Shown: piece by piece, positions 1 through 34,341 of the stretch
Layout: each line of letters begins with the position of its first letter
Position numbering within the stretch: position 1 is the stretch's first letter
Assembly: GCA_015063165.1 (NCBI GenBank)
Contig: SUSZ01000027.1
Location: 1-34,341, forward strand
Reading direction: 5' to 3'
From: Thermoplasmata archaeon
Lineage (GTDB): Archaea; Thermoplasmatota; Thermoplasmata; Methanomassiliicoccales; Methanomethylophilaceae
DNA length: 34,341 nucleotides
Notes under the pieces: model-generated
The model's input: only the letters and a program-made list of their open reading frames with translations
Told to the model about the DNA's origin: nothing
Databases searched by the model: none
Made by a program: the position numbers and the translations under genes

Positions 1-154
1 AGACCTGGATGCGCCCATGGCGAGACGACTAGACGAACGGACGATCAGAAAAGACGCCGGTCGGTAGACATCCGTCCGCGACCGCATTACGAACTATCGA
101 CTCGGCCGAAGTTGTTACACACAGTCGTGTACATGGCTTAAACAAAAATATAGG

Positions 155-601
155 GTGATAGATACGGGCGATGTGATCTCGATAAAGACTCAGTACTTGA
201 TCTACGCGGGCACGAAACGCGACGATTTCAGCGGCTGGACCAAGATAGACGTTCCGGACGACGATCGCATGGAGATCTGGGCCTTGGACATCGGAGGGGG
301 CTACGTCCTCCAGAGGGCCGTGAAGAAGGTCAAGGGGATCTTCGGAGAGAGGACCCTGAGGTCCACCGCCCTCCGCCACGACAGGTCCATAGTGGACCCC
401 GACAGCGACTACATCGACTCGTGCTTCACCGTCCTGCTGAACGTGAAGATGACGGTCGACGACGCCACCGTGAAGTTCGAGAGCAAGAACAACTCCTGCA
501 CCGTGATCTCAAGAGCCGAGGTCGACTGGAAGGAGTTCGAATCCGGGGAGCCAGTGCAGCCCAAGGAGGACAACTCCAGCTACTCCAGCTTCTACTCCTG
601 A
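155..601 (+). CDS. Hypothetical protein, 148 aa
   Basis: I do not recognise a family. The frame opens with GTG at 155; a second GTG at 173 is preceded by a GGTGA at 154-158 and could be the true start. An A/T run at 141-151 resembles an archaeal TATA box, which would put transcription close to either start. The protein has an N-terminal half of mixed beta-strand character and a polar tail rich in Ser, Tyr, Glu and Asn. No signal peptide or membrane segment is visible. A hairpin with a T tract directly follows the stop. Codon use, rich in GC-ending codons, matches the following genes, so I believe it is real; its function is unknown. Confidence 0.6.
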   Translation: MIDTGDVISIKTQYLIYAGTKRDDFSGWTKIDVPDDDRMEIWALDIGGGYVLQRAVKKVKGIFGERTLRSTALRHDRSIVDPDSDYIDSCFTVLLNVKMTVDDATVKFESKNNSCTVISRAEVDWKEFESGEPVQPKEDNSSYSSFYS

Positions 602-615
602 ACTAACAACCTTAG

Positions 616-637
616 AAAGCCCCGGAAAGGCTTTTCT
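616..637 (+). terminator. Hairpin with T tract after first gene
   Basis: AAAGCC (616-621) and GGCTTT (629-634) form a stem with a 7-nt loop, followed by a T-rich run. It lies 15 nt after the stop at 601 and before the helicase start at 660, so it probably ends the upstream transcript. Confidence 0.5.
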
Positions 638-659
638 CTAATCCCGAGGCTCTCCAGGC

Positions 660-2747
660 ATGGACCCCGAGAGCCTCTCCACCATCCTGGCTGATTCGGC
701 ATCTGGCGTTTATTCCTACATGGACGACATGCAGTTCGTCAGCGACCCGCCGAAGGGCGTCATCATCACGGAGGTGTCCTCGTACGACGTCAGGGACGGA
801 TACGCCGTTCTGCACCTGCAGTCCCTGCCTCACGACACGGGCGCGCTGATGCTGCAGGTGGATTCCGAGCTTCTTGCTGGAGACGAAGCCGGATTCACCC
901 GCTACGACGAGGTGTCGCGCACGATAGTGGTGCATCCCGGGCCGAACGTCCTCTCTGCGATGGCGATAGCCCACCCCTGCGTCAGGGTTCTGTCCGATAT
1001 GAAGTTCCTGGTCAGAGCGCTGATGGAGTTCCTCGGAAAGCATTCCGGCTCGATAGACATTCCATGCCTACCTCCTTCGGCGGGAGAGCCGGAGTTCCCG
1101 GACGGGGCCGAGCCTTCCGAGCAGCAGAGAAAAGCCGTCCGCAGAGTTCTGTCCAGCCCCCTTTCGTACGTTTGGGGGGCGCCCGGGACAGGGAAGACGC
1201 AGTTCGTTCTGGCCACATGCATCAAGACCTGCATATCGTCAGGAATGAAAGTGGCGGTATTCGCGCCCACGAACAACTCGGTGGAGCAGGTCCTTCGCGG
1301 AATCCTCAAGGCATTCGACGAGAAGGAGCTTGGCAAAGGGGTCCTCCGCCTCGGCGTGCCGACAAAGACGTTCCTCCTGGAGCATCCGGACATGTGCGAG
1401 GACTCTCAGGCCCAGAAGAGGGCCGACAGGCTCAGGAAGAGCATCGAGAACATGGAGGAGATCCTGTTCGAGAGGACCTGCGACAGGATCAGGCCCAGGA
1501 TCGACAGGCTCTCCGAGCGTCTGGAGTTCATGGACGGGACTGCGACCATAGCCATGGCCCCCGAGATGGGCAGGGAGATGGCGCCTATCCTCACCCTGTG
1601 CTCGCGCACGAGGACCATAGACTGCGATGAGGACAGGGATCTGAGGGAGATCCTGGCCGAGGCGAGATCCGCTCTCTACGACCGCGACAGGCCTGCCCTG
1701 GACATCGCGGAATACAGGAACATGACCGACGGGGACGTCGCCAGGATGATATCGTCGCTGGAGGACGAGCTCGAGAGCATATCGTCCAGATGCACCAACA
1801 GGCGCGTGAGGGACGTCTCCGTGGTGGCAGGGACCCCTCTGCAGTTCATCTCCCGCTTCAGGCCCAGAGGCTCCGCCGACGACGGCAGGATGGAGCTGGA
1901 CGTGGACCGCATCTTCCTGGACGAGGCGGGCTACTGCAGCCTGATGCATGCGGTCACGCTGTTCACCAACGGCGTTCCGATTGCCTTCCTGGGGGACCAT
2001 ATGCAGCTCCCTCCGGTGTGCGAGATCGACAGCGAGCTCCTCAGACACTGGTCCGAGGGCAACAGCCGCCTCAAGGACGCCTTCCTGTGGGACATGAGCG
2101 CCCTCTGCTGCGAATCCCTAATCACTGGCGACAGGGACAGCCTGGCGCGCTCCTACGCCGAAGGAACGGAGCCTAGGATGGATCTGACGGTACGCAGCGA
2201 CCTGACCGAATCGCACAGGTTCGGGCCAAACCTAGCCGGCATACTGGATTCGTTCGTCTACCACAACGGGATGAAGGGCTTCGGAGAGGGCAACCTGCGG
2301 ATGCTCTGCATCGATGCCAGATGCAGGTCCAGAAAGAGGAGGGAGAACGACGCCGAGAGGGATGCCGTGGTTTCTTTCCTGGAGGCGGAACGCCCCGATC
2401 CTCTTTCCATAGCCATCCTCACGCCGTATGCCGACCAGACGAAGATGCTGAAAGGCTCCGTCGGCAGGTACAGGGACTGCGTGATGACCGTCCACGCCTC
2501 CCAGGGAAGGGAATGGGACACGGTGGTCCTGAGCGTGGCGGACAACGGGGTCCTGTCAAGGGACGTCCCGTTCAGGTTCACGAGCTCCTCGACCGAGATG
2601 GGTCTGAAGATCGTCAACACCGCCGTATCCAGAGCCAGGAGGAGGCTGGTCCTGGTCTGCGACAAGGAGTTCTGGACATCCAAGGGGAACGAGCTCATCG
2701 GAAGGATAGCGGAGGAATCGGAGCCCTGGAAGCCGCCGGACGCATGA
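660..2747 (+). CDS. SF1 helicase, Upf1/DNA2-like (AAA_11/AAA_12)
   Basis: Predicted ATP-dependent nucleic acid helicase of superfamily 1, 695 aa. Walker A GAPGTGKT lies near residue 173. Motif Ia (APTNNSVEQ) follows. Walker B appears as FLDEAG near residue 420, then motif III GDHMQLPP near 446. The second RecA domain has SHRFG, the motif V-like HASQGREWD near 615, and motif VI TAVSRARRRL near the C-terminus. A helical insert rich in Glu and Arg (about residues 250-390) separates motifs Ia and II, as in Upf1/DNA2-like helicases. The N-terminal 150 residues match nothing I know. No nuclease domain is visible. The next gene begins 46 nt after the stop. Whether the substrate is RNA or DNA cannot be told from the sequence. 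Confidence 0.9.
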   Translation: MDPESLSTILADSASGVYSYMDDMQFVSDPPKGVIITEVSSYDVRDGYAVLHLQSLPHDTGALMLQVDSELLAGDEAGFTRYDEVSRTIVVHPGPNVLSAMAIAHPCVRVLSDMKFLVRALMEFLGKHSGSIDIPCLPPSAGEPEFPDGAEPSEQQRKAVRRVLSSPLSYVWGAPGTGKTQFVLATCIKTCISSGMKVAVFAPTNNSVEQVLRGILKAFDEKELGKGVLRLGVPTKTFLLEHPDMCEDSQAQKRADRLRKSIENMEEILFERTCDRIRPRIDRLSERLEFMDGTATIAMAPEMGREMAPILTLCSRTRTIDCDEDRDLREILAEARSALYDRDRPALDIAEYRNMTDGDVARMISSLEDELESISSRCTNRRVRDVSVVAGTPLQFISRFRPRGSADDGRMELDVDRIFLDEAGYCSLMHAVTLFTNGVPIAFLGDHMQLPPVCEIDSELLRHWSEGNSRLKDAFLWDMSALCCESLITGDRDSLARSYAEGTEPRMDLTVRSDLTESHRFGPNLAGILDSFVYHNGMKGFGEGNLRMLCIDARCRSRKRRENDAERDAVVSFLEAERPDPLSIAILTPYADQTKMLKGSVGRYRDCVMTVHASQGREWDTVVLSVADNGVLSRDVPFRFTSSSTEMGLKIVNTAVSRARRRLVLVCDKEFWTSKGNELIGRIAEESEPWKPPDA

Positions 2748-2792
2748 TAAAATCGAAATCCGAGAACGACATCCGGAAACGGAGTGAAACCG

Positions 2793-3182
2793 ATGGAGCT
2801 GGAGATCCTGCCGTACGCCCTCACAGTCTGCAAGCTGGGAACATTGGACAGGACTGTTCTCTCCAAGGAGTTCCTGTTCATCGGGAAGACCGACGAGGAG
2901 CTATCCCTGGTGTGCAGGACCGAGGACGTTCCGTCCGAGACGCTCGAGAGGGAGGACGGCTGGCGCGGGCTTCGCGTCAAGGGAATCCTCGACTTCTCGA
3001 TGGTGGGGGTCCTGTCAGAGCTCACGTCCATACTCGCCGAAGCCGGGGTGGGGATTTTCGCGGTGTCCACCTACAACACCGACTACATCCTGTTCAAGGA
3101 AAAAGATTATAAAAGAGCGATTTCTGCGCTCGGAGGCTCTGGGCACACTATAGTCCTAAATCGAGTCACGATGCGAGCATGA
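2793..3182 (+). CDS. ACT domain-containing protein
   Basis: A 129-aa protein with two ACT-like halves. The second half (about residues 75-125) carries the pattern GILDFSMVGVLSELTSILAE followed by GVGIFAVSTYNTDYIL, typical of ACT domains of the CASTOR/ACT_7 type that bind amino acids. It is probably an intracellular ligand sensor, though no catalytic partner is fused to it. ATG at 2793 is preferred over the in-frame GTG at 2784 because GGAGTGA (2781-2787) sits 5 nt before the ATG. The gene follows the helicase closely and may be cotranscribed; its ligand is unknown. Confidence 0.8.
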   Translation: MELEILPYALTVCKLGTLDRTVLSKEFLFIGKTDEELSLVCRTEDVPSETLEREDGWRGLRVKGILDFSMVGVLSELTSILAEAGVGIFAVSTYNTDYILFKEKDYKRAISALGGSGHTIVLNRVTMRA

Positions 3183-3273
3183 AGGACGAATGCTAGGCCG
3201 GCAGAACAGCCGACCGCCGTAGGATGCGCAGAACAAAATACGTCTAACGCGATACAGGACAAGGAGGTATGAG

Positions 3274-3930
3274 ATGTCCGAAGACGAAAAGAGCAAGTTC
3301 GAAGAGAAGACCGACAAGTCTCTGAACCTGAAGGACGAGGAGTTCGTGATCGACGAGAACGACGACGATGACGTTTTCGAGCCGTTCATCGACGACATGG
3401 GCTTCTTCAGCACCTCTCGCCACATCGAGTACCACATGCAGGAGTGGGGGATATCCGGGAACAGGTACTCCCTCGACGAGATAGACGACACCGCCAGGGA
3501 ATACCTGTCCAGCTTCAAGCACAGATGCAAGCTAAGAGACGACGAAGCCAAGCTGGACATCATCATAGCGAGATCCGAATAGAACGCCTGCATGGACATG
3601 TGCACCGCCAACGTGATCGCGAACATGTTCGACGAGGACGCCCCCTGTGCGGTCATCTACGCCTGCAACACTATCCTCGACTCTCTGGCCTCGATGCTGG
3701 ACATCACCGAGATGGACGACACCTCGTCGTACGCCTACTGCATCCTGCTCGCCAGGAGGCACGGCATGTTCACCGACGAGGAGCTCGACAGCCTCACGGA
3801 CATGTTCGAGTACAGGGACCACTGCGCCACCCACATTTACGTCGACGATCCTGACGAGGAAACCAAGACGAAGTGGAAGACGCTCCTGTTCAGGACCATG
3901 GCCGACATGTACGTCAAGGGCATGATGTGA
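3274..3930 (+). CDS. Acidic hypothetical protein with in-frame TAG (possible pyrrolysine)
   Basis: Translation from ATG 3274 has an excellent ribosome site (AGGAGGT at 3262-3268) and meets TAG at 3580-3582. The same frame then stays open to TGA at 3928-3930. Read conventionally this is a 102-aa protein plus a 112-aa ORF starting at 3592. The second ORF is in the same frame, only 9 nt downstream, with no ribosome site of its own. If TAG is decoded as pyrrolysine, the product is 218 aa with Pyl at position 103. Both halves are acidic and helix-rich, and the second has several Cys and Met. I know no family. Alternatives are a recent nonsense mutation or two genuine short genes. The promoter may be the A-rich stretch near 3231-3240. 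Confidence 0.6.
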
Positions 3931-3943
3931 ATCCAAAAGAAGG

Positions 3944-4009
3944 GTTGAGGTGACGGGTAAGGCGTTTGTGTTCCATTACCAGTTTTTGTTCGTCCCCGTC
4001 ACTTTCAAC
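3944..4009. terminator. Long hairpin between convergent genes
   Basis: GTTGA plus GTGACGGG (3944-3957) pairs with CCCGTCAC plus TCAAC (3995-4009), with one unpaired base on the left arm and two on the right. An inner GGTAA/TTACC stem (3956-3960/3976-3980) overlaps the base of the outer one. It lies between the convergent gene ends at 3930 and 4066 and has T-rich DNA on the + side, so a bidirectional terminator is the simplest reading; a small structured RNA is possible. Confidence 0.4.
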
Positions 4010-4065
4010 TTTTAATCCAAGTCGCCCGTATTTATCCTTATCTATGGATATTGACGCAATTATCG

Positions 4066-4434
4066 TCAGGACAGGTCCTTCAAGCATTCCTCGAGGGACC
4101 TGCGCCTGCTTTCAAGAAGGGAGGCTTCCATCGAAAGCTTGCCGGCCAACTCGAAATCCGATGCCGACAGCGCCTCCTGGATGCGGGCTTTTATAGAAGT
4201 TATCTCCGAAGAGACGGACGAGATCTCCTCGGAAACGGATCTGCTATCGACGCTCCTGACCTCCGGGACCGAGGGACCCTCCTCCGAGGAGAGCTCCTGT
4301 ATCCTGGTGCGGATCTCCTCCATCCTCTGCGCGGCGGAACGGGCCTCCGCAGGGTTCTCAGGCATCGATTCCATAAGGTCCAGGAACTCCGCCCTGAGAG
4401 CGGCTAGCTCCGTGGACCTGTCGGACAGGGTCAC
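4066..4434 (-). CDS. Coiled-coil hypothetical protein, 122 aa
   Basis: A small protein almost wholly of predicted helix with heptad-like spacing of Leu, Ile and Ala and abundant Glu, Arg and Ser, so probably a coiled coil. No membrane segment or catalytic motif is visible. It starts with GTG at 4434, which overlaps the TGA of the upstream gene as GTGA (4434-4431), indicating translational coupling. The two products are probably made together and may interact. I do not recognise the family. Confidence 0.65.
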   Translation of the reverse strand: MTLSDRSTELAALRAEFLDLMESMPENPAEARSAAQRMEEIRTRIQELSSEEGPSVPEVRSVDSRSVSEEISSVSSEITSIKARIQEALSASDFELAGKLSMEASLLESRRRSLEECLKDLS

Positions 4435-5012
4435 TTCTTACCCTTCTTGGACTTCTTCTTGCCCTTCTTCTTGGACTTGCCCTTCTTATTGTCGGGCTCC
4501 TCCATGTCGAAGAGCTTGGAGAACTCCTCGTAGAGCTTGTCGTCGTAGAATATGGTCTCGCCGATGACGGAGAGCATGTAGGGGTCGTCCAGCATGATCT
4601 TGATCATCTTGCCAGACTTCAGGGCCTTCTCTCCCATCTCCTGCCCGATGGTCTCCATGACCATGTCGCAGTGATCGGCGCGGATCTCGCTGGCCTTCTC
4701 GTCGAGCTCGGCGGCCTCCTCTCCGAGGGTCTTCATGTACCTGTCGTAGCACTCGGGGCGGTCGACCTCGTCCAGATCCTCCAGATCTATGCCCTCGAGG
4801 AGGGACTCGTCGTCCTTCATGTCGGCCAGGACGGCGATGTAGGATGCTATGTCGGCGTTGATGTACGCGATGAGCTTGTCGATGCCCTCGAGCTTCTCGG
4901 CCTTTTTGACCCTGGATTTCTTCTTGTCGAGCTCGACCAGCTCATTCTTCTTCCTATCGATGACGGCGGTGATCGTCTTGATGGCGTCCTCGCTGTATTC
5001 TCCGTCTGACAT
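4431..5012 (-). CDS. Hypothetical helical protein with Lys-rich tail
   Basis: A 193-aa helical protein that ends in a run of about 18 residues of almost only Lys, Gly and Ser, such as KKGKSKKKGKKKSKKGKK. The body is acidic and coiled-coil-like (residues 10-110), followed by a Met-rich helical segment. The basic tail suggests contact with nucleic acid or ribosomes, but this is inference from composition only. There is no ribosome site before ATG 5012; a TATA-like element about 25-30 nt upstream implies a short-leader or leaderless transcript. It is the first gene of a two-gene operon with the GTGA-coupled gene ending at 4066. Confidence 0.7.
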   Translation of the reverse strand: MSDGEYSEDAIKTITAVIDRKKNELVELDKKKSRVKKAEKLEGIDKLIAYINADIASYIAVLADMKDDESLLEGIDLEDLDEVDRPECYDRYMKTLGEEAAELDEKASEIRADHCDMVMETIGQEMGEKALKSGKMIKIMLDDPYMLSVIGETIFYDDKLYEEFSKLFDMEEPDNKKGKSKKKGKKKSKKGKK

Positions 5013-5035
5013 GACGGTGTCATGACCTTGAAACG

Positions 5036-5047
5036 ATTAATATATTA
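5036..5047 (-). promoter_or_regulatory. TATA box for the 5012 operon
   Basis: An A/T-only stretch (TAATATATTAAT on the minus strand) in GC-rich surroundings ends 24 nt before the minus-strand ATG at 5012. This is the normal archaeal distance for a start of transcription at or just before the start codon. Confidence 0.6.
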
Positions 5048-5177
5048 CCGATATTGGGTCTGTGAAGAAGATTTTCATTCATCGTTCGACCGATACATCC
5101 AACAGGGCGGTCGGCGTCGGCGACGGACGAGGGCGGCCGGAGCATCCTGGAAAAGGTCGGACGCCCCGGCGTTAGCC

Positions 5178-5867
5178 TCAGTACTTCTTGTCGCGAGGGA
5201 CGATCTGGACGGGAGCTCCGCAGTAGGGACAGCGGTCCAGAACGGCGTCCATCCCGTCGGGGTCCTCTCCGAGGAGGGCGGGGCCCTTGAAGCTGTCGAT
5301 GAATACGATGTCCTGAGCGAGGAGGGCGTCCAGCATGGGCTTGCAGCATGCGGCTTCCACGTCCACGTCGGAGATCTGCAGCTTGAGAAGGGGCCTGGCG
5401 CGGAGGTTCTTGTTCCTCTGCTCGGTGAGTATTGCGTCCACGCGCTCCGCGTCCGCATCGGCTCCGGGGAACCCCATCTCTGCGGCGTACGCGAGCATCC
5501 TGACCGCTTTCTGCATGTCCTTTGGGACTCCGGATCCCACCTCGTACATCAGGCCGAGGTGATAGAGAGCGCTGGGGTCGAGGGAATCGGCGGCCTGACC
5601 GAGGTACTCGACGGCCTTCTCCATGTCGACTTCCACTCCTTGGCCGGAGGCGTACATTATCCCGAGCTCCCTGCGGGCGGGCATGTATCCCATCTTGCAG
5701 GACTTCTTGAAGCACTCAGCGGCCTTGTCGAAGTCCTTGGGGACGTCGGTGCCGTAGAGATAGGCGAGACCTGTCTGGTAGAGGGATTCTGCGTCGTCCT
5801 GGTTGATGCCGGGTTGTTTCTCGGAAGCCATGGTAATCGGACAGGAATCGCCGATTTCATTAATCAT
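5178..5867 (-). CDS. Sel1-repeat protein with C-terminal CPYCG motif
   Basis: A 229-aa protein of Sel1-type TPR repeats (about residues 25-135; signatures such as GLAYLYGTDVPKDFDKA, GIMYASGQGVEVDMEKA, GLMYEVGSGVPKDMQKA). A Cys-containing C-terminal region ends with CPYCG, half of a zinc ribbon. Sel1 repeats are protein-interaction scaffolds. I chose ATG 5867 because it overlaps the TGA of the upstream Sel1 gene as ATGA (5867-5864); an internal ATG at 5831 is the alternative and would shorten the protein by 12 residues. It is the second gene of a Sel1 pair. No signal peptide is visible, so it is probably cytoplasmic; its partners are unknown. Confidence 0.8.
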   Translation of the reverse strand: MINEIGDSCPITMASEKQPGINQDDAESLYQTGLAYLYGTDVPKDFDKAAECFKKSCKMGYMPARRELGIMYASGQGVEVDMEKAVEYLGQAADSLDPSALYHLGLMYEVGSGVPKDMQKAVRMLAYAAEMGFPGADADAERVDAILTEQRNKNLRARPLLKLQISDVDVEAACCKPMLDALLAQDIVFIDSFKGPALLGEDPDGMDAVLDRCPYCGAPVQIVPRDKKY

Positions 5868-6778
5868 ATCTTCGGAAGTCGTTTCGTCCCGATTGCTGAC
5901 AGCATGTCCTTGGCCTCGTCGTCCCCGTTGTCCGAAGCCATCCTGAGCCACTTGACGGCCTCCTCTTCGGAAGCCTCGACTCCGATGCCCTTGAGATAGC
6001 AGTGTCCGACCATCGTCATGGATGACGTCACGCCTTCCATGGCCGCTCTGAGGAACCATTCGAAGGCCATCCCTGCATCCGGCTTGACGTCCCCGAAGCC
6101 CTCGGAATACAGGTACCCTAGCCTCTCCATGGCGAACGCGTCGCCTTCCTTGGCGCCCTTCCTGTACCATTCGACGGCCTTGTCCAGATCGACCGAGGTG
6201 CCAGTTCCGAACTCGTAGCATACGGCCAGCTGGAACATGGCGTTGAGGTTGCCAGCTCTGGCCGCGATCCTGTACAGGGAGAACGCCTTGGGCTCGTTCT
6301 TCTCCACCCCCAGGCCTTCCTGGTAGAGATAGGCCAGATTGGTCCTTGCGTCGGAGCTGCCCTGGTTGGCAGCCAGCCTGAAGTACTTGGCGGCCTTCTC
6401 GTAGTCCTTGTCGACGGACACCCCGTCCATGTATGCCAGTCCGGCGTACAGCTGGGCGTCCGGTATGCCGTCACGAGCGGCCTCTATGGACATCTGGGCG
6501 GCCTTTGCGGAATCGATGCCGTCGTACTCGCCCTGCATGAAGAGGCGGACCATCAGGGTCATAGCCTCGGTCTGGCCGGCGGCGACGGCTTTCTCGAGGT
6601 AGTAGTAGCCCTTGTCGCTGTCCTCTTCGACGTCCCATCCGAAAAGATATGCCATGGCCATGGCGTAAAGCCCGCCGGGATCGCCGTCCGCCGCCAGGGT
6701 CTGGACCTCCTCGAACGTGAGCTCCTGGTCCCCGTCGGGCGTGTGAAAGACGAATCCCCTTCCTTCCTCTTCTGCCAT
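5864..6778 (-). CDS. Sel1-repeat protein, 304 aa
   Basis: About seven consecutive Sel1 repeats of roughly 36 residues cover residues 35-295, with the usual G-x-x-Y-x-x-G and A-x-x-W/Y-x-x-x-A spacing (AGLAYMDGVSVDKDYEKA, AYLYQEGLGVEKNEPKA, GYLYSEGFGDVKPDAGMA). ATG 6778 has GGGAG just upstream and a TATA-like ACATATACC near 6800-6808, so this gene seems to have its own promoter. Its last codons overlap the start of the next Sel1 gene as ATGA. The 5' third of the gene is overlapped by the open frame of the metallopeptidase gene upstream. The role is probably scaffolding; no enzyme domain is present. Confidence 0.85.
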   Translation of the reverse strand: MAEEEGRGFVFHTPDGDQELTFEEVQTLAADGDPGGLYAMAMAYLFGWDVEEDSDKGYYYLEKAVAAGQTEAMTLMVRLFMQGEYDGIDSAKAAQMSIEAARDGIPDAQLYAGLAYMDGVSVDKDYEKAAKYFRLAANQGSSDARTNLAYLYQEGLGVEKNEPKAFSLYRIAARAGNLNAMFQLAVCYEFGTGTSVDLDKAVEWYRKGAKEGDAFAMERLGYLYSEGFGDVKPDAGMAFEWFLRAAMEGVTSSMTMVGHCYLKGIGVEASEEEAVKWLRMASDNGDDEAKDMLSAIGTKRLPKI

Positions 6779-7439
6779 GAGCTCCCATCGTCGCCTGGGT
6801 ATATGTTTCTGACCTTCGCTTCTTGAGCTTCCGGAGCTCCTTCTCCACTTCCTCATGGTTGGGGAACATCCTCTCCTGGTCCCTGAAGCTCTTGTTGTGG
6901 TTGCGCTTGCCGATCCTCACCCCTACTCTGAGATGCAGGAACTCGTGATACACGACGAAATCCAGGCATTGCTCGGGGACATCCAGCGCGTCCAGGGCGG
7001 GCGTGATGGATATGACTCTGAACATCGCATAGCACACTCCCAGAGTCCTCACAGCCCTGCGCTTCGACCAGGTGATGTACGTGTTCTGGAGGTCTTCGGC
7101 ATCGAGAAGCCCGGAGTCCAGAAGCCTCTGGGCGGAATCGGCAAGGCTGCGGAACTCCCCTTCGGAGGTGCACTTGAACTTCCTGCTCTCCTCCAGGAAC
7201 AGCGGCCTCTTGGACAGGATGAACTCGTCCGTGGCGATGTACTCCTCGAAGCGCTCCGGACGGTACCCTCCCTTCCTGTCCAGAAGGAAGCGGATCACGT
7301 CGTCGATCACCTCCTGGGGGGCGTCCTCCAGATACCTGGTGATGACCAGACGTATCCCGTCCTTCCCAACGGTTCCACGATACAAGGCGGAACCTATGTC
7401 CCCGAACCCGTACTCGACGTTCCTGTACTTCTGCGCCAT
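6471..7439 (-). CDS. YgjP/SprT-like zinc metallopeptidase-fold protein, apparent stop loss
   Basis: The first 209 residues form a plausible complete protein. The zinc motif is HEFLH at residues 165-169, followed by KRNHNKSF with a third His near 181, as in YgjP/WLM/SprT-like metallopeptidases. The N-terminal region contains RYLEDAPQEVIDDVIRF, shared with the paralogue at 29726-30400. The natural end appears to be after KKLRR-like basic residues near 6813. There the frame reads TCA (6812-6810) instead of a stop and stays open to 6471, inside the next gene. A single C/G change would restore TGA. The start at 7439 overlaps the TGA of the radical SAM gene by one base, so the two are coupled. Substrate unknown. 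Confidence 0.75.
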   Translation of the reverse strand: MAQKYRNVEYGFGDIGSALYRGTVGKDGIRLVITRYLEDAPQEVIDDVIRFLLDRKGGYRPERFEEYIATDEFILSKRPLFLEESRKFKCTSEGEFRSLADSAQRLLDSGLLDAEDLQNTYITWSKRRAVRTLGVCYAMFRVISITPALDALDVPEQCLDFVVYHEFLHLRVGVRIGKRNHNKSFRDQERMFPNHEEVEKELRKLKKRRSETYTQATMGAHGRRGRKGIRLSHARRGPGAHVRGGPDPGGGRRSRRALRHGHGISFRMGRRRGQRQGLLLPRESRRRRPDRGYDPDGPPLHAGRVRRHRFRKGRPDVHRGRS

Positions 7440-9133
7440 CAGGCTCTCCTGGGCTTCCTCGGCACCACGATGTCCTTCTGCTTCTGCCTCATCTGGATGG
7501 AATGCTCCGCCTTGACGTCCTCGCCCTTGAGGTCCTTCCTGCAATGGTACATCATCGTGGCGACCGTGGACGGCGTCGGGGTGAACACCTGGACCTGCTC
7601 GGGATTGGTCTTCAGGACCCTGTGGCAGTAGTCGGCCAGCTCCCTCATGTCGTCCTGGGTGCATCCGGGGTGGGCAGCAATGAAATAGTAGGTGAGGAAC
7701 GTCCTGGTCCCGCATCTGCGGTTGGACTCCTCGAACATGTCCCTGAACTCCTCCAGCACGTTCCTGGACGGCTTCCCCATGAGCCTGAGGACCTTGTCCG
7801 ACACGTGCTCGGGAGCGATCTTCATCTGCCCGGAGATATGCCTGGACACGAGCTCGTCCAGATACTCCTGGCCATGGGACCTGTCTGCGACGATCATGTC
7901 GTAGCGGATCCCGGAGCCGACGAACGCCTTCCTCACCCCCGGGATCGAGGAGATCCTCTTCAGGAGCTCCGTCTGCTCCCTGTGGTCGATGGGGAGGCGG
8001 GGACAGGGCTTGGCTCCAAGGCATCTCCTGTCCTTGCAGGCGCCGATATGGGTCTTCAGCGGGCATTCGATGCCGTACATGTTCGCCGTAGGCCCTCCGA
8101 TGTCCTGGATGATGCCGTTGAACCCTTTGGCGGAGGCTATCCTCTCGGCCTCGCGGATGATGGACTCCTTGGACCTGGACACCACGGTGCGACCCTGATG
8201 GACGGCTATGGCGCAGAACGAGCAGTCGCCGTAGCAGCCGCGATGCGTCGTTACGGAGTTCCTGACCGTCTCCATGGCCTTAACATGTCCCTGCGAGGCG
8301 TAGAACGGATGGACGGCGTTCTCGTAATCGGATTCGTGCACGGCGTCCAGCTCCGCCTGGGCGAGGTTGCGCTGGGGGCGGTTGTGGACGAGGAACCTAT
8401 TGCCGTACGCCTGGTGCATCGGCCGCGCGGTAATGGGGTCGCAGTTGTCCCTGAACGTGGCGAACATCCTCGCGAAAGCCCTGGGGTCGGCGGCGCAGTC
8501 CTCGTAAGAGGGGAGCTCCAGGGTATTGGAAGGAAGCTCCGAGGACATGTAGCAGATCCCTCTGACGTCCTTCCATTCCTTCCCGTCCCTTATCCTCTGC
8601 GCTATCTCCAGGTTGGACAGCTCGCCCATGCCGTAGACGATGGCGTCGGCCTTGGAATCCAGCAGGACGGACCTGCGGATGGAGTCGGACCACATGTCGT
8701 AATGCGCTATCCGGCGCAGGCTGGCCTCTATGCCGCCGAGGATGATGGGCTTCCCCTTGGCGAACTTCTTGATGAGATTCGTGTAAGCGATGCAGGCCCT
8801 GTCCGGACGGCGGTCGTTGATGCCGCCCGGAGTGAAGTCGTCGTCCTTCCTGCGCTTGTTCGTGGAGGTGTAGTTGGCGACCATCGAGTCCACGCATCCG
8901 GCGGATACCGACCAGAACAGCTCCGGCTCCCCCAAGCGGGTGATGTCGTCGGGGACGTCCAGACGAGGCTGCGCCACCATCCCCACCCTGAACCCGTGGT
9001 CGATCAGCCAGTGCCCTATCACCGCGGTCCCGTTGTAGGAGTTGTCCGTGTAGGTGTCGCCGGAGACGAGGATTACGTCCAGGGCCTTCCAGCCCCTGCG
9101 GCGGACCTCGTCCATCGTCACTGGAATGAACAT
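7439..9133 (-). CDS. YgiQ-family radical SAM protein
   Basis: A 564-aa protein with the N-terminal YgiQ domain (VILVSGDTYTDNSYNGTAVI near the start, then GEPELFWSVSAGCVDSMVANYT). The radical SAM cluster motif HRGCYGDCSFCAI (CxxxCxxC) lies near residue 310. The family UPF0313/YgiQ is widespread in methanogens and anaerobic bacteria and its reaction is not established. I chose ATG 9133 (reading MFIPVTMDEV), since residues encoded further upstream belong to the previous gene; TGA of the Sel1 gene (9137-9135) precedes it by one base. The protein is cytoplasmic and lies in an operon with a pyridoxal kinase fusion, a Sel1 protein and a metallopeptidase-like protein. Confidence 0.9.
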   Translation of the reverse strand: MFIPVTMDEVRRRGWKALDVILVSGDTYTDNSYNGTAVIGHWLIDHGFRVGMVAQPRLDVPDDITRLGEPELFWSVSAGCVDSMVANYTSTNKRRKDDDFTPGGINDRRPDRACIAYTNLIKKFAKGKPIILGGIEASLRRIAHYDMWSDSIRRSVLLDSKADAIVYGMGELSNLEIAQRIRDGKEWKDVRGICYMSSELPSNTLELPSYEDCAADPRAFARMFATFRDNCDPITARPMHQAYGNRFLVHNRPQRNLAQAELDAVHESDYENAVHPFYASQGHVKAMETVRNSVTTHRGCYGDCSFCAIAVHQGRTVVSRSKESIIREAERIASAKGFNGIIQDIGGPTANMYGIECPLKTHIGACKDRRCLGAKPCPRLPIDHREQTELLKRISSIPGVRKAFVGSGIRYDMIVADRSHGQEYLDELVSRHISGQMKIAPEHVSDKVLRLMGKPSRNVLEEFRDMFEESNRRCGTRTFLTYYFIAAHPGCTQDDMRELADYCHRVLKTNPEQVQVFTPTPSTVATMMYHCRKDLKGEDVKAEHSIQMRQKQKDIVVPRKPRRA

Positions 9134-9134
9134 G

Positions 9135-10160
9135 TCAGCTCTCTTCCTCGGCCTGCTCCAGAAGCTCCTTGGCAGGCTCGTATCCGGCATCGGCTGCGGC
9201 CAGGATGAGGTCGTACTGCTCCCCGTCATACTCCGGAGAGGCCTCGCCGCGGATGATCATTATCCCGAGGTTGTACATGCACGAGGCTATGTCCAGATCC
9301 ACTCCGGCGCGGAAATACTGGGCAGCCATCTCCGGATCGGGCTCCTCCCCGTCGCCGAAGTAGTAGTGCTCCCCCAGGGCGCTGATGTCCTCATGGCTGC
9401 CCACCCTGCCTCCGGCATCCAGGAAGTCGGATGGATCGATCAGCGAAACAGGGATGCGGCTGTCGCCGGCCAGGACGGCCAGATGGTAGTATGCGGGGGC
9501 GTATCCTAGGTCAGCAGCCTGCGTGTAGCACTCGACCGCCTCGCGGAGGCTCCTCTCGACGCCGGTCCCGGTCTCGTACATCAGGCCCAGGTTGCACATC
9601 GCGTCGCAGTCCTTGTCCTCCGCGGCCTCCTTCAGCAGCCTGAACGCCCTGTCGACGTCCTTCTCGACGCCGTCTCCGGAGAGCAGCAGCGCCCCCATGC
9701 TGGCTTTGGCCTCGGTGCTTCCCAGCTCGATCGCCTTCTCCAGGAGCTCCTTCGCCTTCCCCTCGTCGGCGGCCACGCCCTTGCCCTCGTGATAGAGGAC
9801 GGACAGCCTGAAGATGTGGTCCGGCTGCCCTCCGAGCTCCACGGCCTTCTGGACCAGCGCGAACGCGCGCTCGGGATCCTTCTCGACCCCGTTGCCTTCC
9901 ATGTACAGGTGGCCCAGGTCGAACAGCCCTGCGGGACAGTCCTGCTCGGCGGACTTGCGATACAGCTGGAGTGCGGTGGAGATGTCCTTCCTGACGCCGT
10001 CCCCGTCCTCGTACATGTTGCCGAGGACGTCCTGAGCCATCGCGTGGCCCATGGTGGCGGCCTGTCCCAGGGAGACGCGGGCCTTCTCGAGGTCCTCGGG
10101 GCGCTCGGCCTCCAGGTACTGCCTGTAGCCTTCCTCGAACAGAGCATCGGCATCGGTCAC
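9135..10160 (-). CDS. Sel1-repeat protein, 341 aa
   Basis: At least six Sel1 repeats (GNMYEDGDGVRKDISTA, GHLYMEGNGVEKDPERA, LGLMYETGTGVERSLREA and others) span residues 40-230. A less regular C-terminal part includes further repeat-like units (LGEHYYFGDGEEPDPEMA). The start is GTG 10160, which forms a GTGA overlap with the stop of the kinase gene (10160-10157), so translation is coupled. No signal sequence or membrane segment is visible. As with other Sel1 proteins the likely job is protein-protein contact. Its position between a vitamin B6 kinase and a radical SAM gene is conserved operon structure only within this window, so no partner can be named. Confidence 0.85.
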   Translation of the reverse strand: MTDADALFEEGYRQYLEAERPEDLEKARVSLGQAATMGHAMAQDVLGNMYEDGDGVRKDISTALQLYRKSAEQDCPAGLFDLGHLYMEGNGVEKDPERAFALVQKAVELGGQPDHIFRLSVLYHEGKGVAADEGKAKELLEKAIELGSTEAKASMGALLLSGDGVEKDVDRAFRLLKEAAEDKDCDAMCNLGLMYETGTGVERSLREAVECYTQAADLGYAPAYYHLAVLAGDSRIPVSLIDPSDFLDAGGRVGSHEDISALGEHYYFGDGEEPDPEMAAQYFRAGVDLDIASCMYNLGIMIIRGEASPEYDGEQYDLILAAADAGYEPAKELLEQAEEES

Positions 10161-11494
10161 AGGTCGCACCCCATCCTGTAGTCGTCGTAGTAGAACCCGT
10201 CTCCGACCTCTCCGTAGTAGGAGGATTCCTTGACAAGCCCCATGTGCTCGTAGAACTCTATGGCGCGGACGTTGCTCTTGTTGACCGAAAGATGCATCCT
10301 CTTCGCTCCGACGGCCCTTCCCGCGTCCATCGCTGCCTCCAGCATCAGCTTCCCGATCCCGCTCTTCCTGCCTTCGGCCAGGACGTAGAGCTTCGAGACG
10401 TAGAGCACGTCCTCGCCCTCCATCTTGTATCCGCAGTATCCCACGTCCTCCCCGTCCAGCCTGGCAATCTCGTATACGAATCCCTCGGAGATCTGCTTGC
10501 GGATTGCTTCCGCCGTCTGGAACCTCTTCACCATGTATTCCGCCTGGCCCTCTGGGATTATGGGGTCGTACGTCTCCGGCCAGACGACCTTCGCCATGGC
10601 GTCTATGGACATTATATCGTCGTCCGTGGATGCGATGCGGAGGGGCGCCTTGTCCCTGATCGAGCGTGCGTACTGGGTGAGGCCGCACTCGAAGTTGACG
10701 CCGAACCTGACGTCGGTGCATGCGGAGTGCGTCCTGACGATGCTGCTGACGGTCAGCTCCACGGCCATCGACACGGCGTCCTTGAGGGCCGCTCCGGACT
10801 CCAGAGCGCCGACCAGAGCGGATCCGAAGACGTCTCCGGTGCCGTGGTAGTAACCGGGGACCTCATCGGCCATGACTTCGCCCTGGTCTCCGGTGCTGTA
10901 GTCCCTGTAGATGGCGCCGATCTTCCCTGGCTCGTAGCTGATCCCGGTGATGACTATGCGCGGGGCGCCTATGGCCTTGGCCTTGTCGAGGATGTCGTCG
11001 ACGTATTCCCTCGTGTAAGGCACGTCCTTGTACTCGAATCCGAGCATGAAGGCCAGCTCGGTCATGTTCGGCATGATGAGGTCGGCCTTCTCGCACAGGC
11101 TCCTCATCCCTGCGGGGAAGTCGGGTCCGAATACGGAGTACATCTTCCCCTTGTCGGCCATGACAGGGTCGACATAGACCTTGACATCCTGTCCGGACAT
11201 CCCGTCTATTAGCTCCTTCACGAGCTCGATCTGCTCGAAAGAGCCCAGGAATCCCGTGTAGATGGCGTCGAACCTTATCCCGAGGGACGACCAGTGGGCC
11301 CCTATGGGCTTGATGTCCCCGGTAAGGTCCCTGAACGTGAATCCGGTGAAACCACCGGTATGGGTTGACAGGACAGCGGTCGGTAGCACTGCGCACTCGA
11401 CGCCGGCGGCGGAGATTATGGGCAAGGCTACGGTCAGGGAGCATTTCCCTACACAGGAGATGTCGTGAACAGCGAGAATCCGCTTCTGTCTCAT
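10157..11494 (-). CDS. Pyridoxal kinase fused to GNAT acetyltransferase
   Basis: A bifunctional 445-aa protein. Residues 1-280 are a PfkB/ribokinase-type pyridoxal (pyridoxamine) kinase: the N-terminal HDISCVGKCSL, the substrate loop with VLSTHTGGF (42-49), DPVMADKGKMY (109-119), MTELAFMLG, and the catalytic HGTGDVFG with D221. This domain phosphorylates B6 vitamers with ATP in pyridoxal phosphate salvage. Residues about 285-445 are a GNAT N-acetyltransferase with the acetyl-CoA loop RKSGIGKLML (376-385) and NKSNVRAIEFYEHMGL (405-420). The acyl acceptor is unknown. ATG 11494 lies about 22 nt from a TATA box, so the mRNA is probably leaderless. It is the first gene of the operon running down to about 6.5 kb. 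Confidence 0.9.
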   Translation of the reverse strand: MRQKRILAVHDISCVGKCSLTVALPIISAAGVECAVLPTAVLSTHTGGFTGFTFRDLTGDIKPIGAHWSSLGIRFDAIYTGFLGSFEQIELVKELIDGMSGQDVKVYVDPVMADKGKMYSVFGPDFPAGMRSLCEKADLIMPNMTELAFMLGFEYKDVPYTREYVDDILDKAKAIGAPRIVITGISYEPGKIGAIYRDYSTGDQGEVMADEVPGYYHGTGDVFGSALVGALESGAALKDAVSMAVELTVSSIVRTHSACTDVRFGVNFECGLTQYARSIRDKAPLRIASTDDDIMSIDAMAKVVWPETYDPIIPEGQAEYMVKRFQTAEAIRKQISEGFVYEIARLDGEDVGYCGYKMEGEDVLYVSKLYVLAEGRKSGIGKLMLEAAMDAGRAVGAKRMHLSVNKSNVRAIEFYEHMGLVKESSYYGEVGDGFYYDDYRMGCDL

Positions 11495-11515
11495 GAAGGG
11501 TCAGTCGTATCTTTT

Positions 11516-11562
11516 GATATAAAAGCACGCACGAAAGAATCAGTTTAGTTTTGTACACTAAA
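11516..11562 (-). promoter_or_regulatory. TATA box and inverted repeat upstream of pyridoxal kinase operon
   Basis: TTTATATC on the minus strand (11523-11516) is at TATA distance from ATG 11494. Just upstream, at 11544-11562, an inverted repeat has TTTAGT and ACTAAA arms around a 7-nt centre containing GTAC. Its place directly upstream of the promoter suggests an operator or activator site. The regulator is unknown. Confidence 0.5.
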
Positions 11563-11743
11563 AGAAAGACCGGCCATATCCCCGGCTTTTCCGAAAGCAC
11601 GGCATGAAAGAGCATCATATCCATTAACATCGGTTGCTGGACGCGTCGGCGAGGACGGATGAAACGCCTGAATCCGAGGTCTCCGTTCGCACATCTCTAG
11701 CACTTCAACTCAGTCATATATAGTGGTCTGCCGATTATACACC

Positions 11744-12646
11744 ATGCCTGGCGTGTCCGAGGACTACCTTGAGAAAGCGTTGTCCGAATACAACGACAAA
11801 GTCAACGACCTGGAGTCAGCAGGCGATTCAGAGGAGCTTCTGGAAGCCTACGTGAACCGCGGGTGCGTCCTCAAGATGCTGGAGCATTACACTTCTTCTC
11901 TGGAAGACCTGGAGTCGGCGGCCGAGATGGCTGACAGGATCGGGACGGACGACGGCACGTACGTCAAAATGTATTCCGCTCTGGGGGAGCTGTACCAGCA
12001 TTTCGGAATGGATGCTTCGGAGCCTCTCGGGAAAGCCGCTTCCCGCCTGAACAGGATTAGCTCGTCCTCGCATCATTTCGATGCGCGCAGGGTGGTCAGC
12101 ATGTGCATCAGCTCTTCCGAGGTGCTTCTGGAGGACGGATTCTACAAGGAGGCCCTGCCGTTCCTGGAGAAGGCTCTGGACTCCACCGACAGCAAGATTG
12201 ACCCATGGATGAGGAACCGCCGCATGGAGGCATACGACCTCATGGGCGAGCTGTACGACAGCATCGAGGACCCTGCGAAGGCCATCGAATGCTACGACGA
12301 GGCCATCGAGTTGGGGACCGACCTGATGAAATCCGGTAACCTCGAAGACACGGAACAGCTGGCCGCGACGTACATGGCCAAGGCTGAATGCGAGCTGGAC
12401 CTGGGCATGATGGACCACTTCGTGGCCGATTCGGATTCCGCGATCTTCCTCATCGAGGAGATGCACAAGAACGGCATGATCGACAGCATGCAGGAGGCCA
12501 CCGACATCTGCCACAACGTCGCCGCCGAGTTCATGAAGGTCGGAAAGGTCAACGAGGCCGAGAAGTACCTCATGAAGGCTATGAGCCTCACACTGGAAGG
12601 CGCCAAAGACTATATCGAGGGCCAGGGCAAGAGGCTCAAGGAGTGA
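11744..12646 (+). CDS. TPR-repeat protein, 300 aa
   Basis: Tetratricopeptide-like helical repeats run through the protein, with units such as AYVNRGCVLKMLEHYTSSLE, AYDLMGELYDSIEDPAKAIE and a central unit around FYKEALPFLEKALD. There is no signal peptide and no enzyme motif. TPR proteins assemble complexes; the partner is not evident. ATG 11744 is preferred to GTG 11723 because a TATA box (CATATATA, 11715-11722) lies about 24 nt upstream, fitting a leaderless transcript. The gene stands alone, divergent from the pyridoxal kinase operon. Confidence 0.8.
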   Translation: MPGVSEDYLEKALSEYNDKVNDLESAGDSEELLEAYVNRGCVLKMLEHYTSSLEDLESAAEMADRIGTDDGTYVKMYSALGELYQHFGMDASEPLGKAASRLNRISSSSHHFDARRVVSMCISSSEVLLEDGFYKEALPFLEKALDSTDSKIDPWMRNRRMEAYDLMGELYDSIEDPAKAIECYDEAIELGTDLMKSGNLEDTEQLAATYMAKAECELDLGMMDHFVADSDSAIFLIEEMHKNGMIDSMQEATDICHNVAAEFMKVGKVNEAEKYLMKAMSLTLEGAKDYIEGQGKRLKE

Positions 12647-12660
12647 ACTTTTCTCGAAAA

Positions 12661-12707
12661 CGATTAGGGCAATCAGGGCAACGATTAGGGCAGACGTATT
12701 TTTGCCC
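12661..12707. repeat. Phased GGGCA repeats upstream of the 12754 gene
   Basis: CGATTAGGGCA occurs at 12661-12671 and again at 12682-12692, exactly 21 bp apart. A third GGGCA lies between them at 12676-12680, and an inverted TGCCC at 12703-12707. The spacing near two helical turns, and the place upstream of the next gene's promoter, suggest binding sites for a regulator. Confidence 0.4.
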
Positions 12708-12753
12708 TGTTCTGACCGCCGAAGATAAATCCTGTCGACGCCTCTCCCATCGC

Positions 12754-13095
12754 ATGGCTTCGACTGTTGATGTGGACATGCAGAGCTGCGACAGGAAGGC
12801 CCGCGTGACCGTCTCCATGAGGAAGGACGGTGACCTGGACGTCTCGATAGAGTCCAACTGCGACGTGGTCCGCGGATACGGGGAGAGGCTGAAGAAGATC
12901 ACCGCCATGGACGTCTACGACTTCGAGAACAGCATCATCAACAAAAACGAGATCCGCGGCCAGCTCACCACCACCTGCCTCGTTCCGATAGCCGTGTACA
13001 ACGCAGCGTTCCTGGAGATGGGCATGATGACCGAGTCGCTAGCCAGGAAGAAGGGGAAGAACAGCATCCAGTTCGTATTCCCGGATGACACTTGA
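12754..13095 (+). CDS. Small conserved hypothetical protein, 113 aa (DUF6951-like)
   Basis: The first residues are MASTVDVDMQSCDRKARVTV, followed by a strand-rich segment, a basic GERLKKIT stretch, and a C-terminal part with a conserved-looking TTTCLVPIAVYNAAFLEMG. It resembles short methanogen proteins of the DUF6951 group, which have no known function; this attribution is from memory of the pattern. ATG 12754 follows an A/T-rich element (GATAAAT, 12724-12730) at leaderless distance. Its 3' end overlaps the decayed flavin reductase gene on the other strand, which helps explain why that gene lost its end. Confidence 0.65.
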   Translation: MASTVDVDMQSCDRKARVTVSMRKDGDLDVSIESNCDVVRGYGERLKKITAMDVYDFENSIINKNEIRGQLTTTCLVPIAVYNAAFLEMGMMTESLARKKGKNSIQFVFPDDT

Positions 13096-13713
13096 AATCG
13101 GTAATACATGTCCCAAGACCTTGCATGGATCAGACCATCGCTTCTTGCGCAGAGACTTCCCGAACTCCCCTATCCTTCCTATCCTCTCTCCGAGCGAGTA
13201 GTACGTGAGATTGTAGTCATCGTACATCAGAGGGTCCGCCAGCTTCATGTCCGGCCTTCCGTCCTCCCCGATGACATCTTCGTCGGCATGTATGCACAGT
13301 ATCTCGCCGAACAGCTGCGTATGGCTCCCGACGTCGGTCTTCTCGATGACCCTGCATTCCAGGGTGACCTTGATCTGGTCGATGACCGGGACGTCCGCCC
13401 TCTCGCCCTTGTTAACCGTGAACCTGATATCGGCGAGCTTGTCGGTGTTGTAACCCGACTCTATCCCGAGGTAGTCGGCCCCCTTCACCTGGTCCTTCGA
13501 GGGGAATCCGAGCTAGAAGCATCCGCGTTCCAGGGTGCTCTTCAGCGTCTTCCTTCTGGCCGTGGAGTTGGTGGCTATCATCACGGTCTCCGACCTGTGT
13601 CTGCACATCCCGACGAAGCTCAGAAGGCAGGCGTCGACCTTCCCGTCGCAGTCTTACGCCGCCGCGATGGCCGTTGTAATCGGATGCACCAGAGCCTTGG
13701 GTTCCAGAATCAT
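13039..13713 (-). pseudogene. Flavin reductase-like (flavoredoxin) pseudogene
   Basis: Reading from ATG 13713 gives a protein typical of the FMN-binding flavin reductase-like family (VMIATNSTARRKT, GFPSKDQVKGADYLGI, LECRVIEKTDVGSHTQLFGEI, YYSLGERIGRIGEFGKSL). The frame is interrupted by TAA near 13656-13654 and by TAG near 13516-13514, both where the family has ordinary residues. The end of the frame runs past the normal C-terminus into the neighbouring gene. With two stops, one of them TAA, this is decay rather than pyrrolysine decoding. An intact copy would be an FMN-dependent oxidoreductase of the cytoplasm. Confidence 0.8.
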
Positions 13714-13882
13714 GGGCAGGTGTCGGAACCCGGCCAGATAATCGTTTCGCACGCTCTACGGCATATTGTGAATGTATAGTTCAACATACAATGCCAAAGC
13801 AACCAGATTATTACCACTATGCCTCGGAAAGGACACTACTAACACTTTTTTTATTAACACGCCGATACCGAGTCCAGATAAC

Positions 13883-15592
13883 ATGTTCTTCGACAAATTC
13901 AGAAAAGGAGAACGCGTATCCGGGGCAGAGGGACTTCCCGAGGGCCTCGAATGCCGCGTCAACGATGGATTAGCGGTCGTGAGCGCATATAAAGGAAAAG
14001 CCAGCACCGTGGAGATACCCGACATCGTCGGCACCAACCCCGTCGTCAGGATCGATGACGGAGCTTTCTCCGGATGCTCCTCGCTTACCTCTCTTAAGCT
14101 CCCGGAATCCGTCCTCACCATAGGAAAAGGAGCTTTCAAGGGCTGCAGATCCCTCGAGTCCATAGATATACCCGATACCGTCGGAACCATCGAGAAAGGC
14201 GCCTTCAAGGGATGCAGGTCCTTGAAGTCCATCAGGATCCCCACTCCGATAAAGACCATCGAGCCCGAGACGTTCGCGGACTGCGACTCCCTCAAAGCGG
14301 TAGACATGCACAACAACGTCACCGTCATCGGAAAGGATGCGTTCGAGGGATGCAAAGGCCTGGAATCCATAGCCCTGCCCGAGTCCATCACCACTCTGGA
14401 CGCCGGAGCATTCTCCGACTGCGTGTCGCTGACCAACATCCAGCTCCCCACGACCCTCACCGCCATAGGCAAGGAGGCGTTCAAGGGATGCGACGCGCTG
14501 GCCTCCATCACCATCCCCAACTCCGTCACCACGATAGACGACGGGGCTTTCGCAGGATGCAAGTCCCTGGCCGCCATAGAGATACCCGAGTCGGTTAAAA
14601 ACATCGGCGGCAAGGCGTTCTTCTCCTGCAAGTCGCTCAAGACCGCGAAGATACCCGCTACCCTGGAGTACCTCGGCGGAGGGGCCTTCGACTGGTGCGG
14701 AGCCCTGGCTTCAGTGGAAGGACCCGGAACCCCCGCCATCCTGAAAGAGCTGTCCGGATGCAAGGCGCTGAAATCGCTCAACATCTCCGGAACCGTGGAA
14801 GCCCTCGAGAACAACGCTTTCAAGGGATACGATGTGCTTTCGTCAGTAGCCATCCCTGCCTCCGTGAAGACCATCGGATCGGCCACGTTCAACGAGTGCC
14901 CCTCCCTCGAATCTATAACCATCGCGGAGGACAACCCCGTGTACTCCACTGAGAACGGCGTCCTGTTCGACAAGGGCAAGACCAAGCTCATCAGGTTCCC
15001 CGAGAACAAGAGCAGCGACCCTATCAATCCATACAAGATGCCCGCGACCGTGACCAACATCGGGACCAGCGCCTTCGAGAAATGCAAATCTCTCACAGCG
15101 ATCGAGATTCCCGTCTCCGTCACGGACATCGGGGAGAGGGCGTTCTCCGGATGCGGAGCGCTGATCAACGTGGCCCTGCCCGACTCCGTCACCTATATCG
15201 GAAAGGGCGCGTTCATGGACTGCAGGTCCATCAGCTCGATTGTGATCCCCAGCAAGATAGCGACCATCAGGGAGGAGACCTTCGAAGCCTGCACGGCCCT
15301 CATCGCGGTCAAGCTCAACGAGGCCGTCACCAGCATCGAGTACAAGGCCTTCGCCAGCTGCGCCGCGCTGAAAAACATCGAGCTCTCGAGCTCCGTCCAG
15401 AGCATCGGAAAGTACGCCTTCGCGGAGTGCAGGTCGCTGATGTCCGTCAACATCCCAGCGAACGTCAGGAGCGTCGACGAGAACGCATTCGCCGGATGCG
15501 GATCCCTCAAGACCGCGACCGTATCCCGTTCCACCGACCTTAACAAAGACGCTTTCCCCAGCAGCTGCGAGATCGTCTACTCCGACAGCTGA
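13883..15592 (+). CDS. BspA-type leucine-rich repeat protein (LRR_5), 569 aa
   Basis: About 22 tandem repeats of 23 residues fill the protein from residue 40 to the end. The pattern is I-x-x-x-A-F-x-x-C-x-x-L-x-x-I-x-I-P-x-S-V-x-x-I (for example DGAFSGCSSLTSLKLPESV and KGAFKGCRSLESIDIPDTV). A 70-residue unit near the middle is less regular (ITIAEDNPVYSTENGVLFD), as often seen in BspA-like proteins. Most such proteins are surface-exposed adhesion proteins, but ATG 13883 gives no signal peptide or membrane anchor, so export is unproven. A TATA-like TTTATTAA near 13850 places transcription just before this ATG; an earlier in-frame ATG at 13772 is less likely. The many nearly identical repeats make this locus prone to recombination. 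Confidence 0.9.
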   Translation: MFFDKFRKGERVSGAEGLPEGLECRVNDGLAVVSAYKGKASTVEIPDIVGTNPVVRIDDGAFSGCSSLTSLKLPESVLTIGKGAFKGCRSLESIDIPDTVGTIEKGAFKGCRSLKSIRIPTPIKTIEPETFADCDSLKAVDMHNNVTVIGKDAFEGCKGLESIALPESITTLDAGAFSDCVSLTNIQLPTTLTAIGKEAFKGCDALASITIPNSVTTIDDGAFAGCKSLAAIEIPESVKNIGGKAFFSCKSLKTAKIPATLEYLGGGAFDWCGALASVEGPGTPAILKELSGCKALKSLNISGTVEALENNAFKGYDVLSSVAIPASVKTIGSATFNECPSLESITIAEDNPVYSTENGVLFDKGKTKLIRFPENKSSDPINPYKMPATVTNIGTSAFEKCKSLTAIEIPVSVTDIGERAFSGCGALINVALPDSVTYIGKGAFMDCRSISSIVIPSKIATIREETFEACTALIAVKLNEAVTSIEYKAFASCAALKNIELSSSVQSIGKYAFAECRSLMSVNIPANVRSVDENAFAGCGSLKTATVSRSTDLNKDAFPSSCEIVYSDS

Positions 15593-15704
15593 TACCGAAA
15601 ACGAGGGGCGGCCGAGGCCGTCTCTCCCTTTTCCTTTATGGTTGCGGCCTGGAGCATGGGACCGGACCTGTTCCTGCAGCTGAACCAAAGATTCTAGCAC
15701 CGAA

Positions 15705-16080
15705 ATCTAGAAGGGAGCCTTCAGAGGGTGCAAGTCACTATAGTCTTTCGAGATCCCGGCGATCGTCACCGCTTCATTGAGGATGCGTTCACAGGCTGCG
15801 AATCTCTTAAGACTATAGTGATTCCTAATTCCGTAGAGAAGATGGAAAAGTGGCGTTCAGAGATGCGAATCTCTCGAATCGGTAGAGCCCCCGAATACGC
15901 TGGCCACGATCGAGAACGGCGAGTTCGCATCTGCCCTTCCATTAAGACTATAGTTATACCTGAAGCCGGCAAAGACATAGGCGAGGAGGCATTCGTCGTA
16001 TGCAAGTCCTCTAGAGCATGAACATCCCGAAGACCGTCAGGAACATCTTCTGGAACGAGGGAAGCGGAAAGTATGTCAGG
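15705..16080 (+). pseudogene. Decayed BspA-type LRR copy
   Basis: Fragments of the same 23-residue repeat can be read in three frames: AFRGCKSL near 15715, EDAFTGCESLKTIVIPNSV near 15780-15830, CESLESVEPPNTLATIENGE near 15860-15930, IKTIVIPEAGKDIGEEAF near 15945-16000, and NIPKTVRNIFW near 16020. Several frame changes and stops separate them. It is probably a partial duplication of the intact gene just upstream, or the remains of an LRR neighbour. Confidence 0.75.
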
Positions 16081-16088
16081 AAGAACCG

Positions 16089-16418
16089 ATGTACTGGGTA
16101 CCCCTGCTGGCGGGAATTCTGATTATCGCCTTCATCCTCGACCTGGCGTCTGCTCTGACAATCGGCAAGTCCATGCTAAGGTCGTCAAGAACATCCGATC
16201 CAGTCATGCGAATGTTAATGACGTCTGACGCCATCGGCGACGCGGTAGCCATGGGTTTTCTCGGAAAGGTCAAGGGCTGGCTCAAGAAGGCATCGGACAA
16301 CGCCAAGAACGAGGAGGACCTGAACGAAGGCAAGGGTAAACGGAGTCGTCAGCATCGTCGCTATCGCACGATCGTTCGCATCCCTGCGGCCTCCGTGACG
16401 GGGAGGCGGTCGGCATGA
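16089..16418 (+). CDS. Small membrane-anchored hypothetical protein
   Basis: The 109-aa frame begins MYWVPLLAGILIIAFILDLA, one clear membrane helix, and continues with a basic, polar region (GKVKGWLKKASDNAKNEED). The only strong support is the ATGA overlap of its stop with the start of the VOC gene (16415-16418). A second possible start at 16251 would give a short soluble lysine-rich protein. The 5' end abuts the decayed LRR copy, so the frame could be a chimera of remnants. No family recognised. Confidence 0.4.
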   Translation: MYWVPLLAGILIIAFILDLASALTIGKSMLRSSRTSDPVMRMLMTSDAIGDAVAMGFLGKVKGWLKKASDNAKNEEDLNEGKGKRSRQHRRYRTIVRIPAASVTGRRSA

Positions 16419-16786
16419 AGCTCAGGGGCTTCCTGATAGCCGTCGACGACATAGAGGCGTCCAGGCGCTTCTACGAGGACGTCTTCGGGCTCGAGACGGT
16501 CCAGGACAACGACGGGAACATGGTCCTGACCGACGGCGTGTTCCTCCAGGACAGGAGGATCTGGGAGCGCTTCCTCGGCAGAGGCTCCACACCCCGTGCC
16601 AACTCCTCCGAGCTCTATTTCGAGGAGGAGGACGTCGACGGGTTCGTCTCCAGGCTCCTGAGCCTCTATCCTGACACGGAGATCGTCTGCGGGCCTACGA
16701 CCCACAGCTGGGGGCAGAGGGTGGTGCGCTTCTACGATCCGGACGGCAACCTCGTCGAGGTCGGCTCCCCGATGCGAGGGGCCTGA
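16415..16786 (+). CDS. VOC family protein (glyoxalase/bleomycin resistance fold)
   Basis: A 123-aa single VOC module pair: an N-terminal strand GFLIAVDDIEASRRFYEDVF and the C-terminal FYDPDGNLVEVGSP, both diagnostic. Metal-binding positions are visible as a C-terminal Glu (LVEVG) and possibly Glu near SELYFEEED. Family members include glyoxalase I, dioxygenases and fosfomycin or bleomycin resistance proteins; the substrate cannot be assigned. It starts at ATG 16415 within an ATGA overlap with the upstream small ORF. Confidence 0.85.
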   Translation: MKLRGFLIAVDDIEASRRFYEDVFGLETVQDNDGNMVLTDGVFLQDRRIWERFLGRGSTPRANSSELYFEEEDVDGFVSRLLSLYPDTEIVCGPTTHSWGQRVVRFYDPDGNLVEVGSPMRGA

Positions 16787-16880
16787 CGCCCGATCACCGG
16801 AATCCGACAGTCCAGCGGCCAGATCGTCTTTCTGGAACAACCGCTAAATGGCCGGTTCACTTCCGTTTCGAAGTGACCCT

Positions 16881-17516
16881 ATGGATAACAAGATTATTCT
16901 GGTCATTGTCGCCATCCTCATCGCGGCTGCAGCAGTGGCGGCGTTCGCCCTCTCGCAGAACACCGAGGATACCGACAAGAACTTCGTCACGTACTATGGG
17001 AACGGAGGGGCCCTGGGCGAGACGACAAGCGTAAAATCCCTCGAGACGACCGTGAAGGACTGCGATTTCCAGAACGGATCGAAGGCGTTCCTGTCCTGGA
17101 ACACCAAAGCGGACGGCACCGGAAAGACCTACGAGGTCGGGGACAATGTCGACCTGGGCACCAAGCTTTACGCCCAGTGGTCGGCGAACGTCCTGAAGGT
17201 GGAGAACCCGTCCTACCTGCTGCCTCTGGCGGGGCTCAAGCTGTATTACACCGACGGCTCACACAACATGGAGCCCGCCCCACTGGCCATCCCGCTGAGC
17301 TCCAGCGGAACCGTGAAGCTCTTCCTCGGCAAGTGGGACGAGGTGTCCTGGGACCAGAGCGCATCCAGGTTCACCGGAAAGACCACCACGGGGTTCTCCC
17401 TCACGCAGAAGGTGTCCGTCACCGGCGGCGATGCGACGTTCTCGGTCGAGGACGGCTACGGTCTGATCACGATCGCCTACACAGGCGCCGTTACCGTGGA
17501 CTTCTCCAACTCCTGA
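16881..17516 (+). CDS. Membrane-anchored protein with InlB-type B-repeat
   Basis: A 211-aa protein: residues 4-25 are a hydrophobic segment (IILVIVAILIAAAAVAAFAL) acting as signal peptide or N-terminal anchor. Residues about 35-95 form one Listeria-Bacteroides (InlB B) repeat, recognised by VTYYGNGGALGETTSVKSL, AFLSWNTKADGTGKTYEVGD and LYAQW. The remaining 110 residues are strand-rich and unknown. It is most likely exposed outside the cell membrane. ATG 16881 is chosen for the GTGA sequence 5 nt upstream; the GTGA lies in a small hairpin (CACTTC/GAAGTG, 16859-16876) that could mask it. B-repeat proteins in gut methanogens are thought to aid adhesion. Confidence 0.75.
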   Translation: MDNKIILVIVAILIAAAAVAAFALSQNTEDTDKNFVTYYGNGGALGETTSVKSLETTVKDCDFQNGSKAFLSWNTKADGTGKTYEVGDNVDLGTKLYAQWSANVLKVENPSYLLPLAGLKLYYTDGSHNMEPAPLAIPLSSSGTVKLFLGKWDEVSWDQSASRFTGKTTTGFSLTQKVSVTGGDATFSVEDGYGLITIAYTGAVTVDFSNS

Positions 17517-17580
17517 GAGCAATCCGAGCGGGATCCGACGGCCTTTCCGCCGGCTTCCGCCCGTCTTCATTTTTGATCGC

Positions 17581-17617
17581 CGCCGGACGTCCGGCGCTTC
17601 CTCCTACCGCGGTAGGA
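17581..17617. repeat. Two adjacent perfect 16-bp palindromes
   Basis: CGCCGGACGTCCGGCG (17581-17596) is followed after 5 bp by TCCTACCGCGGTAGGA (17602-17617). Both are perfect palindromes, in a 293-bp stretch (17517-17809) with no convincing gene. They may be protein-binding sites or terminators; no relation between the two sequences is seen. Confidence 0.7.
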
Positions 17618-17809
17618 AACATGCTCCATGCTTCTCGCGCTGAACGGACAGGCAGGCGGCTACAAAAATGCTGAGAGGAGTCCAGGCGAGCGGCTATAGC
17701 AGCATCAGTGGAGCAAGACTGGCTCCTGCGCTCGTCGGCCATCGGCAAGTCGAATCTAACCGGGTCCCAGGGAGCCTCCTCCCCGGGATTCGGAAAACGT
17801 TTCAAGGTA

Positions 17810-18134
17810 TCAGCGGGACCTCTTCCACAGGACGAGGCCGACTATCGCAGCTAAGGCGGCGATGGCTATGGCGGCTATCGCCCAGACGGGGAAGCCCTCT
17901 TCGGACTTGCCGTCGTCGATGACCATCTGGCTGGCCGACTTGCCGACGAACGTGTGGCCTTTCAGGTTCTCGACGGTCTGATCCAGCTCCTTTCCGTTCT
18001 TGTCGAAGAAATGATGGGATATGAACGGTTTCGCGCCCATGGTCTCTATCCCCTTGCCGAAGACAATCTTCCGCAGAAACTAAGCCCGCTGCCGCCATGA
18101 ACGCGATGACGATCGCGAAAACAGGCAGAATCAT
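17810..18134 (-). pseudogene. Frameshifted exported protein with C-terminal membrane anchor
   Basis: The minus-strand frame from ATG 18134 encodes a signal peptide (MILPVFAIVIAFMAAAGLVS, then AED), but continues in the wrong frame. The natural continuation is read in the next frame from about 18070: FGKGIETMGAKPF, then FFDKNGKELDQTVENLKG and a C-terminal helix (WAIAAIAIAALAAIVGLVLW) with a basic tail. A single frameshift near 18070 joins the two. Repaired, it would be a short extracellular domain held by a C-terminal anchor. A shorter frame starting at ATG 18040 could still be made, without signal peptide. Confidence 0.65.
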
Positions 18135-18434
18135 TTCATAATTTTTAACACGTTATGATTCGTTTTTGACATCGTATCATTCCGTCGGACTGTAGATGGA
18201 TGTATGCATTTATAATAAGATTCTTAATGTAACAGTTTTGAGATAAACTTGTACTTATGTGAGGATGTATCCATGACGACAAGCGGACGCGACCTCGTGA
18301 TGGACGGCCCTAATCCCGATGCTAGATGGCATGTGCGAATGGGGAGACGATCGCCGTCCTGGCAACTAAGCGGCGGCTCTGCGCGGGCAAACAAGAAATA
18401 ACCATGCCGTATTCTGCTCTGAAAGGTGAAATCG
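18135..18434. other. Intergenic region between divergent genes
   Basis: No gene is supported. The left 90 bases are AT-rich with TATA-like stretches (for example TTTATAATAAG near 18210-18220) that could serve either direction. AAAGGTGA at 18423-18430 is the ribosome site of the next gene. I see no tRNA or repeat. Confidence 0.5.
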
Positions 18435-18965
18435 ATGAAGATTCTCATGATAGAAGGCAGCCCGCACAAGAACGGAACCTCCAACACTCTAGCAGCTGAG
18501 TTCATCAAAGGGGCCGAATCCGCAGGGCATACCGTCGAGACTGTCGACGCCGTGCGCTCCAAGATCGGGGGATGTCTCGGATGCAATGTCTGCCAGACCG
18601 GAGCCCCGTGCGTGCAGAAGGATGGGATGGAAGAGATAATCGCCAAGATGAGGGAATGCGATATGCTCGTGCTGACGACTCCGATGTACTATTTCGGATT
18701 CTCCGCTCAGCTGAAGGCGGTCATAGACAGATTCTACCCTCTCGGTTCTGGAAGGATGGCCGGAAAAAAATCCGCGCTCATCGTGGCGCAATACAATCCT
18801 GACGAGGCCATCTCCGAAAGCCTGAAGACGGCGTACAAAGGGATCGCTTCCTATATGGGATTCGAGGATAAGGGCATCATCGTGGCGGCCGGATGCGGCT
18901 CCGCCGACGATCTGAGAGGAACAGACCTTATGAAGAAGGCTTACGATTTCGGCAGGAGCCTCTGA
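18435..18965 (+). CDS. Flavodoxin-fold FMN reductase / iron-sulfur flavoprotein
   Basis: A 176-aa member of the NADPH-dependent FMN reductase-like family. The phosphate-binding loop GSPHKNGTSNTL (residues 7-18) follows the first strand. CLGCNVCQTGAPC (near residue 48) has the clustered cysteines of archaeal iron-sulfur flavoproteins. LTTPMYYFGFSAQLKAVIDR contacts FMN in this family. It would move electrons in the cytoplasm, perhaps in oxygen or disulfide stress; its partner is unknown. ATG 18435 is 5 nt after AAAGGTGA, a strong site. It stands alone. Confidence 0.88.
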   Translation: MKILMIEGSPHKNGTSNTLAAEFIKGAESAGHTVETVDAVRSKIGGCLGCNVCQTGAPCVQKDGMEEIIAKMRECDMLVLTTPMYYFGFSAQLKAVIDRFYPLGSGRMAGKKSALIVAQYNPDEAISESLKTAYKGIASYMGFEDKGIIVAAGCGSADDLRGTDLMKKAYDFGRSL

Positions 18966-19208
18966 AACCGACGGATGCCATGGGAATCCCTCATGCGGAT
19001 ATTTCCCGGATTTCCGTGGCACCGCCATCCTGGCCTCGTCACCAAGTGCAAAGTGAATTCGGATTGGGGGGCATGAGGCGAAAGCTAAAAGCGTCCCGGT
19101 CCGATGCTCAGCTGTGGAACGAAAACACTTGACGACTGGGACGGGACTTCCCAGCCCGAACGACGATATATCCTGATCTCGACAGGATCGTTTCTAAGAG
19201 GTCGCAAA

Positions 19209-19835
19209 ATGGATGAACACGGATTGTTCCGTTCCGGAGATCGCCGTGAATGGAGGAAGTGGCTCTCGGAGAACTACATGACCGCTCCGGAGATCTGGCT
19301 GGTCTACTCCACCAAGGGATCCGGTGACGAATGCATCCCGTATAACGATTCGGTAGAAGAGGCCCTGTGCTTCGGCTGGATCGACAGCACGCTGAGAAGG
19401 ATCGATCCCGATCACTATGCGAGACGTTTCACCCCCAGGCGCAAGAATTCGGAATATTCCCGCGCCAACATAGAGCGTTTGATCTGGCTGGATTCCCGCG
19501 GCCTCATCTGTCCGGATGTCAGGGAGACGGTCGCGGATATCATCTCCGAACCGTTTGTTTTTCCGGAGGATATAATCGCGGAGCTGGAGAAGGATGAAGA
19601 TGTCTGGAGGAATTACGTCTCGTTTTCGGAATCTTACAAAAGGATCCGCGTCTCGTACATAGACAGCGCCAGGGACAGACCGGCGGAGTTCAGGAAACGT
19701 CTTGATAACTTCATAAAGAGGACCAGGGAAAACAAGAAGATCTCCGGATACGGAGGAATAGACAGGTACTACCGATCGAGCACTGAGATCCTTTTCCATT
19801 CCTATGCGCACGTGCGTCAGCGGCGCTGTCTCTGA
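19209..19835 (+). CDS. YdeI/OmpD-associated family protein
   Basis: A 208-aa protein with the family's hallmarks: WLSENYMTAPEIWLVYSTKG near residue 15, YNDSVEEALCFGWIDSTLRR near 45, FTPRRKNSEYSRANIERL near 75, and a C-terminal GYGGIDRYY. The family (DUF1801/OmdA-related) has no settled biochemical role. Related proteins usually stop right after the YY; here some 20 residues follow, perhaps from loss of the usual stop. ATG 19209 is preceded by AGAGGT. A TATA-like GATATATC near 19163-19170 and a small hairpin (ATCCTG/CAGGAT, 19170-19188) lie in the leader. Confidence 0.75.
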   Translation: MDEHGLFRSGDRREWRKWLSENYMTAPEIWLVYSTKGSGDECIPYNDSVEEALCFGWIDSTLRRIDPDHYARRFTPRRKNSEYSRANIERLIWLDSRGLICPDVRETVADIISEPFVFPEDIIAELEKDEDVWRNYVSFSESYKRIRVSYIDSARDRPAEFRKRLDNFIKRTRENKKISGYGGIDRYYRSSTEILFHSYAHVRQRRCL

Positions 19836-20056
19836 TACATCGAGAAACCTTAGAATACGGCTGTCTTTTTCCTTCCAGACCCTCCCGTATCAGCGCTCCG
19901 AAACCGCATTCATCGCCTCGCCGATGCCCAGGAACCCGCCTCCACAGACGTTCTTCCCGAGGGTCATGGACCGGGAGACAAGAGGTTGACAAGAGCGACT
20001 ACAGCGATCCCCTCGCCTATCCTGTAGCCGAACGGCTCCTTGGCCGTTCCGGAGCA

Positions 20057-20090
20057 TTCCGGGGAGAGGAGGCTCGCTCCTCTTCCGGAA
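20057..20090 (-). terminator. Stem-loop after the aldo/keto reductase gene
   Basis: TTCCGG plus AGAGGAG (20057-20071) pairs with CTCCTCT plus CCGGAA (20077-20090) with a GCTCG loop and a small bulge. It begins about 30 nt beyond the minus-strand stop at 20121. The rest of the 285-base gap 19836-20120 shows nothing I can name. Confidence 0.5.
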
Positions 20091-20120
20091 AGGCCCTGAT
20101 GTCCGCGCGGAATCCCTGCT

Positions 20121-21293
20121 TCACGGGCCTCGCCTTCCTCCGGACATGGCCTTGACGGTGCCGGCGGTCATGGCGTCGAGCTCCTCGATCTTCTCGGAGA
20201 TCCTGATGCCCTGGGGGCAGACCTTCTCGCAGCTCCCGCATCCGACGCATGCGGACGGCCTCTTGTCCTCGGGGAGGGACATGATGTACATGGCGGAGAT
20301 GAATCCGCCGCCGGTGAAGCTGGTCTCGTTGTAGTGGGACATGAACGAGGGAATGTCGAGGGCTTTCGGGCAATGGGCCAGACAGTACTTGCACGAGGTG
20401 CAGGGCACGATCTTTCCGCTTACCATGCCCTTGGCGATGCGCTTCAGAGTCTCAACCTCTTTCTCCTCCAGCGGCTCCCTCCTGTCGAAGACGCGTATGT
20501 TCTCCATCATCTGGGACATCTCGCTCATCCCGGACAGGATCATGGTGACGTCGGGGATGGACTGCAGGAACCTGAACGCCCACTCCACGGGCTTGACGCC
20601 TGGGCGGAGGCCCTCGAGCTCCTTCATGCCGTCCTCCGGGAGCTTGGCCAGGAGGCCGCCGCGGAGGGGCTCCATCACCCATATGGGGATGTTCCTGCTC
20701 CTGAGGATCCCTATCTTCTCGCGGGCGTCCTGGAACTCGTAGTCGAGGTAGTTGAGCTGGATCATGCCGAACTCCATGCTGTCGCCGTACTTCTCCAGGA
20801 ACCTCCTCATGGTCTCCAGGCTGCCGTGGCATGAGAACCCGAGGTGCCTTATGCGGCCTTTTCTCTTCTGCTCCATGAGGTAGCTGAACGTATGGTACCT
20901 GTCGTCGTCGAGGTACCTGTCGATGTTCAGCTCGGTGACGTTGTGGAGGAAGTAGAAGTCGAAGTATTCCGTCTGGCATTTCTCCAGCTGCTTCTCGAAG
21001 ATCTCTTCCACCTTTCCGAAGTTGCTGACGTCGTATCCGGGGAACTTGGTGGAGAGGAAGAAGGATTCGCGCGGGTATCTCTTCAAGGCCTTTCCCATGA
21101 CGGTCTCGGAGTTGCCCGCGTGGTATCCCCAGGCGGTGTCGAAGTAGTTGATACCGGCCTTGTAGGCCTCGTCCACGAGCCTAAGGGCCTCCTCCTCGTC
21201 TATCTCCGCATCGTTGCCGTTCTTGACCGGGAGGCGCATCGCTCCGAAGCCCAGCGCGGACAGCTTCAGGCCGCCGTATCCGTTGTAGTACAT
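20121..21293 (-). CDS. Aldo/keto reductase with two 4Fe-4S motifs
   Basis: A 390-aa protein. Residues 1-280 are an aldo/keto reductase TIM barrel: GFGAMRLPV at the N-terminus, INYFDTAWGYHAGNSE with catalytic Asp and Tyr, STKFPGYD with Lys, FYFLHNVTE with His, GMIQLNYLD. The C-terminal 100 residues are a ferredoxin-like extension with CTSCKYCLAHCP and CVGCGSCEKVCP. This form is common in anaerobic archaea and bacteria; the substrate is unknown. ATG 21293 lies about 22 nt from a minus-strand TATA box (ATATATT near 21315-21321), so the mRNA is probably leaderless. It is a single-gene unit. Confidence 0.92.
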   Translation of the reverse strand: MYYNGYGGLKLSALGFGAMRLPVKNGNDAEIDEEEALRLVDEAYKAGINYFDTAWGYHAGNSETVMGKALKRYPRESFFLSTKFPGYDVSNFGKVEEIFEKQLEKCQTEYFDFYFLHNVTELNIDRYLDDDRYHTFSYLMEQKRKGRIRHLGFSCHGSLETMRRFLEKYGDSMEFGMIQLNYLDYEFQDAREKIGILRSRNIPIWVMEPLRGGLLAKLPEDGMKELEGLRPGVKPVEWAFRFLQSIPDVTMILSGMSEMSQMMENIRVFDRREPLEEKEVETLKRIAKGMVSGKIVPCTSCKYCLAHCPKALDIPSFMSHYNETSFTGGGFISAMYIMSLPEDKRPSACVGCGSCEKVCPQGIRISEKIEELDAMTAGTVKAMSGGRRGP

Positions 21294-21385
21294 GTTGGTC
21301 GGAAGTCTTGTGGAAATATATTGGTAGCGGGCATGCTACATCCTTATAGAGGTCGGTATCCGCTCCTCGAACCGTCTTATTCCTG

Positions 21386-21682
21386 CCATAGAGTGCCTTG
21401 GACTCGAGCTGCAGGTCGGAAGGGACGCGTGGGACGTCTTCGAAGAGGTTCAGGAAGGGACGAGGAGGCCATCCGCTTCGACCCCGCCCCCCATGAGTTC
21501 GTCACCTGGCCGATGCCCGCCCGACCTCCGCCGCCCGGAAGACAAGAAGCGCGGCTTCATCCGCTCCCCTTCCGGCTCGATCGTCTACACCATGTGCCCG
21601 GACCATCCAGAGCACCACCTCAAGGGCAAGAGGAGGCACTTTTACACCGTAAGCGTGTGATCGAACGCCTGCAACGAATGAT
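21386..21682 (+). pseudogene. Remnant of HUH Rep-like gene (copy 1)
   Basis: The sequence aligns by eye with the full copy at 24528-25853. It starts with the same CCATAGAGT, then GGTCGGAAGGGACG...TGGGACGTCTTC, and continues through HEFVTW, KKRGFIRSPSGSIVYTMCPDHPEHHLKGKRRH. An internal deletion then joins a short piece resembling VIERLQ. Frame breaks after residue 25 and no HUH motif remain. It lies between the aldo/keto reductase and feoA, in the same orientation as the other two copies. Confidence 0.85.
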
Positions 21683-21718
21683 GTGATGAGGCCAAGGGTT
21701 AGATAGAGTTAAATATTA

Positions 21719-21733
21719 TTAGGCAAACCATAA
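21719..21733. promoter_or_regulatory. Possible DtxR/IdeR-type iron box upstream of feoAB
   Basis: TTAGGCAAACCATAA is an imperfect inverted repeat close to the DtxR-family consensus (TTAGGTTAGCCTAA-like). It sits in A/T-rich DNA with TATA-like stretches (AAATATTATT before it, ATAAATATC overlapping it), about 175 nt upstream of feoA. A second TATA-like CATTTATAG lies near 21773-21781. Iron-dependent repression of feoAB would make sense, but the match is only partial. Confidence 0.4.
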
Positions 21734-21907
21734 ATATCACGACCATCTCCAGAGCCGCGCACATGCGTCCATTCATTTATAGCGAGTCTGGCGGCATTCC
21801 GCATTCGTATCGCCGTTCCCCGACGTCCGGCCAGCAGCCACGTTCCGGATCCGGCCCCGCACTGCAGAAGACTTCTTCCTGCCGTCCGGTCCCGAGGAGC
21901 CGAGGAC

Positions 21908-22300
21908 ATGGCGAAGTGGTGCGTTTCCAGAAAGGACGAAGGGATGGAGACGGCGATCCCGGCCGGGCAGGACGTGTCTGGAGCTTGCATCAGCGTCCTC
22001 TGCACCGGGGAGTCCGAAAGCTCCTGCGGCTCGTGCAAGGGCGGATGCGGCGTCAGCACCTCCTCCGTCGTCTCGCTTAAGGACATGGAGGTCGGGGAGA
22101 GCGGGACCATAGTGCGCCTGACGTCCGACGACGACTCCGTCATCAAGCGCCTGATATCAATGGGCTTCGTCCCGAGCAGGCATCTGAAGCTCGCGTCCGC
22201 CGTGTCGAGCAGGGGCGCGCGCGTCGTCAGGATCGGATACGCGACCATCGCGCTGGACGCGGAGATGGCATCCGCGGTCTATGTGAGAAGGAGCCGATGA
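21908..22300 (+). CDS. feoA: FeoA, ferrous iron transport accessory protein
   Basis: A 130-aa protein whose C-terminal 80 residues are a FeoA SH3-like domain (SLKDMEVGESGTIVRL, ISMGFVPSRHLKL, IALDAEMASAVYV). FeoA supports the FeoB channel at the cytoplasmic side. The N-terminal 50 residues are unusual: they contain CGSCKGGCG preceded by another Cys, possibly a metal- or cluster-binding motif for iron sensing, which standard 75-residue FeoA proteins lack. ATG 21908 has GGAG 8 nt upstream. The stop is 1 nt before the TTG start of feoB, so the two form an operon. Confidence 0.9.
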   Translation: MAKWCVSRKDEGMETAIPAGQDVSGACISVLCTGESESSCGSCKGGCGVSTSSVVSLKDMEVGESGTIVRLTSDDDSVIKRLISMGFVPSRHLKLASAVSSRGARVVRIGYATIALDAEMASAVYVRRSR

Positions 22301-22301
22301 C

Positions 22302-24215
22302 TTGAAGGCCATGCAGGTCGCGCTCATAGGACAGCCCAACGTGGGCAAGTCCAGCCTCTTCACCAGGCTCACCGGTGTCGGGGTCATCTCCTCCAACTAT
22401 CCCGGGACCACCGTGGAGTTCGAGGAGTCCACCGTCATGGTCGGGGACAGGACGATCAACTTCCACGACCTTCCGGGGACCTACAGCCTGACGACCGGTT
22501 CCGGGGACGAGAGCATCGTCGTCGACATGCTCCGCGACAGGACGAACGACGCCGTCGTGGTGGTCGCCGACTCCACGAACCTCGAATCCAGCCTGGTGCT
22601 CGCCATGGAGGTGATCGAGCTCGAGGTCCCGATGATCCTCGCCCTCAACAAGATGGACCTGGCGGACAGGAGGTTCAGCATCAGCGCCGAGAGGCTCTCC
22701 GGCGTGCTGGGCGTCCCCGTGGTCCCCGTCTCGTCGAAGACCGGGGCGGGAGTGGACGATCTCCTGAAGCGCATATCCGCAGGAGAGGCGGCGGTGTCGG
22801 GCTACAGGACCAGGTACGACGGCCACATAATGGGCTACCTCGAGACGATCGTGTCCATGGACCCGTCCGTGCCGTGGGGCTCCGCGGTGAAGATGCTCGA
22901 GGGCCTCGGCATGTTCGTCGATAAGGAGTCCCCCGAGGTCGAGGAGTACGTCCGCAGGGTGTCGGCCGAGTTCAGGGAGACCCACGGGGACATGCTGGAC
23001 GTCCACATCGCCCGCGACAGGTACGGCGACGCTCACGTGATCGCCATGTCAGTCGTCGAGCCCAAGGAGGGCGGGCCCTCCAGGAAGGACAGGATATCCG
23101 AGATGACGATCACCCCGTCCACCGGGATACCGATACTCGTCTGCGTGCTCGCGGCGACATTCCTCTGCCTGATATACGTGGGGGAGATCCTCGCCGAAGC
23201 GATGGACGCGCTGTACACCGGGCTGGTCGGGACCGCTCTCGTGGACTTCGGAAGGGAGGTGGGCGGCGACCTGGGCGAGGCGATAATGTCGGGCATCGAC
23301 GGGAGCCTCGGCGCCATACTGGGCCTGGTGGTGCCGTACATCATGGTGTTCTACATAGTGCTGGGGATCCTGGAGGACTCCGGCTATCTGCCGAGGGCGG
23401 TGATCCTTCTCGACCGCGCCATGCACAGGCTGGGGCTGCACGGCAACGCGTTCATCCCCATAATGGTGGGGTTCGGGTGCAACGTCCCCGCGGTCCTCGC
23501 CACCAGGGCGGTCCGCTCCAAGAGGGAGAGGATGATCCTGTGCACCATCATCTGCATGGCGGTCCCGTGCTCGGCGCAGCTCGCCACGATCACCGGGGTC
23601 ACTGGCAGGTACGCCGGGGCCGTCTGGGTCGCGGTGATATTCGCCGTCCTGATCGCGCTTGGCTTCGCCTCCGGCGCCATCCTCAACAGGAGGCTCAAGT
23701 ACGAGCCCTCCAACCTGGCGATGGAGCTTCCGGAGCTCCAGGTGCCGGAGATCAAGAACGTCCTCCTGAAGATGTGGTACCGCACCAGCGACTTCTTCAA
23801 GCTGGCCGTCCCGTTCCTGGTGGTCGGGAGCATCGTCATCGAGGTCCTGATGCAGTTCGACCTCCTCGACCCTCTCGTGGAGCCGATGTCATGGCTCACC
23901 GCAGGGATCCTGGGACTGCCGCCGGTCACCATAATCGCCTTCATCGCCGGGATACTGAGGAAGGAGATGTCCTACGGGATGCTGGTGATACTGGCCGCCG
24001 CCCAGGGGATAGCGGACATCACGCTGTTCATGGACGCGAGGCAATTCATCGTGTTCGGCGTCGTCATGTCGGTCTACATGCCCTGCCTGGCCACCATGAC
24101 CGCGATGGGCAAGGAGCTGGGGCTGAAGGAGGCCGCCGCCGTGTCGTGCGCCACCATCTGCGTGGCGGTGGCGGTCGGAGCCGCGTTCAACCTCGCGCTG
24201 GGCGCCTTCATGTAA
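22302..24215 (+). CDS. feoB: FeoB, ferrous iron transporter with GTPase domain
   Basis: A 637-aa membrane protein importing Fe(II). The N-terminal G domain shows G1 GQPNVGKS, G2 SNYPGTTVE, G3 DLPGTYSL, G4 NKMD and G5-like SSKTGAG, followed by a helical GDI-type region to about residue 250. The membrane part holds two Gate segments with the conserved GFGCNVPAVLATR and CTIICMAVPCSAQLATITGV, and about eight to ten hydrophobic helices to the C-terminus. TTG 22302 is chosen because GGAG (22290-22293) lies 8 nt before it; ATG 22311 is the alternative. It ends with TAA, one of only three such stops in the window. Copies of the HUH gene flank the feoAB pair on both sides. Confidence 0.95.
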   Translation: MKAMQVALIGQPNVGKSSLFTRLTGVGVISSNYPGTTVEFEESTVMVGDRTINFHDLPGTYSLTTGSGDESIVVDMLRDRTNDAVVVVADSTNLESSLVLAMEVIELEVPMILALNKMDLADRRFSISAERLSGVLGVPVVPVSSKTGAGVDDLLKRISAGEAAVSGYRTRYDGHIMGYLETIVSMDPSVPWGSAVKMLEGLGMFVDKESPEVEEYVRRVSAEFRETHGDMLDVHIARDRYGDAHVIAMSVVEPKEGGPSRKDRISEMTITPSTGIPILVCVLAATFLCLIYVGEILAEAMDALYTGLVGTALVDFGREVGGDLGEAIMSGIDGSLGAILGLVVPYIMVFYIVLGILEDSGYLPRAVILLDRAMHRLGLHGNAFIPIMVGFGCNVPAVLATRAVRSKRERMILCTIICMAVPCSAQLATITGVTGRYAGAVWVAVIFAVLIALGFASGAILNRRLKYEPSNLAMELPELQVPEIKNVLLKMWYRTSDFFKLAVPFLVVGSIVIEVLMQFDLLDPLVEPMSWLTAGILGLPPVTIIAFIAGILRKEMSYGMLVILAAAQGIADITLFMDARQFIVFGVVMSVYMPCLATMTAMGKELGLKEAAAVSCATICVAVAVGAAFNLALGAFM

Positions 24216-24301
24216 GCCTCCCGACCGTCCGCCGAGGAGCCGCGGCCGGAGCGACCTGATACCGTTATCATCTTGTTGACCCCATCCGGCCCGTGATTCC
24301 A

Positions 24302-24544
24302 ATGGATTGTTCTTCATTTTCCAAGATTTGCACTCTGCTGGGCATCGCAAGCGTCTTCCTCGTCGAGGGAAGCTCCATGATGGGCGTTACCGCATTCATG
24401 GTCGGCGCTGTGTCGCCATGGCGTGCTTCTTTTCGACGTCTGTCGCGCAAGAAGGACGGGACCAGGAAAATCTCGGACGGGAAAATGTTCGGCGTCCTGG
24501 CCATCATCGCCCTCCTAATGATATCCGGCCATAGAGTACCTTAG
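24302..24544 (+). CDS. Small two-helix membrane protein, probably cut by HUH element
   Basis: An 80-aa frame with two hydrophobic segments (ICTLLGIASVFLVEGSSMMG and MFGVLAIIALLMISG) around a basic loop rich in Arg, Lys and Ser. The last four codons (HRVP, then TAG) come from the DNA at and beyond 24528, where homology with the HUH copies begins. The gene therefore seems to have lost its natural end to the insertion, and its TAG is accidental. No family recognised. Confidence 0.5.
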   Translation: MDCSSFSKICTLLGIASVFLVEGSSMMGVTAFMVGAVSPWRASFRRLSRKKDGTRKISDGKMFGVLAIIALLMISGHRVP

Positions 24545-25853
24545 ACTTGCGCAGAAGGTCGGAAGGGACGTGTGGGACGTCTTCAGCGAGGTCCAGGAAG
24601 GGAGGAGGGAGTTCTCAGGAAGGGACGGCGCGCCCATACGTTTTGACCCCGTCCCACACGAGTTCGTCACGTGGTCCATGCCCGCCCACGACCTCCGCCG
24701 CCCTGAGGACAAGAAGTGCGGCTTCATCCGCTCCCCCTCCGGCTCGATCGTCTACACCATGTGCCCGGACCATCCCGAGCACTACCTCAAGGGCAAGAGG
24801 AGGCACTGCTGGTCCCTCCACTGCCCCAGCTGCATGAACGACACGGCTCTCAAGCACGGCGTCAAGATCGAGAGGCAGCTCCTCGTGTATCAGAAATTAT
24901 GCGAGAAGCAGGGGGTGGACGTAGGCCGCATAGGCCACTGGGTGATCTCCCCTCCCCAAGAATTAGCCAAGTGCATGATGCAGACCTACGAGGACTTCGA
25001 CATCCTCCAGAGGTACGTCGACGACATGATCCTGGATCTCGGAGGCAAGGCAGGCGTCACGGTGTTCCACCCCTGGCGCCAGAAGGAGGACCTCTGGGAG
25101 CTGTCGCCGCACTTCCACGTCCTCTGCTACGGCTTCCTGAGGACGAAGAGGTTCCTGGAGGAGAACCCGGGCTGGATCATAAAGAAGGTCCACCCAAGGG
25201 AGCGCATCAGGAGCATCCGCCACACCGCCGCATACCTATCCACGCACATGGGCCTCGGCCTCGTGGAGCAATCCCCCGAGGACGTCGACTGGGACCTCGA
25301 CCTCCTGGACCACATGGTCCCCGGCATAAAGTCCTCCGGCGCCAAGTTCGGAGAAAGGGACTACGATGAGCTCTCGAAGGGCAAGGGCAGGATGTGCGGC
25401 GACCTCTCCGGCATGGACTGGACGAGGTGGACGGAGGACCGCCTCTACAGGGAGACCCGCATACGCTACTGGGGCGGCGTCGCCCGCAACAGGATACGCC
25501 TCGTGGGGATCCACCGCCAGTACAAGATCCGCGTATGCCAGGAGTGCGGCGAGATGCTCCGCACGTACGAGGGCGCCGACGACCCCGTCGGCAATTACGT
25601 GAGGTACATCCAGGACAAACCGATACTATCCTTCGCGGAGCACTTCGAGCAGGTGAAGACCGTCTACCTGAGGTTCAAGGACGACCTCAGGTCGGAAGGG
25701 ATGACCCTCTCGGACTTCTCGTCCCTTACGCCCTTCACAGTGTCGACGCTCGAGCTAGGCCTCCCCAGCGGACGCGACCTCGTCATGGGCGGGCCCTTCC
25801 AGGAGCCGGACGAGCACTTCCTCAGGAGGCAGAGGGATGCTTTCTGCGCATGA
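24528..25853 (+). mobile_element. HUH Rep-encoding element, full copy (copy 2)
   Basis: The left limit is set where homology with the remnant at 21386 starts (CCATAGAGT, 24529-24537). That homology begins before the annotated GTG start and is in frame with it, so the coding region may originally have begun further upstream. The right limit is taken as the stop, since the three copies share nothing recognisable beyond it. I see no terminal inverted repeats, consistent with a rolling-circle type element or an integrated plasmid gene. Confidence 0.55.
24570..25853 (+). CDS. HUH endonuclease, rolling-circle replication initiator-like
   Basis: A 427-aa protein. A zinc-finger-like region near residues 60-95 has CPDHPEHYLKGKRRHCWSLH followed by CPSC. 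Motif 1 appears as IGHWVISPP near 125. The HUH motif is SPHFHVLCYGF near 180, and the likely nucleophile is in HTAAYLSTHMG near 220. A C-terminal CQECGEML may bind a second zinc. The order resembles Rep proteins of small archaeal rolling-circle plasmids (pGRB/pHK2 type) more than IS91. It would nick and religate single strands at a replication or transposition origin. GTG 24570 is the only usual start, but the frame is open back to about 24522. All motifs look intact, so it may be active. Confidence 0.75.
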   Translation: MWDVFSEVQEGRREFSGRDGAPIRFDPVPHEFVTWSMPAHDLRRPEDKKCGFIRSPSGSIVYTMCPDHPEHYLKGKRRHCWSLHCPSCMNDTALKHGVKIERQLLVYQKLCEKQGVDVGRIGHWVISPPQELAKCMMQTYEDFDILQRYVDDMILDLGGKAGVTVFHPWRQKEDLWELSPHFHVLCYGFLRTKRFLEENPGWIIKKVHPRERIRSIRHTAAYLSTHMGLGLVEQSPEDVDWDLDLLDHMVPGIKSSGAKFGERDYDELSKGKGRMCGDLSGMDWTRWTEDRLYRETRIRYWGGVARNRIRLVGIHRQYKIRVCQECGEMLRTYEGADDPVGNYVRYIQDKPILSFAEHFEQVKTVYLRFKDDLRSEGMTLSDFSSLTPFTVSTLELGLPSGRDLVMGGPFQEPDEHFLRRQRDAFCA

Positions 25854-25902
25854 CCGCAGGCCTTCTATTCACAAGTCCGTACCTCCTTTCTTTCCCCGGA
25901 AC

Positions 25903-25910
25903 AATTATTA
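25903..25910 (+). promoter_or_regulatory. TATA box for the broken Sel1 gene
   Basis: AATTATTA in GC-rich DNA, 32 nt before ATG 25942. It indicates that the gene starts at 25942 rather than at the ATG at 26101, and hence that TAG 26086 lies inside the coding region. Confidence 0.5.
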
Positions 25911-25941
25911 TCCATGCTTTGCATCGCATTCTTCGATCGTC

Positions 25942-26656
25942 ATGGTCTTCGGCCTCTTCGAGAAGGAAGAAACAACGGAAGATATCGCCGATCATTTGAC
26001 CCCTTCCCCGTCGAAACCGTCATTGCCTCCCGAAGCCGCGATAACGGCATGGTGCAGGAAGAATAGGGCTTCCTCCGGGACCGCGTAGCTGTTCTTCGAG
26101 ATGGCCGACGGCGGGATGCCCCTCTTCTCCTCCGACGGGGAGGCCATGTCCTGGCTGTCCGAGCGCGCGGAATCCGACCCTTCCTGTTCTGCGGTGCTCG
26201 GCCTCATGTTCGAGGAAGGGCTGGGGGTCGCGAGGTCCGACTCCGAGGCGGCCGAGTGGTACAGGAGGGCCGCCGAGCGGGGGAACCCCGATGCGCAGTT
26301 CAGCCTCGGCGTCATGTACGAGGACGGCAGGGGGGTCCCGCAGTCCGACTCCGAGGCGGTCGCTTGGTACAGGAGGGCCGCAGACCAGGGGTACGCCCCG
26401 GCGCAGTGCAGCCTCGGCTGGATGCACCTGAACGGCAGGGGGGGTCCCGCAGTCCGACTCCGAGGCGGTCGCTTGGTACACGAGGGCCGCCGAGCAGGGG
26501 GACTCTGATGCGCAGTTCAACCTCGGCGCCGTGCATGAAGAAGGCAAGGGGGTGCCCCGTTCTATCGCTGCGGCCCGCAAATGGTACCGGAAGGCCGCCG
26601 CCCAAGGTGACGAGGATGCCGAGGCTGCTTTGAGCAGGCTTCGGGATCCGTCTTAA
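25942..26656 (+). pseudogene. Sel1-repeat gene with in-frame TAG and a G7 frameshift
   Basis: From ATG 25942 (MVFGLFEKEETTEDIADHL) the frame meets TAG at 26086-26088, then continues in the same frame through LFFEMADGGMPLF into Sel1 repeats (GLMFEEGLGVARSDSEAAEW, GVMYEDGRGVPQSDSEAVAW). In the third repeat a run of seven G (26438-26444), where the previous repeat has six, shifts the frame. After correction the protein goes on (VPQSDSEAVAWYTRAAEQ, GAVHEEGKGVPRSIAAARKW) to TAA at 26654-26656. Repaired, it has 237 residues. A shorter product from ATG 26101 to 26508 is conceivable. Either a decayed gene, or one expressed through TAG decoding and frame slippage. Confidence 0.7.
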
Positions 26657-26662
26657 ACCAAG

Positions 26663-27460
26663 CCCTCGGCGCCAGAAGGAGGACTTCTGGAGCTCTCGCC
26701 GCATTTCCACGTCCTCTGCTACGGCTTCCTGAGGACGAAGAGGTTCCTCAAGGAGAACCCTGGCTGGATCATAAAGAAGGTCCATCCCAGGGAGCGCATC
26801 AGGAGCATACGCCATACAGCAGCTTACCTCTCGACGCACATGGGCCTAGGCCTCGTCGAGCATTCACCCGATGACGTCGGCTGGGACCTCGACCTCCTTG
26901 ACCATATGGTCCCAGGCATAAAGTCTCCCGGAGCCAAGTTCTCAGAGAAGGATTACGAGGAGCTTTCGGAGGGGAAGGGCAGGATGTGCGGCGACCTCTC
27001 CGGCATGGACTGGACGAAGTGGGCGGAGGACCGCCTGTACAGGGAGACCCGTATCCGCTACTGTGGAGGCGTCGCCCGCAACAGGATACGCCTCGTGGGG
27101 ATCCACCGCCAGTACAAGATCCGCGTATGCCAGGAGTGCGGCGAGATGCTCCGCACGTACGAGGGAGCCGACGACACCGTCGGCAGCTACGTCAGGTACA
27201 TCCAGGATAATCAGATCTTCACACTGGCACATAACTTCGACCTCGCCTATACGGCGTATCTGAGGTACAAGGACGATCTGATGAAAGAAGGACTATCCCT
27301 GTTGGACTTTGCGTCCATGGTACCGTTCGCGGTATCGACACTCGAGATACTCCCGCAGAACAGCGATCTGGTTATGTCCGGACCCTTCGAGGAGCCTGAC
27401 GAGTACTTCCTCAAGAGGCAGAAGGCTGCATTCGAAAATGAATCGGCACTTACGCCTTGA
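26663..27460 (+). pseudogene. 5'-truncated HUH Rep-like gene (copy 3)
   Basis: Homology to copy 2 starts abruptly at 26663 (CGGCGCCAGAAGGAGGAC) and lacks the first 165 codons. One base is missing near 26690, so the HUH segment SPHFHVLCYGF and the AAYLSTHMG motif are read only after the shift; a 206-aa frame remains open from ATG 26840 to the stop. About 95 bp around the C-terminal CQECGEML are identical to copy 2, whereas the last 80 codons differ strongly (FTLAHNFDLAYTAYLRYKDD against LSFAEHFEQVKTVYLRFKDD), which suggests a mosaic origin. Without motif 1 and zinc finger it cannot be an active Rep. Confidence 0.8.
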
Positions 27461-27530
27461 GTCAGATTACATTATAAGTCATGGCATTCAATTCTTGATT
27501 TTATGGTGGTGTAATTCGATGTACATGGAA

Positions 27531-27584
27531 TAATATTAATCAGAACATATCATTCCATCTATCAATCAGAAGGATATCGGTGAG
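27531..27584 (+). promoter_or_regulatory. Promoter and ribosome site of the TGT-like cassette
   Basis: TAATATTA (27531-27538) in AT-rich DNA is a good TATA box, with a palindromic ATGTACAT (27519-27526) just upstream. GGTGAGC at 27579-27585 is the ribosome site for the TTG start at 27588. The palindrome could be an operator for the cassette's own helix-turn-helix-like protein. Confidence 0.5.
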
Positions 27585-27587
27585 CAA

Positions 27588-27884
27588 TTGTCTCCAATAA
27601 GAATGACTGATAAGGACGACTGTAGATTCAAAGGACTGAATCTGAGGATATCAGATTCGTGCATGTTTCATCTCCGTGAGTTCGATATCAGTGTCTATAC
27701 ATTGTGCGACATGGTCGAGGACTCATTCGATTGTCCCAAGATCAAGAAGACCGGGAAAGCCTTTCGGAAGACTTCAACTCGCGTGTGTGCCAATCATAAA
27801 GGAAGGGTTTTCAACATAATAATGGACAAAATGACCATCGAAGAATGCGAATATTGGAGCGTTTCCCATCTGGAGCCGATATGA
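27588..27884 (+). CDS. Small protein, DUF4258-like (possible toxin)
   Basis: A 98-aa protein. The segment SDSCMFHLREFDISVYTLCD, followed by a basic stretch with RKTSTRVCANHKGRVFNIIM and a C-terminal SVSHLEPI, recalls DUF4258 proteins (H-x-x-R-E-x-x-I-S pattern). These are often coded beside zinc-containing antitoxin-like proteins. TTG 27588 is used because GGTGAGC precedes it by 2-8 nt; ATG 27603 is the alternative. The stop overlaps the next start as ATGA. AT-rich codon use differs sharply from the genes to the left, suggesting transfer. RNase activity would be a guess. Confidence 0.5.
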   Translation: MSPIRMTDKDDCRFKGLNLRISDSCMFHLREFDISVYTLCDMVEDSFDCPKIKKTGKAFRKTSTRVCANHKGRVFNIIMDKMTIEECEYWSVSHLEPI

Positions 27885-28519
27885 TGACCTCGAAGAAAGA
27901 GTGTGAGTGTGAGTCGCACATCAAAAAGACCGTAACTTTACCGGACGGTTTCACGTATCATTACTTCCAGTGTCCAAAATGCTCCAGGGTCGAATATCCT
28001 CTTAGACAAGCTCAGGCTCTACTTGATTATTCCAAGGATCATATCTTCATGTTCGTCGAAGATTGGATTCTTGCGTGGATGGCCATATCCGATTCCAACG
28101 AATACGCTCCTATACCCGGCATCACGATGATCCAGAAACAGATGGTCGTCATTATCCGCGAATTCGCACCGGATCATGATATACCATCGGAAAATCCCGG
28201 TTTCAAGGCATATAAATTTGGACCGTACACGGAAAGGATAGATAGAGCTTTGGATACACTCTATAGAGCAGGATATGTCTATTCGAAAGGAAGGATCAAT
28301 ACCAACAGCGAGAGATTCTATCTAACCGAGGAAGGTATCGCGAAAGGAAGAGCCATTCTGTCGAAGTTCGATCAGAAGACAATCGATGATCTGTTGGTAT
28401 TGAAGCATGATCTTCAGCAGTTGACCCTTCAGGGAATCGAAACCTATGTTTATTCCAGATACCCTGAATACACTGATGAATCCGAGATCTTTGAAAGGGT
28501 TCTGCACCGTAAGAGGTGA
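27881..28519 (+). CDS. Cys-rich N-terminus plus winged-helix-like domain (possible antitoxin/regulator)
   Basis: A 212-aa protein. Residues 7-35 contain CECESH and FQCPKCSRVEYP, a likely zinc site. Residues 60-210 resemble YwgA/DUF4065-type winged-helix proteins: ITMIQKQMVVIIREFAPDHD, then FGPYTERIDRALDTLYRAGY, SERFYLTEEGIAKGRAIL and a C-terminal YVYSRYPEYTDESEIF. Such proteins are often antitoxins or regulators in toxin-antitoxin and defence loci. ATG 27881 forms an ATGA overlap with the gene before and has GGAG upstream; its own TGA overlaps the start of the TGT-like gene. The three proteins are thus made in a fixed order. DNA binding is inferred, not shown. Confidence 0.55.
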   Translation: MMTSKKECECESHIKKTVTLPDGFTYHYFQCPKCSRVEYPLRQAQALLDYSKDHIFMFVEDWILAWMAISDSNEYAPIPGITMIQKQMVVIIREFAPDHDIPSENPGFKAYKFGPYTERIDRALDTLYRAGYVYSKGRINTNSERFYLTEEGIAKGRAILSKFDQKTIDDLLVLKHDLQQLTLQGIETYVYSRYPEYTDESEIFERVLHRKR

Positions 28520-29697
28520 TGGCTATACCCAGGATTGATCAAATTAAGATCAAAGATATCGACACATCCCTTGCGACCAAAGGAGGTCGCGTCCTAGATG
28601 TCAGGTGTGGCAGTCATCATTTCCTCACTCCAACCCGTCCTTTATCCTCAACCGAGATCGGAGCGAAGAGCTATCTCGGTTACAGAGGAGAATTAAAGTC
28701 GGATATCGCTGCTATAGCTGTCGATTTCTCCGGTAAACGCAAGGAATTGTTTTTGAAGAACAACGGTGCTCTGAACCGTTCGGAGAAACTTCTCCAATCC
28801 CATTCTGATGCAGTTTTTAATCTCCCCTCCATGCCAGTGATCCAGATAGATCCTTTCAATGCAGATGAAAGGAGCAGTTTCAAATTGGCCTTCGAAGTGG
28901 AGAGATCGATCGAGGGTGTGGACATATTGTCCATGCCAGGTGTTATCGGAAATATCAAGGCTTTCGATAAATTGGTCAAGGATTGGTGTAACAGTTCCGA
29001 AGAAAACGGTTTTGGTTCTGCCATTCAACTTTCGCTCACTGATGATGTCACTGTTCTTTCCGAGAGACTTGACCTACTAGCTGAATATTCTTCCTCAGGA
29101 TTATTCCAAGTATTGAATATCCAATACGCTTCACCTTCCAAATACAAACAGCAGTTGGCTGCACTCTGGGGACAACGCGATAAAATCCATGCGATCATAA
29201 ACTGTATCGGTACGACCAAATCCCAGCAAGAATCCGTACCCGGTTTAGTTACGGATGAGGAGACCGTTCTTCTTCAGAACGGGTTTGATATGATCACGAA
29301 GAAGAAGTATTCTGTTTCTCAAGGTTATGTCAAGTATCTAGCTGTGCAACCTAAGGTCACATCGATGCAGGAGGTTGATGATTATAGGGTCGCCAGACAT
29401 TCGGCCTCTGTTTCCATCAGAAGGAATCTTTGGAATAAGATGACACATCCTCCCGAATGCAATTGTTCTATCTGCAGAGGTCAAGGGCGCGAACAGCTTA
29501 TCGATCGTTTCGGTTATCTTGATAATGGGGACATCTCCAAATCTGGTCTCAGATATTATTCTGAACTGCATGATCATCAATCAGATATGCAGGAATTGGA
29601 AATTTTCAGAAAATATACCGCATCAGATGGTGCGGAAGAATACGATCGCCGTGTAAGCGACAACCTTTCGAAACTTAGGAAACTATCTGAAAATTAA
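28519..29697 (+). CDS. TGT/DpdA-like transglycosylase
   Basis: A 392-aa protein. Near residues 311-350 it has PPECNCSICRG followed 32 residues later by ELHDHQ. This is the CxCxxC...H zinc site of tRNA-guanine transglycosylases and of DpdA, the enzyme inserting 7-deazaguanine bases into DNA. The N-terminal VLDVRCGSHHFLTPTRPLSS and alternating strands (IQID, DILSMPGVIG, HAIINCIG) fit a TIM barrel, but I cannot point to the catalytic Asp residues. Length fits DpdA better than bacterial Tgt context. GTG 28516 or ATG 28519 both overlap the previous stop. No queuosine or archaeosine synthesis gene is nearby. A DNA (or RNA) base-exchange role in defence is inferred from context. Confidence 0.55.
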   Translation: MAIPRIDQIKIKDIDTSLATKGGRVLDVRCGSHHFLTPTRPLSSTEIGAKSYLGYRGELKSDIAAIAVDFSGKRKELFLKNNGALNRSEKLLQSHSDAVFNLPSMPVIQIDPFNADERSSFKLAFEVERSIEGVDILSMPGVIGNIKAFDKLVKDWCNSSEENGFGSAIQLSLTDDVTVLSERLDLLAEYSSSGLFQVLNIQYASPSKYKQQLAALWGQRDKIHAIINCIGTTKSQQESVPGLVTDEETVLLQNGFDMITKKKYSVSQGYVKYLAVQPKVTSMQEVDDYRVARHSASVSIRRNLWNKMTHPPECNCSICRGQGREQLIDRFGYLDNGDISKSGLRYYSELHDHQSDMQELEIFRKYTASDGAEEYDRRVSDNLSKLRKLSEN

Positions 29698-29701
29698 GTT
29701 A

Positions 29702-29718
29702 GAGGGGATTTTCCCCTC
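29702..29718. terminator. Bidirectional terminator hairpin
   Basis: GAGGGG-ATTTT-CCCCTC lies in the 28-bp gap between convergent genes ending at 29697 and 29726, where it can serve both strands. Confidence 0.65.
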
Positions 29719-29725
29719 AATGTTT

Positions 29726-30400
29726 TCAGGCTTCTAGGCTGTGGTCTTCCAGCCACTCGGAGATCCCGTCGAATCCGGGATAAAGCTTCATCCTGTCCTC
29801 GACCGTCCTCCTCCTGTCCATGGGACTCATTGCGAAATCGCATTCGATGTTCGCTACCTCGTTCAGGATCACCGCGTCCAGGACCTCGTCGGGTACGCTG
29901 TCGGAATCCAGCTTCCTGTTCACTGTGATGACCTTCATGAGCGCGGATGACCATCCACCCCTTCCGGATATAGCCTCGTTCGACCAGAAGATCTTGGTCT
30001 TCCCGAGGTCCCCGATGAATCCCTTCTCCTTCAGCCTGTCCAAAGCCTCCTCGAGGCTCTTGTGCTCCCCTTCCTCGAAGCTGATCCTGCGGTCCCTCTG
30101 GATGTAGACCGGCTGAAGCCTCTCGACGAACTCCGGTGCGGTCAGCCATCCGACGACCTCGTCGGTATAGTTGCTCTCATCGCCCTGGATCTTGGTGAAG
30201 ATCGTCCTCGCGATGCCTTCCAGGACCTCCTCGGGAGCGTCCCTGAGGTAGTCGCTCACCTGGAAGTCGGCCCACTTGTAGGACCTCTGCCAGCGCACCT
30301 TGAGATCGCGAAACGCTGCGTATTCTGCGGATGTCTCATATCCGAAATCGTTTCCGACATTCTTGAAGGTCGCATTCAGTATCTCTTCTGTTGTAGACAT
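29726..30400 (-). CDS. Metallopeptidase-fold paralogue lacking zinc ligands
   Basis: A 224-aa protein related to the product of 6471-7439: VSDYLRDAPEEVLEGIARTI matches RYLEDAPQEVIDDVIRF there, and both continue with an FxERLQP/PERFEEY segment and a basic strand before the active-site helix. Where the other has YHEFLH, this protein has LNEVAN (residues 179-184), so HExxH has become NExxN, and the third His region reads SPMDRRRTVEDRM. It should not bind zinc as a peptidase would and may be a pseudoenzyme. ATG 30400 has AAAGGAG upstream. Its GC-rich codon use resembles the chromosome, unlike the AT-rich genes on both sides. Confidence 0.7.
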   Translation of the reverse strand: MSTTEEILNATFKNVGNDFGYETSAEYAAFRDLKVRWQRSYKWADFQVSDYLRDAPEEVLEGIARTIFTKIQGDESNYTDEVVGWLTAPEFVERLQPVYIQRDRRISFEEGEHKSLEEALDRLKEKGFIGDLGKTKIFWSNEAISGRGGWSSALMKVITVNRKLDSDSVPDEVLDAVILNEVANIECDFAMSPMDRRRTVEDRMKLYPGFDGISEWLEDHSLEA

Positions 30401-30561
30401 TTCATACAACTCCTTTTTTGAGGGGCTTTCCGAATCCCGTAATGGCAAAGGAGCGAAGGGCCTATGCGGGCGCAGCGAACGATGGAATATCAAGAATTCA
30501 CAGGCAGAACAGGGTTGAGCCGCAGGCCACAATATCGCCCCTCGCGTTGAATGGAGGGGTG

Positions 30562-30642
30562 ATGGAAAAAAGCCCGAAAAGGGAGTTGTTACTCTTCTTT
30601 AAATATCCACATGCTGTGCATGCTTTTGGTGATTTGTTATGA
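30562..30642 (+). CDS. Possible 26-aa leader ORF upstream of HEPN gene
   Basis: ATG 30562 follows GGAGGGGTG and the frame (MEKSPKRELLLFFKYP to GDLL) ends with TGA overlapping the start of the HEPN gene as ATGA (30639-30642). It could couple or attenuate translation of the toxin-like gene. A TATA-like TTTAAATA (30597-30604) inside it may instead give a shorter mRNA. The remainder of the 238-base gap 30401-30638 has one hairpin (CCCCTC/GAGGGG, 30538-30559) and no other gene. Confidence 0.35.
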   Translation: MEKSPKRELLLFFKYPHAVHAFGDLL

Positions 30643-31529
30643 TTTTTGTGTCTCTTAGGGATAGATTGAATCCCCCTCAGCCCGTCAATGAATTTGTTAG
30701 AGACAGAACCACAACAGGATTTAAAAATCAGATTTTGAATATAATTCATAGACATTACTATTCGCAACATTATGATTCTATGGCGTTTAGTATCAGCTCA
30801 TATTCACATGAGATTGTTCAAACATACGCCACATCCAAATCTTTAGAACCTTTGGGACCAAACAAAGTTTATAATGAGAATGCCGTCTATGAGATTCTTA
30901 AAAAGAGCGAAGATTATGCTTTCTTTGAGTTTCTTGATTGTGTGATTTTCACTTTGTATTCGGATCCTCATATCAGGTATTTGCCGTCTTTTAATGAATT
31001 CATATCCGATCTTAATGAATCTATGAAATTGCATGGCGTAGATTATGTCATAATTGAGGGTCATTTGGAATATCGTATTGAAGAGACAATATTCGAATCG
31101 GCAGTTAAACCGTGTCTGTCTATTCTACAGCGTCAGGGATTGTGTGATGCGGACAAATATTTGCTTGATTCCTTCCAGTCTTATAAGCAAGGTAATAATA
31201 ATGAGGCAATTGAGTTTGCCGTCAAATCTTTGGAAAATGTTGTCCAATACATTTTGGATGTTAACAAAATAGACTATGATCCCAAGGATATGAAATTACA
31301 GAACAGGATACCTTTGATAATGAAAGGGTCCAATTCTGAATTTTTATCAAAAAAGATGTCTGGCCAGTATATTCAAATGGAAAAGATTTTCCAGGTAGCC
31401 ATGTCATCAAGGAATGAAGTGACCCACGGATCGAAGTCTTTTGAAGCAGATGATTCCTTAGTTGAGCACACAATCAATATCGTGGCAGCAGATATTCTGT
31501 TTCTAATGAAGACCTGTTTGAAGAACTGA
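30639..31529 (+). CDS. HEPN-domain abortive-infection-like protein (AbiJ-like)
   Basis: A 296-aa protein with an N-terminal FVSLRDRLNPPQPVNEF and TTTGFKNQILNIIHRHYY, reminiscent of AbiJ N-terminal domains. A helical C-terminal half ends with MSSRNEVTHGSKSF, giving the Rx4H motif (R-N-E-V-T-H) of HEPN ribonucleases near residue 265. AbiJ and relatives act in phage defence, probably by cutting RNA. ATG 30639 has GGTGAT 4 nt upstream and overlaps a small ORF as ATGA. This is the most AT-rich gene of the window, with A/T-ending codons throughout, so it was very likely acquired from outside. No antitoxin is adjacent. The domain assignment is by eye. Confidence 0.6.
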   Translation: MIFVSLRDRLNPPQPVNEFVRDRTTTGFKNQILNIIHRHYYSQHYDSMAFSISSYSHEIVQTYATSKSLEPLGPNKVYNENAVYEILKKSEDYAFFEFLDCVIFTLYSDPHIRYLPSFNEFISDLNESMKLHGVDYVIIEGHLEYRIEETIFESAVKPCLSILQRQGLCDADKYLLDSFQSYKQGNNNEAIEFAVKSLENVVQYILDVNKIDYDPKDMKLQNRIPLIMKGSNSEFLSKKMSGQYIQMEKIFQVAMSSRNEVTHGSKSFEADDSLVEHTINIVAADILFLMKTCLKN

Positions 31530-31671
31530 TTATTATTTCCTCGTCCTATTTAGATAATCTTTATAGGTTATCGCTTTTCTTACTCTGCACTTTACCGGGA
31601 AATAGTATGTTTTAGGGAGAGGTTTTCTTTCCAAGTACCGCAAGACGAATGAAGGTTAAGAAATGAACGGA

Positions 31672-31733
31672 CCGAAGAACGCGTTCGAAAGGCGAGTTAC
31701 GCTAGTGACGAGTCTGGAGAACGCGTTCTTCGG
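31672..31733. repeat. 15-bp perfect inverted repeat left of the IS481-like gene
   Basis: CCGAAGAACGCGTTC (31672-31686) is repeated inverted as GAACGCGTTCTTCGG (31719-31733), with 32 bp between; each arm also contains the palindrome GAACGCGTTC. It lies between the HEPN gene end (31529) and the transposase (31801). The rest of that 270-base gap holds no gene I can support. Confidence 0.7.
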
Positions 31734-31800
31734 CGCCATCGCCGTCCGATCCGATACAGCTCACGCTGAGCGGTCGCGTTCCGGACGGGCCGGCGGGGCC

Positions 31801-32835
31801 TCAGGATGTGGCCAGGCCGAGGAGCAGGGGCATGGGATGCCCTTCGCGGAACGCCTCCTCGGGCGTCCTCAGGCCGCAGGACCAGTGCGGGCGCTCCCTG
31901 TCGTAGAAAGCGGCGTACTCGCGTATCCATGCGCTGTACTATTCCAAGGTCCCTTCTTTGAGGATGCCGGCCTCCCTGCGAATGGATCCGTGCCACCTCT
32001 CGACCTTGCCCTGCGTGGTCGGCTTGCGGACCTGGCCCAAGATGTGATCCACGCCCCATTTCGCACAGAATTCGTCGAAACGCATGTCCCCTCCGTTGCT
32101 TGCGCACCATTGTGTGCCGTGATCGGACAGGATTCTCTTCGGTATGCCGTAGCTCATGAAGCAATCCTCCAGGACGCCGATGACGTGCTCAGTCGTAGGG
32201 TGTATGGTGGGGTCGGTCGCGAGAATGTACCTCGATTTATCATCGATCACGGACAGGTGCTCCACCCTCATTCCGGAAACGCGGTCGAGTCCCAGCTCCA
32301 CGTAGTCGATCTGCCACATGTCGTTGACATGTGGCATCTCGAAGCTCCTGTAGACCGTGCCCGTCCTCATCGTGACGTTCTTGTACCCGTTCCTTCTGAG
32401 GACGCTGTGGACGGTCTTGGGGGATGCGCTCACCCCTGCGATGACGCCTATCTTGGCCGCTCCGAGATATGGATGCTTCGCCTTGACATCGAGGATCCTG
32501 GCGCTGATGGCGTCCTGGACCACGGTGTGCTCGCCCTTCCTGGGCCCGCGCCGCTTGCGTTTCATGAGCTCCTTCACGCTATTCTTCTTAGAGTAGTCGG
32601 TCATGGGGACGCCATTACGCCTGTAGTGCGTGGCGTCGAGGCCGAGATCGCGTATGTCGGCGATATGCGTATGGGAGCAGTGAAACTGCCTTCCCATCTC
32701 GCGCAGAGACGGCCTTTTCGCATCCGGTTCCCCGTTCGAATCGACGAAGCACTGAAGGATACGGTGCCTTTCGGACTCGACTTTTTGCTCATCTTTAAGT
32801 CTGCGTTTCTCATAGCGGTCATGGGGCTTGTTCAT
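31801..32835 (-). CDS. IS481-like DDE transposase, interrupted by TAG
   Basis: Read from ATG 32835, the protein has an N-terminal helix-turn-helix region (SLREMGRQFHCSHTHIADIR, then AAKIGVIAGVSASPKTVHSV). An rve-type DDE core follows: MWQIDYVEL (first Asp), RILSDHGTQWCA (second Asp), GKVERWHGSIRREA (Glu). At 31941-31939 the frame reads TAG after TLE, then continues with YSAWIREYAAFYDRERPHWS and LRTPEEAFREGHP to TGA at 31803-31801. That tail is the normal end of this family, so the full protein has 345 codons with TAG at position 299. It may be inactivated, or completed by TAG decoding. The termini of the element are not clear; no inverted repeats could be matched. Confidence 0.8.
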
Positions 32836-32882
32836 ATGTCTTCAAACCTGGATGAGCCCTCCCTGATAAGCTTCAGTTCCGC

Positions 32883-32932
32883 GCGAAAATAGCTTCTTCG
32901 CGCGGTATACCGCGCTCATACGCTATTTTCGC
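32883..32932. repeat. 50-bp nested palindrome (cruciform)
   Basis: Outer arms GCGAAAATAGC (32883-32893) and GCTATTTTCGC (32922-32932) are perfect over 11 bp. The centre is the perfect 16-bp palindrome GCGCGGTATACCGCGC (32900-32915). Spacers of 6 bp on both sides make the whole symmetrical. It lies 48 bp upstream of the transposase start. Confidence 0.85.
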
Positions 32933-33003
32933 AAATCAATTCATTCCGGCTTCACTGTAAACTTATCCTTTACCTAAAACAGATACGGTCCGTCCGAGAT
33001 TCG

Positions 33004-33011
33004 TTTATAAA
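33004..33011 (+). promoter_or_regulatory. TATA box of the interrupted gene
   Basis: TTTATAAA, about 45 bp before the GGTGA ribosome site (33054-33058) and ATG 33064 of the gene cut by the IS1634-like element. Its presence shows that the short frame behind it was a real gene. Confidence 0.6.
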
Positions 33012-33063
33012 CAAGCGTGCTGATGCCAGGACAATCATCCGAACAGCGGATCCGGTGAATCGC

Positions 33064-33180
33064 ATGGATTGCATCAGCTGGTACAACGACTTCGCATCCC
33101 GCGGATTCCCGCTCCAGGAGACGCTGGAATTCATGGACTGCCTGAGCAAAAGCGACGACATAGGCCGAAATTCTGCGCAT
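33064..33180 (+). pseudogene. 5' end of a gene cut by the IS1634-like element
   Basis: The first 39 or so codons (MDCISWYNDFASRGFPLQET, then LEFMDCLSKSDDIG and a few more) have a full set of start signals: TATA box, GGTGA and ATG with 5-nt spacing. Near 33180 the sequence passes into the 3' end of the transposase on the other strand (stop at 33190). The rest of the gene is outside the window or lost. I do not recognise the protein. Confidence 0.6.
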
Positions 33181-33189
33181 GTAAGTAAT

Positions 33190-34215
33190 TCAGTCCTTGG
33201 AGATCGCGAGGCGCCTGAGGTCGCATACCTCGACGCCCGAGATCGGCTCCTTCGGGACATCGACCCCGAACAGCCCGAAGATGCTCCTGCAGTTCTTCGA
33301 GATCTCGGACAATGCCGACGACGACCCGTAGCTCAGGCAGTTTATGGTGTTGAGGTATCCGATGGCCTGGCCGACGGACATATCCCTCCTCCCCGATTCC
33401 CTTATCTCCGCGCAGAGCTCGCATTTCAGGATGAGGGCCACGAACCTGATCAGCGAGCGCCCTATCATCGTGTGCTTGTCCGGGGTGCGATGCCTCCTGT
33501 CCTCCGATTTGCTGAAGTCGAAAGCCTGCTCGGTCAGCCTCCTGGCATCGTACGCGGTCATCACCGTGGGCCAGTCGAGATCCGTGGACGACAGCATGAC
33601 GAACACCCCCGCGCGGTTCTCGGCGAAGGAGATGGAGTTCTGCTTCTCCCTCACGACCACCTTCCTTCCGTCGGCCTGCACGTCGAAGTGCCTGATGGCC
33701 CTGCCCGCTATCTTCTTGAATCTGGCTACCGGATCCCTGCATTCGATCTCGGCGGCCTTCCTCTTGAGGTCGTCCAGCATCATCTTGTGGCTCTGGACCT
33801 CGTCGGAGAACTTCTTCGAGTCGAAGCAGACGTACGCGTTCAGCATGCCGCTCTTGCCGTGTCCGGCGTCGCCGGACACCGTGAAGGAGTAGGCCTGCGA
33901 CCCGTCAGCCGCGAGCCTGTCCGCTTCCGCGATGCCTATCCTCGTCATCCAGACCTTGTACGCATGGCCGTCATGGACCAAGTCCTGCGACTCGTTGGTC
34001 TTCACGAACCTGGACATCAGCGTCTTGATCGCTTTGGAGGAGGTGTTCGCAGGTGCTGTGAACCTTATCCCGTTATCCAGGAGGTGCTTGACGTTCGCCC
34101 CGGACACGAATCCCCTGTCGAAGACGAACAGAGCGTCCTCCTTCCCGTACCTCCTGATGTCGGAGACCATCCTGTCGACGGTGGCGATATCGGATATCGT
34201 GCCCGGATAGTGGCG
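33190..34215 (-). CDS. IS1634-like transposase, downstream exon (5' part cut by group II intron)
   Basis: The frame encodes the C-terminal 341 residues of an IS4-superfamily transposase close to IS1634: RHYPGTISDIATVDRMVSDI, then LFVFDRGFVSG with the second catalytic Asp, and the YREK signature in TAYDARRLTEQAFDFSK (Y-2-R-3-E-6-K). The first catalytic Asp is missing because it lies upstream. The open frame continues 15 codons further to 34260, but those codons belong to the intron. The coding exon should start at about 34215, just after CTACTCGAT. The first exon is beyond the window edge. Expression would need splicing of the intron. Confidence 0.8.
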   Translation of the reverse strand, partial: RHYPGTISDIATVDRMVSDIRRYGKEDALFVFDRGFVSGANVKHLLDNGIRFTAPANTSSKAIKTLMSRFVKTNESQDLVHDGHAYKVWMTRIGIAEADRLAADGSQAYSFTVSGDAGHGKSGMLNAYVCFDSKKFSDEVQSHKMMLDDLKRKAAEIECRDPVARFKKIAGRAIRHFDVQADGRKVVVREKQNSISFAENRAGVFVMLSSTDLDWPTVMTAYDARRLTEQAFDFSKSEDRRHRTPDKHTMIGRSLIRFVALILKCELCAEIRESGRRDMSVGQAIGYLNTINCLSYGSSSALSEISKNCRSIFGLFGVDVPKEPISGVEVCDLRRLAISKD

Positions 34216-34341
34216 ATCGAGTAGGGTCCGATGAGCATGGCTCATCGGTTGCCCTCTCACACCACCGTACGTACTTCTCGTATACGGCGGTTCGTCAGTC
34301 TGACATGTGTGTCCTCATACATCTTGAGCATCGGCGGAAAA
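34216..34341 (-). ncRNA. 3' end of a group II intron (domains V and VI)
   Basis: On the minus strand 34291-34261 folds as domain V: ACCGCCGTA pairs with TACGGTGGT, with the two-base bulge CG, a short upper stem TAC/GTA and a purine-rich GAGAA loop. The triad position reads CGC. A second hairpin, CCGATGAG/CTCATCGG (34248-34228), fits domain VI, and the intron would end with CTACTCGAT at 34216, directly before a codon of the transposase. The bulged adenosine of domain VI is not obvious. Domains I-IV and any reverse transcriptase lie outside the window. Boundaries are inferred. Confidence 0.7.

Follow-up and report, generated by a model that had tools for sequence, protein, structure and literature searches.

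Does the TAG at positions 3580-3582 of this DNA end a gene, or is it read as pyrrolysine within one? The codon lies in the window analysed here, the whole stretch of 34,341 nucleotides (contig C42) from a gut methane-producing archaeon whose genome (G000; 2.28 Mb in 67 contigs) is 99.9% complete with 1.45% contamination. Judged from sequence, the most probable answer (roughly 0.88) is that 3274-3930 on the forward strand is one gene, with the TAG predicted to be translated as pyrrolysine in a product of 218 residues.

An open frame and the means to decode UAG

The frame begins at ATG 3274, meets TAG at codon 103 and stays open until the TGA at 3928-3930, giving 218 codons. A ribosome-binding site, AAGGAGGT (3261-3268, forward strand), lies 5 bases 5' of the ATG; such a site is present before 30% of genes and, by chance, before 4% of internal ATGs. 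The two ATGs 3' of the TAG, at 3592 and 3598, had no ribosome site when their upstream sequence was checked, which bears out the preliminary description of a strong site at the gene start and none for a second start. Under a codon-usage model trained on the genome, this frame outscored the others at each 150-base step, upstream of the TAG, over it and downstream of it: it scored +18 to +32 per step, and the best other frame never more than +9. The coding signal thus stays in one frame on both sides of the TAG, and the in-frame TAG that had been described is confirmed.

The length of the extension alone is weak evidence at the given G+C, because 141 of 635 TGA- or TAA-ended genes in a sample of the genome (22%) can likewise be extended in the same frame by at least 115 codons. 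Extensions of at least 100 codons scoring at least 0.4 per codon occurred in eight of these 635 controls (1.3%), the gene at 3274-3930 having 115 codons at 0.54, and an extension score of 60 was reached by 21 of them (3.3%). Against chance open extensions of this kind, it is conservation across relatives that decides.

The pyrrolysine genes, on which the preliminary description had made its proposal depend, were found as one cluster on contig C34, where the gene for tRNA-Pyl (pylT, anticodon CUA, cta in the DNA), pylS, pylB, pylC and pylD lie side by side. Matches were strong for pylS (E 4.4e-76; PylS above the cut-off for its C-terminal domain) and pylB (E 1.2e-129), and PylB, PylC and PylD each exceeded their own NCBIfam cut-off. 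Because the pylT, S, B, C, D set is complete, UAG is decodable as pyrrolysine. PylB, PylC and PylD would make pyrrolysine and PylS would load it onto tRNA(Pyl), which would read the UAG at codon 103; pyrrolysine would be inserted at residue 103 and translation would run on to the TGA at 3928-3930.

Conservation of the TAG column among relatives

A search of 150 related genomes gave full-length matches in six, all of the same genus; named records assign relatives to Candidatus Methanomethylophilaceae and Methanomassiliicoccaceae, in assemblies from the rumen or omasum of sheep and buffalo. All six are single proteins. The column of codon 103 holds TAG again in one of them (G026, a sister species, 48% identical) and cysteine in the other five, which are more distant (G001, G002, G006, G025 and G029) and whose frames are uninterrupted. 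The surrounding residues are R-S-E-TAG-N and R-A-D-TAG-N in the two TAG species versus R-A-R-C-N, and the asparagine (codon AAC) that directly follows the TAG is invariant in all seven proteins.

Over the 115 codons 3' of the TAG, the two TAG species differ at 28, 21 and 54 sites at codon positions 1, 2 and 3, respectively. This pattern is typical of translated, selected sequence and indicates purifying selection on the part 3' of the TAG. Amino-acid identity between the two is 31% in the N-terminal half and 62% 3' of the TAG. In a tree, the two TAG sequences group together on a branch with full support, which fits a single origin: the TAG would have arisen once, in an ancestor common to this species and G026, at the cysteine site of the other relatives, and then been kept. 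Both TAG species have a cysteine at position 110 that is absent from the other relatives, and it may speculatively be seen as the cysteine displaced from 103.

The preliminary description had also asked whether homologues exist as two proteins divided at this point. Among the six full-length homologues there is no intact pair split at the TAG column. Genome G007 looked like a two-protein case and was rejected, since its pieces belong to a single copy that has diverged and frameshifted and that shows no stop in the TAG column; this relic (L093; G007:C1:712586-713162) lies in a single-contig genome, adjoins a Sel1-type gene and is broken elsewhere. A weak match in G077 (29% identity across 62 residues, in a frame of 498) was treated as chance.

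TAG in the rest of the genome

In the window, two ORFs were called as TAG-ended, the gene at 3274-3930 and 31939-32697 (reverse strand), and both read on. The three TAA gene ends listed in the preliminary description (24215, 26656 and 29697) are as stated, and its statement that TAG ends none of the window's intact genes is borne out as far as is visible; it does not extend to the whole genome, where a few TAG ends look real. The ORF on the reverse strand belongs to a transposase-like gene with an rve domain (31801-32697), whose TAG (31939-31941, codon 253) falls within the rve_3 match; a G026 homologue has valine at this position. A Sel1-repeat gene (25942-26508, forward strand) has a frame that extends upstream through a TAG at 26086-26088 (codon 49), and the stretch before the TAG is without independent support.

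TAG usage was surveyed in a sample of 975 kb, about 43% of the genome, in which 677 ORFs were called under the standard code; the ORF and TAG counts are approximate because genes were called with our own simple script based on codon usage. TAG ended 37 of the 677. Among the 29 of these that were testable, having at least 20 open codons behind the TAG, coding continued past the stop in 19, compared with 31 of 350 for TGA and 3 of 47 for TAA (34 of 397 jointly). TAG occurs inside recognised domains of a RarA/MgsA ATPase, a NADAR protein and a nitroreductase.

Among the genes for which a G026 homologue extends across the TAG column, that homologue also has TAG in about seven, and in about nine it has an ordinary residue. 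The genes with TAG in both species are three methyltransferase-like genes, the gene at 3274-3930, the RarA/MgsA ATPase, the NADAR protein and a 990-residue protein. By context the three methyltransferase-like genes fit methylamine methyltransferases, as candidates. The 990-residue protein (L033:5453-8422 on G000:C15) has weak zinc-ribbon matches, and its TAG, at codon 680, is found in G026 at 68% identity, so it is a candidate for another conserved pyrrolysine protein. The RarA/MgsA-type ATPase (L110:14696-16045) and the NADAR protein (L049:7653-8087, reverse strand) keep the TAG in G026 at about 90% identity. Conservation of TAG is thus not peculiar to the gene at 3274-3930, and what makes it notable there is that the protein diverges fast.

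Some TAG ends look like true terminations. A glycosyltransferase gene (L046:4487-5497) is TAG-ended, and its extension, 656 codons long, would lie antisense to a strong gene. Contig G000:C45 (L045-L050) carries 11 of the 37 sampled TAG-ended ORFs, and G026 homologues for it are few in the sample; it may be acquired DNA in which TAG still serves as a stop. Archaea with a 'Pyl code', in which all TAG codons are pyrrolysine, were reportedly described in 2025 (Kivenson et al., Science) with proteomic support, and they resemble this Pyl-encoding archaeon in their widespread sense TAG. They differ in that some TAGs here still look like terminators. Because some TAG stops look genuine, a strict code in which TAG is always sense was not concluded, even with 19 of 29 TAG ORFs reading on.

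The continued coding past so many TAGs bears on how far codon 103 might also act as a stop. Partial termination would yield a 102-residue protein in addition to the full-length product, in a ratio set by pyrrolysine supply and so by methylamine availability. The few genes that still use TAG as an apparent stop lend this some plausibility, as does substrate regulation of the Pyl cassette, quoted for another organism in a passage of PMC4153887. However, the low use of TAG and the breadth of read-through point to efficient decoding, and nothing indicates a conserved function of the short form, whose sequence lies in the faster-diverging N-terminal half. There is a modest chance that both forms are made.

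It is very improbable that the TAG is a true stop between two genes, the second starting at ATG 3592 or 3598, even though one ATG lies only 9 bases past the TAG and that at codon 109 is common to G026. Besides the missing ribosome sites, homologues without TAG are all single proteins, the invariant asparagine stands ahead of any possible restart and several other genes of the genome read TAG as sense.

Read-through does not by itself identify the inserted residue, and relatives carry cysteine at this site, so another suppressor tRNA might insert an amino acid other than pyrrolysine; given the complete pylTSBCD set and a tRNA-Pyl that reads with CUA, this is scarcely to be expected. A 67-contig draft might raise suspicion of an error in sequencing or assembly, or of a decaying gene newly hit by a nonsense mutation. 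This is refuted in practice, because a second species, assembled independently and 48% identical in the protein, carries the same TAG, and the downstream part is under purifying selection.

The protein, its neighbours and a role for pyrrolysine

The pyrrolysine-containing product would be an acidic, mostly helical protein. No family above threshold was found for it in Pfam, NCBIfam, PHROGs or PADLOC, no methylamine methyltransferase profile of Pfam or NCBIfam matched, and a search of a viral structure library gave no match. An AlphaFold2 model built from the seven sequences is almost entirely helical (mean pLDDT 76), with an acidic start modelled at low confidence (residues 1-45) and residue 103 at the end of a helix (91-104). 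The protein resembles HEPN or HepT-like helical proteins through a sub-threshold Pfam match (PF01934, E 0.049, 13.8 bits against a cut-off of 23.5) and weak Foldseek matches of that model to several HEPN structures (best E 0.75-2.3, probability 0.2-0.66); no Foldseek match of any kind had E below 0.3. Membership of that family was rejected after its profile was compared by hhalign with HepT proteins from the genus and gave nothing (probability 0.1%). The predicted product is a fast-evolving, lineage-specific helical protein whose notable feature is a conserved TAG at an otherwise invariant cysteine site.

The gene would be expressed near an SF1 helicase gene (UPF1/IGHMBP2-like, AAA_11/AAA_12; 660-2747, forward strand), which in all six relatives lies directly upstream of the homologous gene and encodes proteins 57-78% identical to that of the window. 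In the window the two are separated by an ACT-domain gene (2784-3182, forward strand), which the other copies of the locus lack. A conserved small gene 5' of the helicase (155-601, forward strand) keeps the same order in five relatives. The relatives' locus runs from this small gene through the helicase to the homologue, which faces a conserved convergent gene and Sel1-repeat genes; in the window the convergent neighbour, with no function assigned, is at 4431-5012 (reverse strand). From this order it may be guessed that the protein and the helicase are functionally tied. PADLOC matched the helicase to its MkoA/GajB models, probably through common helicase motifs. In G029 the helicase gene (L065, reverse strand), which lies 5' of the homologue, has an in-frame TAG of its own in a conserved stretch, TPYAD-TAG-VRLL. 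Elsewhere in the window, 30639-31529 (forward strand) has a weak, below-cut-off match to AbiJ N-terminal domain 4 and is possibly a defence gene.

In-frame TAG is shared with the methylamine methyltransferases MtmB, MtbB and MttB, in which it is decoded as pyrrolysine, as is predicted here; the protein has no sequence relation to them, is small and helical and belongs to a different operon. Non-methyltransferase pyrrolysine proteins had already been predicted in the related 'Ca. Methanomethylophilus alvus', 16 of them besides the methylamine methyltransferases (Borrel et al. 2014, PMC4153887, Table 7), so to speak of a new kind of pyrrolysine protein, as the preliminary description did, was to overstate the case: the gene is a well-supported further example. 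That organism belongs to the same methanogen order, has a full pyl set and rare TAG stops (1.6%), and its TAGs likewise occur in genes of varied or unassigned function with homologues mostly lacking TAG; they were explained as stable mutations under efficient amber decoding (PMC4153887). By the annotations alone, the present family is not recognisable in Table 7. A further difference is that two species, 48% identical in this protein, share the TAG here, in place of a cysteine that is invariant in five relatives.

We infer that residue 103 is pyrrolysine and that read-through is efficient, as we do the joint action with the helicase. The default explanation for the residue itself is drift tolerated under efficient amber decoding. 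Pyrrolysine could instead have replaced the conserved cysteine under selection and given a helicase-associated protein a reactive group that it uses, which is unlikely; if true, it would be a function of pyrrolysine outside methylamine metabolism. Standard annotation would split this gene, and others of the genome, in two. With TAG in two species and cysteine in five, pyrrolysine, cysteine and alanine forms are directly comparable, and the gene offers a clean, testable case of whether pyrrolysine outside the methylamine methyltransferases is functional or merely tolerated.

Follow-up and report, generated by a model that had tools for sequence, protein, structure and literature searches.

What interrupts the transposase gene at the end of this contig, and where is the rest of the gene? 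The window, that is, the whole stretch of DNA analysed here, has a length of 34,341 nt and represents the complete contig C42 of genome G000 (2.28 Mb, 67 contigs, 99.9% complete), which belongs to a Methanomethylophilaceae-type methanogen of a gut lineage. The reading that we favour, with a probability of about 0.9, is that a mobile group IIC intron has inserted, by way of a hairpin, in a single IS1634 transposase gene of this methanogen.

A group II intron 3′ end terminates the contig

The last 126 nt of the intron occupy positions 34216–34341 (−), as indicated by the Rfam model RF00029, by the recurrence of this sequence on contig C54 and by the ends of related introns. Domain V is a hairpin at 34261–34291 (−) with a CGC triad and a 2-nt CG bulge, found in the fold of the single strand, in the fold of a 10-copy alignment and in the RF00029 match. 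The folds place the domain VI hairpin at 34218–34259 (−). It contains a bulged A at 34222, located 7 nt before the 3′ splice site and invariant in all 10 copies. The fold of the single-stranded intron end has a z-score of −4.2, none of 200 shuffled sequences being as stable, and the stems of both domains are kept in the alignment of 10 related intron ends, where 7 of the 26 pairs have changed on both sides. Intron ends 79–90% identical to the window copy are present in G113, G112, G045, and G087.

Against RF00029, positions 34216–34292 (−) cover 77/77 model positions with an E-value of 6.8e-6. The score of 36.9 bits lies about 3 bits below the gathering score of 40, which is why the default Rfam scan of the window contains no RF00029 entry. 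The covariance-model check foreseen in the preliminary description gives a significant score, although one under Rfam's curated threshold. The intron ends of the RT-carrying relatives G113, G112, G045, and G102 are in the same range (28.6, 30.4, 33.8, and 37.9 bits), and the shortfall is therefore a trait of the sub-lineage.

The same strand encodes the last 27 codons and the TGA stop of a reverse transcriptase (RT)/maturase (34257–34340 (−), translation FPPMLKMYEDTHVRLTNRRIREVRTVV followed by the stop), whose C-terminus is as in the full-length enzyme P0002 of G113. The end of this frame crosses domain V and stops just past it, so that the catalytic RNA hairpin is at the same time coding. The enzyme frame of G113 terminates likewise, through domain V. 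A search of viral_contigs with the exact 37-nt domain V pattern gave 0 matches.

The intron ends with CTACTCGAT at 34216 and abuts CGC CAC TAT CCG GGC (R H Y P G), which is in the transposase frame. The preliminary description had placed a domain V, a domain VI-like hairpin and this terminal motif directly before in-frame transposase codons, and RF00029, the folds, and the translation agree with it on each point.

The intron splits an IS1634-family transposase gene

Exon 2 of the transposase spans 33190–34215 (−) and comprises 341 codons plus stop, starting from the R of RHYPGTISD. It matches Pfam PF01609 and, together with exon 1, the NCBIfam model NF033559. Exon 1 is located on another contig of the same genome, C18, where it meets an intron 5′ end (GTGTG) at position 3168. 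The C18 terminus reads GACATGAGGGGCATCCCCCTCATGTTC directly before GTGTG, and the window, read from 34215 downward, opens with CGCCACTATCCGGGC. In DNA letters, the ligated junction of the joined exons would have CTCATGTTC on its left and CGCCACTAT on its right. The joined exons form 577 stop-free codons from ATG, in which TDMRGIPLMF is followed by RHYPGTISD. This 577-aa protein matches NF033559 (IS1634) with 167.2 bits over residues 42–555, the cut-off being 100, and it also lies above the cut-off of Pfam DDE_Tnp_1. The intron is in sense orientation and in codon phase 0 and can therefore leave the transposase mRNA whole if spliced.

The sister species G091 carries an uninterrupted copy on contig C40, with 80% DNA identity, in which TTC and CGC run on continuously with no base gained or lost. 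The junction motif is unbroken in 11/11 homologous loci compared. Within G000, each half of the insertion sequence (IS) is present once at 98–99% identity. The terminal inverted repeat of the IS, CCGAAATTCTGCGCATGTAAGTAATT, lies at 33165–33190 and has its partner at C18:2351–2376; the two agree at 22 of 23 positions in inverted orientation (C18:2354–2376 against window 33168–33189). The IS copy of G091 is bounded by the same terminal repeat. Window positions 34216–34341 thus belong to a group II intron, of which they are the 3′ end and which interrupts an IS1634-family transposase gene. The preliminary description had claimed such an insertion, and the claim is now carried by exon 1, the intron 5′ end, the 167-bit joined transposase, and the empty site of G091.

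The intron is multi-copy and its body is missing from the assembly

The exact 127 nt at 34215–34341 recur once in G000, at C54:1–127, again at a contig end and with a different flank, and the intron end is therefore a repeat with a boundary of its own. At the other side, the intron 5′ end GTGTGCCCAGCACACATGG terminates three contigs, C18, C39, and C30. Each carries the motif GTGTGCCCAGCA, at 3168 in C18, and six relatives have GTGYG at this place, in line with the group II consensus GUGYG. G000 thus holds at least two further copies of the class C intron besides the window copy. The C39 and C30 copies are identical across their 127 intron bases. The C18 copy differs by a single private base, at intron position 51; exactly 127 nt beyond it, at position 178, the contig stops. 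These 178 nt are all of the intron sequence that G000 contains at the 5′ side. The breaks appear to match a k = 127 assembler at a multi-copy repeat: the window contig would stop at the intron because the intron is multi-copy, and the break of C18 at 127 nt past its private base suggests that the sequence runs on into a shared intron body.

The body itself (domains I–IV, EBS1, and most of the enzyme) is in no G000 contig. When the intron DNA of G113 was used as a query on G000, the ends alone were matched. A PF00078 profile search of G000 gave as its sole match an unrelated RT on C55, in surroundings that are not intron-like. This match (C55:6455–6862 (−), L008) belongs to a 466-aa RT that looks defence-type rather than intron-type and adjoins a large frame. 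The preliminary description had expected, upstream, domains I–IV, probably an RT, and the first transposase exon. Of these, exon 1 has been located on C18 together with the intron 5′ end; domains I–IV and the RT are seen in relatives and not in any contig of G000.

The intron copy in the IS could accordingly be dead, or a remnant with its body deleted, that neither splices nor moves, the transposase being a pseudogene. The absence of the body from the bin fits such a remnant, as does the C18 5′ end, which is one base off the C30 and C39 copies. However, both intron ends are intact, the exons contain neither stop nor frameshift, and the contigs break at the points at which an assembly with k = 127 is expected to branch inside a repeat of several copies. 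A dead copy is, in our judgement, rather unlikely, and the window copy of the favoured mobile intron probably possesses a full body and enzyme.

Full-length relatives carry a class C enzyme

Across the order, represented by 147 genomes including G000, the intron 3′ end is matched in 10 and the 5′ end in 9. Introns of 1.87–1.97 kb, starting with GTGYGCCCAGCA, are present in G113, G112, G045, G102, and G037; in G087, a contig terminus truncates the copy near the 3′ end. RF02001, the model of domains I–IV, scores 111–131 bits in these six full or almost full archaeal introns. The G113 enzyme P0002, 507 residues as an open frame, is composed of RVT_1 and GIIM domains and has no endonuclease domain. 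It matches TIGR04416, the model of group II intron RT/maturases, with 410 bits, and its best solved relatives are the RT of GsI-IIC (373 bits) and, with 332 bits, a further group II intron RT/maturase, LtrA reaching 152 bits.

In a scan of named genomes, the best 80 of 457 loci comprise five archaeal ones at the top (67–100% identity; by record title Thermoplasmata, Methanomethylophilaceae, Methanomassiliicoccales or methanogenic archaeon) and 75 bacterial ones, nearly all Bacillota by title, with 41–51% identity over the best segment. A quick tree with 75 enzymes, for which 17 identical rows had been dropped and two short ones skipped, sets the class C enzymes of archaea apart from every one of the 63 bacterial rows, the G037 row being long and unsure in position. 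In this tree, the class C enzymes also part with 100% support from those of a second group II family. Since the nearest 80 loci alone were kept, the tree gives neither a date nor a direction of transfer. Judged from sequence, the intron is of group IIC/class C; the class C enzyme is read in the relatives, and G000 keeps its last 27 codons.

The preliminary description had called group II introns rare in archaea outside a few methanogen groups. In this family they are not scarce, as RF00029 of some kind is matched in 21 of 102 genomes.

A hairpin and a short EBS1–IBS1 pairing define the insertion sites

A hairpin lies within 32 nt upstream of the 5′ splice site at all nine readable sites, three in G000 and six in relatives. 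Ranked by stability among windows taken from the flank of each site, eight of these hairpins are in the top 2%; that of G045 is unremarkable, with 8% of its windows equally stable. At the transposase site, the hairpin ATGAGGGG-CATC-CCCCTCAT is the strongest in the coding sequence, and the top five of 1703 windows cover it. The target consists of the hairpin that the DMRGIPLM codons form and of a short IBS1 behind it (ATGTTC, directly before the splice site). At homologous sites, the fold reaches −18.3 in G091 and −15.9 in L088, and it is weak or absent in several remoter homologues. In C39, C30, G113, G087, and G102, five sites out of the nine, an open frame ends shortly before the intron.

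The EBS1 loops of the six relatives pair with their own five pre-site bases at 27 of 30 positions (5/5 in G113, G112, G045, and G102, 4/5 in G087, and 3/5 in G037). When EBS1 loops and sites are re-dealt, the mean is 17.3, and 2 of 720 permutations are as good; the swap of G113 and G112 scores equally because the two share one EBS1. Shifting the site by 1–12 bases leaves 7–13 pairs. For the window copy, a 5-nt EBS1 loop similar to GAACA is predicted, which would pair with TGTTC at the C18 and C30 sites. A stem-loop with a short IBS1, the target rule of group IIC, is what these sites display as read from their sequences.

Archaeal introns are mostly CL1A (PMC8919778), and a chloroplast-like or class D intron of group IIB, as in Methanosarcina, might be considered instead of IIC; the second intron family of G000 indeed matches RF00029 better, with 55.7 bits. 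Yet the enzyme of the relatives is nearest to the GsI-IIC RT and split from the second-family enzymes at 100% in the tree, it has no endonuclease domain, and the targets are hairpins with a 5-nt IBS1. A group IIB intron is very improbable on these grounds, and the assignment to group IIC is retained below.

Gene order pairs the remaining contig ends

The gene on C30 adjoins the C54 flank in three relatives (L202 of G093, L203 of G083, and L204 of G091). C30 and C54 are thus paired independently by gene order in three genomes as, on this sequence evidence, one intron copy. C54 was also considered as the partner of C18 and is ruled out, its flank lying beside the C30 gene in G093, G083, and G091. 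With C30 and C54 paired, C18 or C39 is left for C42, and the reading frame selects C18. We infer the join of C18 and C42, two separate contigs, in this way.

An assembly chimera, in which the intron end is wrongly fused to a transposase fragment, is scarcely credible: the junction does lie at the very contig end, within the 127-nt repeat common to C54, but exon 1 stands on a separate contig, where it breaks off at the homologous codon and is followed by the corresponding intron 5′ end, the G091 empty site agrees to the base, and C54 has its own partner in C30 by the gene order of three relatives.

The flanks of the insertion sequence

Beside the IS, the window contains the start of a gene truncated by the IS (33064–33164 (+)), a 37-codon stub whose longer counterpart in G092 is weakly integrase-like. 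The homologue on G092:C67 is 177 aa as read, shares 78% identity over 37 residues, and matches PF00589 weakly. The flank of the IS on C18 is a fragment of a different gene. With the G092 homologue as query, the rest of the 33064 gene was not found intact in G000. No target-site duplication of the IS was found, the flanking bases being different: AACAGA on C18 and, read outward, CCTATG on C42. Loss of the target-site duplication is common after rearrangement. Its absence lowers the claim of a simple IS insertion; the transposase itself is above the family cut-off. The IS was likely the site of an earlier rearrangement.

The preliminary description had further proposed a three-level nest, in which the transposon holding the intron was itself inserted in the gene at 33064. 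This third level is doubtful, as stubs of two different genes flank the IS with no target-site duplication found. When the flanks were written as one protein and compared with 102 family genomes, no gene spanning both was found.

Other genes are located near the two flanks. On C18, a 627-aa SLFN-g3-type helicase (174–2057 (+), 359 bits) lies near the left flank of the IS. In the window, the frame at 30639–31529 (+) gives a weak match to an AbiJ N-terminal domain (25 bits, cut-off 34) and adjoins an rve-type transposase at 31939–32835 (−).

Other nested introns and a second intron family

In G112:C6 (L054, 1280–3233), a class C intron is inserted between the halves of domain VI of a second-family remnant, forming an intron in an intron; the joined flanks match the domain V–domain VI end of the second group II family. 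This nest lies just behind an IS1634 transposase. In the one-contig genome G037 (C1, L062, near 1891064–1893006), a class C intron is located antisense in tnpB (IS605 OrfB), and the joined tnpB frame is intact, with 455 aa and the domains OrfB_IS605 and Cas12f1-like_TNB.

The second group II family of G000 (RF00029, 55.7 bits) has five 3′ ends, all at contig ends: C12:63032–63108 (−), C21:50–126 (+), C37:37284–37360 (−), C41:48–124 (+), and C66:14861–14937 (−). Its relatives possess domains I–IV of the RF02012 type and a different type of enzyme.

Proposed mechanism and implications

As for other IIC introns, an RNP composed of the intron RNA and the endonuclease-less RT would reverse-splice into DNA at the transposase hairpin. 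The enzyme would copy the intron with a host DNA strand as primer (PMC4424553), since an enzyme of this class would be devoid of an endonuclease domain. Splicing of the transcript would rejoin GIPLMF and RHYPG into an intact 577-aa transposase, and an unspliced transcript would leave the IS disabled. The window intron may splice in the cell. Poor splicing would restrain the IS, as described for RmInt1 in ISRm2011-2 (PMC4238363). A wider reading seems doubtful to us, in which the lineage uses any hairpin, codon hairpins included, and in this way nests in other mobile elements (the IS1634 transposase in G000, tnpB in G037, and domain VI of another group II intron in G112), while the window intron splices, so that the transposase would come from spliced mRNA alone and the intron would gate movement of the IS.

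The locus provides a concrete archaeal group IIC intron whose target rule, a hairpin plus a 5-nt EBS1–IBS1 pairing, is legible at several natural sites in a methanogen lineage of the animal gut. Insertion in a coding sequence permits a simple test, namely whether the intron still splices and restores the host protein. Moreover, binned genomes can lose the bodies of multi-copy introns, and surveys that require an RT beside domain V can miss such introns. The case is a clear but ordinary parasitism of one mobile element on another.

Comparison with known systems

The archaeal intron resembles bacterial IIC introns such as GsI-IIC and Ta.it.I1. The features read in its relatives include a class C RT/maturase without endonuclease and domains I–IV of the RF02001 type, and insertion takes place just past a hairpin with a single short EBS1–IBS1 pairing, in accord with the reported target rule of IIC introns, which combines a stem-loop with a short IBS1 (PMC8919778, PMC4424553, PMC7161350). 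It differs in its archaeal host and in the position of the window copy, which sits on a codon hairpin within a coding sequence and not behind a terminator. A 2015 review gave IIC introns as bacterial only (PMC4424553). In a later survey, archaeal IEPs are assigned to the clades bacterial-C, bacterial-D, CL1A, and CL1B; of the Thermoplasmatota genomes, 15% contained group II introns (PMC8919778). The archaeal section of that survey names no target sites, host gene, Methanomassiliicoccales or transposase insertion (PMC8919778). A literature search, covering mostly titles and abstract openings, gave no publication that treats group II introns in Methanomassiliicoccales. The surprise is modest and concerns a coding hairpin as the IIC target in an archaeon.

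RmInt1 is a class D/IIB intron. Lodged in ISRm2011-2 of Sinorhizobium meliloti, it is alike in arrangement, a group II intron within an insertion sequence, and its splicing efficiency controls that element (PMC4238363). In contrast to the window intron, its host is bacterial, the IS is another one, and splicing is demonstrated there and inferred here. The IS of the window is like others of the IS1634 family in its transposase (NF033559) and terminal inverted repeats, and unlike them in being split by an intron, with no target-site duplication found. Archaeal class C introns and introns in IS transposase genes are already known, and the window adds one more case, well resolved.
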